From: Devosia submarina
GTDB taxonomy: Bacteria; Pseudomonadota; Alphaproteobacteria; Rhizobiales; Devosiaceae
Direction: 5' to 3'
DNA length: 64,000 bases
Assembly: GCF_003056345.1 (NCBI RefSeq)
Contig: NZ_PYWB01000003.1
Coordinates: 248,001 to 312,000, forward strand
The translations under genes were made by a program, and so were the position numbers. Under the pieces are notes generated by a model. That model made no database searches. It worked only from the letters and a program-made list of their open reading frames with translations, and was not told where the DNA came from. This document shows positions 1 to 64,000 of the stretch, piece after piece; position 1 is the stretch's first letter; each line of letters starts with the position of its first letter.

Positions 1-797
1 AACTGGAGGGTAATGCGGCACGGGCGGCCCATTTCATGGCCTTGGCGGAGCACATAATCGGCTTGGTCAGTCGAGAGAGCTTCTTCGGCAAGGAGTCCGA
101 TCAGCGCGGCGGCGGCTGAACCTGTGCCAGGGTCCTCCCCAAGGTTCATCCCGAACATGCGCGCAGCAATGTCGTTATTGGGCTCTTCGGGCGTGAGCGT
201 AAAGATATAGGCCGAGTTATGATCGTGGTGAAAAACCTTGTTGAACAAGGCGGAATTGACCTGCACCCGGCGCAATACCTCCGCATTGCGAACAGGCACA
301 AGGTGAAAGGTCACGCCGGCGGAAAACACAGCGGGCTTGTAGACATCGCAGCCGATATCTTCCACCTCGATGCCCAGCGCCTGGGCTATGCCCAGCTTGT
401 CGCTAAGATCAGCGACACGGGACGGTAGGCGCGGCAAGGCGAAGCGGGCTTCGCCGGAGCATCTGTCGGTTTTCTCGAAGAGCGCGGTGATAAGCCCCAC
501 TTTTTCCTCAAGCCGAACGGCGCTCACCTTGTTCTGCAGCCCCAGGGCAACGGCCGCACCAATGGTTGGGTGCCCTGCAAATGGCAATTCGGTATAGGGG
601 GTAAAGATGCGCACCTCTGCCGTGTTGCGATCGGCCTTGGGCTTGAGGATGAACACGGTTTCGCTCAGATTGAATTCGCGCGCGATAGCCTGCATCTCAT
701 CATCGAGCAGCCCATCGGCCTTGGGCACAACGGCCAGCTGGTTGCCCTTGAGCGGCTCGCGGGTGAAAACGTCCATCAGCAGATAGTCGAGCTTCAT
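1..797 (-). CDS. PhzF-family isomerase, C-terminus cut by window edge
   Basis: The frame opens at an ATG at 797 and runs off the left edge after about 265 codons. It reads MKLDYLLMDVFTREPLKGNQ, then a EFNLSET motif holding the acidic residue used for catalysis in PhzF, then FAGHPTIG and near the edge EDPGTGSAAAAL and EMGRPCRI. These are the classic signatures of the PhzF/diaminopimelate-epimerase fold, usually 270-300 residues, so only a short tail is missing. Family members isomerise small carboxylated substrates; the substrate here cannot be told. The ATG overlaps the stop of the upstream UPF0303 gene (ATGA), so translation is probably coupled. Family assignment is firm; phenazine synthesis is not implied. 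Confidence 0.88.
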   Translation of the reverse strand, partial: MKLDYLLMDVFTREPLKGNQLAVVPKADGLLDDEMQAIAREFNLSETVFILKPKADRNTAEVRIFTPYTELPFAGHPTIGAAVALGLQNKVSAVRLEEKVGLITALFEKTDRCSGEARFALPRLPSRVADLSDKLGIAQALGIEVEDIGCDVYKPAVFSAGVTFHLVPVRNAEVLRRVQVNSALFNKVFHHDHNSAYIFTLTPEEPNNDIAARMFGMNLGEDPGTGSAAAALIGLLAEEALSTDQADYVLRQGHEMGRPCRITLQ

Positions 798-1294
798 GGC
801 GTTGCCTCGGCTGGAAGTGCAAAGTCTTCGGGTACGAAGCCGAGGTGAACGGCCAGGGCGGCAACGGCAACACCATGATCAGCGCGCCCGGGAAGCCCGG
901 ATATGGTAAGGCAACCGATAATCCCCGCGCCCTTGACGCGAATGGGAAAGCCACCGCCTGCAATGACGTAGTCAGCCGGATCAGCGCCCGATTGTGGCGA
1001 GAACGGCACCTCGCCGCGCTCCAGCACCATGCGATAGCTGGCGCGGCCAAAGCGGCGCACCGTATTGATCTTGCGGCGCACCCACTCGCTGTTATCCGCA
1101 TTCGTGCCGGCGGTGGCAGCAAAAAACAGCTGCCGGTCCCAGGTGCGAACATCGACCACAAGGCTCAGACCTTCGGCGAGCGCCCGAGCGCGGACGGCGC
1201 TGCCCAGCTCGAAAGCAACATCTTCGTCGAACAGGGGAAGCACCAGCGCCTGCTCCTGGTGTTTCACCAGTGCGATATCGTCACTAACAGCCAT
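794..1294 (-). CDS. UPF0303 / heme-degrading-domain (HbpS-like, DUF336) protein
   Basis: A 166-residue cytoplasmic protein starting MAVSDDIALVKHQEQ. The order of blocks (a long N-terminal helix, FDEDVAFELG, the segment with LSLVVDVRTWDRQLFFAATAGT, a central NSEWVRRKINTVRRFG, and the C-terminal DYVIAGGGFPIRVKGAGIIG plus SGLPGRADHGVAVAAL) matches the UPF0303 branch of the heme-degrading/DUF336 family. Its biochemical role is unknown. I chose the ATG at 1294, which follows a GAGG, over a start 30 bases further upstream that would overlap the preceding gene. It lies 5 bases after the GFA gene stop and overlaps the PhzF start by four bases, so the three genes look like one operon. Confidence 0.85.
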   Translation of the reverse strand: MAVSDDIALVKHQEQALVLPLFDEDVAFELGSAVRARALAEGLSLVVDVRTWDRQLFFAATAGTNADNSEWVRRKINTVRRFGRASYRMVLERGEVPFSPQSGADPADYVIAGGGFPIRVKGAGIIGCLTISGLPGRADHGVAVAALAVHLGFVPEDFALPAEATP

Positions 1295-1299
1295 GATCC

Positions 1300-1764
1300 T
1301 CAATCCTGATGGGAACGTGCCCACGCCTTGTATAAGGGAGTGCGATCCGCGGCGCCCTTGGTGAAGTTGACAAGGTCAACGTCCATCTCGACCCAGGACG
1401 CCTTGCTATCTGTCCAGATATTGCCGACCGGGGCGGCCCAGTCGAGATCGTCCAGTGTTCCGGCGCGAACGATCTTGATGCCAGGGGCAGGCGGGTCGTT
1501 CCAGATCCAGTTGCGGCAATGTGCACAAAAGTTCATGCGGATGAAATTGCCACTGTCGGCAAGACGATCATAGTGCACGGTGTGCCCGCTGATGCGTTCG
1601 AAACTGTGATCCGCAACAACCATGGACATGGACCAACCCGCACCCGAATAGCGCTGACAATCCTTGCAATGACAATTGTAGACGCTGAGCGGGCTGTGCA
1701 TCAGCCGATAGCGAACAGCGCCACATTGGCAGCCGCCCTCAACGGGAAAATCAGGCAAGCTCAT
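1300..1764 (-). CDS. GFA-family zinc-binding protein (glutathione-dependent formaldehyde-activating/CENP-V fold)
   Basis: A 154-residue protein with the paired cysteine motifs of the GFA fold: EGGCQCGAVRY near residue 10, YNCHCKDCQRYSGAG near 30-43, and FCAHCRNW near 80. These cysteines form the structural and catalytic zinc sites in the family. The length is typical. Glutathione-formaldehyde adduct formation has been proposed for some members, but most are uncharacterised, so I do not assign a substrate. It is the first gene of the minus-strand trio GFA-UPF0303-PhzF. Confidence 0.88.
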   Translation of the reverse strand: MSLPDFPVEGGCQCGAVRYRLMHSPLSVYNCHCKDCQRYSGAGWSMSMVVADHSFERISGHTVHYDRLADSGNFIRMNFCAHCRNWIWNDPPAPGIKIVRAGTLDDLDWAAPVGNIWTDSKASWVEMDVDLVNFTKGAADRTPLYKAWARSHQD

Positions 1765-1823
1765 CGCACCCCCCTCGCGACTCGAACAACATTTCCGCCG
1801 TGCTTGTAGCGCAGCTTGGCCCT

Positions 1824-1852
1824 AAACAAACAGGGGCCCCGAAGGACCCCTG
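1824..1852 (-). terminator. Rho-independent terminator of ilvC
   Basis: On the minus strand, just after the ilvC stop, CAGGGGTCC and GGGGCCCCTG pair (with a wobble) around a TTC loop and are followed by TTTGTTTA. The position 20 bases beyond the stop fits termination of ilvC. Confidence 0.75.
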
Positions 1853-1871
1853 CTCTATTCTGCCAATGGCT

Positions 1872-3580
<1,709 letters not shown>

Positions 3581-3605
3581 ACGCTTCCTGATGCGTCAGC
3601 GGCAG

Positions 3606-3623
3606 CCGTACCGTACGGTACGG
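3606..3623. promoter_or_regulatory. Perfect 18-bp palindrome, candidate TetR operator
   Basis: CCGTACCGTACGGTACGG reads identically on both strands. It lies 26 bases upstream of the TetR regulator start codon and about 140 bases beyond the catalase stop. Size, symmetry and position are what is expected of a TetR-family operator; that the neighbouring regulator binds it is inference. Confidence 0.65.
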
Positions 3624-3670
3624 TTCCAAGCAAGCCTAATTTATCAAGCGTGGCACATTGCTGGTGAGGA

Positions 3671-3696
3671 GCAGAAGCGCCTTGTGGCGCTTCTGC
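3671..3696 (-). terminator. Perfect 11-bp hairpin downstream of catalase
   Basis: GCAGAAGCGCC and its exact complement flank a four-base loop, about 66 bases beyond the catalase stop. There is no T-run after it on either strand, so it may be a 3'-end stabilising or Rho-assisted structure and not a classic intrinsic terminator. Confidence 0.4.
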
Positions 3697-3762
3697 ATGT
3701 TCAGGTGAAGATGGGTGAACCTTGACTATCTCAGCTCGCCTACATCCACCCTTGGTCCTGGG

Positions 3763-5472
3763 CTATTCGGCCGCCTTAGCGTTGGCTTCACCCATCGGCA
3801 GCTTGCCGCCCAAAATCTCTTCGGCGGAAGCCTTGTGGTTCTTGACCGAGCTGGTCCACTGCCCCCAGACAGAGGGGTCGATTTTGTCGCCGTTTCGGCC
3901 AAGGTTTTGCAGACGCCGCTGGTCTTCGTCGGTGAGGACCTGCTTGGGCAGGGGCGGCAGGTGCTTGACCTGATCAGCGGTGATGCCCAGCATCTGACCC
4001 ACGCGATTGCCGTAGTCATCATGCACCAGCAGGAAGTGCCAAAGCATACGCTCCTGGATGTCCCGTTCGCAATCGGCCAACAGCGTGCCCATGTTGAGCA
4101 CGAGGTCGTCGCGCTCCCAATCCATCATGGTGCAATATCGGCCACGAGCCTGGACATAGTCATTGCGGCGCTCGATGACGCTGCGCGTCAGCCGGCCATG
4201 AATTTCCGGCGCGTTCTGGGGCTCCTCGCGCTGAGCCTCATGCAAGCCATTGTGGATCGACGGCTCGAAATTGACATGCGGGTTCTGCCCGGGCGCCAAA
4301 TCGCGGCCATACGACATCTGACCACCGTTCAAATTGGTGGCCACTTTGGCGTTTTTGGCCTGGTTGACCGGCAATTGTAGGTAGTTGGTGCCGACGCGAT
4401 AGCGCTGGGTGTCCGAATAGGAGAAGGTACGGCCGACCAGCATCTTGTCGTCGGAGAAATCCAGGCCATCCACCAGAACGCCAGTGCCCATGGCGATCTG
4501 CTCGTTCTCGTTGAAATGGTCCTGCACATTGCGGTTTAGCGTCATGACGCCGATATGGCGCAGCGGGAAATCCTTTTCCGGCCAGATCTTGGTGTCGTCC
4601 AGCGGATCCCAATCGAGTTCAGGATGCTCGTGGTCCTCCATGATCTGCACGAACATATCCCATTGTGGATATTCCCCACGCTCAATGGCCTCGTAGAGGT
4701 CCTTGGAGGCGGTGCCCAGATCTTGTCCCTGCACCTTGCCGGCTTCTTCGGCCGTGAGGCTCGCAAGGCCACAGCGCGGATGGAAATGGTACTTCACCAG
4801 AACCGTGCCACCTTCGGCATTGACCATTTTGTAGGTGTTGACGCCGAAGCCTTCCATGTGGCGGTAGCTCGCCGGAATGCCGCGCGGGCTGAACAGATGA
4901 GTCAGCATGTGCATCGACTCGGGCGTCTGGCTCATGAAGTCGAAAATGCGGTTTGGCTCCTGCCGGAAAGTCACCGGATCTGGCTTAAGCGAATGGATGA
5001 CGTCGGGGAACTTGATGGCGTCCCGAATGAAGAAGATCGCGAGATTGTTTCCCACGAGGTCCCAATTGCCGTCCTCGGTATAGAACTTGACGGCAAAGCC
5101 GCGTGGATCGCGCGCGACTTCGGAGGAATCGCGGCCGCCAATCACGGTTGAAAATCGGATCGCCAGCGGCGTCTTCTTGCCAGGCTGCTGGAACAGCTTG
5201 GCACGGGTGTATTTCGATGCGGGTTCGTCGCCGATCTTGCCGGTCGCCTCGAACTCGCCATAGCACACGAAACCGCGGGCATGCACGACGCGCTCGGGGA
5301 TGCGCTCGCGGTCAAAATGGGTGATCTTTTCGAGAAATTGGTAGTTCTCGAGCGTTGCCGGCCCACGGCTGCCCACCGTTCGCTGGGACTGATTGTTGGT
5401 GATGGGATGCCCCTGCCGATTTGTGAGGGTGCGATCCGAGGAGCTGGTTGCGTCCTTGTTCTTGTCAGCCAC
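3763..5472 (-). CDS. Catalase (heme, KatA/KatE-like monofunctional)
   Basis: Dismutates hydrogen peroxide. Counting from the start chosen here, the distal-pocket histidine is in RVVHARG (H64), RFSTV and [18 protein letters not shown] follow, and the proximal heme tyrosine lies in [10 protein letters not shown] (about Y352). At about 569 residues it exceeds the common 480-510-residue small catalases by a long C-terminal segment that has none of the flavodoxin-like domain of the very large ones. The start is a GTG at 5472 (VADKNKD) preceded by AAGGAG at six bases; an in-frame ATG at 5523 has no comparable ribosome site. The upstream region has no OxyR site I can recognise. Single-gene unit on the minus strand. 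Confidence 0.93.
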
Positions 5473-5606
5473 GTCATTCTCCTTGAAGCTTGTTGGTGCC
5501 TGAGCGAAATCCTGCAGCTGCATAGCCGCGTTTTCGAGCGGATCAGTGCAGGTCGTCTGTCGGTGCTAACGCAGCACCGGGTGCCGAGGCCAGTGTTAAA
5601 CCCCTA

Positions 5607-5912
5607 TCACATTTGATCAAGAGCGGCGCCGATGTCGCGCTCAAGCAGGTCCAGTTCATTGAGGGCGATCTCTATGCCGCGCGCCAGATCATCGGATCGA
5701 ACAGGCGCAGAGGCAGAGGCGTCGGCTAGGGCTTTCCGTTCCAACCTGATAGCCTCCAGCGTCCGTTCAGCAGCGGCTATCTGGTCGGTGTCATGGGTGC
5801 CAATTTGGCGTGCCTCGCTGCCCGTGCCGACGAAATGAGCGGCATCGGCGGACCATGTGCCGATGGACTGCCGCACGAGTTCAAACTGCATCTTGAGATC
5901 ATCTTCCGTCAT
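5607..5912 (-). CDS. Small uncharacterised helical protein
   Basis: A 101-residue protein starting MTEDDLKMQFELVRQ, with an ATG preceded by GGGGAG at five bases. It looks mostly alpha-helical and acidic, with heptad-like leucines near the C-terminus (IEIALNELDLLERDIGAAL). No signal peptide or membrane segment, and no family I recognise. The frame continues upstream to 6023 but the ribosome site marks 5912. It is divergent from the AlkB-type gene at 6028, with a shared 115-base intergenic region. Confidence 0.6.
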   Translation of the reverse strand: MTEDDLKMQFELVRQSIGTWSADAAHFVGTGSEARQIGTHDTDQIAAAERTLEAIRLERKALADASASAPVRSDDLARGIEIALNELDLLERDIGAALDQM

Positions 5913-6027
5913 GGGCACTCCCCTAAATTGGTCCCTAGGGAACGGCGGTGGGCCGGAAGGGTTCACTCCATGAAGGTTGATGCTGGCGATGTGCGGCTCA
6001 CCGCGGCAGACTTTGATAGGCAAGTCG

Positions 6028-6627
6028 ATGACATTTCAGCCTGACCTGTTTGCAGCGCCCGAACCCTCGCTTCCGGAGGGCTTCCGTTATTCGCGTGAAA
6101 TTATCCCGCCAGCGATGCAGGATGAACTGTTGAGCAAAATTCGGCAGCTGCCTTTCCGCGCCTTCGACTTTCATGGTTTCGAGGGCAAGAGGCGCGTGGT
6201 TTCGTTTGGCTGGCGCTACGACTTTTCCAAGGAAAGCCTGGTTCCGGCAGAGCCGATGCCCAGCTTCTTGCTGCCTGTGCGGGAACTTGCTGCAGCGTTT
6301 GCGGGTATAGCGACCGAGCAGCTACAGCAGGCGCTTGTGACTGAGTATGGTCCGGAAGCACCGATCGGCTGGCACAAGGACAAGTCAGTGTTCGGCACCA
6401 TTGTGGGCGTGTCGCTTCTGTCCGCTTGCAATTTTCGCCTGCGGCGCAAACTCGCAGGCAAATGGGAGCGCGTGTCGGTTAAAGCAGAACCTGGCTCAGT
6501 GTATGTGCTGTCCGGACCTGCGCGCCACGAATGGGAACATTCCATTCCGCCAGTTGAGCAATTGCGGTTCTCCATCACCTTTCGACAACTGCATGGCGAT
6601 GCGCAAAGCTTCTCGAGAAATTCTTGA
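6028..6627 (+). CDS. AlkB-like Fe(II)/2-oxoglutarate-dependent dioxygenase
   Basis: A 199-residue protein of the 2OG-FeII oxygenase superfamily. The iron triad is visible as H116-x-D118 in GWHKDKS and H171 in HEWEHSI, and the 2-oxoglutarate-binding arginines lie in RFSITFR. The spacing and the VGVSLLSACNFRLRR strand are those of bacterial AlkB-type proteins, which repair alkylated bases by oxidative dealkylation; the closest type is the alpha-proteobacterial AlkB2/ALKBH-like group and not classical adaptive-response AlkB. I use the ATG at 6028; earlier in-frame ATGs at 5977 and 5980 would overlap the promoter region of the divergent gene. No Ada gene is nearby. Confidence 0.85.
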   Translation: MTFQPDLFAAPEPSLPEGFRYSREIIPPAMQDELLSKIRQLPFRAFDFHGFEGKRRVVSFGWRYDFSKESLVPAEPMPSFLLPVRELAAAFAGIATEQLQQALVTEYGPEAPIGWHKDKSVFGTIVGVSLLSACNFRLRRKLAGKWERVSVKAEPGSVYVLSGPARHEWEHSIPPVEQLRFSITFRQLHGDAQSFSRNS

Positions 6628-6853
6628 CCCGCCCTAAATGGGTGGGGCGATTTCCCCGCCGAGGGTCTAAGCGACACCTGCCAAGAGTTCGGGGGAAAAA
6701 GCAGCTCGCACCCAGATTGGTGTGGGATTGGCGCAGGTGAACACTTCACGAGTGCTTTGGCCGAATCTAAGCTTCTTCATGGCTCCTGAAGTAGGGCCTG
6801 TATATCGTGGTTTTTTGCTCTTGATAATTGCTGAGGCGAACGCTGTGTCTTTG

Positions 6854-7408
6854 ATGAATTGGGCTCCGGTTCTGTATTCTGCACGCGCAAGCCTTGGACA
6901 TTGGCTGGCTTTGGCCTGCATCGCTCCTGCCCTCCTGTTGATCGCTCCAGCCTTGGGGCAGGATCTGGAGCCACTGCCAGCGCTGGAAGGGCCGCTTATC
7001 CTGACCGTGACCGGCAATATTGCGATCACCAATGGGGACAACGGCTCTGCCTTTGATCGGCAGATGTTTGGCGATCTGGGCACGACGGAGCTCAAGACAA
7101 CCACACCGTGGACGGACGGCGAGCAGGTGTTCAAGGGTGTTTTGGCGAAAACGCTGTTCGACCGCCTCGGCGCCCAAGGCACTATGGTTGTTGCGACTGC
7201 GCTCAACGACTACACCGTTTCCATTCCGATGGATGATTTCCAGAACTATGACGTGCTCCTCGCTACCGAGATGAACGGCGAGGAGATGCGCGTCAGCGAC
7301 AAGGGACCAGTCTGGATCGTGTACCCACGCGATGATCATCCAGAACTGCAGGAGCGTCGCATCAGCGAGCGATGGGTTTGGCAGCTCAAGGCTTTAGAAG
7401 TTCAATGA
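6854..7408 (+). CDS. Periplasmic molybdopterin-fold (sulfite-oxidase-like) protein, probable sensor accessory
   Basis: The start at 6854 gives a typical signal peptide (MNWAPVLYSARASLGHWLAL to the PALGQ cleavage region) and a mature domain of about 150 residues. ILTVTGNI, the VFKGVLAKTLFDRLG helix, TALNDYTVSIPMDDFQNYDVLLAT, and KGPVWIVYPRD are the pattern of the small oxidoreductase molybdopterin-binding domain. The mature part contains no cysteine at all, so the residue that ligates molybdenum in sulfite-oxidase enzymes is absent. Its stop overlaps the ATG of a membrane histidine kinase (ATGA), so the pair is translationally coupled. I infer a ligand-sensing partner of the kinase, not an enzyme. 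A GTG at 6845 with GAGG eight bases before it is an alternative start. Confidence 0.72.
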   Translation: MNWAPVLYSARASLGHWLALACIAPALLLIAPALGQDLEPLPALEGPLILTVTGNIAITNGDNGSAFDRQMFGDLGTTELKTTTPWTDGEQVFKGVLAKTLFDRLGAQGTMVVATALNDYTVSIPMDDFQNYDVLLATEMNGEEMRVSDKGPVWIVYPRDDHPELQERRISERWVWQLKALEVQ

Positions 7409-8772
7409 ACACCCGGCCGTGGTTGTCGCGGCCGTTTCTTGCCGCTGCCCTTACGCTGACCGTTCTATTTGCCCTGCTCCTGGCGGCTGTCACGCGCTTG
7501 GCGCTCAATGAAAGCCGGCTTAGTGGAGGGCTTTCGGAAGGCGTGATCTGGTTTTCGAGCCAAGGGCAGTATGAAGCCATGCGCCTGGCGGGTACGGCGC
7601 TTCTGTATGAATCCAACCGCGTCCCGCTTGACGAGCTCGTCCTGCGCCTCGACCTGCTAGACAGCCGCGTTGACCTGTTCGAACAGGGTCAGGTTTTTCG
7701 TCGCGCCGAGGCTATGGGCTTTGAAGACGAGGTCGCGACCCTGCGTCCCATGCTGGACAAGCAAAGGGCGGCGCTCGAGACGCTCACACCCGATAACACC
7801 GCCGGGATCACCGAACTTCACGCTACCGCCGAAGCAATCGCGCAAACCATGCGCGATCTGGCCAATGCCGGCATGCTGGATGGTCGCAACCGGCAGGAAA
7901 ACGTCATAGCGCAGCGGAAACAGATCCTGCTTGAGGTGTTAGGCTATCTCGTCGCAACCTTGGTAGCGGGAGTGCTGGTGGCCATCATCGTGGTGCGCGG
8001 ACAGCGCAGCGTCGCCCATGCGGAGGCTGCATTGGAGCACGAGCGGGAGGTCTCGCGGCTGCATCGTGCCTTTACATCCGTCGTCTCGCACCAGTTCCGC
8101 ACGCCGCTCTCGATCATCGATGCCAGCTCACAACGCATGATCCGACGTGGCGTGGCCATGTCAGCCGAAGAAATAACCAATCGGGCGACCAAGATCCGCA
8201 ATGCCTGCCAGCGGCTGACGCGGCTGATGGAAAGCACGCTGAACGCGGCGCGTCTGGAAGATGGCGAAATCGGCTACAATCCCCGCCCCTATGACGTGCA
8301 TCAGCTGATCGCGTCCGTATGCGAGAACCAGCCTGAAGAAGATCAAGGCCGCATCGAGCTGCAGTTGGACGGTCTGCCCGCCTTGGTCAGTGTAGACAAT
8401 ATCCTGCTCGAGCAGGCCTTGCAGAACCTTGTCTCCAACGCGCTGAAATATTCACCCTCAAGTGCGCGCGTTATCGTGCGTGGCGAACGGCGGGGCAATG
8501 AGGTGGCGATCCATGTCCAAGATTTCGGCGTTGGCATTCCAGCCGACGAAATCGGCTTCATCAGCGAACGCTTTTTCCGCGCCCGGAACGCCGAAGGCGT
8601 GCCGGGAACCGGGATCGGGTTGAACTTCGTGTCACAGATCATGGACCTGCATGACGGGCGCCTGGATGTGCGCAGCATTGAAGGCAGGGGTTCAACCTTT
8701 AGCTTGGTTTTGCCCTACCGATCCCCTGAGCCGACCGTCCACGCGGTGCTGGTGGCTTCCCAGGCGCGCTAG
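7405..8772 (+). CDS. Membrane sensor histidine kinase
   Basis: A 455-residue kinase. A first membrane segment lies at about residues 10-30, an extracytoplasmic helical domain at about 35-175, a second membrane segment at about 178-198, then a short coiled coil. The catalytic core has the H box SVVSHQFRTPLS (phospho-acceptor H229), the N box LLEQALQNLVSNALKYSP, G1 DFGVGIP, the F region ERFFRA, and G2 GTGIGLNFV. It is translated from an ATG overlapping the stop of the molybdopterin-fold protein. No response regulator gene follows; the nearest, a receiver-only protein, is 3.2 kb away and divergent from another kinase. Signal and target unknown. Confidence 0.92.
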   Translation: MNTRPWLSRPFLAAALTLTVLFALLLAAVTRLALNESRLSGGLSEGVIWFSSQGQYEAMRLAGTALLYESNRVPLDELVLRLDLLDSRVDLFEQGQVFRRAEAMGFEDEVATLRPMLDKQRAALETLTPDNTAGITELHATAEAIAQTMRDLANAGMLDGRNRQENVIAQRKQILLEVLGYLVATLVAGVLVAIIVVRGQRSVAHAEAALEHEREVSRLHRAFTSVVSHQFRTPLSIIDASSQRMIRRGVAMSAEEITNRATKIRNACQRLTRLMESTLNAARLEDGEIGYNPRPYDVHQLIASVCENQPEEDQGRIELQLDGLPALVSVDNILLEQALQNLVSNALKYSPSSARVIVRGERRGNEVAIHVQDFGVGIPADEIGFISERFFRARNAEGVPGTGIGLNFVSQIMDLHDGRLDVRSIEGRGSTFSLVLPYRSPEPTVHAVLVASQAR

Positions 8773-8780
8773 ACCACTCA

Positions 8781-11702
8781 TCAGTGCTTGCCAGTGTGGT
8801 CATCCCTGCCGGACTCAACCATGTCCTTGATGCGGGTCGCTAGATTCTCCATGGAGAACGGCTTGGTGATCATCTGCATGCCCGGCTCCAGGAAGCCTGA
8901 GGCGAGCGTCGCGTTTTCTGCGTATCCGGTCATGAACAAGACCTTGAGACCGGGACGCAGCTGCCGCCCTGCATCAGCAATCTGCCGGCCGTTGAGGCCA
9001 GGAAGGCCGATGTCTGTAACCAAGAGATCTATCTTCTGCTTGCTTTGCAGCGTGGCAAGACCGGACGGGCCATCATAAGCCTCGATCGCGTTGTAGCCGA
9101 GTTCGGTGAGTACCTCGACAACCAGATCGCGCACGACCTGCTCGTCCTCTACCACTAGCACGGTCTCCCCATGCTGGGTCAGATGCTCCTCGGTGATCTG
9201 GGGAAGCTCTTCGCTTTCTTCACCTTCTCCGTAATGCCGGGGCAAATACAGTTTAACAGCCGTTCCCTGCCCCACTTCGCTGTAGATCTTGGCATAGCCT
9301 TCCGACTGGCGGGCAAAGCCATAGATCATGGAGAGCCCCAGGCCCGTACCCTGCCCGATCGGCTTGGTGGTGAAGAACGGTTCAAACGCCCGGGATATGA
9401 CGTCGGGCGCCATGCCAGTACCCGTATCGCTCACCGAAATACAGACGTACTGGCCCGGTTTAACCTCGCGCTCGCGTGCGGCATAGGCATTGTCGAGATG
9501 GGCGTTGCAGGTTTCGATCGTGAGCTTGCCGCCATTTGGCATGGCGTCGCGCGCGTTGATCGAAAGGTTCAGGATCGCGCTTTCAAGCTGGTGAGGATCG
9601 CATTTTGTTGTCCAGAGCCCACCGGCCAGCACCATTTCAAGCTGGATGCTTTCCCCAATAGTGCGACGCAGCAGGTCTTCCATCTGGCTGACCAATTGAT
9701 TGGCCTTGACCGGCTTGGGATCGAGCGGCTGGCGGCGCGAAAAGGCGAGCAGCCGGTGGGTCAGCGCTGCGGCGCGATTGGCCGTGGTGGTCGCAGCGTT
9801 AAGGAACCGGTCGAGCTCGCCGGTTCTTCCCTGCGCGACGCGCCTTTGGATGATATCGAGCGAGCCGATAATGCCTTGCAGGAGATTGTTGAAATCGTGC
9901 GCGATGCCCCCGGTGAGCTGCCCGACGGCTTCCATCTTCTGTGCCTGGCGCAGGGCCTCCTCGGTCTTTTGCAGCGCCTCCCGAGCTTCGCGCTCGGCAG
10001 AAATGTCGCGGCCAACAGCATGGATGAAGTTCTCGAATGGCACGGCCGTCCAGCTCAGGCTGCGGTATGAACCATCCCGGTGCCGATAGCGGTTCTCAAA
10101 AGCCAGCGTGGTTTGGCCCTGTGCAAGCTTGCCCACCTCGGCGAGCGTACTGGCTAAGTCATCGGGGTGGATGAAATCGAGCAGCAGCTGGCCGACCATC
10201 TCCTCCTCTTTCCAGCCCAGCAAACGGGACGCAGACGGGTTCACCGAAGTGATCCTGCCCTCGAGGTCGGCAACAAGCATGAGCTCCTGGGAAATCCGCC
10301 ACAGGCGGTCGTGGTCGCGCGTTCGTGCCTGCACATTGGCTTCCAGCTCGCGATTGGCGAGCTCCAGGGCGGCCCGGGATTGGGCAAGCTCCTGCCGGGC
10401 AAGGACGATGTCGTCGATGTCGTTGTTGAAGCCGATCCAGCTCATTGTGCCATCATCGGCGATAACAGGCTCGGCACGGATCAAAAACCACCGGAAGCTA
10501 CTGTCATGGCGTCTGAGGCGTGCCTCCAACTGATAAAATGTGGAGCGCGCCCGCGCATCGGACCAAACAGCCTGCAAATGTTCGATGTCATCGGGGTGAA
10601 TAACATCCACCCAGCCCAGCGGCAGCGCCTCGCTCATGGGCTGGCCGCTATACTCCGTCCAGCGCTCGTTGAGGTAGCTGAGCGAGCCATCGGCATTGCC
10701 GAACCAGACAATGGCAGGCGAGAGTTCGGAAAGTTTGCGGAACCGTTCCTCGCTCATGCGCTGCGCTGCTTCGGCACGGGCACGCTCCAGGGCGGACCAG
10801 GTCCGTTCGGCAACTTCCTGAACCAGCCGCACTTCAGCCTGCGTCCAGGTACGGGCCGTCCGGTTATGGATATAAAGCGCCGCAATCATCTGACCGGACT
10901 TGATCAGGCTAGCCGTGAGTACCGAGGCTGTTTCGAGATGGGCGAAGGCCTGCAAGCTCTCAGGGGATGACGTGCGAGGGTCCGTGGCCACGTCATGCAC
11001 GATGAGAGGTTCGCCGCGCCGTAGCGCACCATGGATCTCAGGCCCAAAGGCCGCCAGATCATGCGTGCCCTCGTAGTGACCGACACTACCATCGGTCCAG
11101 TTCAGGCCAGTGGTGAAAAACCGCTCGCTCCCATCCACCTCGCCATAGCCGACGCGGCTGGTCTTGAGATGCTTTCCCAAGGCCTCCTGACTGACCTTGA
11201 TGATATCTTCCGGGTCGCTGAGTTCGCGCAGACGCGATTCAAGGTCCAGGTGAAAGGACTGAGCGCCGATCGAGAGCACGGTGCGCGTTGTTTCGGTAGC
11301 TGCACACAGCATACCGATTACCTCGCCCCCCTGCCGGATCGGGGTATAGGAGAAGCTGAACCACGCTTCCTCCCGATGCCCGTTGCGATGCATCGGGATC
11401 AGGAGATCCTCGAACCAGCTTGCCTCCCCTGCCATGGTGAGCTCGACCAGAGGCTCGATCTGCGGCCAGATGTCGTGCCAGACTTCCTTGAACGGCCGGC
11501 CGAACGCGCCAGGGTGCCGCTTGCCCAATATGGGAGCATAAGCCTCGTTGTAGAGGAACTGCAGATCTGGCCCCCAGGCGATAAACATCGCCTGTCTGGC
11601 AGCCATCATCGTTCCAGCATAACTGCGAAGTAGCTCCGGCCAGTTCGATTGGTCGGCCAAACTACTCCACGCCGGCTGCGGAGCCGCTACAACATCATGC
11701 AC
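8781..11702 (-). CDS. Hybrid PAS/GAF sensor histidine kinase with receiver domain
   Basis: A large cytoplasmic hybrid kinase of 973 residues. Domains in order: PAS-like (about 28-140, with MFIAWGPDLQFLYNEAYAPILG), GAF (about 155-300), PAS/PAC (about 315-430), a linking coiled coil, PAS/PAC (about 465-575), HisKA with GGIAHDFNNLLQ (H602), HATPase with LNLSINARDAMP, DTGTGM and GTGLGLS, and a C-terminal receiver with DE near 853-854, D897 in TDIGLPG, and K947 in TKPF. I chose the GTG at 11702, preceded by AAGGAG at nine bases; the frame opens up to 11870 but that part looks non-coding. It has no membrane segment and no DNA-binding output. It ends 8 bases from the convergent kinase stop at 8772 and is divergent from the receiver gene at 11971. 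Confidence 0.9.
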   Translation of the reverse strand: MHDVVAAPQPAWSSLADQSNWPELLRSYAGTMMAARQAMFIAWGPDLQFLYNEAYAPILGKRHPGAFGRPFKEVWHDIWPQIEPLVELTMAGEASWFEDLLIPMHRNGHREEAWFSFSYTPIRQGGEVIGMLCAATETTRTVLSIGAQSFHLDLESRLRELSDPEDIIKVSQEALGKHLKTSRVGYGEVDGSERFFTTGLNWTDGSVGHYEGTHDLAAFGPEIHGALRRGEPLIVHDVATDPRTSSPESLQAFAHLETASVLTASLIKSGQMIAALYIHNRTARTWTQAEVRLVQEVAERTWSALERARAEAAQRMSEERFRKLSELSPAIVWFGNADGSLSYLNERWTEYSGQPMSEALPLGWVDVIHPDDIEHLQAVWSDARARSTFYQLEARLRRHDSSFRWFLIRAEPVIADDGTMSWIGFNNDIDDIVLARQELAQSRAALELANRELEANVQARTRDHDRLWRISQELMLVADLEGRITSVNPSASRLLGWKEEEMVGQLLLDFIHPDDLASTLAEVGKLAQGQTTLAFENRYRHRDGSYRSLSWTAVPFENFIHAVGRDISAEREAREALQKTEEALRQAQKMEAVGQLTGGIAHDFNNLLQGIIGSLDIIQRRVAQGRTGELDRFLNAATTTANRAAALTHRLLAFSRRQPLDPKPVKANQLVSQMEDLLRRTIGESIQLEMVLAGGLWTTKCDPHQLESAILNLSINARDAMPNGGKLTIETCNAHLDNAYAAREREVKPGQYVCISVSDTGTGMAPDVISRAFEPFFTTKPIGQGTGLGLSMIYGFARQSEGYAKIYSEVGQGTAVKLYLPRHYGEGEESEELPQITEEHLTQHGETVLVVEDEQVVRDLVVEVLTELGYNAIEAYDGPSGLATLQSKQKIDLLVTDIGLPGLNGRQIADAGRQLRPGLKVLFMTGYAENATLASGFLEPGMQMITKPFSMENLATRIKDMVESGRDDHTGKH

Positions 11703-11970
11703 TACGGCATACTCCTTGGCACTTGATGCTTTGCGGTCACCGACCGTACGGCTCAGGCGCGGTTCGAACGAGTGGACACACAATTCACCGGCAAACGAAG
11801 GGTTCCTAGCTAGTTGGCTAGCGCCCTGTCGTAAAGAGGACAGAAAGGTCAGCGATTCTATGGTCAGCACTCGGTCTGGTTTCGTCGGTCCTCATGTTCT
11901 GCTCATTTGCGGGCAGAACAGGCTGGACTTTTCGGGCTGGTTGCTTATGCATCCTGGCGGTAGGTGACAG

Positions 11971-12360
11971 ATGCACGACATTCGCGTTTTAGTTGTTGAG
12001 GACGAACCTTTGGTGGCCATGGCGCTGGAGGACACGCTCACCGATGCGGGCTTCACCGTGATCAGTGCCGGCGACGCATCTTCGGCGATCCAGAAGCTCG
12101 AGAATGAGCATAGCCATATTCAGGCGGTGGTTACGGATATCCGGATGCCGGGGCTGTTATCCGGCTGGGATGTTGCTTATCGCGCGCGCGACCTGGAGCC
12201 GGAAATGCCGGTCATCTATTGCAGCGGCGACAAGGCGGCCGACTGGTCCGAATGTGGCGTGCCAGGCAGTGTCATGCTGCTCAAGCCATTTGCCCTTGAG
12301 CAACTGGCAGTAATGGTTGCCGAGATGATTGGCGCGAAGCCTGCCGGTTCATCGGCCTGA
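11971..12360 (+). CDS. Single-domain response regulator (receiver only)
   Basis: A 129-residue CheY-like receiver: acidic pair in VVEDEP (residues 10-11), phospho-acceptor D56 in VTDIRMPG, and conserved K105 in LLKPF. There is no output domain. It is divergent from the hybrid kinase gene, with 268 bases between the starts, and this arrangement suggests a partner in the same phosphorelay. Such receivers following PAS-hybrid kinases are common in Rhizobiales and are usually uncharacterised. Confidence 0.88.
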   Translation: MHDIRVLVVEDEPLVAMALEDTLTDAGFTVISAGDASSAIQKLENEHSHIQAVVTDIRMPGLLSGWDVAYRARDLEPEMPVIYCSGDKAADWSECGVPGSVMLLKPFALEQLAVMVAEMIGAKPAGSSA

Positions 12361-12473
12361 CCAGAGCTGATCGGCCCAAGATCCTAGCCGCGGCTTTTTG
12401 CGATTAAGCAAAACTGGGAACAGCAGCGGGGAATTGTTGGCGGCGGCCTCTTGCCCTGCTACACCGCGCGCCG

Positions 12474-13676
12474 ATGTCCAGCGCTCTCCCTCTTCTTCCC
12501 TTTGTAAAGCGGCTCATACCCAGACTTGCCCCGGTCAGTCTTGGCGAGCGCCTGCGTGCGTCCATTGGCGCACTGATCGGTATCGTCGTCACAGGCACGG
12601 TCGCGAGCCTTGCGCTGGGCCGCTCGCCCGATGTTCCCCTGCTGATTGCCCCCATGGGCGCGTCGGCCGTGTTGCTGTTTGCCGTGCCCACCAGCCCGCT
12701 GGCACAGCCCTGGTCAATTCTTGGCGGCAACACCCTGGCCGCACTGATCGGCGTGCTCTGCGCGCGCTTTATTGGCGAGCCCGTCATTGCCGCCGGCGTG
12801 GCTGCAGGGCTTGCCATTGCCGTGATGATGGCCCTGCGGTGCCTGCATCCGCCTAGCGGGGCGGTGGCTCTAACGGCTGTTCTGGGGGGACAGGCGATCC
12901 AGGAGGCCGGCTTCTGGTTCGTGATCTGGCCGGTGATGATCAATTCCTTGCTGTTGCTCGCCGCGGCACTGCTGTTCAACAATCTGACAGGACGGCGCTA
13001 TCCCCACCTTGCCCCGGCGCCGGGCAACCTGCACCGGACGGCAGACCCGCTGCCGAGTGGGCGGCTGGGCGTGACGCAGGACGATATCCATGCGGTGCTG
13101 GCGCAATATGATCTGGTTCTGCCTGTTGCGACCGACGATCTCGAGGACATTCTGCATCGCGCAGAGATGCGGGCCTATGATCGACGGTCCGGCGGAATAG
13201 ACTGTGCCAAGGTCATGAGCCGGGACGTGCAGGTTGTGGGACCCAAAACCAGTTTGCGCGAAGCGCTGCGTCACCTGCGCGAGCACCATATCAAGGCCTT
13301 GCCAGTGATCGACATTGACAACAAACTTGTTGGCATACTGACGCAGACCGATCTGCTGGATAAGGCAGACTGGGGCATGCCGGCCATGGGCTCTGGCCTG
13401 GGTTGGCGCTTGCGCTCTATAGGCAATTCGGACCGTGCGCTCAGGGGGCGGGTCGAGGACATCATGAGCACGCCGGTCAAGGCGGCACGGCCCGAAACGC
13501 CCATTGCGCAGCTTGTCCCCTTCATGAGTGACCAGGGCCTCCATCACCTTCCTGTGGTGGACGAGGACGGACGCGTCGTGGGCATGGTGACCCAATCCGA
13601 CATCATGGCAGCGATGTTCGCCGTTGCAGCGCATGAGCCTTCCGGGGCGTCCTTGCCTGCAGCCGCCAGCAGATAA
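12474..13676 (+). CDS. HPP-family membrane protein with two CBS domains
   Basis: A 400-residue protein. Residues about 20-170 form the HPP transmembrane unit: several hydrophobic helices (IGALIGIVVTGTVASLAL, LLIAPMGASAVLLFAVP, AAGVAAGLAIAVMMALRC) and the signature LHPPSGAVAL at about 123-132. After a linker the C-terminal half has two CBS domains (CAKVMSRDVQVV to VGILTQTDLL, and VEDIMSTPV to VVGMVTQSDIM), which bind adenine nucleotides in other proteins. A plant HPP protein is reported as a chloroplast nitrite transporter; substrate here is unknown. Begins 113 bases after the receiver gene, with no clear link to it. Confidence 0.9.
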   Translation: MSSALPLLPFVKRLIPRLAPVSLGERLRASIGALIGIVVTGTVASLALGRSPDVPLLIAPMGASAVLLFAVPTSPLAQPWSILGGNTLAALIGVLCARFIGEPVIAAGVAAGLAIAVMMALRCLHPPSGAVALTAVLGGQAIQEAGFWFVIWPVMINSLLLLAAALLFNNLTGRRYPHLAPAPGNLHRTADPLPSGRLGVTQDDIHAVLAQYDLVLPVATDDLEDILHRAEMRAYDRRSGGIDCAKVMSRDVQVVGPKTSLREALRHLREHHIKALPVIDIDNKLVGILTQTDLLDKADWGMPAMGSGLGWRLRSIGNSDRALRGRVEDIMSTPVKAARPETPIAQLVPFMSDQGLHHLPVVDEDGRVVGMVTQSDIMAAMFAVAAHEPSGASLPAAASR

Positions 13677-13737
13677 GACGTGGCAATCGCGTTGGGGCCG
13701 ATTGATATCTCACCAAGAAAATATCGGAGAACTGACC

Positions 13738-14517
13738 ATGGCCATCCAGGCGCTCGCAATACCTGATCTCGCCGGCAAAGCCGTGCTTATCACCGGAGCC
13801 TCGACGGGCATTGGCGCAGCGCTTGCTGTTGCTTTCGCCGCGCAGGGCGCGCTCGTCGGTCTGCACTACAATGCAAGCCTTGAAGCGGCCGAGACGCTCG
13901 CGAAAACTATTCGCGACAACGGCGGCACTGTTGAGTTGATACGCGCCGATGCCTCGCAGGAGGCGGAAATCGTTGGCGCGGTCGGGGCGGCACAAAAGGC
14001 GTTCGGCCGGCTTGATGGCCTGATCAACAATGCCGGCGGCATGGTGGCTCGCCAGCCTTATGGGGAATGGACCAGCGCACTCTATGACCAGATCATGGAT
14101 CTGAACGCCCGGTCGGTCCTGGCCGCATCCCACGCCGCCATTCCGCATCTCAAGATCAATGGCGGCTTCATCATCAACACGACGTCCATCGCGGCGCGCA
14201 ATGGCGCTGGTGGCGGTGCTGGCCTATATGGCTCGTCCAAGGCCTTTGTCGCCAATGTGACGCGCGGCATGGCTAAGGAGTTGATCCCCTTCGGCATCCG
14301 GGTCAATGCCGTGGCGCCGGGTGTGATCACGACGCCGTTCCACGAGCGTTATTCCACCAAGGCGCAGATGGATGCCATGCTCGCCACCATTCCGCAGGGC
14401 CGCTTCGGCGTGGCCGAGGATTGCGTCGGCGCTTACCTCTTTCTCGCGTCCGAGAGCTTGTCCGGCTACATCATTGGCCAAACAATCGAGGTTAATGGTG
14501 GGCAGTTGATGCCCTAG
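13738..14517 (+). CDS. Short-chain dehydrogenase/reductase (classical SDR)
   Basis: A 259-residue NAD(P)-dependent oxidoreductase with all classical SDR marks: cofactor loop GASTGIG (residues 20-26), NNAGG at 97-101, and catalytic S150, Y164 and K168 (TTSIAARNG ... YGSSKAF). The C-terminus has the usual IIGQTIEVNGGQLMP ending. Sequence resembles 3-oxoacyl-ACP reductase-like SDRs, but the substrate cannot be told. The ATG is preceded by GGAGA at seven bases. It lies 61 bases after the HPP-CBS gene. Confidence 0.92.
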   Translation: MAIQALAIPDLAGKAVLITGASTGIGAALAVAFAAQGALVGLHYNASLEAAETLAKTIRDNGGTVELIRADASQEAEIVGAVGAAQKAFGRLDGLINNAGGMVARQPYGEWTSALYDQIMDLNARSVLAASHAAIPHLKINGGFIINTTSIAARNGAGGGAGLYGSSKAFVANVTRGMAKELIPFGIRVNAVAPGVITTPFHERYSTKAQMDAMLATIPQGRFGVAEDCVGAYLFLASESLSGYIIGQTIEVNGGQLMP

Positions 14518-14545
14518 GACACTGACTCGGGCCGCTGGTGAGGCT

Positions 14546-15457
14546 TTATGCTTCCAGCGGTCTGGGCGGATGGCGCCGCCCATGCTGCATCTGGTTGAAG
14601 CGCGCTAGCGCCAAGCCAAAACCGATCAGCAACAAGCCGCCAACCAGAATGGAAAACGGCTGGGCACCCAAGGCCATGAACCATTGGGTGAAGAAGTGGA
14701 TCGCGCCAAAAACCGCAACACTATTCACGACCCAGCGGCGATCGGCAAATACGGCCCAGGTGCCAAAGAGCACAAGCGCTAGAGCCCATACGACAGTGAA
14801 GGCCTCGCTAGGCAAACCAAGCACGCTGTCACCGAACAGGGTTCCGGCGTAGAAAGCAACATTGACCATTAGAATCGCCGTCCGCATGGCGACAATGGCG
14901 AGACGTTCCTGCAGCGGCTGCAGGCGCAGGGAAACAATATAGAGCGCCAGCACCAGTGCTGAGAGGATGACGATTGTCACCGTAAGGTAACTGCTGGGCT
15001 CCAGCATTTCGCTTCCCGTCATGATTGCAGCGCCAAGCGAAACAACGGAGAGGCTGGCCAGCAGTCCCGACATGGCGGCGATAGCGGCAATTGCCAGACC
15101 CGCCGCGAGCAGAAGCTTGATCAGCAAGCTTCCCCCGAACAATCCGATGATGGCTCCGCCAAGCGCTAATGCGCCCGCCACCATCACGATCTGAGCAAAC
15201 AAGGCCCAGCGCTCGACCTTGCCGATCCGGAATCCAAAACCAAGGGCAAACAGCAGGCCACCCAGCACCAGAACCGTTTCCAGTGTGGGCAACAGCACCC
15301 CTGCCCCGATCACCACCGCAACAATGCCGAAAGCAAGAAAGATATTGCTGCCAAGGGCGGTGGTCTCTTGCGAGGCATAGGATTTGAGCCGCTCGGCTTC
15401 CAACGTCGACAGCTTGCCCTGGCTGACCAGCAGGTCCAAATCCAGCGTTACCTTCAT
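14546..15457 (-). CDS. Polytopic membrane protein, DUF2157-like
   Basis: A 303-residue protein with a short soluble N-terminus (MKVTLDLDLLVSQGKLSTLEAERLK, an amphipathic segment like that preceding DUF2157 membrane domains) and about nine or ten hydrophobic segments (for example FLAFGIVAVVIGAGVLLP, LLAAGLAIAAIAAMSGLLA, FTVVWALALVLFGTWAVFAD, FSILVGGLLLIGFGLALA). It ends in a short basic tail. Function unknown; the similarity to DUF2157 is in layout, not in a recognised motif. It is convergent with the SDR gene and divergent from the ene-reductase gene. Confidence 0.8.
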   Translation of the reverse strand: MKVTLDLDLLVSQGKLSTLEAERLKSYASQETTALGSNIFLAFGIVAVVIGAGVLLPTLETVLVLGGLLFALGFGFRIGKVERWALFAQIVMVAGALALGGAIIGLFGGSLLIKLLLAAGLAIAAIAAMSGLLASLSVVSLGAAIMTGSEMLEPSSYLTVTIVILSALVLALYIVSLRLQPLQERLAIVAMRTAILMVNVAFYAGTLFGDSVLGLPSEAFTVVWALALVLFGTWAVFADRRWVVNSVAVFGAIHFFTQWFMALGAQPFSILVGGLLLIGFGLALARFNQMQHGRRHPPRPLEA

Positions 15458-15514
15458 GACTGCCCCTTACGCAAAATCATCATGCCGCATGCGCACAGCG
15501 CAACAGACTGTTCT

Positions 15515-15536
15515 TCCATCGGCACTTGCCGATGGA
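15515..15536. promoter_or_regulatory. Perfect 9-bp hairpin/operator between divergent genes
   Basis: TCCATCGGC and its exact complement surround ACTT in the 135-base gap between the membrane protein start (15457) and the ene-reductase start (15593). As DNA it is a near-palindromic operator candidate for either gene; as RNA it would be a leader hairpin of the ene-reductase mRNA. Confidence 0.35.
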
Positions 15537-15592
15537 GTGCGGAATATGCATCTTGGTGTTAGCCAGCTTAAGGCAAGAACAACCGAGCATTC

Positions 15593-16720
15593 ATGTCCCA
15601 TTTATTTTCGCCTGCCAGCTTGCGCAGCCTTGATCTGCGCAATCGCACTGTCGTCGCCCCCATGTGCCAGTACTCCGCCATTGATGGGTTCGCCAATGAT
15701 TGGCATCTCGTTCACCTCGGCCGGTTCGCCATGGGTGGATTTGGCCTTGTGATTCTGGAAGCCACCGGTGTTACGGCCGAGGGCCGGATCACCTATGGCG
15801 ATCTGGGTATCTGGAAGGACGAACATATCGCGCCGCTCAAGCGCATTGTTGATTTCATCCACAGCCAGAAGGCGGCGGCGGGCATCCAACTGGCCCATGC
15901 GGGCCGCAAGGCGTCAACGCCGGTAAGCTGGAATGGAGAGATCATCAAGTCGCCCGAAGGGCGCGCTTCTGTGGGCTATACCGAATGGACTCCCGTTGCC
16001 CCATCAGCGGAGGCCCATAGCAGCGATCCAAGCTTTACCCTGCCCGCCGCCCTCGACCTCGATGGGATCAAGGGCATTGTTGATGCATTCGTTTCCGGTG
16101 CCCTGCGGGCGCTCGCTGCCGGGTTCGATATTGTAGAGATTCATGCGGCGCATGGCTATTTGCTGAACCAGTTCCTGTCTCCCCTCGCCAACAAGCGCAC
16201 CGACCAATATGGCGGAAGTCGCGAAAACCGCATGCGGCTTCCCCTGGAAGTCACCAAGGCCGTACGGGCTGTCTGGCCCGAGGACAAGCCACTCCTCGTT
16301 CGGATCTCTGTCAGTGATAACCGGCCTGACGGCTGGCAGGTGGAAGACAGCGTCGTCTTCGCCCGAGAACTCAAGGCGTTGGGTGTTGATGCAATCGACT
16401 GCTCGAGCGGCGGCTTCGATGGGGGGGCGATTACGCCTGTTGCACACTATCAGGTGCCTTTCGCGCAGGCTGTGCGAGAGGGCGCGGATATCCCGACCAT
16501 TGCTGTTGGTTTGATTGATGAGGCCAAGGAAGCCGAAGCAATTCTCGCCAAAGGCGAGGCGGATTTTGTGGCGCTTGCCCGTGGCGCGTTGGACGATCCG
16601 AACTGGGCCCTTCATGCCAACCACATACTGGGAGAGACGGGCTACACGCTCTGGCCTGTGCAAACCAACCGCGTTGAAGGTCTGGACCGTTCACTCAAGC
16701 GCCGTGGCTTTGCCAGCTGA
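15593..16720 (+). CDS. YqjM-type ene-reductase / NADH:flavin oxidoreductase (Old Yellow Enzyme family)
   Basis: A 375-residue FMN-dependent (beta/alpha)8-barrel reductase. MCQYSA near the N-terminus carries the cysteine (C25) typical of the YqjM, or thermophilic-like, class of Old Yellow Enzymes; IQLAHAGRKAS, EIHAAHGYLLNQFLSP with the substrate-binding histidine pair, and NRTDQYGGSRENRMR are the other family blocks. These enzymes reduce activated C=C double bonds of enones and similar electrophiles with NADPH. No dedicated ribosome site beyond a purine-rich stretch is visible before the ATG. A 13-bp hairpin lies just after the stop. Confidence 0.95.
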   Translation: MSHLFSPASLRSLDLRNRTVVAPMCQYSAIDGFANDWHLVHLGRFAMGGFGLVILEATGVTAEGRITYGDLGIWKDEHIAPLKRIVDFIHSQKAAAGIQLAHAGRKASTPVSWNGEIIKSPEGRASVGYTEWTPVAPSAEAHSSDPSFTLPAALDLDGIKGIVDAFVSGALRALAAGFDIVEIHAAHGYLLNQFLSPLANKRTDQYGGSRENRMRLPLEVTKAVRAVWPEDKPLLVRISVSDNRPDGWQVEDSVVFARELKALGVDAIDCSSGGFDGGAITPVAHYQVPFAQAVREGADIPTIAVGLIDEAKEAEAILAKGEADFVALARGALDDPNWALHANHILGETGYTLWPVQTNRVEGLDRSLKRRGFAS

Positions 16721-16737
16721 GGCCCTCAAAAATACCG

Positions 16738-16768
16738 CATTCGCAATGCCAGTTCGGCATTGCGAATG
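16738..16768. terminator. Perfect 13-bp hairpin after the ene-reductase gene
   Basis: CATTCGCAATGCC and its exact complement flank the loop AGTTC, 18 bases after the ene-reductase stop. On the plus strand no T-run follows; on the minus strand the stem is followed by CGGTATTTTTG. It therefore resembles an intrinsic terminator for antisense transcription, or a processed mRNA 3' end for the plus-strand gene. Confidence 0.5.
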
Positions 16769-16801
16769 GCCGTGAGATAGCGCCGGCATGGAGGAGCACC
16801 A

Positions 16802-17233
16802 ATGGATACCAAGGCTGCAATCCTGGCGCTACTGAGTGTGTGGGGTGTTGGAACCGGCGCCACTCTCGCTCTTGCCTTGGCGCGAGAGAGTAAAGCTTCC
16901 GAGGTAGACAAGCACGAGCGCAGCAATCCCCTGCTCAACAAGGTCTGGGTGCGATCCGATGCCGACGAGGCGCTGCCTGGCCCCATGCAGATATTCCTAG
17001 CCGATGGCACGCTTGTGAGCGACAGCTGCTGGGAAACCTACCGCCTCTCCAAATGGCAGCAGGTTTCACCGCACGCGATCAGTTGGGACGAGGATGGCAT
17101 GACCATCAGCGCCGATATCGCCAGCGTCAGCGACGATGAACTCGTGCTGAGTCTCAAGCTGGGCAGCCAGGTGCAGGAACAGCGCTTCGTTTCTGCCAAA
17201 GTTCCCTATGTCTGCCCCGATATGGAAACCTAA
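16802..17233 (+). CDS. Uncharacterised exported or membrane-anchored protein
   Basis: A 143-residue protein with one hydrophobic N-terminal segment (AAILALLSVWGVGTGATLALAL), which may be an uncleaved anchor, followed by an acidic soluble domain of about 105 residues with predicted beta strands. Two cysteines (SCWETY and YVCPDMET) could form a disulphide if the domain is periplasmic. The ATG is preceded by GGAGGAGCACCA. I do not recognise a family. It is convergent with kup, with 14 bases between the stops. Confidence 0.65.
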   Translation: MDTKAAILALLSVWGVGTGATLALALARESKASEVDKHERSNPLLNKVWVRSDADEALPGPMQIFLADGTLVSDSCWETYRLSKWQQVSPHAISWDEDGMTISADIASVSDDELVLSLKLGSQVQEQRFVSAKVPYVCPDMET

Positions 17234-17247
17234 TCGCTTCGCCGCCC

Positions 17248-19179
17248 CTAGAGAATGACCTGTGTGCCGATCTCCACCACGCGTCCTGTTGGAATGTGAA
17301 AGTATTCGGTCGCATCGCTGGCATTGCGCGCTAGCCGGGCAAAGAGGCGATCCTGCCAGTAGCGCAGGACATGACCCGGCTTAGCACCTGTCTTGAGCGA
17401 GCGCCGGGACAGGAAGAACGAGGTCGACATGATGTCGAACTTCCAGCCGAGCTTGCGGCCAAGGGCCAGCGCCTTGGGAATGTTTGGCGTTTCCATATAG
17501 CCAAAGGTCACCACGACGCGGCTGAACAACTCGTTATAGGCGTCGATCGTCACCTTCTCGTCGTCCGGCACGCGGGGAGACACTGACGTGCGCACGGTGA
17601 GAATAACGTTCTGCTCGTGCAGTACCTTGTAGTGCTTGAGGCTGTGGAGCAGCGCTGTTGGCGCGCCCTCGATGTCACTGGTCAGAAAAACCGCCGTTCC
17701 GGGAACAAGGGTCGGCTTTTTCTTGGACAGATTGTCGACCAGGAACTGCAAGGGAACCTCGTCGCGCCGCGTTTTTTCCGCCAGCCGCTTGCGGCCCCCC
17801 ACCCAGCTCGCCATCAGGATCGCAACCACGGCCGCGACCAGCGCCGGAACCCAGCCGCCTTGAAACAGCTTGGACGCATTGGCGGCGAAAAAGAAGCCGT
17901 CAATCGTCCCGAACACGATGCCGAAGGCGATCACGGCAAGCGGATGCCATTTCCAGTTCCGCCACATGACTATTACCAGGAGCATCAGCGTCACCACCAT
18001 GACCCCAGAAACAGCAATGCCATAGGCATGTGACAAGGCCGCGGACGTTCTGAAGGATAGCACCAGGACCAGCACGCCGATCATCAGCATGGCGTTGATC
18101 TGCGGCATGTAGATCTGCCCGCTCTGGGTTTCGGAAGTGTGTTGCACCACCATGCGCGGCAGCAGATTGAGCGCGATGGCCTGCTGCGCCAAGCTGAACA
18201 TGCCCGAGATCACCGCCTGGCTGGCAATGATCGTAGCCATGGTAGCCAGGCCAACAAAGGGCAGCAGCGCCCATTCCGGCTGCATCTCGAAAAACGGGCT
18301 CTCGACATTTTCCGGCCCGACGCTGAGTACGAACGCGCCCTGCCCGAAATAGTTGAGCAGCAGGCAGGGGAACACCAGCCCGAACCAGGCCAGAACAATT
18401 GGCCGGCGTCCAAAATGACCCAAATCGACGTAAAGAGCTTCGGCACCGGTAACTGCAAGGAACACGGCACCGGCAACCACAAAAGCAAGCCCTGCATGGG
18501 TCGCCAGAAATTCGATGCCCAGCCAGGGATTGAGCGCCAGGAGGACCGACGGGTACTGCAATATATGGGCAAGACCAGAGATACCCAGGACCAGGAACCA
18601 GATTGCCGTGATCGGACCAAACACAATGGACACCTTGGCCGTGCCAAATCGCTGCACCGCAAAGATGCCGACAATCAGCACCAGCGTAATCGGAATAACA
18701 AAGCGGGTAAGCCTAGGGGCGACGACTTCCAGCCCTTCAACGGCCGAAAGCACCGAAACAGCAGGCGTGATGATCGCATCGCCAAAAAACAGTGCAGCGC
18801 CAATAACGCCGAGCCCAGTCACCCAGCCCGGAGCGTTGGTGAATGCCTTGCGCGCCAGGGCGACCAGAGAGAGCGTGCCACCCTCGCCGTTATTGTCGGC
18901 CTTGGTGACAAAGAACACATATTTGACCGCAACCGTCAGTGTCAGCGCCCAGACAATCAGGGACAGGAGCCCCAGGATCTCGGCACTGGTCGAGCTTGCT
19001 CCGGGGCGAATGTGCATCGCCTCGCGGAAGGCGTAGATCGGGCTGGTACCGATATCTCCGTAGACGACGCCCAGGGCACCAAGTGTCAACAGGGAGAGAT
19101 CTTTTCGGGAGGAAGGATGGTGAAGCTGGCTCGCATCGACACCGGCGCTGTGGGTACCGGCCGTATTCGTCTGCGTCAT
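17248..19179 (-). CDS. kup: Kup-type low-affinity potassium transporter
   Basis: A 643-residue K+ uptake permease of the KUP/HAK/KT family. The first membrane segment has the hallmark LGALGVVYGDIGTSPIYAFREA; about twelve hydrophobic segments follow to about residue 450, with GDAIITPAVSVLSAVEGLEV and NGEGGTLSLVALARKA, and the rest is the cytosolic C-terminal domain (FLTSDIEGAPTALLHSLKHYKVLHE, FGYMETPNIPKAL). Length and motifs are complete. Rhizobiales often carry several kup copies. Single-gene unit, 156 bases downstream of the FMN reductase gene on the same strand. Confidence 0.97.
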   Translation of the reverse strand: MTQTNTAGTHSAGVDASQLHHPSSRKDLSLLTLGALGVVYGDIGTSPIYAFREAMHIRPGASSTSAEILGLLSLIVWALTLTVAVKYVFFVTKADNNGEGGTLSLVALARKAFTNAPGWVTGLGVIGAALFFGDAIITPAVSVLSAVEGLEVVAPRLTRFVIPITLVLIVGIFAVQRFGTAKVSIVFGPITAIWFLVLGISGLAHILQYPSVLLALNPWLGIEFLATHAGLAFVVAGAVFLAVTGAEALYVDLGHFGRRPIVLAWFGLVFPCLLLNYFGQGAFVLSVGPENVESPFFEMQPEWALLPFVGLATMATIIASQAVISGMFSLAQQAIALNLLPRMVVQHTSETQSGQIYMPQINAMLMIGVLVLVLSFRTSAALSHAYGIAVSGVMVVTLMLLVIVMWRNWKWHPLAVIAFGIVFGTIDGFFFAANASKLFQGGWVPALVAAVVAILMASWVGGRKRLAEKTRRDEVPLQFLVDNLSKKKPTLVPGTAVFLTSDIEGAPTALLHSLKHYKVLHEQNVILTVRTSVSPRVPDDEKVTIDAYNELFSRVVVTFGYMETPNIPKALALGRKLGWKFDIMSTSFFLSRRSLKTGAKPGHVLRYWQDRLFARLARNASDATEYFHIPTGRVVEIGTQVIL

Positions 19180-19335
19180 GAACCTGATGCTTTCATGGGA
19201 CTTGGGCGGGCGCCGCTATACACCCGGCCGATGCCCCATACAACACCTTGTCCTCGCAATGGTTCAAACGGCTTGGGGCCGCTCCTTGCGGAGAGGCCCC
19301 ATCCATCTGCCAGATTTTGGAGGTCTTGGGCAGGT

Positions 19336-19950
19336 TTATTCGGCGGCCTGTGCGGCAACAGCAGATTCTTCACGGGCTGACTTGGTTGCCTTGCCCCACC
19401 AGATCAGCTGATCGAGCATGTCGTTAGCGCTTGGGCCGATCGAGCCTTCGATCTCGCTGAAGGCCTTGTTCTGCTGGCCCAGCGGATGCACGGCGAAGAA
19501 GTCGCTGCCGCCGATGTGGACGGCCGAGCGCGTGGACACCATCTGCATTTCAACGCCAATACCACGCAGGTGTTCGGCTGCGCGTGTGGCACCCACCGAG
19601 CCATAACCCACAATACCAAAGGGCTTGCGGTTCCATTCATTGTAGGCCTGATCGATCGCGTTCTTCAGCGCGCCGGTGATCGAACGGTTATATTCGGCAA
19701 GCACGAAGATAAAGCCGTCAAACTCGCCAATCTTGTTCTGCCAGGCAACAGCGCGCGGGTCGCTCGACGGCATCCAAAGATTAGACGCCATTTCGTTGAA
19801 GAAGGGCAGATCAAAGCTCCGGATGTCGACCAGTTCGGCTTCGATTTCGGGGCGCGCATTGGCCTTGTCGAGGATCCACTGCGCCGGCTTGTCGCCGAAG
19901 CGGCTGTCGCGGGTAGACGAGATAATTACGGCAATCTTCAATTTAGACAT
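19336..19950 (-). CDS. NAD(P)H-dependent FMN reductase / flavodoxin-fold oxidoreductase
   Basis: A 204-residue flavoprotein of the NADPH-dependent FMN reductase family. It starts with the phosphate-binding strand-loop IAVIISSTRDSRFGDKPAQW, has the ISSTR...G motif for FMN, then VLAEYNRSITGALKNAIDQAYNEW (the typical PEYNxSxPGxLKNAID signature, here with A for P) and GYGSVGATRAAEHLR. Such enzymes reduce free flavin, quinones or azo compounds. The C-terminal 25 residues are Ala/Lys-rich. Upstream lies a 296-base region with inverted repeats and no other gene. Confidence 0.9.
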   Translation of the reverse strand: MSKLKIAVIISSTRDSRFGDKPAQWILDKANARPEIEAELVDIRSFDLPFFNEMASNLWMPSSDPRAVAWQNKIGEFDGFIFVLAEYNRSITGALKNAIDQAYNEWNRKPFGIVGYGSVGATRAAEHLRGIGVEMQMVSTRSAVHIGGSDFFAVHPLGQQNKAFSEIEGSIGPSANDMLDQLIWWGKATKSAREESAVAAQAAE

Positions 19951-19990
19951 TCCAGCCTCTTGGTAACATTTAATAACTAAGGCGATTTAA

Positions 19991-20027
19991 GTGCCTCCTG
20001 ATACCAATAACAAGGAGGCACCTTTTT
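19991..20027 (+). terminator. Terminator-like hairpin in the pdxJ-FMN reductase gap
   Basis: GTGCCTCCT and its exact complement AGGAGGCAC (9 bp) enclose a 13-base loop and are followed by CTTTTTG on the plus strand. It lies 41 bases upstream of the FMN reductase start. As a plus-strand terminator it would stop antisense transcription; on the minus strand it could weakly end the ilvI-ilvH-pdxJ transcript, since only TTAAAT follows there. Confidence 0.45.
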
Positions 20028-20167
20028 GTTCTGCGGCACCACAGCCCCGCCTAGGGCACATCGGTGTAAGTATCGGAAAAGACGAGGAAAGCTCGTGTGT
20101 CGCGAGGTTTGCGGAGCCCCAGCGAACAAGCGGTCAAAAGCCGAAGACACACTGTTCGCTTTTCACA

Positions 20168-20184
20168 CACCGATCAGATCGGTG
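20168..20184. promoter_or_regulatory. 17-bp palindrome in the pdxJ-FMN reductase gap
   Basis: CACCGATC-A-GATCGGTG is perfectly symmetric. It lies about 220 bases upstream of the FMN reductase start and 63 bases beyond the pdxJ stop. It could be an operator for the FMN reductase promoter. No regulator is encoded nearby. The rest of 19951-20246 shows no coding potential on either strand that I trust. Confidence 0.35.
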
Positions 20185-20246
20185 CACACATTGGCAACGT
20201 GCGTGAGACGAAGCAGTTCATTCTGGGCCTAAGGGCAAACTGGTGA

Positions 20247-20990
20247 TCAGCCTTCCAGAACGCCCCGGTATTGCCGTACTGCTTCGGCAAAGCCCCAAAG
20301 CAAGGCATCCGCAGTTATGCCATGGCCGATCGAAACCTCATCAACGCCGGGAACGGCTGCCTGAAATGCCGGCAGATTGTTCAGCGTCAAATCGTGACCT
20401 GCATTGACACCGAGCCCCGCCTCTTGGGCAGCTCGAGCCGTTTCAGCCAAGGCCACCAACTCGACCCTTGCCCTTTCAGGGTCCGCATAGCAACCGCCAT
20501 AAGGCCCGGTATAGAGCTCGATACGGTCCGCACCGGTCTGCTTGGCAGCTGCGACGCCCCTTGCGCCCGCATCGGGATCGCAGAACAGCGAAATGCGCCG
20601 CCCGGGTGATCTGATCTGCTTCACTACGCCGAGGAGGAACTCGCCCTGTCTGTCGAAATCCCAGCCGTGGTCCGAAGTGGCCTGGGCGGGATCATCGGGC
20701 ACCAATGTCACCTGGTGCGGACTGACATCATCGATCAGCGAGAAGAAATCCTCGCTCGGAAAGCCTTCGATGTTGTACTCGGCGCCCGGGTACTCATCTG
20801 CCAACACCGCCGCTAGATCGAACACATCGCTCCTGCGAATGTGCCGCTCGTCAGGCCGAGGGTGGATGGTGATGCCGCTTGCACCCGCATCCAGCACGAC
20901 GCGCGCAATGCCAACCACGCTGGGCCAGGGCAGATTGCGCCGGTTGCGCAATTGAGCCACGGCATTGAGGTTCACGGATAGCACGGTCAT
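20247..20990 (-). CDS. pdxJ: Pyridoxine 5'-phosphate synthase
   Basis: Condenses 1-deoxyxylulose 5-phosphate with 3-amino-1-hydroxyacetone 1-phosphate to make pyridoxine phosphate, the last ring-forming step of the DXP-dependent vitamin B6 pathway. The 247-residue TIM barrel shows LSVNLNAVAQLRNRR, GITIHPRPDERHIRRSDV, EYNIEGFPSEDF, QVTLVPDDPAQATSDHGWD, ELYTGPYG and GLGVNAGHDLTLNNL, all typical PdxJ blocks. It follows ilvH by only 34 bases on the same strand and so may be read from the attenuated ilv promoter. Confidence 0.96.
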   Translation of the reverse strand: MTVLSVNLNAVAQLRNRRNLPWPSVVGIARVVLDAGASGITIHPRPDERHIRRSDVFDLAAVLADEYPGAEYNIEGFPSEDFFSLIDDVSPHQVTLVPDDPAQATSDHGWDFDRQGEFLLGVVKQIRSPGRRISLFCDPDAGARGVAAAKQTGADRIELYTGPYGGCYADPERARVELVALAETARAAQEAGLGVNAGHDLTLNNLPAFQAAVPGVDEVSIGHGITADALLWGFAEAVRQYRGVLEG

Positions 20991-21024
20991 GCTTTTGGTT
21001 CTTTCCGAAGGGCCTTAGCCCGCT

Positions 21025-21579
21025 TTACATGCTCTGCGGCCCACGTGAAATAGCGGCCAGGCCGGTGCGGACCACTTCAACCAGGCCGAGCGGCTGCATC
21101 AGGGTGATGAAGCTGTCGATCTTGGCAGGCTTGCCGGTCACCTCAAACACAAAGCTTTCGACCGTCGCATCCACGATCTGCGCGCGGAAAGCATCGGCAA
21201 GGCGCAGGGTCTCGGCGCGGTGATCGCCTGAGCCCGCGACCTTGATCAGGGCCAGTTCGCGCTCGAGCGAAGCGCCTTCCGCGGTTAGATCATGCACCTT
21301 GTGAACAGGCACAAGCCGCTCGAGCTGCAGCTTGATCTGCACCAGCACCTTGGGCGTGGCAGTGACAACAACAGTGATGCGACTAAGTCGGCGGCCGTGT
21401 TCGGTCTCGCTGACGGTCAGGCTCTCGATATTGTAGCCGCGAGCAGAGAAAAGACCCACGACGCGGGCGAGGATGCCCGGTTCGTTGTCGACGAGCACCG
21501 AAAGCGTGTGCCGCTCGATTTCCTGGGTTTCGCTAGTGATGAAATAGGCCGAGCCGGTCGGCTGCAGATGTGCGTTCAT
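21025..21579 (-). CDS. ilvH: Acetolactate synthase small (regulatory) subunit
   Basis: Regulatory subunit of acetohydroxyacid synthase. The 184 residues hold an N-terminal ACT domain (HTLSVLVDNEPGILARVVGLFSARGYNIESLTVSETE, the valine-sensing part) and the C-terminal ALS_ss_C domain ending GLVEVVRTGLAAISRGP. Length is typical of the IlvH/IlvN single-ACT form. It starts 21 bases after ilvI and precedes pdxJ by 34 bases. Confidence 0.96.
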   Translation of the reverse strand: MNAHLQPTGSAYFITSETQEIERHTLSVLVDNEPGILARVVGLFSARGYNIESLTVSETEHGRRLSRITVVVTATPKVLVQIKLQLERLVPVHKVHDLTAEGASLERELALIKVAGSGDHRAETLRLADAFRAQIVDATVESFVFEVTGKPAKIDSFITLMQPLGLVEVVRTGLAAISRGPQSM

Positions 21580-21600
21580 TGTTATGTTCCTCCGCAGCGC

Positions 21601-23370
21601 TTAAACCAGCGCCCTTCCCTTTTCATCGATGATGGAGCCGATATTGGCGGTATCGGGCAGGATGATTTCGTTGTGTGGCTTGCCCGAGGGGATCATGGGG
21701 AGGCAGTTCTCATCTTTCTCCACGATCACGTCGAACAGCACCGGGCCGTCATAGTCGAGCATCTCGGCAATGGCCGCATCGAGTTCTGCGGGGTTCTCGC
21801 AGCGGATTCCCTTGCCCCCATAAGCCTCGGCGAGCTTAACGAAATCAGGCAGCGACTCCGAATAGGAGTGGGCGTAGCGCGAGCCATGCAGCAGGTCCTG
21901 CCACTGGCGAACCATGCCCATCCGCTCATTGTTGAGGATGAAGATCTTGATCGGCAGTCGGTACTGCACGGCCGTCGAGAGCTCCTGCATGGTCATCTGC
22001 ACACTGGCTTCGCCGGCGATATCAATGACCAGCGCATCGGGGTGCGCCACCTGTACGCCCACGGCGGCAGGCAAGCCATAGCCCATGGTGCCCAGGCCAC
22101 CTGAGGTCATCCAGCGATTGGGCTTATCGAAGTGGAAGTGCTGCGCAGCCCACATCTGGTGCTGCCCCACTTCGGTGGTGATGAAGACGTCCTTGCCTTG
22201 CTTGCGAGTGGCCTCATAGAGCCGCTCGATTGCATATTGCGGCTTGATCACGGTGTCGGAGTTCTTGTAGCCGAGCGAATTGACCGCACGCCATGTTGCG
22301 ATCTCTGCCCACCATGGTGCAATGGCTTCCGTGCGGGGCTGGTTGGTCTTGCTCCGCCACACACGCACCATTTCGGCCAGCACACGACCACAATCGCCAA
22401 CGATTGGCACATCCACGCGCACCACCTTGTTGATCGACGACGGATCGATATCGACATGGATCTTGCGGCTATTGGGCGAAAAGGCGTCGACGCGGCCGGT
22501 GATGCGGTCATCGAAGCGCGCACCGATATTGATCATCACATCGCAATCATGCATCGCAAGATTGGCTTCGTAGGTGCCGTGCATGCCCAGCATGCCCATC
22601 CATTGCGGATGAGAGGCGGGGAAGGCGCCAAGTCCCATCAGGGTTGATGTGACCGGAAAGCCAGTTAGTTCAGCCAGCTCGCGCAGGTGCTCGGACGCTT
22701 CCGTGCCGGCATTGATCACACCTCCTCCGGTATAAAAAATGGGCCGCTCGGCCTTGAGCATAAGATCCACTGCAGCTTCGATCGCCGCCGCGTCGCCATC
22801 GACCTGCGGGCGATAGCTCTGGTGGCGCAGGGTTACCGAGTCCGGCTTGTAGTATTCGCCCACCGCGAACTGAACGTCTTTGGGGATGTCGATCACCACC
22901 GGGCCTGGACGGCCAGTTGTCGCGATCAGGAAGGCCTCGTGCATGATACGCGGTAGGTCTTCCACGCGCTTAACGAGGTAATTGTACTTTGTGCAGGAGC
23001 GGGTAATACCGACCGTGTCGCATTCCTGGAAGGCGTCCGAGCCGATCAATGTAGTGGGCACCTGAGCCGTGATGCAGACCAGGGGGATGGAGTCCATTAG
23101 GGCATCGGTAAGACCGGTAACCGCATTGGTGGCGCCGGGGCCCGAGGTCACCAGGACCACGCCAGGCTTGCCAGTGGAGCGGGCATAGCCCTCGGCCATA
23201 TGCGTCGCGCCCTGCTCGTGCCGAACAAGAATATGCTGCACGAAATCCTGCTGGAACATCGCGTCATAGATCGGCAAGGCCGCGCCGCCCGGATAGCCAA
23301 AGATGTGCTCTACGCCCTGATCGGTCAGCGCTTGGATCACCATTTCCGCGCCGGTCATCTTCTCGGCCAT
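21601..23370 (-). CDS. ilvI: Acetolactate synthase large (catalytic) subunit
   Basis: Thiamine-diphosphate enzyme that condenses two pyruvates (or pyruvate with 2-oxobutyrate), the first common step of branched-chain amino acid synthesis. Features of the 589-residue protein: GADMVI-like N-terminus with YPGGAALPIYDA, the catalytic glutamate in LVRHEQGATHMAEGYARSTG, the FAD/beta domain around residues 190-350 (SHPQWMGMLGMHGTYEANLAM), and the ThDP motif GEASVQMTMQELSTAVQYRLPIKIFILNN. In the usual ThDP motif the first residues are GDG; here it reads AGEAS, as in many alphaproteobacterial AHAS enzymes (GDAS/GEAS). It is the first structural gene behind the leader attenuator. Confidence 0.97.
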   Translation of the reverse strand: MAEKMTGAEMVIQALTDQGVEHIFGYPGGAALPIYDAMFQQDFVQHILVRHEQGATHMAEGYARSTGKPGVVLVTSGPGATNAVTGLTDALMDSIPLVCITAQVPTTLIGSDAFQECDTVGITRSCTKYNYLVKRVEDLPRIMHEAFLIATTGRPGPVVIDIPKDVQFAVGEYYKPDSVTLRHQSYRPQVDGDAAAIEAAVDLMLKAERPIFYTGGGVINAGTEASEHLRELAELTGFPVTSTLMGLGAFPASHPQWMGMLGMHGTYEANLAMHDCDVMINIGARFDDRITGRVDAFSPNSRKIHVDIDPSSINKVVRVDVPIVGDCGRVLAEMVRVWRSKTNQPRTEAIAPWWAEIATWRAVNSLGYKNSDTVIKPQYAIERLYEATRKQGKDVFITTEVGQHQMWAAQHFHFDKPNRWMTSGGLGTMGYGLPAAVGVQVAHPDALVIDIAGEASVQMTMQELSTAVQYRLPIKIFILNNERMGMVRQWQDLLHGSRYAHSYSESLPDFVKLAEAYGGKGIRCENPAELDAAIAEMLDYDGPVLFDVIVEKDENCLPMIPSGKPHNEIILPDTANIGSIIDEKGRALV

Positions 23371-23436
23371 TGTTCTAGTCCTTCCCTAGGTCTTCCTGTT
23401 CGGGGCCCAATCTCGACGAAGCGAAAACCGGGCAAT

Positions 23437-23460
23437 AAAAAAGGCCCCGTTCGGGACCTT
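23437..23460 (-). terminator. Attenuator terminator of the ilvI-ilvH operon
   Basis: On the minus strand AAGGTCCC pairs with GGGGCCTT (one wobble) around a GAAC loop and is followed at once by six Ts. It lies between the leader peptide stop and ilvI, 67 bases before the ilvI start, so it must be read through for the operon to be expressed. This is the expected place for an attenuator. Confidence 0.85.
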
Positions 23461-23491
23461 GTTTTCGGCGCACCAGCTATCGCGCGGGATC

Positions 23492-23542
23492 TTATCCCAC
23501 GGTGCCGATGCGCCTACGTACTACGAGAATGAGTGCCCGCAC
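23492..23542 (-). CDS. ilv leader peptide (attenuator control peptide)
   Basis: A 16-codon frame reading MRALILVVRRRIGTVG from a GTG at 23542, preceded by GGAG at seven bases and closed by TAA. Six of the first thirteen residues after the start are Leu, Ile or Val, with the run LILVV, matching the products of the downstream pathway. A sigma-70-like promoter is just upstream and a terminator hairpin just downstream. Together these show classical ribosome-mediated transcription attenuation by charged tRNA-Leu/Ile/Val. The stop falls just before a GGGAT-AAG-ATCCC hairpin, which can take part in the alternative RNA structure. Confidence 0.82.
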   Translation of the reverse strand: MRALILVVRRRIGTVG

Positions 23543-23574
23543 AGGACCGCTCCAAACCAAAATTATCGGCCGCA

Positions 23575-23604
23575 TTGATAGGAGCAAGCAGGTTCAGGTG
23601 TCAA
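23575..23604 (-). promoter_or_regulatory. Sigma-70-type promoter of the ilv leader
   Basis: On the minus strand a consensus -35 TTGACA (23599-23604) and -10 TATCAA (23575-23580) are separated by 18 bases. Initiation about seven bases further gives a leader of about 26 bases before the leader-peptide GTG. Confidence 0.75.
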
Positions 23605-23730
23605 GGGGCGCCTGAACTCATGATTGTGATCAATGACGCCTGCGTGTTGGACGGCATTAACTTAAAATCCTAACGAGGCGGTAAGCCGGTCGTGATTGAT
23701 TGTCCGGATCAACACCAATGGGTCCCTGAA

Positions 23731-23811
23731 ATGCTCGCAGTTTCGTGCGTTGTCGCAGTCGTTCTGATTTTTGCGGTGAGCTACGATTTGCAGCGGCACA
23801 AAGCCCGCTGA
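23731..23811 (+). CDS. Possible 26-residue single-pass membrane peptide
   Basis: An ATG-initiated frame encodes one hydrophobic helix (LAVSCVVAVVLIFAVSY) and a basic tail (DLQRHKAR). It stands in a 413-base gap between the ilv promoter and the phosphate transporter gene, otherwise empty. The ribosome site is weak (only GGG about eight bases before). The composition is that of real bacterial one-helix proteins, but a frame this short can arise by chance. Confidence 0.25.
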   Translation: MLAVSCVVAVVLIFAVSYDLQRHKAR

Positions 23812-23955
23812 GCTTTCTGCGCCGCAGAGTCTCCCTGCAGTCACGTCACCTCAAGAAAACACCACCAAAGCCGCAAATGATCACCGAAGAGGATGGTCAT
23901 TGGCGCGGAGGATGCTATTGGCGCAGGTGTTTAGTATGTGACGGTTAGATGACAT

Positions 23956-25458
23956 ATGTCCAAGAGTGCCCTCGACAAGGACCTGCAGCGTGTAGCCGGG
24001 CTGGAATCGGCAACGCATGATTTGGCCCGCACGCTTGCGGCCCCCGGCATAGCACTGGTCTTCCTGCTGCTTGCAGCTGTGTGGGCAAGCTTCGTCGTGG
24101 CCGACGGTCCGATGAGCTTCTTGGTGGTTATTGCTGCGGCGATAGCTGGCTACATGGCGCTCAATGTCGGCGCCAATGACGTCGCGAACAATATGGGCCC
24201 AGCGGTTGGCTCCAAGGCGCTGACCATGGGCGGTGCCCTGGTGATCGCTGCCATCTTCGAAGCCGCCGGCGCAATCCTCGCCGGGGGCGATGTGGTGAAC
24301 ACGGTCGCGCGCGATCTGCTCACCAGCGACAGCATCGAGGCGAGCACTTTCGTGCTGCTGATGATGGCCGCGCTGCTGGCCTCGGCGCTTTGGGTCAATC
24401 TCGCCACCTATATCGGTGCGCCGGTATCAACCACTCATGCGGTGGTCGGCGGTGTAGTGGGGGCCGGTGTCGCCGCCGCAGGCTGGACAAGTGTCGCCTG
24501 GACGACCGTGGGGACAATCGCTGCAAGCTGGGTCATTTCACCTGTGCTGGGCGGATTGGCGGCCGCCCTGCTGCTCTCATTAATCAAGCAAACCATCACG
24601 GATCGCATCGACAAGGTCTCGGCGGCACGCGTCTGGGTACCAGTCCTGGTGGCGGGCATGACTGGTGTTTTCGCCATGTACATGGCCACCAAGGGGTTCA
24701 GCCGCATTTGGAAGCCCGGAATGCCTGTGGTGATCGCGCTTGGCATCGGCTTCACTGCCCTTGGCTGGATTGGCGCGATGCCGCTGGTGCGCCGGCAGTC
24801 TATGGGAATGGAGAACCGCAAGAAGCATGTGGCGGCGCTGTTTCGCCTGCCCCTCGTCGTCGCGGCGGCCCTCTTGAGCTTTGCCCATGGTGCCAACGAC
24901 GTTGCCAATGCGGTAGGCCCTTTTGCAGCCATTGTGACGACGCTCCAGTCGGGCGACGCGTCGAGCTCCAATATCGCCCTGCCCTTCTGGGTGCTGGCGA
25001 TTGGCGCTATCGGCATTTCGCTTGGCCTCTGGCTATTCGGACCGCGCCTGATCCGCACGGTGGGCGAACAGATCACCAAGCTCAACGAAATCCGGGCCTA
25101 TTGTGTAGCGCTCTCAGCCGCGATCACAGTGCTGGCGGCATCGGCCCTGGGCCTGCCGGTTTCCTCCACCCACATCGCCGTGGGCGGTATTTTCGGCGTT
25201 GGCTTTCTGCGTGAATATTATTCCCGCAAGGACCTCGACTTCAGCGCCGTTCCTATTCACGCCAAGCATGTGGACCCGGCAACCCTGAACGCGACGCCCG
25301 AGGATGCCCTTTCCAAAGAGCGCAAGACTGAACGGCGCAAGCTGGTGCGCCGTCAGCATGTGACAAGCATTGCGGCTGCCTGGATTATAACGGTGCCGGC
25401 GTCGGCCGCCTTGGCCGCTGTGCTGTTCTGGCTGCTGCGCCTGACGATTGGGGGTTAA
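23956..25458 (+). CDS. pit: Inorganic phosphate transporter, PiT family
   Basis: A 500-residue PiT permease that takes up (metal-)phosphate with a cation. The two inverted-repeat signatures are present: LNVGANDVANNMGPAVGSKALT near residue 70 and SFAHGANDVANAVGPFAAI near residue 315. About eleven membrane segments are visible, with a basic cytosolic loop between repeats (RRQSMGMENRKKHVAALF) and a charged stretch (DALSKERKTERRKLVRRQ) before the last helix. No PhoU-like DUF47 partner is adjacent. Its stop overlaps the convergent Nudix gene stop by four bases. Confidence 0.95.
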   Translation: MSKSALDKDLQRVAGLESATHDLARTLAAPGIALVFLLLAAVWASFVVADGPMSFLVVIAAAIAGYMALNVGANDVANNMGPAVGSKALTMGGALVIAAIFEAAGAILAGGDVVNTVARDLLTSDSIEASTFVLLMMAALLASALWVNLATYIGAPVSTTHAVVGGVVGAGVAAAGWTSVAWTTVGTIAASWVISPVLGGLAAALLLSLIKQTITDRIDKVSAARVWVPVLVAGMTGVFAMYMATKGFSRIWKPGMPVVIALGIGFTALGWIGAMPLVRRQSMGMENRKKHVAALFRLPLVVAAALLSFAHGANDVANAVGPFAAIVTTLQSGDASSSNIALPFWVLAIGAIGISLGLWLFGPRLIRTVGEQITKLNEIRAYCVALSAAITVLAASALGLPVSSTHIAVGGIFGVGFLREYYSRKDLDFSAVPIHAKHVDPATLNATPEDALSKERKTERRKLVRRQHVTSIAAAWIITVPASAALAAVLFWLLRLTIGG

Positions 25459-25919
25459 CTGCCCGAGCGAAGGCTCGCCTGCAGCAGCACGGCAATACGC
25501 GACAAGGCCCGGTCATTGAGCAGGCGGCGCGCCTCGGGCAACACGGCCCAGTGCCGCAGGCGCTGATCCATTTCCTTCCAGACGTCCAGCTGTGTCTCGA
25601 CCCGCAGCGGATAAAGATCGACATCCACAAGGCTTGATCCATCGACGCTGGCACTCGAGCGGTAGCTGCCGATAGGGTCCACAGCAATCTGGCCAGATAC
25701 GCCGGCCTCTTCCATCGCCTCCACGGCAGCACTTTCCCACGGCGTCATGCCTGGCTCGATATCGCCCTTGGGGAATATCCAGCGGCCCGTACGGCGCGAG
25801 GTAATCAGCAGGAACACAACACGGCCATCGATTACCGAATAGGGCAGCGCACCCGACTGGCGCATCCCTGGTGTCGTTTCCACCTTCGGGCTCCAATTGC
25901 TCAGAAATCCGCGCAGCAT
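25455..25919 (-). CDS. Nudix hydrolase, diadenosine/diphosphoinositol-polyphosphate type
   Basis: A 154-residue Nudix protein starting MLRGFLSNWSPK, with GGGAG five bases before the ATG. The Nudix helix is in FPKGDIEPGMTPWESAAVEAMEEAGVSG; the metal-binding EAMEEAG is intact, while the earlier Glu and Arg of the general consensus are M and V. The shape PKG..E.GMTPWEAA..EA.EEAGV is common in the rhizobial DIPP/Ap4A-like subgroup, so the change is not evidence of inactivity. Residues SGALPYSVIDGRVVFLLITSRRTGRWIFPKG form the substrate-side strands. It overlaps the end of the convergent pit gene by four bases. Confidence 0.88.
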   Translation of the reverse strand: MLRGFLSNWSPKVETTPGMRQSGALPYSVIDGRVVFLLITSRRTGRWIFPKGDIEPGMTPWESAAVEAMEEAGVSGQIAVDPIGSYRSSASVDGSSLVDVDLYPLRVETQLDVWKEMDQRLRHWAVLPEARRLLNDRALSRIAVLLQASLRSGS

Positions 25920-26004
25920 GTGGGCTCCCGCTGTAAAAGGAAATTGGTCTTCGCACACCAAAGGCCGAGCTGTCGAGCCGGCATCGCGATGTGCGCAGGG
26001 CAAC

Positions 26005-26029
26005 AAAAAAGGGCCCCAAGGGGCCCTTT
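26005..26029 (-). terminator. Intrinsic terminator of the cold-shock gene
   Basis: Minus-strand AAAGGGCCCC-TTG-GGGCCC stem followed by TTTTTTG, about 20 bases beyond the stop of the cold-shock gene. A strong, canonical signal. Confidence 0.85.
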
Positions 26030-26050
26030 CGGAAACGCTGGCTGCTAGGC

Positions 26051-26266
26051 TTAGCTCAGCAGGGTCAGGTTCGTAGCGGAAACCTTGCCGTCACGGCCGG
26101 TTTCGAGTTCGTAGGTCACCTTGTCACCTTCATAGAGGCCCTGCAGGCCCGAACGCTGAACGGCAGAAATGTGCACGAAAGCGTCCTTTTCACCGTTTTC
26201 TGGCGAGATGAAGCCGAAGCCCTTGGTGGTGTTGAAGAATTTGACGGTACCGGTGATGGTTGCCAT
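26051..26266 (-). CDS. Cold-shock protein, CspA family
   Basis: A 71-residue single-stranded nucleic-acid chaperone of the OB fold. The RNP1 motif KGFGFI and RNP2 motif DAFVHIS are intact, in MATITGTVKFFNTTKGFGFISPE and KDAFVHISAVQRSGL. Rhizobiales carry several such genes, with roles ranging from cold adaptation to general RNA unfolding; which this is cannot be told. A leader of over 130 bases precedes it, as usual for csp genes, and a strong terminator follows. Confidence 0.96.
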   Translation of the reverse strand: MATITGTVKFFNTTKGFGFISPENGEKDAFVHISAVQRSGLQGLYEGDKVTYELETGRDGKVSATNLTLLS

Positions 26267-26418
26267 GGAACGAGGTCCTCAGTAGTGGTCGCCGCTATTG
26301 CAGCTAAGGGTTGAAAACGAGCCAATAAAAGCCCGGCCTAACGATTCACAGATCAGGAGGTAGCCAAGTTCCCGGTTTTTCCGGTCGATCAGATAGCGCA
26401 AGATAGTGTCGTATGGCA

Positions 26419-26449
26419 AATATATGCAGCGAAATCGCTCGAATTTCAA
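26419..26449 (-). promoter_or_regulatory. Candidate promoter of the cold-shock gene
   Basis: Minus strand: TTGAAA (26444-26449) and TATATT (26419-26424) with a 19-base spacer, about 150 bases upstream of the cold-shock start. The long leader this implies fits csp genes. A second possibility is TTGCCA / CTATCT about 20 bases downstream. Confidence 0.4.
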
Positions 26450-26465
26450 GTCAGTTAACTGGGTA

Positions 26466-26505
26466 AAAAGAAACACCCGATCCAGGAGGGACTCCGGATC
26501 GGGTG
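26466..26505 (-). terminator. Intrinsic terminator of the glycine-zipper lipoprotein gene
   Basis: CACCCGATCC and GGATCGGGTG form a perfect 10-bp stem around a 12-base loop, followed on the minus strand by TTTCTTTTT. It begins 49 bases beyond the lipoprotein stop. Confidence 0.82.
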
Positions 26506-26553
26506 CATGGCGCCTAGGTGGCGCGTTGCAGCATGGGGCGATGCTGCAATTTC

Positions 26554-26826
26554 TTAGCCGCGTGGGCAGGTGTCGCGGTAGCGCGAACCATTCGGGCGTT
26601 CGTAGATGCAGATGTTGCTGTCGTTGCTGGCGCGGCCAAGGACGTTGCCTGCCGCAGCACCAACCACGCCACCAACGCCTGCACCAACTGCCGTGCCCAG
26701 CACGCTACCGGTTGTTGCTGCGCCGACGATGGCACCGGTACCAGCGCCGATGGCCGCACCCTGCTCGGTTGCGGTGCATGCTGCCAGCGACATCGTTGTT
26801 GCGGCAATGATCAGAAACTTGTGCAT
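26554..26826 (-). CDS. Small glycine-zipper outer-membrane lipoprotein
   Basis: A 90-residue protein starting MHKFLIIAATTMSLAAC: a short signal peptide ending in the lipobox LAAC, so the cysteine at residue 17 should be lipidated. The mature part is a long glycine zipper (GAAIGAGTGAIVGAATTGSVLG and GAGVGGVVGAAAGNVLG) of the kind found in SlyB/OmpA-like small lipoproteins, followed by SNICIYERPNGSRYRDTCP with two cysteines likely to form a disulphide. The tail PNGSRYRDTCP resembles the short RcnB/YMGG-type ends seen in many alphaproteobacterial lipoproteins. Function likely structural in the envelope. Confidence 0.8.
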   Translation of the reverse strand: MHKFLIIAATTMSLAACTATEQGAAIGAGTGAIVGAATTGSVLGTAVGAGVGGVVGAAAGNVLGRASNDSNICIYERPNGSRYRDTCPRG

Positions 26827-26909
26827 TCGGAACCCTCCAAGGATACTATCGGGAAACAGAACAACCTTTTCGCCAAGAAGGTTCCCGCCGCCTTTTGACA
26901 AAATATGAA

Positions 26910-27299
26910 CTAATTCCGCTTGCCTGCCGCCGCAGCGACCACCAGGGCCAGCCATCCCACGATCATGCCCATGCCGCCCAATGGCGCAGCGCCCGGAAAG
27001 AGCCCGCGGTTCATCCACTCGCGCACAGCCAGATCTGCTGCAAACAAGACGGTTCCCCCGGCCAGCAGGATCGCACTCCACCAGAACAATCGGCCTGCTC
27101 CGGCAAGCCCCAGTGCAAGCAGCGCCGGCCCATGGGCAAGGCAGATCAATGCAATGGCGGAAAGGTTTCGGCTTTCGCCATGGGACCCGGCCGCTGCAGC
27201 CGCGACACCGACGGCACCAGCAATTCCACCTGCCGCAATCAGCAGGCGATGCCGTGCACCAAGTCGCGCAGGCGTGGTGGGGTTCTCCTCTGGCTGCAT
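26910..27299 (-). CDS. DUF423 membrane protein
   Basis: A 129-residue four-helix inner-membrane protein starting MQPEENPTTPARLGARHRL. The DUF423 layout is clear: a first helix with IAAGGIAGAVGVAAAAAGSHG (the usual AxxGAHG turn), helices ALICLAHGPALLALGLAG and FWWSAILLAGGTVLFAADLAVREW, and the last LGGMGMIVGWLALVVAAAAG. Function of the family (YgdD-like) is unknown. It is divergent from the MATE exporter gene with 57 bases between starts. Confidence 0.85.
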   Translation of the reverse strand: MQPEENPTTPARLGARHRLLIAAGGIAGAVGVAAAAAGSHGESRNLSAIALICLAHGPALLALGLAGAGRLFWWSAILLAGGTVLFAADLAVREWMNRGLFPGAAPLGGMGMIVGWLALVVAAAAGKRN

Positions 27300-27356
27300 C
27301 TTTCGCCTCTTCCTGGTTTGAGTTAGAGCAAGGTCCTGCGAGTAGGACATCACCCG

Positions 27357-28769
27357 ATGAACGAGCAAATCACGGTTGCGCCCGGCGCCGCCGCTTCAAC
27401 CATTGCGCCAAACACCAGCTGGACCAAAGAGCTATATGCGACCTTTGCGCTTGCCTGGCCCTTGGTCGTGGCGCAATTGGCGCAAAATGCCCTGCATACA
27501 ACTGACGTCATCCTGCTCGGCTGGCTGGGGCCGTCCTATCTTGCCGCGGGAACGCTTGCGACCACATTTCTGATGCCGTTCCTGGTTGCCGGCGTCGGCA
27601 TCGTTGGCGCCGTCGCGCCACTTGTGGCCCAAGCACGGGGCGCGCGCGACATAAAGGCGATCCGGCGGATTGTACGCCAAGGCTGCTGGGCAGCTATTGC
27701 GCTCGCCACCCTGCTCGTACCCATCGTCTGGCAGATCAAGCCGATCTATTTGGCGCTAGGGCAAGACCCCTTGGCGACCGAGCGGGCCGAGGAATTCATG
27801 CACATTGCTGCCTGGTCGCTTTTCCCGGCCATTGGGCTCATGGCCTTTCGTTCTTTGCTCTCCGCATTTGATACGACGCGGGCTATCCTGGTGATCACCA
27901 TTGCAGGTGTCCTGATCAACGCGGCGCTCGCCTACGTGCTGATCTTTGGCCATTTCGGCTTTCCTCGCATGGAACTGCGCGGGGCTGCTACCGCTACCCT
28001 GATCACCAATTTCGCCATGCTGGCAATGATGATGCTCTATGTCGTTCGGCATCGCAGACTGAAGCGTTTTCATGTCCTTGCACGCTTCTGGAAGCCGGAC
28101 TGGCCGCGCTTTCGCGAGATTTTTAGTGTGGGCCTGCCGATCGGCCTGACCGTGCTGGCGGAGGTGGGTCTTTTCACCGCCGCGGCAATCCTGATGGGTC
28201 GTCTTGGAACCGATGAAGTCGCCGCCCATGCCATTGCCCTGCAATGCGCGTCCCTTGCCTTCATGGTCCCCATGGGCATCGGCATCGCCGCAACGGTGCG
28301 GGTCGGCAGGGCTTATGGGCGCGGTGATCCGGAAGGTATTCGCAAGGCGGGCTGGACGGCTTTTGCGCTGGGAACCGGGTTCATGGTCCTGTCCTGCACA
28401 GTGTTCCTGACCGCCGGCCCAAGCGTCGTCGCCCTGTTTCTTGATCCTCATAATGTGGCCAACAGCAATGCCGTGGCGCTAGCCGCGACGTTCCTGGTGG
28501 TAGCGGGCGTTTTCCAGCTGGTTGATGGCGCCCAGGTCGTGGCGGCTCATGCCCTACGCGGATTGAGCGACACCAAGGTGCCGATGATGGTGGCCATATT
28601 CGGCTATTGGGCCGTTGGCCTGCCTATTGCCTATGGCTTGGGATTCGCTGCCAACTGGCGCGGCGTAGGCATCTGGATCGGCCTCGCAGCCGGTCTCACC
28701 TTTGTGGCGGTGGTGCTAGTCATACGCTTTGCCATGCGCGAAAGGCTGGGGCTGCTCAGACCTCGATGA
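27357..28769 (+). CDS. MATE-family multidrug/cation efflux transporter (NorM-like)
   Basis: A 470-residue exporter with twelve hydrophobic segments in two MatE repeats. Typical blocks are ALAWPLVVAQLAQNALHTTDVILLGWLG at the first helix, GVGIVGAVAPLVAQARGARD, the second-repeat FSVGLPIGLTVLAEVGLFTAAAILMG, and HAIALQCASLAFMVPMGIGIAATVRVG. These transporters use Na+ or H+ gradients to expel cationic drugs or metabolites; the substrate here is unknown. It converges on miaA with only four bases between stops. Confidence 0.94.
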   Translation: MNEQITVAPGAAASTIAPNTSWTKELYATFALAWPLVVAQLAQNALHTTDVILLGWLGPSYLAAGTLATTFLMPFLVAGVGIVGAVAPLVAQARGARDIKAIRRIVRQGCWAAIALATLLVPIVWQIKPIYLALGQDPLATERAEEFMHIAAWSLFPAIGLMAFRSLLSAFDTTRAILVITIAGVLINAALAYVLIFGHFGFPRMELRGAATATLITNFAMLAMMMLYVVRHRRLKRFHVLARFWKPDWPRFREIFSVGLPIGLTVLAEVGLFTAAAILMGRLGTDEVAAHAIALQCASLAFMVPMGIGIAATVRVGRAYGRGDPEGIRKAGWTAFALGTGFMVLSCTVFLTAGPSVVALFLDPHNVANSNAVALAATFLVVAGVFQLVDGAQVVAAHALRGLSDTKVPMMVAIFGYWAVGLPIAYGLGFAANWRGVGIWIGLAAGLTFVAVVLVIRFAMRERLGLLRPR

Positions 28770-28773
28770 TCGC

Positions 28774-29649
28774 TTAAGTGTTTCGTGGCCAGTCACCGAA
28801 GCGATTGCGAAACCAGGTTCGTTGCCGCTTGGCATATTGATGGGTCGCAATGGTCGCCCGGCTGATCGCCTCTTCGCGGCTGAGTTGCCCATCGAGCCAG
28901 GCCCCGATCTCGCGTACCCCGATCGCCTTCATGACAGGCAGGCTGGGATCGAGCTGCAGCGAACGCAGGGTGGAGACCTCCTCGATAGCGCCCCCGGCAA
29001 ACATGGCTTCGAAGCGCCTGGCGATACGGTCGCGCAAAACCTGCCGATCCGGACCAAGGACCATACGCTCCACCGCGAACCCCTCCAGCAATCCTGCCTG
29101 CTGATCGTCCTGAAAGCTCGACAGGAGCCGCCCGGTAACGCGCTTGACCGCAAGTGCGCGGACCAGTCGTTGCGGGTCGGCCACTCCGAGCCTCGCCGCT
29201 GTTGCCGCGTCCTCGCGCTGTAGCAATGCCAAGCGCCCCGCGCCGTCCAGCGCTTGAATCTCTTGTTGAACTTGAAGCGTAACCTCTTCGGGTACCTGCG
29301 GAATATCGGCAAAGCCGTTGAGCAGCGCGTCAAAGTAAAGGCCGGTTCCGCCAACAAAGATCAGCGGGCGCCCAGGAGGCGTTGCAGCCATCACATCCTT
29401 GGTGGCAGCAAGCCATTGGCCGGTTGAATACCGGATTGCCGGATCGACATGGCCGTAAAGACGATGCTCGGCCAGCGCCATATCCTTGTCTGCTGGGCGC
29501 GCCGTGACGACCTGCAGCACGTCGTAGACCTGCATGGCGTCGGCATTGACGATTATGCCGTTTTGGGCGCGCGCCAGTTCCAGGGCAAGGGCCGACTTGC
29601 CGCTCGCGGTGGGACCCGCTATCAGCACCGCACGCCTGCGGTACGTCAC
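28774..29649 (-). CDS. miaA: tRNA dimethylallyltransferase
   Basis: Adds a dimethylallyl group to A37 of tRNAs reading UNN codons, the first step towards ms2i6A. The 291-residue protein has the P-loop AGPTASGKSALALELA (residues 11-26), DAMQVYDVLQVVTARP with the catalytic aspartate, GGTGLYFDALLNG, and RATIATHQYAKRQRTWFRNR, the tRNA-binding C-terminal block. I start it at the GTG at 29649 (VTYRRRAVLI) with GGGG seven bases before; the frame runs open upstream but would overlap serB. The serB start is only 24 bases away in the opposite direction. Confidence 0.95.
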   Translation of the reverse strand: MTYRRRAVLIAGPTASGKSALALELARAQNGIIVNADAMQVYDVLQVVTARPADKDMALAEHRLYGHVDPAIRYSTGQWLAATKDVMAATPPGRPLIFVGGTGLYFDALLNGFADIPQVPEEVTLQVQQEIQALDGAGRLALLQREDAATAARLGVADPQRLVRALAVKRVTGRLLSSFQDDQQAGLLEGFAVERMVLGPDRQVLRDRIARRFEAMFAGGAIEEVSTLRSLQLDPSLPVMKAIGVREIGAWLDGQLSREEAISRATIATHQYAKRQRTWFRNRFGDWPRNT

Positions 29650-29673
29650 GCGTTTCCCCTTTGAGGCTTGCCT

Positions 29674-30546
29674 ATGCCGGTTCTTTGCCTGATCGCCAAT
29701 CCCTTTGACTCCGAACTCGATCCTGATCTTGCCGCCGCCGTACTCAAGCAGACGGGTGGCGAGTTGAACTGGCTCAACCACGCCATTGCCTGCGAGATCA
29801 TCGAGCCGAAGTCAACAGATGCGCTGGCCCTCGCACGAGAGATCATCGGTGCACGGCGCGTCGATGCGGCCCTTGTGCCCAGCGAAGGAAGGCGCAAGCA
29901 GATCCTGGTTGCCGACATGGACTCAACCATGATCGAGCAGGAGTGCATCGACGAGCTCGCAGCGGCCCTGGGCATCAAGGATCAAGTAGCCGAGATCACC
30001 GATCGCGCCATGCGCGGCGAACTGGATTTCGGCCAGGCGCTCGACACCCGGGTGGCGCTGCTCAAGGGCCTGGAGCGCAAGGTGATCGAAGAAGTTAGGC
30101 GTGAACAGATCACGCTTATGCCCGGCGGCCGCGCCTTGGTGCAGACCATGAAAGCCTATGGCGCCTACACCTCCCTTGTGTCCGGCGGGTTCACATTTTT
30201 CGCGGACTATTTCGCCAAACGCATTGGTTTTGATGAAGCCGTCGCCAATGTCCTTGAGTTCGATGGCGAGCGGCTGACCGGAACGGTGCAGAAGCCGATT
30301 GTGGACAAGAACACCAAGCGTGACCGGCTGATGGCCTTGGCCGCCGAGCGCCAGATTCCGCTTAGCCAGACCATGGCTGTAGGCGATGGCGCGAACGATC
30401 TCGACATGATCCGCATAGCCGGCTTTGGGGTAGCCATGCATGCCAAGCCCGCCGTTGGTGCAGAAGCCTCCATTCGGATCGATCATGGAGATCTGACCGC
30501 TTTGCTCTACCTGCAAGGCTTTAGCGACGAAGAAATCGTCCGCTAA
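29674..30546 (+). CDS. serB: Phosphoserine phosphatase
   Basis: Last step of serine synthesis. The 290-residue protein has an N-terminal region of about 75 residues (ACT-like, as in alphaproteobacterial SerB) and a HAD domain: motif I VADMDSTMIEQECIDELA (nucleophile D81 and D83), motif II LVSGGFTFF, motif III with K in DKNTKRD and motif IV GDGANDLDM. The ATG is preceded by GAGG at seven bases. Its divergent partner miaA starts 24 bases away. A bidirectional terminator separates it from convergent hflC. Confidence 0.96.
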   Translation: MPVLCLIANPFDSELDPDLAAAVLKQTGGELNWLNHAIACEIIEPKSTDALALAREIIGARRVDAALVPSEGRRKQILVADMDSTMIEQECIDELAAALGIKDQVAEITDRAMRGELDFGQALDTRVALLKGLERKVIEEVRREQITLMPGGRALVQTMKAYGAYTSLVSGGFTFFADYFAKRIGFDEAVANVLEFDGERLTGTVQKPIVDKNTKRDRLMALAAERQIPLSQTMAVGDGANDLDMIRIAGFGVAMHAKPAVGAEASIRIDHGDLTALLYLQGFSDEEIVR

Positions 30547-30550
30547 AAGG

Positions 30551-30577
30551 AAAAGCCGGCGCATGGCGCCGGCTTGA
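30551..30577. terminator. Bidirectional terminator between serB and hflC
   Basis: AAGCCGGCGC-ATG-GCGCCGGCTT forms a perfect 10-bp stem with a 3-base loop. On the minus strand it is followed by TTCCTTTTAG, and it sits between the convergent stops of serB (30546) and hflC (30599). Confidence 0.75.
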
Positions 30578-30598
30578 TGATTGCAGTTCTTGGAACTC

Positions 30599-31747
30599 TT
30601 AAGGGGTCGCCGGAGCGGGTTCCGCTGGAGCCGGTGACGGCGCAGGCTGCGTAGCTGGGGCCGGTACCGGAGCCGCTGGCGGTGCCTCGGCAGGCGCGGG
30701 AACTTCCGTCCCCACTGTTGGTGCCAGTTGCGAGCCATCCTCGAGCGTCAGCGTGGGAGCAGTGGTGTCCTCGATGCCAAGCCCATCCAAAGCCGGTTCG
30801 TTCGGCGCTGCGGCTGGTGCCGGAGGCGCCGCGGGCGGGTTGATGGGCGGTGCGAGGTTGGGGTTAGCCGGAGGCAGTTCCCCGCCCGAGCCGAAATAGC
30901 TGAAGAACGCGCTCTCGGGCGATAGAACGAGCGTCGTGTTCTCGCCGCGCATCGATGTCCGATACGCTTCCATGGAGCGGTAGAATTCGAAGAATTCCCG
31001 GTCCTGGCCGTAAGCGGCAGCAAACAAGCGGTTCCGTTCAGCATCGCCCGTACCACGGATGATTTCAGCATCACGGGTTGCCGCGGCGACGATTTCCACC
31101 GCCTGGCGATCAGCGATAGCGCGTAGGCTTTGTGCCTGCTCCTGGCCACGGGCACGCAGCAGTGCGGCTTCAGCGAGACGTTCTGCCCGCATGCGTTCAA
31201 ACGTGGTGGCCGACACGTCCTGGTCCAGGTCAGTGCGCAGGATACGGACGTCAACGACATCAATGCCGAGTTCTGCAAGGTCCGGACGAATAAGATCGCG
31301 GGTTTCCTGCATCATCTGGGCGCGCTGGTCAGACAGCGCCGCGTTGAATTCGCGTGCCGCATAGACCTGGCGCAGGGCCGAGTCGAGGTTGGCGCCAATG
31401 CGATCTTCAACGACCGAAAGCTGGCCTGTTGCACGCTGCCGGAACAGGCGAGCGTCGGCAATGCGATAGGTGAGGAAAGCGTCGACCTGGTAGAAGGCGT
31501 TACCGGATACCTGCACGCGCATATTGGCAATGTCATAGCGCAGGAGACGGTCTTCGATGATCTGAACGCGATCAACGAAGTCGGTCGGGATCTTGAAGTA
31601 GATGCCCGGATCGGTCCGTATATCGGTGATCTGGCCGAAGCGGGTGACGATCGCCTGTTCACGCTCGTTGACGACGTAGATCGACGAGAAGAAGACGTAG
31701 AGCGCAGCAATGATGACGACGCCGATGATAATCAAACGGTTTTGCAT
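30599..31747 (-). CDS. hflC: HflC, modulator of FtsH protease, with Pro/Ala-rich tail
   Basis: SPFH/band-7 partner of HflK; the HflKC complex surrounds FtsH in the inner membrane. One N-terminal membrane anchor (LIIIGVVIIAALYVFFSSIYVV), then the SPFH domain (NEREQAIVTRFGQITDIRTDPGIYFKIP) and the coiled coil with MRAERLAEAALLRARGQEQAQ. The core ends near residue 275 (TTLVLSPESAFFSYF). The remaining about 105 residues are low-complexity Pro/Ala-rich, so at 382 residues it is longer than the usual 280-335. It starts three bases after the hflK stop. Confidence 0.95.
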   Translation of the reverse strand: MQNRLIIIGVVIIAALYVFFSSIYVVNEREQAIVTRFGQITDIRTDPGIYFKIPTDFVDRVQIIEDRLLRYDIANMRVQVSGNAFYQVDAFLTYRIADARLFRQRATGQLSVVEDRIGANLDSALRQVYAAREFNAALSDQRAQMMQETRDLIRPDLAELGIDVVDVRILRTDLDQDVSATTFERMRAERLAEAALLRARGQEQAQSLRAIADRQAVEIVAAATRDAEIIRGTGDAERNRLFAAAYGQDREFFEFYRSMEAYRTSMRGENTTLVLSPESAFFSYFGSGGELPPANPNLAPPINPPAAPPAPAAAPNEPALDGLGIEDTTAPTLTLEDGSQLAPTVGTEVPAPAEAPPAAPVPAPATQPAPSPAPAEPAPATP

Positions 31748-31750
31748 CGG

Positions 31751-32884
31751 TTAGTTCCCCGTCGACGTGGAGTGAGTCGCAGGCGCGACGGTGCCAGCGC
31801 GAAGTTCGGGCAGCGGCAGATAGGGCAAGACGCCCTGGGCGCCGGCCCCGTTTTCGACCAGGACCTTCTGGGATTCACCCAGAACCTGTTCCATTGTTTC
31901 AAGGAACAGCCGCTTGCGTGTCACCTCGGGGGAGTTGACGTATTCGGCATAGATGGAATTGAAGCGCTCGGCCTCACCTGTTGCTTCCTGCACAACTCGG
32001 TTGGTGTAGGCAGCCGCGTCTTCGCGCAACGCCGCCGCTCGTCCGCGGGCATCACCCAACAGGGTGTTGGCATAGGAGCGCGCTTCTTCCTGCAGGCGCG
32101 TTTCATCCTGGCGGGCACGCTGCACTTCGTTGAAGGCGTCGATCACTTCAGCCGGAGGCCCGGCGTTTTCGATCAAAACCTGCGTTACGTTCACGCCAAG
32201 TCCGTAACTGTCGAGCACGGTGCGGATAATCTCGAGAACTTCGTTCTGAATGCCCGCGCGGTCGTCACTATAAACTTCCTGCGCCGGACGGCGGCCCACC
32301 ACTTCGCGCATCGCGCTCTCTGACGCGTAGCGGATCATGGCTTCCTGGTCGCGAACGTTGAACAAGTAAGCGATAGGGTCGTTGATCGCCCAGAAGACCG
32401 AGAACTGCACGCTCACAATGTTCTGGTCGCCCGACAGCATCATGCCATCGCTGGCAGCGCCGGCATTGCGATTGGAGGTGTTGGTGGCGGGAGATGCGTT
32501 GCCGATCTGGGTCTGGTTCAGCGTCAAGGGAACGCGCTCAACCGTTTCAATCGGCCAAAGGTGGAAATGGAGCCCTTCGCCCGAGAGTTCGGGCTTGGGC
32601 GTGCCGAAGCGCAGCTCGACGCCGACTTCACTCGAGCTGATGGTGTAAACCGAATTCAGCGCCCAAAAGGCCCCAAGCGCCAGCACGCCACCAATGATGG
32701 CCCAGCGGCCACCGGGAAACCCGCCGCGGAATTGATCGCGGCCGCGGTTGAGAATATCCTCGAGGTTGGGCGTGTTTCCGCCGCCGGGCCGACGCGGTCC
32801 ACCACCACCGCCACCGGGCGCTTGCCCCCAGGGGCCGCCATTATTATTGCGGCCACCCCCGCCTCCGTTACTCTCCCACGGCAT
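31751..32884 (-). CDS. hflK: HflK, modulator of FtsH protease
   Basis: A 377-residue SPFH protein. It begins with a Gly/Asn/Pro-rich cytoplasmic stretch (NGGGGGRNNNGGPWGQAPGG) as in other HflK, then a membrane anchor (WAIIGGVLALGAFWALNSVYTI), the SPFH domain (SSEVGVELRFGTPKPELSGEGLHFHLWPIE), and a long coiled coil (AFNEVQRARQDETRLQEEARSYAN). It is downstream of folA by 69 bases on the same strand and immediately upstream of hflC. In many rhizobia a DegP-type protease gene follows hflC; here it does not. Confidence 0.96.
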   Translation of the reverse strand: MPWESNGGGGGRNNNGGPWGQAPGGGGGGPRRPGGGNTPNLEDILNRGRDQFRGGFPGGRWAIIGGVLALGAFWALNSVYTISSSEVGVELRFGTPKPELSGEGLHFHLWPIETVERVPLTLNQTQIGNASPATNTSNRNAGAASDGMMLSGDQNIVSVQFSVFWAINDPIAYLFNVRDQEAMIRYASESAMREVVGRRPAQEVYSDDRAGIQNEVLEIIRTVLDSYGLGVNVTQVLIENAGPPAEVIDAFNEVQRARQDETRLQEEARSYANTLLGDARGRAAALREDAAAYTNRVVQEATGEAERFNSIYAEYVNSPEVTRKRLFLETMEQVLGESQKVLVENGAGAQGVLPYLPLPELRAGTVAPATHSTSTGN

Positions 32885-32953
32885 CGCGTCCCTTTCAGTC
32901 TATTTCGTTTCGTTGAGCCATATATAGGCAAGCACTCCGCGCGATCAATGCGC

Positions 32954-33469
32954 TCAAGCCTTGCGCCGCTCGTACACTTTGACGCGGTAGGTGGCTTGAT
33001 CCTTTGGATGCGGCTCAACATCGGGCAGATCGACCACCGCCCAACGCGTAGGATCTATGGACGGGAAATAAACATCGCCGGCCGGGGAAAGGTCGACATG
33101 ACTGATGTAGAGGCGCTCTGCCCGATCCATCAACTGGGCATATACATCGCCGCCACCGATAACCATGACCTCGTCGACGCCATCGCTTTGCGCAACCGCA
33201 ATAGCCTTTTCCAGCGCCTGCTCGACACTGGAAAAGACGTGCACACCATCAGGCTGGTAACGCTCTTGTCGCGTAACAAGAATATTGGTCCGACCGGGCA
33301 AGGGCTTGCCCACCGTTTCGAACTGCTTGCGGCCCATGATGATGGGCTTGCCCAGTGTGGTGCGCTTGAAGAAAGCGAAATCGGATGGGATATGCCACGG
33401 CATGGCCTGCCCGCTACCGATAACACCATTCTCGGCGACAGCCGCAATCATCGACAGCTTGACCATCAT
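32954..33469 (-). CDS. folA: Dihydrofolate reductase
   Basis: Reduces dihydrofolate to tetrahydrofolate, replenishing what thymidylate synthase oxidises. The 171-residue protein shows MIAAVAENGVIGSGQAMPWHIPSDFAFFKRTTLGKPIIMGRK, VIGGGDVYAQLMDRAERLYIS and the usual acidic residue in HIPSD for substrate. The ATG at 33469 overlaps the stop of the upstream acetyltransferase gene (ATGA). It lies in the same run as thyA, and the thyA-folA link is common. Confidence 0.95.
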   Translation of the reverse strand: MMVKLSMIAAVAENGVIGSGQAMPWHIPSDFAFFKRTTLGKPIIMGRKQFETVGKPLPGRTNILVTRQERYQPDGVHVFSSVEQALEKAIAVAQSDGVDEVMVIGGGDVYAQLMDRAERLYISHVDLSPAGDVYFPSIDPTRWAVVDLPDVEPHPKDQATYRVKVYERRKA

Positions 33470-33945
33470 GCTGCACCCAGCTTGGAGAGCGCTTCGCCCT
33501 CGATACGCACCTTTGTCCACGCGTCCTGCAAGACGCCGCCCTGCGAAAGATAGAACTTGATGGAAGGCTCATTCCAGTCAAGCACCCACCATTCGAACCG
33601 GCCGAGCTTTTCATTACCGCAGCGCTGGGCAAGGTGAACCAGCAAAGCCTTGCCGATACCCTTGCCGCGCAGGGACGGATCCACAAACAAGTCCTCCAGC
33701 CAGATGCCGTGCCGGCCCTGGAAGGTTGAATAGGTGTAGAACCAAAGCGCAAAGCCTACTGGCGCCCCGTCCCATTCGGCAATATCGCAAAAGACCTTGG
33801 GCTTGGGACCGAACAGGTCCCGCACGATGTCGGCTTCGCTGGCCCGCACCTCGTGGCTCAGCTTTTCGTACGCCGCCAGATCCTTGATGAAGCGGAGGAT
33901 GAGAGCAGCATCCTCCCTTATCGCGGGACGAATGTTGAGGCTCAT
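33466..33945 (-). CDS. GNAT-family N-acetyltransferase
   Basis: A 159-residue acetyltransferase starting MSLNIRPAIREDAALILRFIKDLAAYEK. The acetyl-CoA site is LEDLFVDPSLRGKGIGKALLVHLAQ (Q/RxxGxG/A form RGKGIG), and the end is YLSQGGVLQDAWTKVRIEGEAL. This shape resembles the SSAT/thialysine acetyltransferase group (GNAT with LEDLFV), which acetylates small amines or lysine analogues, though the substrate here is unproven. It overlaps the upstream DUF4424 gene and the downstream folA gene by ATGA junctions at both ends. Confidence 0.9.
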   Translation of the reverse strand: MSLNIRPAIREDAALILRFIKDLAAYEKLSHEVRASEADIVRDLFGPKPKVFCDIAEWDGAPVGFALWFYTYSTFQGRHGIWLEDLFVDPSLRGKGIGKALLVHLAQRCGNEKLGRFEWWVLDWNEPSIKFYLSQGGVLQDAWTKVRIEGEALSKLGAA

Positions 33946-34952
33946 TGAGGATCCGGCAGCCGGTTCAGGACCAGGATTTCCAGGTCTCGCGCTGGCCAGA
34001 AATCGGTCTTCACCATTTCGAATGTGGTTGGCCCAATCTTGGTGACGTCCTCGCCGCAAAACGAAACCAGATTGTCGGGGCTGCCTTTGTCCACAACGAG
34101 CCGGAAGCGCTCGATGGCGCCGCCGCTCCAGTTCCCGCCGGTGGTCAGGACATAGGAAATCCAGCTCTCGGAGAACGGCGCACTCCAGGGCTCATCAGGG
34201 TTGGCCAGGGTCTTGCGCACAGCGGATATGAAAGCCTCGTCCATGCAGTACTTGGTTTTGTACTCGCTGGCAAAGTCATGCCCTTCGGATGGCTCGTACA
34301 GGAAACTGACGCCGGTGGTGCCGCCAACGCTGGGCTTGTAGCGATGCTCAACCGTCACGGTTTCGCCAGCAGGAAAGCTGGCTTCCCAGGTATAGGCGGC
34401 CCGATAAGTCCACAACGGGTAGACCTGGCTCTCCCAGCCGCTTCCCTCATCGAACTCGTCGATGGAAAGCATGCCCAGATGCAGCAAACGCGCCTTGTCG
34501 TCGTCGCTCAAAGCATTGACAGCGTCATTGGCCTTGTCGGTGAAGGACACCACTGGCAAGCCGAGCTCCTTTATGACGTCCGTACGATCCACACCCAGGG
34601 CGAAAGCATATTCGTGCAATTGGGCGTCCACGGGTTCGCCGTTGAACGTGGTCTGGAACTCGAAAAGATTGTCGTCCGGCCCGGTTGGAAAAGACACGAT
34701 CGCGTGGAAGTCCGGCACGAGATCGGGCATGGGAAAGGCCACAAGCACGTTCTGGTCTTCCGCCGTTTCATTGCGGAACTGATAGACGACCTGAATCTCG
34801 TCCGCCGAGATGAAAAGCTCCTCGCTTTCCATGACGATCTTATCATTGATGACGAACTGGAGCCCGCCCGTCGTCAGCACAGCCGACGTGTCATTGGCGA
34901 GAACAGGAACGCTGGCGGCCAGCAGAAGGCCGAGTACTGCAAGAGACTTCAT
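33942..34952 (-). CDS. Secreted DUF4424 protein
   Basis: A 336-residue protein with a signal peptide (MKSLAVLGLLLAASVPVLAND) and a mature domain that reads as DUF4424: NDKIVMESEELFISADEIQVVYQFRNET, VLVAFPMPDL, PTGPDDNLFEFQTTFNGEPVDAQLHEYAF, the middle YRAAYTWEASFPAGETVTVEHRYKPSVGGTTG, and YVLTTGGNWSGGAIERFRLVVDKG near the end. A disulphide between the cysteines of KYCMDEAF and SFCGED is possible. Function unknown; the family is found mostly in alphaproteobacteria. Its stop overlaps the GNAT start, and thyA lies 80 bases upstream. Confidence 0.85.
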   Translation of the reverse strand: MKSLAVLGLLLAASVPVLANDTSAVLTTGGLQFVINDKIVMESEELFISADEIQVVYQFRNETAEDQNVLVAFPMPDLVPDFHAIVSFPTGPDDNLFEFQTTFNGEPVDAQLHEYAFALGVDRTDVIKELGLPVVSFTDKANDAVNALSDDDKARLLHLGMLSIDEFDEGSGWESQVYPLWTYRAAYTWEASFPAGETVTVEHRYKPSVGGTTGVSFLYEPSEGHDFASEYKTKYCMDEAFISAVRKTLANPDEPWSAPFSESWISYVLTTGGNWSGGAIERFRLVVDKGSPDNLVSFCGEDVTKIGPTTFEMVKTDFWPARDLEILVLNRLPDPQ

Positions 34953-35032
34953 TTAGTTTCCCTCCGCCGGCTCTAGGGCGTGCGAGCCAGCGCTGATTTT
35001 GATCTTATCTAGCCGGTTCTTGTGGAAGGCAG

Positions 35033-35827
35033 CTAGACAGAAACCGGCGCCTTGATGTGCGGGTGCGGGTCGTAGCCGATGAATTCGAAATCTTCGAAGG
35101 TGAAGTCTTCGATCGAGCGAATGGCCGGGTTGATCTGGAGCCTGGGCAAGGGACGTGGCTCACGCGTGAGCTGCAGCTTGGCCTGCTCGAAATGGTTGGA
35201 ATAGAGGTGCACATCGCCAAAGCTATGGACGAAGTCACCGGGCTCCAGACCCGTCACCTGCGCAATCATGTGGGTGAGCAGGGCATAAGAGGCAATGTTG
35301 AACGGGACGCCAAGGAAGCTATCGGCCGAGCGCTGGTAGAGCTGACAACTGAGCTTGCCATTGGCGACATAGAACTGGAATAGGCAATGGCATGGCGGCA
35401 GCGCCATGTCGTCCACTTCCGCCGGGTTCCAAGCACTCACGATATGGCGTCGTGAATCCGGCTTGGTCTTGATGGACTCGATCACATTGGCCAGCTGGTC
35501 GATCTGCCGGCCGTCCGGCGCTGGCCAGCTGCGCCATTGCGAGCCGTAGACCGGTCCCAGATCGCCATTCTCGTCGGCCCATTCATCCCAGATCTTTACG
35601 CCGCGCTCCTGAAGCCAGCGCACATTGGTTTCCCCGCGGATGAACCAGAGGAGTTCATAAATGATGGATTTCAGATGCAGCTTCTTGGTGGTCAGCAAGG
35701 GAAAGCCCTTGGCCAGATCAAATCGCATCTGGTAGCCAAATAGGCTGCGCGTGCCCGTGCCGGTGCGGTCGGACTTGTCGACCCCGTGCTCGAGAATATC
35801 GGAGAGAAGCTTCAAATAGGGCTGCAT
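35033..35827 (-). CDS. thyA: Thymidylate synthase
   Basis: Makes dTMP from dUMP with methylenetetrahydrofolate. 264 residues, standard for the short bacterial form. Visible: [50 protein letters not shown], the active-site cysteine in [35 protein letters not shown], and the phosphate site in [18 protein letters not shown]. No strong ribosome site precedes the ATG. It heads the minus-strand run thyA-DUF4424-GNAT-folA-hflK-hflC and is divergent from the tmRNA gene. Confidence 0.97.
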
Positions 35828-35926
35828 GGGGCAAGCTGTAATTCGATTCGGCAGGCGGTGAAGCAAATCCCTGCGGTTCCACCACAAGTTCTGCTGATTT
35901 ATGGGCGCTTTTTGTGCCCGAGCCAT

Positions 35927-35954
35927 TTGCATCCGCGCGCGCGGCCCTTATATA
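35927..35954 (+). promoter_or_regulatory. Promoter of the tmRNA gene
   Basis: TTGCAT (35927-35932) and TATATA (35949-35954) with a 16-base spacer, directly before GGGAGGGCTCGCAAGAGC. It is the best promoter match in this gap and faces the tmRNA. Confidence 0.65.
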
Positions 35955-35959
35955 GGGAG

Positions 35960-36310
35960 GGCTCGCAAGAGCTATGGCAATAAACTGTCATCGTAATAAA
36001 CCTTTCGGACCCGGGGGCAGTACCCGGCGCCTCCACCATTTTACCGGCCTGGCCGGGCAGCCAATGGGGGCGAAACAGGATCGACGAGGGCGTAAAGGGT
36101 GTGCTTTTGCTCGGTGAGGTACCACCGTTATCGGTCCGAAACTTATAGTTGCAAATGACAACCATAAGGCTCCAGTCGCTCTCGCTGCGTAAGCAGCGCT
36201 AGCTCTGGGAATCTAAGTCCTCCAGCCCTAGCCGGCTGACAGGCGGGGTCCGCAGGCACCTGGCAACAGAAGCCTGCACCTTCTCTTCAATCTTGCTTGC
36301 TTGGCCCCTT
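35960..36310 (+). ncRNA. ssrA: tmRNA, circularly permuted two-piece (alphaproteobacterial) form
   Basis: The order is permuted. The acceptor half comes first, with a T-arm (CCCGG...CCCGG) and the 3' strand CGCCTCC ending in ACCA at 36038. A spacer of 27 bases follows, then the 5' strand GGGGGCG at 36066. The two strands pair over seven bases with a G-U at the third pair, the alanine-identity feature. After CGAAACAGGATCGACG comes the tag frame, resume codon GCA at 36151 to TAA at 36192. It encodes ANDNHKAPVALAA, so with the tRNA alanine the tag is AANDNHKAPVALAA. The ends (promoter and about 36310) are estimates. This RNA rescues stalled ribosomes; the SspB adaptor gene follows directly. Confidence 0.9.
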
Positions 36311-36387
36311 TATCCTTGAATTTCCTTGGAACGTAGGGCTGATATGGGCCATTCGGGATTCGTTTTAATCTGACCGGACTGTGACCC

Positions 36388-36867
36388 ATGGCCGAAGACC
36401 ATATGCGCTACGACATTCTCGCCCAGGAAGCCCTGCGCGGCGTCGTGCGCAAGGTATTGGCCGAAGTTGCCAAGACTGGCCTGCCCGGCGAGCACCACTT
36501 CTTTATTTCCTTTGTGACCCGCGCCCCCGGCGTTCGGCTGAGCGAGAAATTGCTCGGGCAATACGACAAGGAAATGACCATCGTCATCCAGAACCAATAT
36601 TGGGACCTCAAGGTCACCGAGACCGCTTTCGAGGTAGGGCTGTCGTTTGACGGCATCCCCGAAACGCTGGTGATCCCCTTCTCGGCTGTGAAGGGCTTTT
36701 TCGATCCTTCAGTGCAGTTCGGCCTGCAATTCGATCCCGCCACTGCGGCCAGCTCCTCGGCCGTAGAAGCCGAGGCCGACAAGGCCGTTCTGGCGACCGC
36801 TTCGAGCGAAGAAGACAAGCCGGGCGAAAAGGTCATCAGCCTCGACGCTTTCCGCAAGAAGCCGTAG
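36388..36867 (+). CDS. sspB: SspB-type ClpXP adaptor (alphaproteobacterial SspB)
   Basis: A 159-residue protein of the SspB/stringent-starvation B fold. IRYD-like start (HMRYDILAQEALRGVVRKVLAEVAKTG) and HHFFISFVTRAPGVRLSEKLLGQYDKEMTIVIQNQYWDLKVTETAFEVGLSFDGIPETLVIPFSAVKGFFDPSVQFGL make up the peptide-binding domain (to about residue 115). Then comes a variable linker and the C-terminal motif KVISLDAFRKKP, the ClpX-binding tail. It delivers ssrA-tagged proteins to ClpXP. It starts about 80 bases after the end of the tmRNA gene, a physical link that matches the function. The next gene starts 11 bases after its stop. Confidence 0.9.
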   Translation: MAEDHMRYDILAQEALRGVVRKVLAEVAKTGLPGEHHFFISFVTRAPGVRLSEKLLGQYDKEMTIVIQNQYWDLKVTETAFEVGLSFDGIPETLVIPFSAVKGFFDPSVQFGLQFDPATAASSSAVEAEADKAVLATASSEEDKPGEKVISLDAFRKKP

Positions 36868-36877
36868 TTCGCCCCAA

Positions 36878-37105
36878 ATGGAAAAGCGGTCCCTGTCCAT
36901 TTCGGGCCACCGCACATCCATTGCGCTTGAGCCCGAGTTCTGGGCCGCGCTGGAGCAGATGGCCGAGCAGCAGCAACTGCCCATGGCCGCCCTGATCCGC
37001 CAGATCGACCAGGATCGTGCCACGACCAATCTTTCATCAGCCTCGCGGCTAGCGGTGTTGCGGTGGTATCAAGCCCAGCTTGAAGCCGTCAGAGAGACGG
37101 GCTGA
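36878..37105 (+). CDS. Small ribbon-helix-helix domain protein
   Basis: A 75-residue protein starting MEKRSLSISGHRTSIALEPEFWAALEQMA. The pattern SISGHRTSIALEPEFW is the ribbon strand of the RHH_4 family (PF13467-like), and FWAALEQMAEQQQLPMAALIRQID is its helix pair. Such proteins in alphaproteobacteria are small DNA-binding or clamp-like regulators, usually unstudied. It starts 11 bases after sspB, so they are probably cotranscribed, and its last 17 bases overlap the stop of the convergent AsmA-type gene. Confidence 0.8.
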   Translation: MEKRSLSISGHRTSIALEPEFWAALEQMAEQQQLPMAALIRQIDQDRATTNLSSASRLAVLRWYQAQLEAVRETG

Positions 37106-40100
37106 CCGGCGCGCTCACCGGCGGAAGCGTTGGCCCTGGCAGGGTCAGGTCCAACGTACCAGTAGGGGCCGGAACAGCTGGCGCCTGCCTCTGCAGTTCG
37201 CGCACTTGCCGTTCCTCCTCAGCCCTTTGCGCCTCTGCCTGCCGCTCCGCTTCCTCGGCCGCAAGCCGCTCGGCCTCGGCGGCTGCCCTTTGCCGTTGCG
37301 CCTCGATCAGCCTATTGCGCTCCTGCGCCGCAGCCCTTTGCCGCTCGGCATCCTCGATGCGAAGCGCTTCAAGGCGGTCGACCTCAAGCTCGTTCGCGCG
37401 CACCTGAAGGGCGGCAACCATCTCGGCCAGATCAAGCGTGACCGCAGGCGCCAGCAAGGTCCCCGCAAGGTGGGACACGATGCGCGCCGTGTCGTTGTTG
37501 ACCAGGCCCTCGGGATCTTCGAACCCGCGCGGGGTCAAAACGAAACTGCCGGCAAGACCAAGACTGGGCAGCGCCAGGCTGATATCGCCCGCTAGCCGCC
37601 CCCCTTCGCCTTCAACGATCAGATTGGTCAGGCGGGCCACGCCACCGGCAATGGTGAAGGCACCGGCCGCAGAAGGCGCCGAGAAATTCCCCTGCCCCAG
37701 TGCAAGCCCGATCAGGGCATCAAGCGCATCGGCTTCGGTGTTCAGAACATCTTCAAGGCCCGCAATTGTTGGAAATACCGATGGTGCTAGGCCGCTCACC
37801 GCAAAGTCGGCAATTGTGAAGCTGCCCTCCCCAGCAAGCACGCCAATGGCTTCGGCAAGGCTTGCGCCCGTAGCTTCGAACTGAACACCACCGTCAAGAA
37901 TGCCCCCCAGCGAGTCTGCAATTGCCGGTGGCGCGACGGTTGCGATGGCGGCGCCGGTCAAGCCCAGCCGCCCGCTCATGGTTTTCTGCGGCAACGGACC
38001 AGCGCAGCAAATGGTGAGATCAAGATTGGCTTGCCCTGCACCCAGCGCGCCTTCGAAGCGGCCCAAGCGAAGCCTTGTTTCATCCCAGCTCAGCTCAAAG
38101 CTTGAGGGGCCCAGGATAGGCTTCCCGCCGCCGGCAAGGCTTCCGACCTCCACCGATACGGTGCCACGCGTTTGTCGCGGTGCCTCGCCCAGCGTGATCG
38201 GTCCGTCGGACCAAAAGCCGGCGCCCGGCACCAACGCTGCGGGACCGAAAAGGCCAGCAGCCAGGCCTTCGATTGAAACGGCATCGGCTCGAATGGAGCC
38301 GGCGACGGCAGTATTTGCGCCGGTACGGGACAAGGACAATTCGCCGGAGAACTCTGCCTCCCCCGAGGCACCGGTAATCGCCTCAAGCCGGGCAAGGCGG
38401 TTGCCTTCGAAATGAAGGTCAGCGCTGGCTTGCGCCTGGCCCAATGCAAGATCCTGCAGCCCGGCGACCTGCGCCAGTGTGCCGATATTGAGAACATTGA
38501 CGTCGAGCCTGCCGGTGCCTTGAATTTCTGCATCCGCAGCCAGTTGCAAGTCCCCGAAAAAGCCTATGCTTTCCTCGTCCGAGCTGGCGTTGACCGACCC
38601 GCGCAGCCCATCGGCAGGAATGCCTTGTAGCCCCGCGCTTACCAGCATGCTCGCCCCTTGGAACGGGCTTTCTTCACCCAGGCCCAGCTGGCGCGCCAGG
38701 GCCAGCGGATCACTTGAATCAAGGGAAGCCGTCAGGCGCAGCTGGCCCGTCGAGAAACCGGCCATGCCGCTCCCGAACTCAGCCCGCAGATTGAGTTCAG
38801 CTTCCCCCACAGCTCCGCCAAGGGTCAGCGTTTGCGAGCCAGTCTCGGTTGGGGCCGAGAGGTCGACCAGAAGGTCGGCGGGCATCGACCGTGCGAGAGC
38901 TTGGCGCCAGGACAGCGGCACTTGTGCGAGGTCGTAGAGCCTGGCGAGGGCTGGAGCCGATCCGTTGTTGATGCCTACACGCCCCGAGGCGGTGATCACC
39001 GGCTCTGCCACGTTTCCGCCAAACGACATCGTTGTGTCCAAGCTGGCGCCACCCCAATCCCCGGCCTGGAGCTGGTCCAGGATGATCTGGCCAGGGCGCC
39101 AATGACCTTGGGCAGCGAGCTCAGTGCCATCAAGACCAAGCACAGTCGCGCTCTTGCCGGTCAGGGAAAAACTACCTTCCGGAAAGCTGTTTCCAAAGGC
39201 GGGCTCGGCGGCGATCGGGGGCAAAAGGGCAGCCAGGATGGAGCTTTCGCTAGGGCCCAGCGCATCGAAATGGCCGACGAGGTCGAGGCGCCTTTCTTCC
39301 CCGAACCCCAAACGAAGTTCCACCGCATGGCTTGTGCCCGCAAAGGTGAGCGCTCCATTATTGAGGCCAACCGCGTCCCCGCCGAGAAGGATTTCACCCT
39401 CCAACCGCCCGGGCTGGTTGAAAAGCGCATTGTCCGGATCAGGCTTGCGCCAAAGCTGCGCCAGGGCATCGAGCCGCTCGCTGTTGAGCGAAACACGGCC
39501 TTTGAACACGGCCGCCCCGCTCTCATTACCCAATTGCCCGCTCGCGCGCACTTCGGTGTTGCCCGGAAGCTGCGCCACAAGCTGCTCCACCTGCCAGTTT
39601 GTGCCGTCCGTGCTGGCATCGACCCGGACTTCCCGCAGGGCAAAGCCGCGCAAGGCGATCTCGGCCAGATCGATCCCGACCCGGCCCTCCATGGGCGGAA
39701 CCAGCGGCGCTGGCAGCTCGCCCAGGAGCCGCACCAGCTCATAGGGCTGGATGGAGGCATCCTCATTGGCATCGCGCGGTGGCAGGCTGAACACACCGCC
39801 CGAGATCACCGCGTCGAAATTGCGCCTATTGCCCAGCTGAATGCTGGCGGCGCCAGTGAGGCGGGTCCCTGCCCTGTTTTCGTCGGGCTGCAGCGTATAG
39901 CCGGAAAGAACGATCCGGTCGGTGGAGCCCGTCACCTTGCTTTCCAGCACCAGATCGCCTCGGATATCGTCGGCGGCTTCGCCAGGCGGCGGCGTTTGCC
40001 GGTAAACCATGGTTCCATCGAACCTGGGCGCCATGCCTGGGGTCAAAATGCCCTGGGCGCTAAGGACGAAATTGCTGCCCGAGACCGCCGCGGAAGCTTG

Positions 40101-40706
40101 TGTATTGCCGGCACTGTCGAGGGCCGCCGAATTGAAGCGGATGACATAGCGGCCATCACGATAAAGAGCCGAGCCCTGGAACTGGAAGGGGCCGGAAAAG
40201 CTCGAAATCCTGAGCTCGCCATCAACGTCATCAGCAACGAAATTCTCGCCCGAGCGCTGGTCCATCAGCCTGACCGTAGCGTCCTGGATCGTCGCCTGGC
40301 TGAGGGACACGGGATTGCCCTGCGGCGCGATCGTTACCCCGCTACCGAAAAACCCGGTTTGATCCAGGGTAAAGTCCACCACCGGCGCGACTAGCACCAG
40401 CTTGGTGACGTTGTAGTCGTCGCGCAGGAACTCGAGCAGCGAGAACTCGGCTTCCACCCGGTCCACCGTTGCGGCGGGTTCTTCGGGTGAGCCCACAAGC
40501 ACGTCTGCAAGGTTGAGGCGCGGGCGCGGCAGAAGGGCGAAGTCGATATCGCCGCGGATGGTGACCGGTGTTCCCAACACATCACTGGCCAGCTCTTCCA
40601 TTCGGGCGCGGTAGTCGCCCCATTGAATAAATCGCGGCGCGAGGAATGCGCCGGCCAGCACGATGATCGCCAGCAATCCGATAGCGATATAGATCCGATT
40701 GAGCAC
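37089..40706 (-). CDS. Large AsmA-family inner-membrane-anchored protein
   Basis: A 1205-residue protein with an N-terminal membrane anchor (IYIAIGLLAIIVLAGAFLAP) followed by a periplasmic AsmA-like domain: FIQWGDYRARMEELASDVLGTPVTIRGDIDFALLPRPRLNLADVLVG is the standard AsmA opening. The long middle repeats beta-rich segments with the pattern of the AsmA/TamB/YhdP bridge-like proteins that form lipid-transfer grooves across the periplasm. The C-terminus has a charged Glu/Arg/Ala-rich coiled coil (EAQRQRAAAEAERLAAEEAERQ) and a Pro/Thr-rich tail. It starts at a GTG at 40706. I infer a role in lipid homeostasis of the outer membrane. Confidence 0.85.
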   Translation of the reverse strand: MLNRIYIAIGLLAIIVLAGAFLAPRFIQWGDYRARMEELASDVLGTPVTIRGDIDFALLPRPRLNLADVLVGSPEEPAATVDRVEAEFSLLEFLRDDYNVTKLVLVAPVVDFTLDQTGFFGSGVTIAPQGNPVSLSQATIQDATVRLMDQRSGENFVADDVDGELRISSFSGPFQFQGSALYRDGRYVIRFNSAALDSAGNTQASAAVSGSNFVLSAQGILTPGMAPRFDGTMVYRQTPPPGEAADDIRGDLVLESKVTGSTDRIVLSGYTLQPDENRAGTRLTGAASIQLGNRRNFDAVISGGVFSLPPRDANEDASIQPYELVRLLGELPAPLVPPMEGRVGIDLAEIALRGFALREVRVDASTDGTNWQVEQLVAQLPGNTEVRASGQLGNESGAAVFKGRVSLNSERLDALAQLWRKPDPDNALFNQPGRLEGEILLGGDAVGLNNGALTFAGTSHAVELRLGFGEERRLDLVGHFDALGPSESSILAALLPPIAAEPAFGNSFPEGSFSLTGKSATVLGLDGTELAAQGHWRPGQIILDQLQAGDWGGASLDTTMSFGGNVAEPVITASGRVGINNGSAPALARLYDLAQVPLSWRQALARSMPADLLVDLSAPTETGSQTLTLGGAVGEAELNLRAEFGSGMAGFSTGQLRLTASLDSSDPLALARQLGLGEESPFQGASMLVSAGLQGIPADGLRGSVNASSDEESIGFFGDLQLAADAEIQGTGRLDVNVLNIGTLAQVAGLQDLALGQAQASADLHFEGNRLARLEAITGASGEAEFSGELSLSRTGANTAVAGSIRADAVSIEGLAAGLFGPAALVPGAGFWSDGPITLGEAPRQTRGTVSVEVGSLAGGGKPILGPSSFELSWDETRLRLGRFEGALGAGQANLDLTICCAGPLPQKTMSGRLGLTGAAIATVAPPAIADSLGGILDGGVQFEATGASLAEAIGVLAGEGSFTIADFAVSGLAPSVFPTIAGLEDVLNTEADALDALIGLALGQGNFSAPSAAGAFTIAGGVARLTNLIVEGEGGRLAGDISLALPSLGLAGSFVLTPRGFEDPEGLVNNDTARIVSHLAGTLLAPAVTLDLAEMVAALQVRANELEVDRLEALRIEDAERQRAAAQERNRLIEAQRQRAAAEAERLAAEEAERQAEAQRAEEERQVRELQRQAPAVPAPTGTLDLTLPGPTLPPVSAPVSPSL

Positions 40707-40986
40707 TGTGCGCGGCCACCCGATTTTGTTGCGCGGAGTTTAGGCCAGCGGCGGCTCCGCGCAAGTCTGAAGGACTGGACAACCACACTTGCCCCCTTGC
40801 GTAAAGCTAAATGGCGATGGTCCTTTGCCTCGTCTGGTGATGACGGCCATGTGAGGCGCGGCGTGTGGCGCGCTGTTCTATACAGGACCGCCTCTGGTCC
40901 CTATATTGCCCACCAGAACAAACCAAGATTCGTCCATGCCCGCGCTGCCCTGCCCGCCCCGGCCTGCAGCGATGGAAAGGCCATAG

Positions 40987-43326
40987 ATGCCCGGTGAAAA
41001 CCATGATCTCGAGCGCCCCGCTGGAGGCGCCATCACCAGCCAGTTCCGGCGGAACCAGGCCCCTGATTACCTGAGCGGTCTTAACGCCGAGCAGCGCGAC
41101 GCGGTGGAATCCATCGAAGGTCCATTGCTGGTGCTGGCGGGTGCCGGCACGGGCAAGACGCGCGTGCTGACGACCCGCATTGCCCACATCATCAATACCA
41201 ACCGCGCCTGGCCTTCGCAGATCCTGTCGGTGACCTTTACCAACAAGGCCGCTCGCGAGATGAAGGAGCGCATCGAACGGCTGGTGCCGCGGCTTGAATC
41301 CATGCCTTGGATGGGCACGTTCCACTCCATTGGGGCGCGCATCTTGCGGGCCCATGCGGGGCTGGTGGGCCTCACCTCGTCCTTTACGATCCTTGATACG
41401 GACGATCAGATCCGCCTGATCAAACAATTGCTGGAAGCCGACAATATCGATGAAAAGCGCTGGCCGGCCAAGCTTTTTGCCTCGATGCTGGATGGCTGGA
41501 AGAACAAGGGACTCTTGCCCAAGGACGTCTCTCCGGCCGATAGCGGCAGCTATGCCAATGGACGTGGTGCAAAGCTTTATGCCGATTATCAGGCACGGCT
41601 CAAATCGCTGAACGCTGCCGATTTCGGTGATCTGCTGCTCGAATGCATCCGGCTGTTCAAGGAGAACCCGGACGTTCTGGCGGAATATCACCGTAAGTTC
41701 CGCTACATGCTGGTGGACGAATACCAGGACAGCAATGTCGCCCAATACCTTTGGCTGCGGCTGCTGGCGCAGGGAAAACCGGCGAGCGAAGCCAATATCT
41801 GCGTCGTGGGCGATGATGACCAATCCATCTATGGCTGGCGCGGCGCCGAGGTGGACAATATCCTGCGCTTCGAAAAGGATTTCCCGGGCGCCAAGGTGAT
41901 CAAGCTCGAGCGCAATTACCGCTCGACATCCAACATTCTCAAGGCTGCTTCGAATCTTATCGCCTTCAACGAAAGCCGGCTGGGCAAGACGTTGCAGACC
42001 GATGTGGGGGATCGGGGGGAGCCGGTTTCCGTTACCCAGGTTTGGGATTCCGAAGAGGAAGCCCGCAGCGTCGGCGAAGAGATCGAGCAGTTCCAGCGCC
42101 AGGGCGAAAGCCTTAATTCCATGGCGATCTTGGTGCGCGCCTCGTTCCAGATGCGCGAGTTTGAAGAGCGCTTCATCACGCTGGGGCTGAATTACCGGGT
42201 GATCGGCGGCCCACGCTTTTATGAGCGCAAGGAAATCCGCGACGCCATCGCCTATCTGCGCCTTGTGGCACAGCCTGCCGACGACCTGGCCCTAGGACGG
42301 ATCATCAATACGCCCAAGCGCGGGATCGGCGATTCGACAGTCCAGCTGCTTTATAGCGCCGCGCGGGCTGCCGACGTGCCTATGCTTTCGGCCATTCGCA
42401 TGCTGGTGGAAACCGAGGAACTCAAGCCCAAGCAGCGCACGACCTTGCGGGGTCTGGTGGCGCAGTTCGATAACTGGGCCATGCGCGCCGAAACCCTGAA
42501 GCCGTTCGAGCTCGTGGAACAGATCCTGGAGGAAAGCGGCTATACGGACATGCTGAGCGCCGACAAATCGGCAGAGTCCGAAGGGCGCAAGGAAAACCTC
42601 AAGGAACTGAGCCGTTCCATGGAGGAGTTCGACACGCTGGGTGGTTTCCTCGAGCACATTTCGCTGGTGATGGACCGCGACAGCACCGACGCCGCTGATG
42701 CCATTACCATCATGACCCTCCATGGCGCCAAGGGTCTGGAATTCGATACGGTGTTCCTGCCCGGTTGGGAGGAAGGGACTTTCCCCAGCCAACGCTCGAT
42801 GGACGAAAGCGGCCGCGCGGGGCTCGAGGAAGAGCGGCGGCTGGCCTATGTCGGGATCACCCGGGGGCGCAAGCGCGTCCGAATTTCGGCGGCACAGAAC
42901 CGGCGCATCCACGGGCTCTGGCAATCGGCCATTCCCTCGCGGTTCCTCGATGAATTGCCGGCTGATGCGGTGGAGGTGAAGGATACTGGCTCCTCCTATG
43001 GCGGCTATGGCTATGGTGGCGGGGCGACCTCGCGGTTCAACAAGGCCGACCCGTTTGAAAGCGTCTACCAGACGCCGGGCTGGCAGCGCGCACGGGCACA
43101 GCAATCAACGCGCAAGGGCGGCGGGCCCCTGACCATAGAGGGCGATCTGGTCGCCCGCTCGGTGGATCTGGGCAGCGACCGTTCGGCTTTTGGCAAGGGG
43201 GAGCGGGTGTTTCATCTCAAATTTGGCTATGGCGACATTGCCGAGATCGAGGGCAACAAGCTGACCATTGATTTCGAAAAAGCCGGGCGCAAGAAGGTGT
43301 TGGAGAGTTTTATTACCAAGGGGTGA
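40987..43326 (+). CDS. uvrD: UvrD/PcrA-type DNA helicase (superfamily 1)
   Basis: A 779-residue 3'-5' helicase for nucleotide excision and mismatch repair. Motifs: Q motif with LNAEQRDAV, Walker A AGAGTGKTR (51-59), motif Ia TFTNKAAREMKERI, motif II LVDEYQDSN, motif III GDDDQSIYGWRGA, motif IV NYRS, motif V TLHGAKGLEFDTVFLPGWEEG, motif VI EERRLAYVGITRGRKRVRIS. The C-terminal part has a Gly/Tyr-rich linker and a terminal barrel (VFHLKFGYGDIAEIEGNKLTIDFEKAGRKKVLESFI), the typical RNA-polymerase-binding domain of PcrA/UvrD. The ATG follows AAAGG at seven bases. Confidence 0.96.
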   Translation: MPGENHDLERPAGGAITSQFRRNQAPDYLSGLNAEQRDAVESIEGPLLVLAGAGTGKTRVLTTRIAHIINTNRAWPSQILSVTFTNKAAREMKERIERLVPRLESMPWMGTFHSIGARILRAHAGLVGLTSSFTILDTDDQIRLIKQLLEADNIDEKRWPAKLFASMLDGWKNKGLLPKDVSPADSGSYANGRGAKLYADYQARLKSLNAADFGDLLLECIRLFKENPDVLAEYHRKFRYMLVDEYQDSNVAQYLWLRLLAQGKPASEANICVVGDDDQSIYGWRGAEVDNILRFEKDFPGAKVIKLERNYRSTSNILKAASNLIAFNESRLGKTLQTDVGDRGEPVSVTQVWDSEEEARSVGEEIEQFQRQGESLNSMAILVRASFQMREFEERFITLGLNYRVIGGPRFYERKEIRDAIAYLRLVAQPADDLALGRIINTPKRGIGDSTVQLLYSAARAADVPMLSAIRMLVETEELKPKQRTTLRGLVAQFDNWAMRAETLKPFELVEQILEESGYTDMLSADKSAESEGRKENLKELSRSMEEFDTLGGFLEHISLVMDRDSTDAADAITIMTLHGAKGLEFDTVFLPGWEEGTFPSQRSMDESGRAGLEEERRLAYVGITRGRKRVRISAAQNRRIHGLWQSAIPSRFLDELPADAVEVKDTGSSYGGYGYGGGATSRFNKADPFESVYQTPGWQRARAQQSTRKGGGPLTIEGDLVARSVDLGSDRSAFGKGERVFHLKFGYGDIAEIEGNKLTIDFEKAGRKKVLESFITKG

Positions 43327-43416
43327 GTGCTTCTGGGCATTTTGGCTTTTCCAAGTTTTGGCTCCTGACGGATCAGCCTTCGGACATGCCGACCTGCGAA
43401 GGTCCGCAATCCCCAT

Positions 43417-43512
43417 CCGCTCGTCACCCTCGGGCTTGACCCGAGGGGTCTGTACTGAAAACGTGTGCCGCAAGTGCAGACCCCTCGGGTCAAGCCCGAG
43501 GGTGACGAGCGG
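43417..43512. repeat. 36-bp perfect inverted repeat (palindromic intergenic element)
   Basis: The arms 43417-43452 and 43477-43512 are exact reverse complements of 36 bases each, separated by 24 bases. The core is GTCACCCTCGGGCTTGACCC. It lies between the uvrD stop and the YbjQ gene. A shorter relative is at 58868-58900. Such palindromes are interspersed in many alphaproteobacterial genomes. Confidence 0.9.
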
Positions 43513-43574
43513 AGTATAACAGGTGACCGATCCCGCTCGCTAACCGTCTGGCTTCCAACAAGAGAGCACATCGC

Positions 43575-43892
43575 ATGATCATTTCCACGACCCCGACACT
43601 CGAAGGCCGCCCTATCCGCGAATATCTTGGGCTCGTCACCGGCGAGGTGATTGTGGGCGCCAATATCTTCAAGGATCTGTTTGCCGGCATTCGCGACATT
43701 GTGGGCGGCCGGGCGGGTGCCTATGAGGGTGCGCTACGCGATGCACGCCGGCAAGCCTATGAAGAACTCAGCTATGAAGCCGAGCGCATGGGGGCCGATG
43801 CGGTTGTTGCGGTTGATCTCGATTATGAAGTGGTGGGGCAGAACGGCTCCATGCTGATGGTGTCCATTACCGGGACGGCTGTGCGGCTTTAG
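43575..43892 (+). CDS. YbjQ-family (DUF74) putative heavy-metal-binding protein
   Basis: A 105-residue protein. [54 protein letters not shown] carries the family hallmarks (VxGExVxGANIFKD...RDIxGGRxxxYE), then [32 protein letters not shown]. YbjQ proteins form pentamers and their function is unknown despite the heavy-metal label. It is a single gene bracketed by repeats. Confidence 0.93.
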
Positions 43893-43925
43893 GCTTTTTG
43901 TCGTGGAGCTATGCCTCCATTCGCT

Positions 43926-44057
43926 CACCCCGGGTCGAGCCCGGGGCAGGCTCTGGTGGTTCGACAGGCTCACCATGAGGTTCCTCTTCCTTTGCGGCTG
44001 TCCGGCCGTGGTGCTTTTCTCCTCTGGCTCAATAGACCTCAGGCTCACCATGAGGTT
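43926..44057. repeat. Intergenic cluster of short repeats upstream of prmA
   Basis: Contains the palindrome CACCCCGGGTCGAGCCCGGG (43926 on) and two direct copies of CAGGCTCACCATGAGGTT (43965-43982 and 44040-44057). The first is preceded by TTCGA. Related sequence (TTCGACAGGCTCAGGATGAGG) recurs at 51682-51702. Nothing here looks coding. Confidence 0.6.
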
Positions 44058-44162
44058 TCCTGTGCGCCAGCAATTTACCTGCCCTCGTTCGGGCGGGGAT
44101 AAGTTTGATTGACGAAGGCGAAGGCTTGGCGCAAGGAGGCGGCAAACACAGGGAAAAGCGCC

Positions 44163-45035
44163 ATGGCCGTTGATCAGATCTCATCCGAAATGCTGAGCAA
44201 GGACGAGGCTTATGCCTTGGTCGATGCCGTGATGGAGCGGGACGATCTGGCCCTGACGGCTTCGGCGCATGAGGATGAAGAGACCGGCCTCTGGGTGTTT
44301 GAAGCCGGTTGCGAAAGCCCGGCGCAGGTCGAGCCTTTTGCCGATCTGGCGCGGCAAGCCATTGGGCGGGAAGTGCAATTCAGCGTCGAGCCGCTGGACC
44401 CCGAGGTCAACTGGGTGGCCAAGTCGCTGGAAGGCCTGGCGCCGGTGATCGCCGGGGGCTTTTATGTCTATGGCAGCCACGAAAGCGGACCCATTCCGGC
44501 AGGGCTGACGCCGATGAAAATCGATGCGGCTCAAGCCTTTGGCACGGGACACCACGAAACAACCACAGGGTGTTTGGAAGCCATCAACATCCTTCTGAAA
44601 CGCACCAGACCGCGGCGGATGATTGATGTGGGCACGGGAACGGGCGTGCTGGCAATTGCCCTCGCCAAACGGACGCGCATGCCCGTTATTGCCAGCGATA
44701 TCGACCCGATTTCGGTGACGACCACGCAGGAGAATGCCAGCCAGAACGGGGTTGGCAAGCTCATCATTGCAGTTGAGGCGACAGGGCTAACCCACCCAAC
44801 CATCACGCAAAACGGGCCTTATGATTTGATCGTCGCCAATATTTTAGCTGGTCCCCTGATGGCGCTGGCCCCGGCTGTCGGCCGCGCAGCGCAAAAGGGC
44901 GCGACTATTATCCTGTCTGGGATTTTGGAGCATCAGGCGCGCGGCGTGATCAATGCCTATCAACGCCAGGGCATGACCTTGCGGCAGAAATTGCAGCGCA
45001 AAGATTGGACCACGCTGATGCTCGAAATGCGCTAG
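44163..45035 (+). CDS. prmA: Ribosomal protein L11 methyltransferase
   Basis: Trimethylates lysines and the N-terminus of ribosomal protein L11 using S-adenosylmethionine. The 290-residue protein has the substrate-binding domain, a VNWVAKSLEGLAPV linker, and the SAM fold with DAAQAFGTGHHETTTGCLE, MIDVGTGTGVLAIALAK, ASDIDPISV and the NPPY-like motif VVANILAGPL (here IVANILAGPL). I start it at the ATG at 44163, where it aligns with the usual alphaproteobacterial N-terminus; a TTG at 44109 in the same frame would add 18 basic residues and cannot be excluded. Confidence 0.92.
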   Translation: MAVDQISSEMLSKDEAYALVDAVMERDDLALTASAHEDEETGLWVFEAGCESPAQVEPFADLARQAIGREVQFSVEPLDPEVNWVAKSLEGLAPVIAGGFYVYGSHESGPIPAGLTPMKIDAAQAFGTGHHETTTGCLEAINILLKRTRPRRMIDVGTGTGVLAIALAKRTRMPVIASDIDPISVTTTQENASQNGVGKLIIAVEATGLTHPTITQNGPYDLIVANILAGPLMALAPAVGRAAQKGATIILSGILEHQARGVINAYQRQGMTLRQKLQRKDWTTLMLEMR

Positions 45036-45121
45036 CATTGCGATTAGCACAAGCGCGTTCGGGTTAGCAGACTGTTATCGTTTAACCCCGCCTATGGCGC
45101 CGGCGGCACTGTTTGGCTAAA

Positions 45122-45151
45122 GAAAAATCCCCGGAGCCAGGCTTCGGGGAT
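45122..45151 (-). terminator. Intrinsic terminator of the small gene at 45190-45321
   Basis: On the minus strand ATCCCCG and CGGGGAT form a stem around an 11-base loop and are followed by TTTTTC. It starts 39 bases beyond the stop of the small gene and has no other gene to serve. Confidence 0.75.
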
Positions 45152-45189
45152 CTCTACATCGGGATCGTCAGCTATGAAAAACAGCGGCC

Positions 45190-45321
45190 TCAAGGGCGCT
45201 TGGTGAATGCGCCGATCAGCTGATGCTGCATGCGATAGCTGACCTGGCGGGTCGATTCGCGGCCACGGGCGTCGATAACCGACCCCAATGCCTTGCGAAA
45301 ATCGTTTCTGCTCTCGGTCAT
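45190..45321 (-). CDS. Small basic protein, 43 residues
   Basis: Reads MTESRNDFRKALGSVIDARG and continues to a basic end (GAFTKRP). The ATG at 45321 has GGAG six bases before it; another in-frame ATG lies 12 bases upstream. It has its own downstream terminator. It is charged and probably helical, without a membrane segment. I do not recognise a family. It shares the size, basic character and orientation of the next gene (45442-45576). Confidence 0.6.
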   Translation of the reverse strand: MTESRNDFRKALGSVIDARGRESTRQVSYRMQHQLIGAFTKRP

Positions 45322-45441
45322 CTCAGTCTCCATGCACGTCTAGAACGGTTAGTGCCCCCGTTGCGCTCTAGATAGGCCACCGAGCAGGGTTTGATTAGAG
45401 GCTCAATCGGCAAGCCAGCCCTGCAAGACTCGCAAGCCGTA

Positions 45442-45576
45442 TTAGCGCTTTGTTAATGTGCTGTTTGCGCGGCCATAGCTGCGCTCAAAACGCTCCACAT
45501 AAAGCCGGGCCTGGCGCTCGCGACCGGCGATCAATGCGGCAAATGCCCGTGCTGCCAAATTCTTGCGATCCGCCAT
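45442..45576 (-). CDS. Small basic protein, 44 residues
   Basis: Reads MADRKNLAARAFAALIAGRE and ends with an Arg/Lys-rich segment (YGRANSTLTKR). The ATG is preceded by AAGGAG at seven bases, the strongest ribosome site in this gap, which makes a real gene likely. A longer reading from 45645 lacks a ribosome site. Rich in Arg and Ala, with an amphipathic helix (ARAFAALIAG). Function unknown. It is divergent from the aminopeptidase gene at 45690. Confidence 0.6.
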   Translation of the reverse strand: MADRKNLAARAFAALIAGRERQARLYVERFERSYGRANSTLTKR

Positions 45577-45689
45577 CTTCGCTCTCCTTGCTTCCACCGC
45601 TAAGATAGGGCGCCCCGCCCCTTTTTTGCAGAGGGCGTCGGGCACACCTCCTATGCCCTGCCTGCACGATCACCCGCCAAGAGTTGCCC

Positions 45690-47507
45690 ATGACCAAGAC
45701 CAATGTGCCCCCGTTTCAAAGCTTCGAGGAAAAGTCGGACAAGGCGCTGGTCGCGCCCCGGCTTGCCGCACTGCGCGAGGTGATGGCGAAAGCGGGCGTA
45801 GATGGGTTCCTGGTGCCCCGGGCCGACCGGCATCGCGGAGAATCGGTGCCCGCGAGCGAAGCGCGACTCGGCTGGTTGACGGGGTTTACCGGCTCGGCCG
45901 GCATGGCGCTGATCGGCCGCGAGCGAGCGGCCCTGTTTGTGGACAGCCGCTATACGCTGCAGGCGCCGACCCAGACCGATACGGCACTGGTGGAAATCGT
46001 CCAGACCGATCGGGGCGGCCTCAATGCTTTGGCAAAGGACCTGATCCCGGCGGGCGGCACCCTGGCTTATGATCCCTGGCTGCATACGCCGGGGGAAGTG
46101 CGAGAATTGGAGCAGCTGCTGAAGGGGCACGCAAACCTGGTGCCCAGCCAGAATCTGGTGGACCAGATCTGGACCGATCGACCCGGCGCGCCGGTGAGCC
46201 CGGTGGAATTTCTTGGCCACAACCGCGCTGGGCGGACGGCCCAGGACAAGATCGGCGAAATCCAGCAGGTGCTGGCAGCGGAGGGTGCCCATGCAAGCGT
46301 GCTGACCCTGCCTGAATCGATCTGCTGGCTATTCAACATGCGCGGCCGCGATGTGCCCAACACCCCGTTCGTGTTGGGCTTTGCCCTTGTTCCGACCGAT
46401 GGGCAGCCGACCCTTTACCTCGACCCGGCCAAGATCACGGACGAGATCCGCACGAGCTTGACCGGAATTGCAGCGATCGCCAGCAGCGAGGATCTGCTTG
46501 CCGATCTGCGCCAGCTTGGTGCCGAGGACAAGGCCGTGCTGATCGATCCGGCATCGGTACCCCAGGCAATTGCCACGAGTTTGAAGTCAGCCGGGGCGAC
46601 GTTGATCGAAAAACGCGATCCCGTGCTCCTGCCCAAATCGCGCAAGAACGCAGCGGAACTGGCGGGAATGCGGGAGGCGCATAGGCTCGATGGCGTGGCG
46701 CTGGCGAAGTTCCTCCACTGGTTCGACAGCAATGCGCCGGAGGGCACGCTCACCGAGATCGACATCGTTTCGGCGCTGGAGGGATTCCGGCGCGACGAGG
46801 AAAGCTGCGTCGATGCGAGCTTCGATACAATTTCGGGTTCGGGGCCCAATGGGGCGATCGTTCATTACCGCGTGACCAATGGGACCAACCGCCGGCTGGC
46901 TCCCGGCGAGATCATGCTGGTGGACAGCGGGGCGCAGTATTTGTCCGGCACGACCGACATCACCCGCACCATGGCAAGCGGGCCGGCAACCGCCGAGCAG
47001 CGCGACCGCTTCACCCGCGTGCTCAAGGGCATGATCGCCATTTCCATGGCGCGGTTCCCCAGGGGAACGAGCGGGGCGCAGATCGACATCCTGGCGCGCC
47101 AGTTTCTGTGGCAGGACGGGGTGACCTATAATCACGGGACCGGGCATGGCGTGGGCGCTTTTCTGGGCGTGCACGAAGGGCCGGTCGGCATCTCCTCGCG
47201 CTACACGACGCCGTTCGAGGTGGGCAATGTCGTTTCCAACGAGCCGGGCTACTACAAGGAGGGCGAATACGGCATCCGCATCGAGAACCTGATCACGGTT
47301 GTGGAGAGCGGAAAGTTCGAAAACTTCCTGGAGTTCGAAACGCTGACCCTGGCGCCAATCGACCGTCGGCTGATAGCGGCCGAGATGCTGAGTGCGCAGG
47401 AGCGCGCCTGGCTGGATGCCTATCATCAGCGGGTCTGGACGGAGATCGGGCCGCTGGTGAGTGGGGAGGTGCGAACCTGGCTAGAGGAGGCGACGCGAGC
47501 GATCTGA
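45690..47507 (+). CDS. Xaa-Pro aminopeptidase (aminopeptidase P, M24B)
   Basis: Removes N-terminal residues preceding proline. The 605-residue length, three-domain layout and two creatinase-like N-terminal domains (TGFTGSAGMALIGRERAALFVDSRYTLQA, FNMRGRDVPNTPFVLGFALV) are those of the eukaryote-like long AMPP. The dinuclear metal site is intact: D in VDSGAQY, D in GTTDITRT, H in NHGTGHGVG, E in SNEPGYY and E in IRIENLI. The frame also opens at a TTG at 45684, two codons earlier. A terminator follows. Confidence 0.95.
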   Translation: MTKTNVPPFQSFEEKSDKALVAPRLAALREVMAKAGVDGFLVPRADRHRGESVPASEARLGWLTGFTGSAGMALIGRERAALFVDSRYTLQAPTQTDTALVEIVQTDRGGLNALAKDLIPAGGTLAYDPWLHTPGEVRELEQLLKGHANLVPSQNLVDQIWTDRPGAPVSPVEFLGHNRAGRTAQDKIGEIQQVLAAEGAHASVLTLPESICWLFNMRGRDVPNTPFVLGFALVPTDGQPTLYLDPAKITDEIRTSLTGIAAIASSEDLLADLRQLGAEDKAVLIDPASVPQAIATSLKSAGATLIEKRDPVLLPKSRKNAAELAGMREAHRLDGVALAKFLHWFDSNAPEGTLTEIDIVSALEGFRRDEESCVDASFDTISGSGPNGAIVHYRVTNGTNRRLAPGEIMLVDSGAQYLSGTTDITRTMASGPATAEQRDRFTRVLKGMIAISMARFPRGTSGAQIDILARQFLWQDGVTYNHGTGHGVGAFLGVHEGPVGISSRYTTPFEVGNVVSNEPGYYKEGEYGIRIENLITVVESGKFENFLEFETLTLAPIDRRLIAAEMLSAQERAWLDAYHQRVWTEIGPLVSGEVRTWLEEATRAI

Positions 47508-47508
47508 G

Positions 47509-47529
47509 CCGCCTTGGTAGGCGGGTTTT
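47509..47529 (+). terminator. Intrinsic terminator of the aminopeptidase gene
   Basis: CCGCC-TTGGTA-GGCGG followed by GTTTT, beginning two bases after the TGA stop. The stem is short, so efficiency is uncertain. Confidence 0.55.
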
Positions 47530-47575
47530 CCAGAAGCCCTCTCTGAAGCGGCAGCGTGGTGGTTAGCCCAAGCCC

Positions 47576-48034
47576 CTACTCCCCAGCCGCTTCGGCAAAG
47601 ATCTCGCTCAGGCGATAGGGATTGGCAGGGTTGGCGGAAACCACGTCGTCGATTTTCCAGCCGTCTACGTTGACCAGCTCATAAGTGAGGCTGCGCGGTT
47701 CGTCGAAATTGCGGAAGCTCACATCCACAATGGCTGTGTCGCCCTCGATCAGGGGCGCATCGATTTCAAAGTCGCTGATGCTGTAGTCCTGCCCGTCGAC
47801 GTAGGGGTCGAAGCTCAGCGCGCCCATCTCGCCTTCGGGCGTGATCTCGGCGTCGCCCTCGTAGAGGGCCTGCAGCGCGGCCGAGCGGAAGTGCGCGTCA
47901 TCCTCGGGAAATTCGCCATCGAGGTATGGCGCATAGAAAGCCTCAAGCAAGGCTTCCGGTGTGTCATAGGACTGGGCCGCGGCAAAGGCGGTGAGCGACA
48001 GGAAAAGGCCGGCAACAAGTGCAGCAAGGCGCAT
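47576..48034 (-). CDS. Exported DUF3828-like protein
   Basis: A 152-residue protein with a signal peptide (MRLAALVAGLFLSLTAFAAAQ). The mature part, TPEALLEAFYAPYLDGEFPEDDAHFRSAALQALYEGD and the end WKIDDVVSANPANPYRLSEIF, follows the DUF3828 layout. It is acidic. Function unknown. It sits 27 bases after the secreted 430-residue protein and 24 bases after that comes ligA on the same strand, so it may be read with them. Confidence 0.75.
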   Translation of the reverse strand: MRLAALVAGLFLSLTAFAAAQSYDTPEALLEAFYAPYLDGEFPEDDAHFRSAALQALYEGDAEITPEGEMGALSFDPYVDGQDYSISDFEIDAPLIEGDTAIVDVSFRNFDEPRSLTYELVNVDGWKIDDVVSANPANPYRLSEIFAEAAGE

Positions 48035-48061
48035 TAGCGACTCCGGAAAAAGCGTTACGTG

Positions 48062-49354
48062 TCAGTTGAACCAGAAGGCGTAGCCGAGCCAATTGGTGCC
48101 AAGCACCTCATTGGCCTGCGAAAAAGCCGCGGCATCGGCAATCGGGCCATCCTTGAGATAGGGCAGCGCGCCCGACCCAGTCAGGATCATGACAAGGTCC
48201 GTTTCGGTAGCTGTCTCGAAATAATGCTTGAGATCAAAGCCCTGCCGGAAGCGCCAATGGGGCACGAGCAACTCGCCCGCGAGCACCTGGTCAACAGTTT
48301 CCAGCGTGGCGAGCCAGGCATCAACCACCGGCTGGGTCACAGGCATATCGGGCGCGAGCGACGTCTGCCGTGGCGATGGCACGAGTTCCCGATTGTCATC
48401 GGTTTCGGCCAGGATCAGCTCCCAATTGCGGCGCGATAGCCTTGTGATTTCCCGGAGCCGATCGAGCACTCCAGCAAGGCGCGCCGGCTCGGTGACAGGA
48501 AAATCGAGCGTGTGAATGGCAGCGATGAAATCGGCGATGTTGGTATCGCTCTCGGGGTCCATGAGCAGCGTGCCGCCGCGCGAATAGTTTTCCATCGGCA
48601 GCCCGGCCTTTGGGAAGACGCGATGCAGAAAGGCGCCGAAAAACCCGGAGAAATCATGCGCCAGCACGAGATCGACAGGTGCGGCGGTGATCTGCATATA
48701 GCCGGCAAACCAGATGGCATCGGCGCGATCGAACCCGATGGTGAATCGTGTTGTGGCAGCCTGGTCGCGCTTAGTCTTCGTCTTGTTGCCAGGCGGCGGC
48801 GCATCCGGGGCGGGAATGTCATCAGATTCCCACAAGCCGCCGAGCAAGGCCCCAAGGTTTTCGCCTTCCCCGGCCGTGCCGTCACCATCAAGATCGAGCC
48901 GCACCCGCATGGGTTCGAGCGAGACGACATAGTCGCCGCCGTTGCCAGCACGCTCGAAGCTGAGCCGCGCCTGGTCTACATCGGCGAGGAAATCGCCAAG
49001 CAGACTGCGCAATCCCGTGTAGCTTAGCGGCTCGGGGTTGGGATTGGCTGGGGCGGTGTCGAAACCATCCTCGATCCCGAACAGCAGGGCTGCGGGCGCC
49101 GTGCCTGGGACTGTGGCGCCGTGGCGGTAAAGATCCTGCGCGAGCCCCTCATAGGCGGTGACGAGCTGGATGATGCCGCGGGCAAAGCATGCCTCGGCAT
49201 CGTTGCGCGAACACCCTTCGGTTGCAGCAGCGAGTCCCTGCGCCGCTGTGCCGGCATAAAGGTGGTCGGCAAGGGCATCCGCGGCTTCGCCGCCAAGGGC
49301 GATCGCCGGAAAGAGCAGAGGCACCAGCGCCGCAACAGCCAATCCTAGCCTCAT
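48062..49354 (-). CDS. Uncharacterised secreted protein with a calcium-loop-like motif
   Basis: A 430-residue protein with a signal peptide (MRLGLAVAALVPLLFPAIALGG). I do not recognise a domain. At residues 154-165 the sequence DLDGDGTAGEGE fits the EF-hand/dockerin calcium loop (DxDxDG and E at position 12), with a second acidic stretch near SDDIPAPDAPPP. The C-terminal half has aromatic motifs such as FSGFFGAFLHRVFP and WRFRQGFDLKHYF. One cysteine pair (GCSRNDAEACF) lies near residue 50. It lies 24 bases downstream of ligA, which may place it in the same operon. Function unknown. Confidence 0.7.
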   Translation of the reverse strand: MRLGLAVAALVPLLFPAIALGGEAADALADHLYAGTAAQGLAAATEGCSRNDAEACFARGIIQLVTAYEGLAQDLYRHGATVPGTAPAALLFGIEDGFDTAPANPNPEPLSYTGLRSLLGDFLADVDQARLSFERAGNGGDYVVSLEPMRVRLDLDGDGTAGEGENLGALLGGLWESDDIPAPDAPPPGNKTKTKRDQAATTRFTIGFDRADAIWFAGYMQITAAPVDLVLAHDFSGFFGAFLHRVFPKAGLPMENYSRGGTLLMDPESDTNIADFIAAIHTLDFPVTEPARLAGVLDRLREITRLSRRNWELILAETDDNRELVPSPRQTSLAPDMPVTQPVVDAWLATLETVDQVLAGELLVPHWRFRQGFDLKHYFETATETDLVMILTGSGALPYLKDGPIADAAAFSQANEVLGTNWLGYAFWFN

Positions 49355-49378
49355 CGCCTGTCTCCTCGTGACTGGCCC

Positions 49379-51706
<2,328 letters not shown>

Positions 51707-51739
51707 CTGCGAAATGGTTTCTAGCCGGCAAAGGCGAGT

Positions 51740-51852
51740 ACCCCCACCTAACCTCCCCCTGGAAGGGGGAGGAACCAGCCTGTAGCCGAACTACCACCCC
51801 GCCCCAAACGCAATCTGTCCCTCCCCCTATCAGGGGGAGGTTGGGTGGGGGT
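51740..51852. repeat. Second palindromic element with CCCTCCCCC core
   Basis: ACCCCCACCTAACCTCCCCC (51740-51760) and the near-complement AGGGGGAGGTTGGGTGGGGG (51831-51851) match at 20 of 21 bases and flank GC-rich sequence with inner hairpins. Elements with this core are dispersed in other alphaproteobacterial genomes. Confidence 0.65.
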
Positions 51853-51854
51853 CC

Positions 51855-53525
51855 CTACCCCACTTCGCTCAGCAATTTGCTGGCGGCAGCGCGGGCTTCG
51901 TCCGTAACCTGAGCGCCTGCCAGCATGCGGGCGACTTCTTCCTGGCGCGCGGCGCTGTCGAGGAGTTTGACGTGGGTGCGCATGAAGGCGCCTTCCTTGA
52001 CGGCCTGCTTTTCGATCAGCAGGTGACGCTGGGCGCGAGCGGCGACCTGGGGCGCGTGGGTGACGGCGAGGACCTGGACCTTGCCGGCAAGCCGAGCCAA
52101 GCGCCGGCCGATGGCGTCCGCCACCGCGCCGCCAACGCCCGTGTCGATTTCGTCAAAGATGAGCACGGGGGCCGAGCCGCGGTCGGCCAGCACGACCTTG
52201 AGCGCGAGGAGAAACCGGCTGAGCTCGCCGCCCGAGGCGACCTTGAGCAAGGGGCCGGCGGCCGTGCCCGGATTAGTCTGGACGTGAAAGGCGATCTGGT
52301 CGAACCCCGATGGCGCAATGCGGTTGGTGTCGACCTGATGGTCGACGATGAACTTTGCAGCGCCTAGCTTGAGGTCGGGGAGTTCGGCGCCAACTGCCTT
52401 GCCGAGCGCATTGGCCGATTTTGCGCGGGCCTTGCTCAGGGTTTCCGCGAGCTTGCGATAGGTTTCCATGGCCTTGGCTTCAGAGGCCTCAAGCGCAGCG
52501 AGCTTGGTCTCTCCACTCTGGAGCGTGTCGAGATCGGCGGAATATTTCGCAAGCACTTCGCTGAGCTCGTCACAAGTTGTCTGGTGCTTGCGCGCCGCGG
52601 CGCGCAGGGCAAAAAGACGCTCCTCGACCGCTTCGAGCTCGTTAGGGTCATAGGCCATTTCGCGCTTGAGCTCTTCAAGCGCGTCGGTGGTGCGATCAAG
52701 CGCAGCGAGCGAGCCATCGAGCGTATCGACCAAGGGCTGGAACAGCGTTGCCCCGCCATCGATCTTGCGCATGAGGCGGCGCATGAGGCCGGCCAGCGCC
52801 GGGCCTGGTGCGGAAGGACCGTTGAGCATGTCGTCGATCTCGACCACATCCGAGGCGGCGCGTTCGGCCTGCTGCAGATGCTGGCGGCGCTCGGCGAGTT
52901 CTTCTTCTTCGCCGGGCTGCGGCTTGAGCTTGCCCAACTCGTCCACGGTGTGGCGGGCATAATCTTCGGCGGCAAGCGCCTCGGCCACGAGAGCCTTTTG
53001 CGCAGCAACGGCTTCCTGGGCGTCTGCAAGGTCCTGCCAGGCGTCGCGCACCTTGGCGGCAATGGATTCCAGCTCGCCAAAGGCGTCCAGGGCGGCGCGG
53101 TGCGTTGCGACATCGACCAGGGCGCGGTCATCGTGCTGGCCGTGGATTTCAACGATCTGCGCACCGACCTTTTGCAGCAGGGCGGCGGAGACGGGCTGGT
53201 CGTTGATGAAGGCGCGGGTGCGGCCATCGGCGAACTGCACGCGGCGCAGGATCACGTCCTCGTCGTCGGGGATGGCGTTGTCGCGCAGGGCGGTGCGGGC
53301 GGGATGGTTGGGGGCGAGTTGGAGTACGGCCACCACCTGGCCGCTGTCATGCCCACTGCGCACGAGCGAAGCATCGCCGCGGCCACCCAGGGCCAGGGTC
53401 AGGGCATCGAGAAGGATGGATTTGCCGGCGCCGGTTTCGCCGGTCAGCACGGTCATGCCCTCATCGAGCGCCAGATCGAGCTGGTCGATCAGGACGATAT
53501 TGCGAACCGAAAGCGCGTTCAGCAT
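51855..53525 (-). CDS. recN: DNA repair protein RecN
   Basis: SMC-like ATPase used in double-strand break repair. 556 residues: ATP head with LALDEGMTVLTGETGAGKSILLDALTLALGG (Walker A GETGAGKS), long coiled coil (residues about 160-370), and the second half of the head with VASGGELSRFLLALKVVL (signature) and LIFDEIDTGVGGAVADAIG (Walker B). The C-terminus has VLAVTHAPQVAARAQRHLLIEK. It starts at an ATG; the stop is three bases past the repeat element at its 3' side. Confidence 0.96.
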   Translation of the reverse strand: MLNALSVRNIVLIDQLDLALDEGMTVLTGETGAGKSILLDALTLALGGRGDASLVRSGHDSGQVVAVLQLAPNHPARTALRDNAIPDDEDVILRRVQFADGRTRAFINDQPVSAALLQKVGAQIVEIHGQHDDRALVDVATHRAALDAFGELESIAAKVRDAWQDLADAQEAVAAQKALVAEALAAEDYARHTVDELGKLKPQPGEEEELAERRQHLQQAERAASDVVEIDDMLNGPSAPGPALAGLMRRLMRKIDGGATLFQPLVDTLDGSLAALDRTTDALEELKREMAYDPNELEAVEERLFALRAAARKHQTTCDELSEVLAKYSADLDTLQSGETKLAALEASEAKAMETYRKLAETLSKARAKSANALGKAVGAELPDLKLGAAKFIVDHQVDTNRIAPSGFDQIAFHVQTNPGTAAGPLLKVASGGELSRFLLALKVVLADRGSAPVLIFDEIDTGVGGAVADAIGRRLARLAGKVQVLAVTHAPQVAARAQRHLLIEKQAVKEGAFMRTHVKLLDSAARQEEVARMLAGAQVTDEARAAASKLLSEVG

Positions 53526-53889
53526 GCGCGTACCATTCCCAAATTCCGTGTGCGCTCGCGCACGCTTCTACCCTGCCGCGTCGGGGTCTTGCCCAAGTGT
53601 AGAATTAGCGAACCGGGAGGCATATTAGCGACGCGGAACAAACTAGCAACAAATAAGTGAGTTGTGGAGAAGCTTCACCGTAATCGCACAAAAGATAGAC
53701 GGAGAGCTGCGGCGGCATAGGGACTAAACAGCCCCCTTGATCTGCCAATCGAGCGTAGCTCTCATGGCCTTGTTGCTCAATTTGCTCCACCGGAGCAAAT
53801 TGTCCCTTCGGGCCGCGCCCAAGCCCCGCAAGGGGGAGGGTGTCGACTGCTTATCCGGATGACAGACTAGGTGCGCAGTCGGCGGCAGG
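53526..53889. other. Intergenic region recN-bamD, no gene seen
   Basis: 364 bases without a convincing coding frame. It holds a GAAC-N7-CAAC (53636-53650), close to the alphaproteobacterial LexA box GAAC-N7-GAAC but with one mismatch, about 110 bases upstream of recN. It also has a purine-rich CCCCGCAAGGGGGAGGG stretch related to the other repeats, and a direct copy of CTAGGTGCGCAG at 53867 and 53890, the second being the bamD stop region. Confidence 0.5.
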
Positions 53890-54735
53890 CTAGGTGCGCA
53901 GGCCGGCCATCCAGCTGCCGCTGTTGACGGCGGGCGCGAGGCCTTGCTTGCCCAGGAGCGCAAAGGCCTGCTGGTACCAGGTGCTGGACGGGTAATTGTG
54001 TCCCAGAACGGCAGCGGCGGTGGTGGCCTCATTGGTGAGGCCGAGCGAGAGGTAGGCTTCGGTTAGGCGATACAGGGCTTCTTCGATATGAGTGGAAGTC
54101 TGCCAGGTTTCCACCACTGTGCGGAAGCGGTTGATGGCCGCGGTGTACTGGCCATTGCCCAGATAGTACCGGCCAACCGACATTTCCTTGCCCGCGAGCT
54201 GGTCATAGGCAACAAGGAGCTTTTCCTGCGCGTCCTTGGCGTATTCGGACTTGGGATAATTGCTGATCAGGAGGTTGTAGGTGTCGATCGCATCACGCGA
54301 CAGCTGCTGGTCGCGAGTGATGTCCTTGATCTGGGCGAAATAGGCATTGCCCTTGAGGTAAAGGACATAAGGCACGTCCTTGCCATTGGGGTAGATGGCC
54401 AGGAACCGGTCCGCTGCAAGGATTGCCTGTTCAAGCTCGCCGCCACGGTAGTTGGCGTAGACCTGCATAAGCTTGGACTTTTCCACCAGCGGATCGCGCG
54501 GATGCTGGCGGTCGAGTTGCTCCAGGCCCTTGATGGCGGTCTGGAAATACTGGCGGTCCATGTCGTCCAGCGCTTTTTGGTAAAGCGCCTGGGCGGGAAT
54601 AACGGGCGCTTCCTTGAGCTTGGGCGGCCCAAACAGATTCATGCCGGAGCAGCCGGCCAGAATGAGCGTGAGCAGGGCAACAGACGCAATCCGACCTGCC
54701 CGAGTGGTCAAACCACCAATAAATTCACCTGTCAC
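53890..54735 (-). CDS. bamD: Outer membrane protein assembly factor BamD
   Basis: TPR lipoprotein of the BAM complex that inserts beta-barrel proteins. The 281-residue protein has a signal peptide with lipobox LAGC (SVALLTLILAGCSGMNLFGPPKL), then five TPR-like repeats: ALYQKALDDMDRQYFQTAIKGLEQLDRQHPRDP, SKLMQVYANYRGGELEQAILAADRFLAIYP, YLKGNAYFAQIKDITRDQ, and LLVAYDQLAGKEMSVGRYYLGNGQYTAAINRF. The start is a GTG at 54735 (VTGEFIGGL). Next upstream gene is lpxC. Confidence 0.95.
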   Translation of the reverse strand: MTGEFIGGLTTRAGRIASVALLTLILAGCSGMNLFGPPKLKEAPVIPAQALYQKALDDMDRQYFQTAIKGLEQLDRQHPRDPLVEKSKLMQVYANYRGGELEQAILAADRFLAIYPNGKDVPYVLYLKGNAYFAQIKDITRDQQLSRDAIDTYNLLISNYPKSEYAKDAQEKLLVAYDQLAGKEMSVGRYYLGNGQYTAAINRFRTVVETWQTSTHIEEALYRLTEAYLSLGLTNEATTAAAVLGHNYPSSTWYQQAFALLGKQGLAPAVNSGSWMAGLRT

Positions 54736-54825
54736 GAAGTGCCCCGTTCTTGAAAGCTTTGTCTTTGCCGCGAAGTATTCAGCAATTGGTCCAAAACTGT
54801 GGCGCAGGCCGGCGGCCTTTAGAGG

Positions 54826-55782
54826 CTAGCGAACTGCGCGCAGGTATGGATTAACTGCCAAACCCGCCGGCTGGTCTTCGAAGGCATCGAATTCCAGCGG
54901 CAGATTATCCGCGCTGACTATTTCATAATTGGCTTCGCTCGAAAAGAGACCGGCCAACACATGTGCGTTGAGTGCGTGACCGCCCTTATAGGAGCGGAAG
55001 CGGCCCCAGATCGGAAGGCCACCAAGCGCCAGATCGCCGATGGCATCGAGCAGCTTGTGGCGCACGAATTCGTCTTCGTAGCGCAGACCTTGCGGGTTCA
55101 GGATCCGGTCATTGTCGATGGTGACCGAATTATCAAGGCTCGACCCCAGCGCATAGCCGGCCTGGCGCAGGATCTTGGCGTCGCGCACAAAGCCAAAGGT
55201 GCGGGCGCGCGAAACGTCTTCGTAATAGCGGCGTGGCGTCCAGTCGAAGATCATGCGCTGGCGGCCGATCACCTGGGAGTCAAAATCGATCTCGAGATCG
55301 AGCGCGCGACCATTGTATGGCTCAAGCGCAGCAAAAGCGTCGTTGTTCCGAACCGTAACGGCGCGCATGATCTTGAGGAATTTGCGCTGTGCGGGCTGGA
55401 TTTCGAGACCGACATTGAGGATCGCTTCGGCAAAGGGCCGAGCGCTGCCATCAAGAATGGGGCATTCGCTACCATCGAGAGTGATCAAAGCATTGTCGAC
55501 ACCCATGCCTGAAAGGGCCGACATCACATGCTCGATGGTTGCGGCGCTGATGCTGTCGCCCAGATCGAGCGTAGTGCAAAGCGTGGTCCGCGTGACGCGG
55601 GAAAAATGCACCGGGACGGGCATGGTCACACGGCCGTCACCCAAATCGCGTGAAATGGTGATTCCAGTATCGGCCGCAGCGGGCCTGATCGTCAGCGTAA
55701 CGGGCTGGCCGCTGTGAACGCCATAGCCCGAAAAGCTGAGGGCCGCGGCAAGTGTACGCTGGCGCGTGGAAAGTTTCTGCAT
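54826..55782 (-). CDS. lpxC: UDP-3-O-acyl-N-acetylglucosamine deacetylase
   Basis: Zinc enzyme making the committed step of lipid A synthesis. The 318-residue protein has the two-domain LpxC fold: QRTLAAALSFSGYGVHSGQPVTLTIRPA, the first zinc histidine in IEHVMSALSGMGVDNALITLDGSECPILDGSARPF, and the second pair in RHKLLDAIGDLALGGLPIWGRF (H and D). The glycine-rich strand SYKGGHALNAHVLAGLF follows. It is separated from ftsZ by a strong terminator and so has its own promoter. Confidence 0.97.
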   Translation of the reverse strand: MQKLSTRQRTLAAALSFSGYGVHSGQPVTLTIRPAAADTGITISRDLGDGRVTMPVPVHFSRVTRTTLCTTLDLGDSISAATIEHVMSALSGMGVDNALITLDGSECPILDGSARPFAEAILNVGLEIQPAQRKFLKIMRAVTVRNNDAFAALEPYNGRALDLEIDFDSQVIGRQRMIFDWTPRRYYEDVSRARTFGFVRDAKILRQAGYALGSSLDNSVTIDNDRILNPQGLRYEDEFVRHKLLDAIGDLALGGLPIWGRFRSYKGGHALNAHVLAGLFSSEANYEIVSADNLPLEFDAFEDQPAGLAVNPYLRAVR

Positions 55783-55829
55783 ACTGGAACTACTCCGAAC
55801 AAGCTCGAAAGCTCGAGGCTGTGTTAGCC

Positions 55830-55860
55830 AAAAAAAACTCGGTGCGAAAGTCGCACCGAG
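55830..55860 (-). terminator. Strong intrinsic terminator of ftsZ
   Basis: Minus strand: CTCGGTGCGA-CTT-TCGCACCGAG, a perfect 10-bp stem with a 3-base loop, followed by TTTTTTTT. It lies 30 bases beyond the ftsZ stop and before lpxC. Confidence 0.92.
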
Positions 55861-55889
55861 CCATGTTTTGTCTGCCGGACAAGGCAGGT

Positions 55890-57581
55890 TTACCCGTGTT
55901 TACGCAGGAAGGCTGGGATTTCCAGGCTTTCTTTTTGCGGCGCAGCAGCGGGTTGCCGGCCCTGCGCATCGAGGTTGCCACGAGCGCCTTCCGAAGCGTG
56001 GGGAACACGCGAAGTCCTTGCGCCGCCTGCTTCAATGGCGCTGCGAGCGGCATTGTCGTCGGCTTGGGAATAACCCGTATCATCACGGCCACCGGCTGCC
56101 GGCTGGCCCAGATTGAGGCCAACATTGGAAGCCAGACGCTTGAACAGGGCACGGGCATTGCGTGGCTCTGCGTCCTGACGTTCCTGCACCTCCTGTGTCC
56201 GGCGCGCAACAACCGGAAGCTCCTCGGTCCGCGGCATGCGGCGCTGGGTTTCGGGACGGGCGGCGCTGGATGGCACGTAGACGCTCGGCACGGGCGATTC
56301 GTCGTGCACCATGGTGGGCTCTTCGATCTCGTGCGTCACGGGAGCGGCAGGGATATAGGGCTCGACGAAGACGCCGTCGTCTTCCCCGTGCTGGTAGCTC
56401 GGCGCGGGCGTTTCAAAGCTGAAGGCTTCGGCAACGGCTTGTTCAACCTGATGCTCGATCTGCTGAGGAACAACAGGGGCCGCAGCAGGGGCAGCCTGCG
56501 GACGCTCGGCGGCGCGTTCCATCTGGACGCGGGTCGGCTCCACGGGAACATGGCGGCGCACTTCAAGCGGGGTGCGCGATGCATGTGGCTTGGCGGGCTC
56601 CAGAGCCTGGACCATGGCCGCATCGGTGCCAGTGGCAACCACGGACACGCGGATGGTGCCGGTGAGGCTCGGATCGTAGGTAGCGCCCAGGATGATGTTG
56701 CAATCGGGATCCACTTCCTCGCGGATGCGGCTGGCTGCTTCATCGACTTCGTAGAGGGTAAGGTCCGGACCGCCGGTGATGGAGATCAGGAGGCCACGCG
56801 CACCCTGCATCGAAACATCATCAAGCAGCGGATTGGCAATGGCGGCTTCAGCGGCGTGGCGGGCACGATCTTCGCCTGAGGCTTCGCCGGTACCCATCAT
56901 CGCCTTGCCCATGCCGCGCATCACGGCGCGCACGTCGGCGAAGTCGAGGTTGATAAGGCCTTCCTTGACCATCAGATCGGTGATGCAGGCAACGCCGGAG
57001 AACAGCACCTGGTCGGCCATCGCGAAAGCGTCGGCGAAGGTGGTCTTCTCGTTGGCAACCCGGAACAGATTCTGATTCGGGATAACGATCAGCGTATCGA
57101 CATGGCGATGGAGCTCATCGATACCGTCTTCGGCAAGGCGGGCACGACGATTGCCTTCGAAGTTGAAGGGCTTGGTCACAACACCAACGGTCAGGATCCC
57201 CTGCTCGCGAGCAGCGCGGGCCACCACAGGCGCAGCGCCGGTGCCGGTACCACCACCCATGCCGGCAGTGATGAACACCATGTGCGAGCCGGAAAGGTGA
57301 TCATTGATCTCGTCCCAGCTTTCCTCGGCGGCAGCGCGGCCCACTTCGGGGTGCGAGCCTGCGCCCAGGCCTTCGGTGACGCCGACGCCGAGCTGGATGA
57401 TTCGCTGAGCCTTGGAGAGGGCCAGCGCCTGCGCGTCGGTGTTGGCCACAACGAAATCCACGCCATCAAGCCCGGATTCGATCATGTTGTTTACAGCGTT
57501 GCCGCCAGCGCCACCGCAACCGAATACGGTGATGCGAGGCTTTAGTTCCTGAATGTCCGGGATGGTGAGGTTGATGGTCAT
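55890..57581 (-). CDS. ftsZ: Cell division GTPase FtsZ
   Basis: Forms the cytokinetic ring. 563 residues: GTPase domain with [18 protein letters not shown], the tubulin signature [45 protein letters not shown], and T7 loop [21 protein letters not shown] long Pro/Glu/Arg-rich linker follows (about residues 320-550), and the C-terminal peptide [11 protein letters not shown], which binds FtsA and other partners. The linker makes it longer than most FtsZ (about 380-400) but normal for Rhizobiales (often over 500). Its own upstream region holds a CtrA-like site. It is separated from ftsA by two other genes. Confidence 0.98.
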
Positions 57582-57630
57582 GAATGGCCTCGTGGTGGCG
57601 TTGTTGGGTTAATATTTACCCCGCCAAACG

Positions 57631-57645
57631 TTAACCGGCTCCTAA
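57631..57645. promoter_or_regulatory. Candidate CtrA-binding site upstream of ftsZ
   Basis: TTAA-CCGGCTC-CTAA, one mismatch from the CtrA full site TTAA-N7-TTAA, lies about 50 bases upstream of the ftsZ ATG. Two further TTAAC-type half sites are nearby (57604 on TTAAT and 57663 on TTAAC), and an inverted repeat ACAAATC...GATTTGT lies at about 57686-57706. In Caulobacter CtrA represses ftsZ; the homology of the control here is inference. Confidence 0.45.
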
Positions 57646-57783
57646 CAATTGTCCCACCGGTGTTAACGGACACGCATTTTGCGAGACAAATCCGCAACAG
57701 ATTTGTTTCTCGTTAACCACGTCGATGTCGGAAGAGGCACGCCTCGTTCGTCATGACTTCGGGTTCAACATGGGAGAAAGCCG

Positions 57784-58245
57784 ATGACCAAGATCATGCC
57801 CTGCCTTTGGTTCGACGATCGGATCGAGCAGGCCGTCGATTTTTATACCTCAACCTTCCGAGCCACGAAGGTTCATCAGCTGGTGCGGCAGGCGCCCGAT
57901 AAGCCGGCGCTCACGGCTGTGATCGAGCTTGAGGGGCATAAATTCATGCTGCTCAATGGCGGGCCGCAGTTCCGGTTCACGGAAGCGGTCAGCTTCATGA
58001 TCGACTGCCAGGATCAGGCGGAGGTCGATTATTTCTGGGACAGGCTGACAGCCGATGGCGGGGAAGAAAGCATGTGCGGCTGGTGCAAGGACAAGTTTGG
58101 TCTCAGCTGGCAGGTTGCGCCCAAGCAGATCTATGAGACCGTTCTTGGCCCTGACAAGGCCGGGGCCGAACGCGCCATGCAGGCCATGATGGGCATGCGC
58201 AAGCTGATCGTTGCGGATCTGCAGAAGGCCTATGCGGGCACTTAG
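57784..58245 (+). CDS. VOC-family protein (PhnB-like, 3-demethylubiquinone methyltransferase-type domain)
   Basis: A 153-residue glyoxalase/VOC-fold protein starting MTKIMPCLWFDDRIEQAVDFYTSTF. This opening, LEGHKFMLLNGGPQFRFTEAVSFMIDCQDQAEVDYFWDRLTADGGEESMCGWCKDKFGLSWQV and the end ALMAMMGMRKLIVADLQKAY-like are the PhnB/YjdN group. Enzymatic role unknown; the 3-demethylubiquinone name reflects an old mis-annotation of the domain. It lies on the opposite strand between ftsZ and the DUF4126-like gene. Confidence 0.9.
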   Translation: MTKIMPCLWFDDRIEQAVDFYTSTFRATKVHQLVRQAPDKPALTAVIELEGHKFMLLNGGPQFRFTEAVSFMIDCQDQAEVDYFWDRLTADGGEESMCGWCKDKFGLSWQVAPKQIYETVLGPDKAGAERAMQAMMGMRKLIVADLQKAYAGT

Positions 58246-58721
58246 GGCGCCTGCAGCAGCGCCTTGGTGCCCGTCAATTCGGGATTGGTGATGGCAAGGC
58301 CGGCGCCGAACACGAGGGCATCTTCGACAAGGCCGCTCGGTGTTTGCCCGACGCGGCTCATGGCCTTTTTGCGCAGGCTGAGCCCAATATAGGAGGAGAC
58401 GAGCGCTGCGCCCACGGCGATAGCGGCACCGGTGGCGCGCTGACCGCGTGGGGCAAGCGCTGCGCCGGCATAGGCGGAGGTGATGCTGCGCACGGCGAGC
58501 CCCACCGGAATGGTGCGATCAGGCGCGGTCTTCATCTTGTCGCCGCCCATTTCAGCCACCGCAAAGGCAATGGCGCCGGCAGTGACGATGGGGTGGTGGA
58601 AAAGTTTCTGCAGGGGAAGGTCGTCATCCACTTCGCCGCGATAGGTGGCAAGGCCGATGGTAGCAAGCGGGGTGATGCCGCGCTGGCCCGCGACAAGGCC
58701 AATAAGGAGGGATCGAAGCAT
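58242..58721 (-). CDS. DUF4126-like small membrane protein
   Basis: A 159-residue protein starting MLRSLLIGLVAGQRGITPLATIGLATYRG, with about four hydrophobic or amphipathic segments. The GQRGITPLA and TIPVGLAVRSITSAYAGAALAPRGQRATGAAIAVGAALVSSYIG blocks match the DUF4126 pattern. Function unknown. GGAG lies eight bases before the ATG. It overlaps the end of the convergent VOC gene by four bases and stands between ftsA and ftsZ. Confidence 0.75.
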   Translation of the reverse strand: MLRSLLIGLVAGQRGITPLATIGLATYRGEVDDDLPLQKLFHHPIVTAGAIAFAVAEMGGDKMKTAPDRTIPVGLAVRSITSAYAGAALAPRGQRATGAAIAVGAALVSSYIGLSLRKKAMSRVGQTPSGLVEDALVFGAGLAITNPELTGTKALLQAP

Positions 58722-58867
58722 AGAGGTTCTCCGGGGGTGTTGGTCGGAGAATGGTTTGGGTGGGATTTCGATCCGACCCCACCTCCTCTCCCCTTGGCAG
58801 CGGTAGGGGACAATGCGGTGTTCGCCAAAGATCTTGCCATGCACCGGACTCATCCAACCTCTACGGA

Positions 58868-58900
58868 TCGTCACCCTCAGGTCGAGCCCGAGGGTGACGA
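58868..58900. repeat. Palindromic repeat near the ftsA stop
   Basis: TCGTCACCCTC and GAGGGTGACGA (11 bp, perfect) flank AGGTCGAGCCC. It is a shortened form of the 36-bp palindrome at 43417-43512 (shared GTCACCCTC and GAGGGTGACGA). It begins 47 bases beyond the ftsA stop, in the gap before the DUF4126-like gene. Confidence 0.75.
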
Positions 58901-58946
58901 GCGGTAATCGGGGACGCGCGGGGGCTGATCCGAGCCGCTTGTCTCG

Positions 58947-60260
58947 TTAGAAGCTCGAGCGCAGCCAGGAGCCGACGCGGGCGAAATAGCCGTCGGTGCC
59001 GGTGAGTTTGCGGCTGGCGCGGGGTTCGGCGTATTCGCGGCTGCAAACCTGGGGGTAGATCAGCATGCCCGCGACCGTGGCAAAGGCGGCGCCTTTTGCC
59101 ATTTCGGGCAGGCCGGCAATACCCATCGGCCGGCCGTTGCGGACATTGCGCGCAAGGGTGCGGCGGGCGACTTCGGGCAGGCCGGTCATTTCGCTGGCGC
59201 CGCCGGTCAGCACAAAGCGGCGGCCGCAGACATCCATCATGCCCGTCGCCTGCATGCGGTCGCGAATGGCGGTGAGGATTTCCTCGATCCGGGGGCGCAT
59301 GATGCGGGTCAGCACCGAACGGGCCACCTGTCCCGGCGCTTCGTCATGCATGGAGCCAACCGGCTGGATCGGGATCAAATCGCGCTCATCGGCCTGACCG
59401 GGAAGCACGGAGCCATAGAACGTTTTGAGCCGCTCGGCGTCGGCAATGGAAACCGAGAGCTGGCGGGCAATGTCCAGGGTAAGGTGATGGCCGCCAATGG
59501 CGATGGCATCGGCATAAACCAGATGGCCTTCGTTGAAGACGGACACGGTTGTGGTGGCGCCGCCGAAATCGACACAGGCAACGCCAAGCTGGGCTTCATC
59601 ATCGACCAGGGTAGCCAGGCCCGACGCATAAGGGGTGGCGACCAGCGCCTCGATCTGCAGATGGCAGCGATGAAGAACCAGTTCGAGATTGCGCATGGCG
59701 AGCGTCTCGGAGCTGACCACGGCCACATCGACGCCCAGCTTGTCCCCCACCATGCCCTTGGGATCACGAATGCCTTTTTGCCCATCAATCGCGTAACCGA
59801 TCGGCATCGCATGGATGATGGAGCGCTCAGGCCGGACGGAGCGCTCATTGACGGCCCGCAAGACGCGGTGGATGTCGGTTTTTTCAACTTCCTGGCCATC
59901 CAGCGACACGGCAGCCGAGAAGGTTTCGGAGCCCAGGCGGCCCGCAGTGACATTGACGAGGACCGATTCAAGCGTGAGGCCGGCGGCGCGCTCGGCCATG
60001 CCGACCACGGAGCGAATGGTGTGCTCGGCCTTTTCGATATCGGTGACGACCCCGGACTTGACGCCTGCAGAGGGACCATAGCCGAAGCCAATTACCTCGG
60101 CCTGGTGCGAGCGGCCGCGCAGGGCCTTTCCTTCCGGACGCGGCGTCAGGCGCGCAATCACGCAGCAGATCTTGGTGGAGCCGATGTCGAGCACGGCGAC
60201 AAGGGTGGTCTTGCCCGGCTGCACGGGGCGAAGCCGGGAGGTCATGGCGTCGGTCATCAT
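58947..60260 (-). CDS. ftsA: Cell division ATPase FtsA
   Basis: Actin-like protein that tethers FtsZ to the membrane. The 437-residue protein has the phosphate-1 motif VLDIGSTKICCVIARL, the 1C/SHS2 insert, VACVDFGGATTTVSVFNEG, the adenosine motif VLTGGASEMTGL, and the C-terminal amphipathic membrane-targeting helix VGSWLRSSF. Its ATG overlaps the stop of ftsQ (ATGA), which couples their translation. The last gene of the run ddl-ftsQ-ftsA; ftsZ does not follow immediately. Confidence 0.97.
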   Translation of the reverse strand: MMTDAMTSRLRPVQPGKTTLVAVLDIGSTKICCVIARLTPRPEGKALRGRSHQAEVIGFGYGPSAGVKSGVVTDIEKAEHTIRSVVGMAERAAGLTLESVLVNVTAGRLGSETFSAAVSLDGQEVEKTDIHRVLRAVNERSVRPERSIIHAMPIGYAIDGQKGIRDPKGMVGDKLGVDVAVVSSETLAMRNLELVLHRCHLQIEALVATPYASGLATLVDDEAQLGVACVDFGGATTTVSVFNEGHLVYADAIAIGGHHLTLDIARQLSVSIADAERLKTFYGSVLPGQADERDLIPIQPVGSMHDEAPGQVARSVLTRIMRPRIEEILTAIRDRMQATGMMDVCGRRFVLTGGASEMTGLPEVARRTLARNVRNGRPMGIAGLPEMAKGAAFATVAGMLIYPQVCSREYAEPRASRKLTGTDGYFARVGSWLRSSF

Positions 60261-61249
60261 TGCGGGGCGGCCGGTTGGGGAAGTGTTTGGGAGGGAAGGT
60301 TGCGCGGCGGAAGCGGATAAGGCTTAGGCGAGCGAATGCGTTCGGCCAGCTCGGCCTTGCGCTTCTTTTCGTCCTCGGCCAGCTGTTCTTCGGTCTTGTT
60401 GGGGCGGACGGCGACGAGGTTGGCGACGCGCAGATCCACAAGGTTCACGTCGCGATCGAGCAGCTGGTAATGATCCTGGTACATGACCAGATTGCGCAAC
60501 GCGCGGGCGACGCCCAGCTCGGGCAATTGGACGCGAAGGCCGGTGTCGTAGATCAAATCCCAGCGGCGGTCGGCAATGCGCGAGAGGGCCACGAGGCCTT
60601 CCTTGAGGCTGGGATATTGGTCAAGCGCGCGGATCATGACGAGGGCGTCGTCGCTGGCGCCATCGCCAACAACGAGCGGCAGCTCGCCATAGGCGCCCCG
60701 GTCTTCCCCGATCTGCTCGCCCTTGGCATCCACCAGAAAGGTGATGCCATCAACGCGCCAGCGCGCCACGGGTTTTTTTTCCGTGACTTCAACAACAACG
60801 TCACCGGGATAGGTCTTGCGTACGCTGACCGTCTTGATGGCCGGCAGCTCGGCGATACGTTGGCGGGCGGCTTCCACATCGAAACTAACAGTGGAGGTAT
60901 GCGGCTCGATGCCCAGGGCATCAAAGATCGCCTGCTCGCTGGTGAGGGTCTGACCGGTGATGGAAATTTCGCCAATGGCGAAGCCCGCAGCGGCAAAGCG
61001 CCCTTGAGCCATTTCGCCCAGCGTCATGGCGCCAAACATGATGGGTTCGCGCACCTGATAGAGCCCTACCCCAAGGGCGAGCAGCGCCACCGCGCTGATG
61101 CTGCGCACCATGGCCGTGCGGTGCAGGACCCAGGCGCGGCCCCAATTATTGGCGATTTTGCGCCGCGGAGAGCGCATGGGAACAGGCAGCGCGCTGGGAT
61201 CGATGATCCGCGCACCAGCGAGAAAGGTCTCGCTTTTTACCTGTTGCAA
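60257..61249 (-). CDS. ftsQ: Cell division protein FtsQ
   Basis: Single-pass divisome scaffold. The 330-residue protein has a basic cytoplasmic N-terminus ([14 protein letters not shown]), a membrane anchor ([17 protein letters not shown]), POTRA domain ([21 protein letters not shown]), then [28 protein letters not shown] and the FtsQ-C domain, with a basic Pro-rich end ([16 protein letters not shown]). The start is the TTG at 61249, preceded by GGAGG at seven bases, which overlaps the ddl stop by 13 bases. It is thus translated in overlap with ddl and with ftsA. Confidence 0.92.
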
Positions 61250-62157
61250 CTCGCGTCCTCCACCATCCAGGCGACCAGTTCTTCATAGGAGTGGCCTGCA
61301 TGCAGGGCCTGCTCCGGCACCAGCGATGTCTCGGTCATGCCCGGCTGGGTATTGATCTCGAGGCACACCAGTTCGCCATCCTCGCCTGCCGCGTCATTGT
61401 AGCGGAAGTCACACCGCGTCACGCCCCGGCAGCCGAGAGCCGCATGGGCGGCCAGGCTCAACTTTTGCACTTTGTCGTAAATTTTCGGTTTCAGCTGGGC
61501 TGGAATTACGTGGACTGATCCGCCTTTAGAGTATTTGGCCTCGTAGTCGTAAAAGGCAGCGTCGGTTACGATTTCGGTGACGCCAAGAGCGACGTCGCCC
61601 ATCACGGCGCAGGTGAGTTCGCGCCCGGGAATGTAACGCTCGACCATGAGCTCTTCGCCAGAGTTCCAGTTTTCGCGCAGGATTTCCTGCGGCGGATGGC
61701 TGGTGTCGCCCTTGACGATGAAGACACCAAAGCTCGAACCATCGGCGATGGGTTTCATTACATAGGGCGGCGCCATGACATGAGCGCGGGCTGCTTCCGA
61801 GCGCGGAACGATGACGTGGTCGGTGACCGGAATGCCGGCCGCCTTCATCACGATCTTGGCCTGGTGCTTGTTCATGGCCAGCGCCGAGGCCATGACGCCC
61901 GAATGGGTATAGGGAATTTCCAGCAGTTCCAGCACGCCCTGGATCATGCCGCTTTCACCGAACGGGCCATGCAGCGCATTGAAGGCGACGTCTGGCTTGA
62001 GCTCGACCAGCATGTTGGCGATGTTGCGATCGACATCGACTTCGGTGACCTGGTAGCCGGCGCGGCGCAGGGCCGCAGCGCAGCCAGCGCCCGATTTTAG
62101 GGAGACGGGGCGCTCATTAGACCATCCACCCATGAGAACGGCGACGTGTTTGGTCAT
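61237..62157 (-). CDS. ddl: D-alanine--D-alanine ligase
   Basis: Makes the D-Ala-D-Ala dipeptide for the murein precursor. The 306-residue protein has the ATP-grasp fold: [64 protein letters not shown]-like nucleotide region, [18 protein letters not shown], and [31 protein letters not shown] with the Mg-binding glutamate. The length is that of DdlB. ftsQ overlaps its end. Upstream, a repeat-rich gap of 366 bases separates it from murB. Confidence 0.96.
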
Positions 62158-62201
62158 GGTGTGGTCCTGTTATTTGTGGGTCCAGATCTATCGCAACCGC
62201 T

Positions 62202-62288
62202 GGCGCCTCCCTCGGACTTGATCCGAGGGCCATTCTCCACCCGGCACAAGCGGCGCGTGACCTCCGGATCAAGTCCGAGGGAGGCGCC
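62202..62288. repeat. Inverted repeat in the murB-ddl gap
   Basis: GGCGCCTCCCTCGGACTTGA plus TCCG (62202-62225) and its exact 24-base complement (62265-62288), with a 39-base spacer. Part of the repeat class with the core CTCGGACTTGATCCGAGG. Confidence 0.8.
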
Positions 62289-62372
62289 GGTGGTTGAATG
62301 GAGAACGCGGTGGGCGCGCACCGAAGGTGCGGCGTAAATTGGAAAGCAATAAGAGCACCATTTAACCCCATC

Positions 62373-62489
62373 CACGATGTCACCCCGGCCTTGAGCCGGG
62401 GCCCATCTTGAGATCGATCTACACCTGCTCTTGCGGCGTTCGGCCAGATCTTGGGATGGATTCCGGCTCAAGGCCGGGATGACACCGTG
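62373..62489. repeat. Second inverted repeat in the murB-ddl gap
   Basis: Arms 62373-62399 and 62463-62489 match as reverse complements at 25 of 27 bases. The core CCCCGGCCTTGAGCCGG is the common alphaproteobacterial palindromic repeat. It lies 34 bases before the murB stop codon (reading leftwards) and has no coding content. Confidence 0.75.
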
Positions 62490-62523
62490 TGTGGGGAGAT
62501 GGCGGTGCGTGAACCGGGCCAAG

Positions 62524-63501
62524 CTAAACCGCCCCCGTGAACACATCGCCATCGAGGAACTGCCGCACTTGCTGGCCCGGGAGGAAGTGGCCCATGCGGC
62601 GGATTTCCCATTGAAGTTCGATGCCGGAATGGGCGCGGACGCGGTTGCGCACGGTTTCGCCCAGGGTTTCGATGTCGTGAGCTGTGGCGTTGTCGATGTT
62701 GAGGAGGAAATTGGCGTGCAGTTCGCTCATCTGCGCGCCCCCGACGACCAAGCCGCGGCAACCGGCGGCGTCGATCAGCTTCCAGCTGGAATGGCCTTCG
62801 GGATTCTTGAAGGTGGAGCCGCCCGTCTTGGCCTTGGTTGGCTGGGAGGCTTCACGCTTTTCGGTGATTTCGCGCATTCGCTCGAGAATATCGGCGGGAT
62901 CACCGGGAAAGCCCTGGTAAACGGCGGAGGTAAAAACGGCGCCACGCGGGCCGTTGCTCTTGCGGTAGAGATAGCCCATGTCGGCATTGGTGAGGGTGAT
63001 GATCTCGCCCCGGCGCGTCACGGCGCGCAATTCCACCATGCGGTCGCGCGTTTCTGTGCCGTAGCAGCCCGCATTCATATAGAGGGCGCCGCCAATGCCG
63101 CCGGGAATGCCGCGATAGAAGGTGAGGCCATCAATGCCCGCTTCAGCTGCGGCGTTGGCGACCTTCACGTCCGGCAAGGATGTGCCGACGCGGATCTTGT
63201 GATGAGGGAGGATTTCTATCTGCCCGAAGGCCCTGCCCCCGAGCCTGATGACCACGCCATCTATGCCGCCGTCGCGGATAAGAAGGTTCGAGCCCAGCCC
63301 GATCACGGTGACGCGGATATCGGCCGGCAAGTGCCGCAGAAAGAAGGCGAGGTCTTCTTCATCGGCGGGCGTAAAGAACAGCTGCGCCGGACCGCCGACG
63401 CGAAACCAGGTCACTTCACTCAAGGGCTGATTGGGGATCAGCCGGCCTCGGACCTCACCGATCCAGGGCTGGAACTGTGGGACAAGGTCCGGATAGCTCA
63501 T
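62524..63501 (-). CDS. murB: UDP-N-acetylenolpyruvoylglucosamine reductase
   Basis: FAD enzyme completing UDP-MurNAc synthesis. The 325-residue protein begins [39 protein letters not shown] with the family motif TxFRxGGPA, then [23 protein letters not shown] (FAD binding), [24 protein letters not shown] with the catalytic pocket, [23 protein letters not shown], and [19 protein letters not shown]. The frame is open upstream but the ATG at 63501 overlaps the murC stop (ATGA). It is separated from ddl by a repeat-rich gap. Confidence 0.96.
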
Positions 63502-64000
63502 TGCGGATCGGCCCCAAGCAGGGCCCCGAGTTCTGCCGGAAGAGCCGCGGCCCATTGCGTAATATTGCCAGCGCCGAGGCACACGACATAGTCGCCATCG
63601 GCAGCGCGGCTTGCCAGCAAGGGCGCCAGCGCTTCCGCGCGGTCGATTACGCGCGCGTCACGATGGCCGCGGGCACGGATGCGGTTGACCAGTTCTTCGT
63701 GGGTGACGCCCGCGATGGGCTGCTCGCCAGCGGCGTAGACCGGGGCGATGATGACCGTGTCGGCGTCGTTGAAGCAGGCGGAGAAATCGTCAAACAGATC
63801 ATGCAGGCGCGAATAGCGGTGTGGCTGCACCACGGCGATCACGTCGCGCTTGGTGGACTGGCGAGCGGCGCGCAGCACGGCGGCGATTTCCACGGGATGG
63901 TGGCCATAATCGTCGATCACGGTAATGCCGCCGACCACACCGGTCTTGGTGAAGCGGCGCTTGACGCCCGTAAAGCCCTTAAGCCCCTTGCGGATTGCCT
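63498..64000 (-). CDS. murC: UDP-N-acetylmuramate--L-alanine ligase, C-terminal part
   Basis: The coding frame enters from the right edge. The visible about 167 residues are the C-terminal domain of a Mur ligase: [27 protein letters not shown] is the DDYGHHPxE signature specific to MurC, followed by [20 protein letters not shown] and [12 protein letters not shown]. The start lies beyond the window. The stop overlaps the murB start (ATGA). Confidence 0.96.

Follow-up and report, generated by a model that had tools for sequence, protein, structure and literature searches.

The window analysed here, a stretch of 64,000 nucleotides from Devosia submarina, carries on its minus strand the genes for the large and small subunits of acetolactate synthase, namely, ilvI (21601..23370; NCBIfam NF006581, 1110 bits, and TIGR00118, 805 bits) and ilvH (21025..21579; TIGR00119, 181 bits, and NF008864, 223 bits). 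Upstream of both genes, and on the same strand, lies a leader region running from 23604 down to 23431. It opens with a -35 hexamer TTGACA (23599..23604) and a -10 hexamer TATCAA (23575..23580), separated by a spacer of 18 bases, followed by a ribosome site GGAG (23550..23553), a segment reading CGGTCCT between this site and the start codon (23543..23549), and a leader peptide gene of 16 codons (23492..23542). The latter starts with GTG at 23542, codes for MRALILVVRRRIGTVG, ends with a TAA stop, and harbours a run of five control codons, CTC ATT CTC GTA GTA (Leu Ile Leu Val Val; 23519..23533). The promoter, the ribosome site, and the GTG-initiated frame with its LILVV run had all been proposed in the original prediction, and each was located on the minus strand.

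The end of the peptide gene is joined to the sequence 3' of it by a stem, referred to as 1:2. According to sequence and fold, its outer part comprises 11 base pairs, 23514-23504 with 23477-23467, the first strand, GGCGCATCGGC (23504..23514), lying within codons 10-13, and the second being GCTGGTGCGCC (23467..23477). Its inner part is a hairpin, CGTGGGAT-AAG-ATCCCGCG (23483..23501), which spans the stop codon. The GGGAT-AAG-ATCCC hairpin previously noticed over the stop is present, but it represents only the tip of this longer stem. Further downstream, sequence and fold reveal an intrinsic terminator, AAGGTCCC-GAAC-GGGGCCTTTTTT (23437..23460), in which the hairpin AAGGTCCC-GAAC-GGGGCCTT occupies 23460-23441 and a T6 run 23442-23437. 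The predicted GC stem and T6 were hence found upstream of ilvI and in the right order, although the wording 'just before ilvI' was generous, as 66 bases lie between T6 and the gene. The calculated fold of the 154-base leader reaches -63.5 kcal/mol (z -2.35), and 2 of 200 shuffled sequences folded better. Among the features of a classical attenuator, the window leader displays a frame with a ribosome site and cognate codons, an intrinsic terminator, and a stem 1:2 over the end of the frame.

The T run is directly followed by ATTGCC (23431..23436), a tail present in 54 of 56 Devosia leaders and frequent in distant leaders and in those of transporter genes (see below). A similar ending, T6-GTTGCC, was noticed at a terminator after a cold-shock-like gene (26010-25999, minus strand), and NTTG followed none of the 42 runs of at least five T without a hairpin in the window. 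Strong terminators here may generally carry such a tail. By eye, a NUDIX-like frame (25455-26006) and a cold-shock-like frame (26051-26266) were recognised on the minus strand, with a GC hairpin and T6 between them. On the plus strand, the window also carries a transporter-like gene of 500 amino acids (23956-25458), which matches sulfate permease and PitA models well under their cut-offs, and a tmRNA of the alphaproteobacterial permuted type (35922-36280; RF01849, 273.8 bits).

Conservation of the leader within and beyond Devosia

The search covered 61 Devosia genomes, of which 56 provided a usable region upstream of ilvI and the other five gave none. A fixed rule, calling for a short frame with a Leu/Ile/Val run and then a terminator, recognised a leader in all 56 regions, compared with 11 of 1120 dinucleotide shuffles. 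Applied to 80 named ilvI loci, which are the best 80 of 595 matches and not a random sample, the same rule recognised 58, compared with 6 of 1600 shuffles. This count is a lower bound because the rule misses real leaders, such as that of Caulobacter (L056), which was recognised by eye. The terminator is found in 56 of the 56 genus leaders, as is the ribosome site in the form of GGAG, GAGG, or AGGA, while a sigma-70-like promoter pair matches a loose pattern in 55. In 35 of the 56, the segment preceding the start codon reads AGGTCCC, identical to the first arm of the terminator. As a side observation, this segment, together with the codons after GTG, resembles a diverged second copy of the terminator palindrome.

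A lack of conservation, in the frame or in the Leu/Ile/Val codons it contains, had been named beforehand as evidence against the attenuator, and the opposite was found. The frame is unbroken in 56 of 56 leaders, with 16 codons in 55 of them and 17 in one. Among the 55 leaders of equal length, ATT at codon 5 and CTC at codon 6 are retained in every case, each of the two GTA codons (7 and 8) in 54, and CTC at codon 4 in 47. GTA accounts for 5% of Val codons in 35 long open reading frames of the window, picked mechanically by length and GC3, and is rare by this measure. Of 19 four-fold sites in codons 6-60 of ilvI itself, none is invariant across 53 Devosia genes. The contrast between these variable sites and the constraint at codon level indicates that the codons, besides the residues, are under selection, as would be expected for codons read as a signal.

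Bases of the Devosia leaders are also conserved beyond what the stems require. In comparative terms, the frame, its codons, stem 1:2 (whose covariation is described below), and the terminator show the marks of selection. The window locus (L001) matches the leader model R1 over its full length with 40.6 bits, and it shares with the ilvIH leaders of Alphaproteobacteria the same place, codon run, stem, and terminator, which identifies it as a member of that family. A short frame and an ordinary terminator could also have come to stand before ilvI by chance, and a frame rich in branched-chain codons followed by a terminator does arise in the 11 of 1120 shuffles mentioned above. Set against the recurrence throughout the genus and at 58 of 80 loci beyond it, the constraint on codons, and the compensatory changes, an accidental origin has a negligible probability.

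Known attenuators and the Rfam family Atu_C8

The original prediction had noted that attenuation of this kind is reported in some Alphaproteobacteria, and two sources bear this out. PMC2573895 lists an 'ilvIH cis regulatory' element in S. meliloti, with reference to Vitreschak et al. 2004, and an ilv leader attenuator is described for Caulobacter in PMC4117421, citing Tarleton et al. 1994. The Devosia leader resembles these alphaproteobacterial ilvIH and ilvBN attenuators in its position 5' of acetolactate synthase genes, its terminator, and its run of branched-chain codons, the last being stated for Caulobacter. It differs, as far as the descriptions for S. meliloti and Caulobacter extend, in its ribosome site and GTG-initiated frame of 16 codons, and in that a strong 2:3 antiterminator was not found in Devosia. 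With the E. coli ilvL, leuL, thrL, and trpL leaders and the Agrobacterium trpL leader, it has in common a cognate codon run and an intrinsic terminator before the gene. The uORF of Corynebacterium ilvB-II (PMC11109978), compared by description alone, is likewise an Ile/Leu/Val-rich frame 5' of an acetolactate synthase gene with a terminator stem, but its motif, according to that description, has an antiterminator sequence within P1 and is found in Corynebacterium only. The type of control before ilvIH is already known, and on the features compared here the Devosia leader is a well-supported member of it.

A search of Rfam returned RF02502, Atu_C8, a family designated 'Rhizobiales sRNA', as the sole credible match, the other two having E-values above 1. 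The window leader scores 49.8 bits over the full model length, against a gathering score of 50. RF02502 was found above cut-off 5' of ilvI in 13 of 20 ilvI loci scanned, with 121 bits in Agrobacterium and 119 bits in Sinorhizobium, and in 56 of the 61 Devosia genomes. Every match above cut-off whose neighbour was checked is an ilvI leader or a leader of a transporter gene. Atu_C8 spans the leader but is classed in Rfam as an sRNA gene and not as an attenuator; judging from these positions, it turns out to be the ilvI leader family. Our literature search found no published statement equating the two, and Vitreschak 2004 and Tarleton 1994 may include part of the present findings.

The Rfam listing also lends some weight to another reading, in which the terminated leader is released as a small RNA whose main role is exerted in trans. 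There is a precedent in S. meliloti, where rnTrpL, an RNA derived from the trp attenuator, acts in trans, and a trans-acting RNA would suit base conservation that exceeds the needs of the stems. Such an RNA would, however, need neither a codon run for branched-chain amino acids, nor a U-tract terminator, nor the position in which the checked copies are found, directly 5' of ilvI or of one transporter clade and on the same strand. We consider a main role in trans unlikely and retain attenuation of ilvIH as the preferred reading.

Covariation of stem 1:2 and switching of the terminator

Compensatory changes in the stem had been named in the original prediction as a check, and stem 1:2 displays such two-sided changes in the wider leader set. 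In a structure alignment of 90 leaders (88 distinct, five of them Devosia ilvI leaders) on a covariance model, pairing reaches 99.6% in the outer helix of stem 1:2 (helix 2) and 98.1% in the inner helix (helix 3). Two-sided changes affect 6 of 9 pairs in the outer and 6 of 6 in the inner helix, or 12 of 15 for the two together. An alignment fitted to a model favours the structure of that model, and slid controls gave far lower pairing, at 44-54%. In a scan of all column pairs, performed on 57 sequences below 85% identity, the inner and outer helices ranked first and second, with summed covariation of 4.06 and 2.73, respectively. The third-ranked helix (1.48) joins the control codons to the U tract, and its changes are mostly one-sided. 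A consensus-fold proposal in which the control codons pair with the U tract and ATTGC, 86% paired, was rejected, as the real energies are no better than those of permuted pairs, the fraction of permutations as low being 0.57 and 0.83. At the last Val codon, the third base tracks the form of the tail, GTG occurring with ATG in 17 of 20 cases and GTA with TTG in 91 of 106, an association that may merely mirror descent.

With regard to function, we hold it very probable, from the features assembled above, that ilvIH is controlled by transcription attenuation, with a ribosome reading the leader. Judging from the -10 box, transcription would start about 25 bases 5' of the peptide gene; the polymerase would copy this gene and stem 1:2 and would then meet the strong intrinsic terminator. 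When branched-chain aminoacyl-tRNAs are ample, the ribosome would complete the 16 codons and transcription would stop at the terminator. Under a shortage of charged tRNA, chiefly of the tRNA-Val that reads the two rare GTA codons, stalling would occur at codons 7-8, the ribosome would mask the first arm of stem 1:2, and read-through into ilvIH would increase. Stalling earlier, at the first Leu codon or at the Ile codon, would leave stem 1:2 wholly untouched. The sensing of codons and its direction are both inferred from the arrangement of these parts.

Classical attenuators depend on a stalled ribosome that leaves strand 2 free to pair with strand 3 while strand 4 is still to be made. We calculated how much free energy pairing with upstream sequence contributes to strand 3, with the ribosome placed either at the last control codon or at the stop, using an equilibrium model and an assumed footprint; an antiterminator was accepted at -6 kcal/mol or lower in the stalled state, provided that this was at least 4 kcal/mol below the value at the stop. 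The E. coli thrL, leuL, trpL, and ilvL leaders gave -13.9, -8.4, -9.3, and -10.8 kcal/mol at stall and -2.5, -1.7, -0.1, and -0.3 kcal/mol at the stop, respectively, and trpL of Agrobacterium, which belongs to the same order as the window, gave -10.7 and -0.1 kcal/mol. (The trp leaders L273 and L275 stayed outside this control set, their terminators having been missed by the terminator rule.) The window leader yielded -2.7 kcal/mol at stall and -4.0 at the stop, and the medians of the 56 Devosia leaders were -1.6 and -3.5 kcal/mol, respectively. Folding with the ribosome edge at varied positions in the leader, and with the five positive controls in place, revealed no strong 2:3 pairing in Devosia, and 0 of 56 Devosia leaders reached -6 kcal/mol at stall. 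Whereas the E. coli leaders and Agrobacterium trpL possess a 2:3 antiterminator worth -8 to -14 kcal/mol, the Devosia leaders, as modelled here, are without a strong one, a point which is new to us. In this respect, the designation of the window element as a 'complete' attenuator does not hold, and since the trp leader from the same order reveals its antiterminator by the same method, we call the element attenuator-like and keep it out of the classical four-strand class.

Among 58 wider leaders, the medians were -3.3 kcal/mol at stall and -2.6 at the stop. Nine of them reach -6 kcal/mol or lower at stall, and six show the classical contrast (L005, L008, L039, L066, L080, and L082; mostly Rhodobacteraceae, with a Bosea and a Hyphomicrobiales bacterium), leaving 52 of 58 without a strong 2:3 antiterminator in the thermodynamic model. 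For 18 transporter leaders, the group medians lay between 0 and -3.5 kcal/mol at every ribosome edge. For the genus, folding predicts no strong 2:3 antiterminator that could link stalling to antitermination; given an equilibrium model and an assumed footprint, a kinetic, protein-aided, or pseudoknotted switch would still be compatible with these values.

One candidate for the missing strand was the segment before the start codon, which could act as an antiterminator by pairing with strand 4. Indeed, the value predicted for the terminator falls below 0.5 in 37 of the 56 Devosia leaders when no ribosome is present and in 30 of 56 when one occupies the last branched-chain codon. It is, however, also below 0.5 in 47 of 56 with the ribosome at the stop, where termination is wanted, and in the window leader it stands at 1.0 with a stalled ribosome. 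Beyond the genus, the pairing is nearly absent, the terminator of distant relatives forming in nearly every state (Pterm below 0.5 in 0 to 2 of 58). This equilibrium pairing is common in Devosia yet out of step with the logic of control, and the proposal, to which we attach the lowest probability but for that of a chance arrangement, was rejected.

The gap left by the antiterminator also makes room for a different mechanism, in which the stem is a structured sensor for a ligand or a protein, with a three-way junction and, in many Rhizobiales, a GNNA-type tetraloop, the peptide being secondary. A mini-hairpin, GC-GAAA-GC, does adjoin the inner hairpin in the transporter leaders and in many ilvI leaders, but it is not evident in the fold of the window leader, and in 11 of 81 cells the second pair of the mini-hairpin does not hold. 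Moreover, few parts of the leader are as constrained as the peptide frame with its rare control codons, which makes a sensor of this kind very unlikely in our estimation, and we keep to ribosome-read attenuation in what follows. In six Rhodobacteraceae leaders (L072, L074, L077, L079, L080, and L082), the stop codon (UAA or UGA) was seen by eye to lie in a small hairpin, with a loop GUAA or GUGA of GNRA form.

Leaders of the same family before Bcr/CflA transporter genes

In 16 of the 61 Devosia genomes, a second Atu_C8 match above cut-off was obtained, often stronger than the one before ilvI. All 16 precede one gene, coding for an MFS transporter of the Bcr/CflA family (TIGR00710, 211-217 bits with a cut-off of 200.9, for three proteins tested, one of them from a sister genus). 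Orthologs of this transporter with at least 62% identity are present in 19 Devosia genomes: 16 carry the leader, none was seen in two, and one locus is truncated at a contig end but retains a recognisable terminator. Three further Devosia genomes with a relative of 42-52% identity carry a different, Rhodobacter-type leader, and no leader was seen before seven more distant Bcr/CflA genes; absence at transporter genes was called by visual inspection of some 250 bases. The genome of the window itself gave no transporter match at the cut-off used. Leaders of this family 5' of the Bcr/CflA clade were recorded at loci L143-L158, L162, L164, L166, L199-L201, L211, L214, L259, L270, L279, L281-L289, and L301.

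A model built on the transporter leaders matched 33 of 297 genomes of the order to which the window belongs, and the 30 loci returned consisted of 26 ilvI and 4 transporter leaders. In one other family, it matched 151 of 199 genomes; among the loci checked there (27 new and 6 fetched), an ilvI or ilvI-like gene follows the leader at 31 and the transporter gene at 2. In another check of 20 leader matches, 17 lay 5' of ilvI and 3 lay 5' of the transporter. The Rhodobacter-type leader was modelled separately (R2), and this model matched 14 of 385 genomes of the class, 4 before ilvI (one family) and 10 before the transporter (nine other families), a split which represents no frequency, as R2 itself derives from 10 leaders of ilvI and 3 of the transporter. 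One sub-threshold match (L159, 30 bits) has neither ilvI nor the transporter beside it. Separately, three Rhizobiaceae-family genomes (L160, L240, and L267) were seen to carry a second, diverged ilvI, about 61-66% identical in the best segment, with a leader of its own. This leader resembles the local transporter leaders, and MKIAMV is found in L160 and L240.

A class-wide search for the transporter in 289 genomes returned 12 proteins with at least 48% identity, of which 7, the query included, have a leader. Two of these seven leaders have a decayed codon run, and five of the genomes were already among the ten of R2. Below 48% identity, 0 of 18 transporters examined by eye across the class has a leader, with 36 further listed places outside this count. 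In a tree of 58 transporters, all 31 leader-bearing proteins fall into one clade of 38 (support 98/97), and 0 of the 20 outside it has a leader. The label requires 6 changes on this tree versus 19.5 when shuffled. The rows were chosen by hand, 31 with and 27 without a leader, and those left out include L144, L146, L148, L150, L155, L156, L201, L183, L203, and L209. The simplest reading would be one ancestral leader followed by several losses.

The leader peptides of the two groups differ in composition. Counting relatives as independent, 36 transporter leader peptides contain 108 Val, 34 Ile, and 16 Leu, and 59 ilvI leader peptides contain 132 Val, 77 Ile, and 78 Leu. By these counts, the transporter leaders appear to lean to valine and to represent a second use of the ilvI leader family, which is new to us. 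A broader proposal can be made, namely, that one valine-leaning attenuator family controls an ancestrally leader-bearing Bcr/CflA clade across Alphaproteobacteria, and that in Devosia the terminator is switched without a classical antiterminator. We give this proposal an even chance of being right.

For ilvIH, the result adds a well-supported case of a predicted control to a group with few experimental tests of it, and the Rfam 'sRNA' Atu_C8 gains a likely function. The antiterminator that is missing here, yet visible in the Agrobacterium trp leader by the same calculation, raises a concrete mechanistic question, that of the structure by which a ribosome on two Val codons would block the terminator. 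With regard to the transporter, its expression would rise when valine-tRNA is short if the leader works as thought and, if this is true, the Bcr/CflA 'drug efflux' proteins would belong to the physiology of branched-chain amino acids. We can speculate that the transporter exports a compound causing valine shortage, for instance, an inhibitor of acetolactate synthase or a valine analogue. For transporters whose name otherwise refers to drug efflux alone, the leader may in this way point to the substrate.
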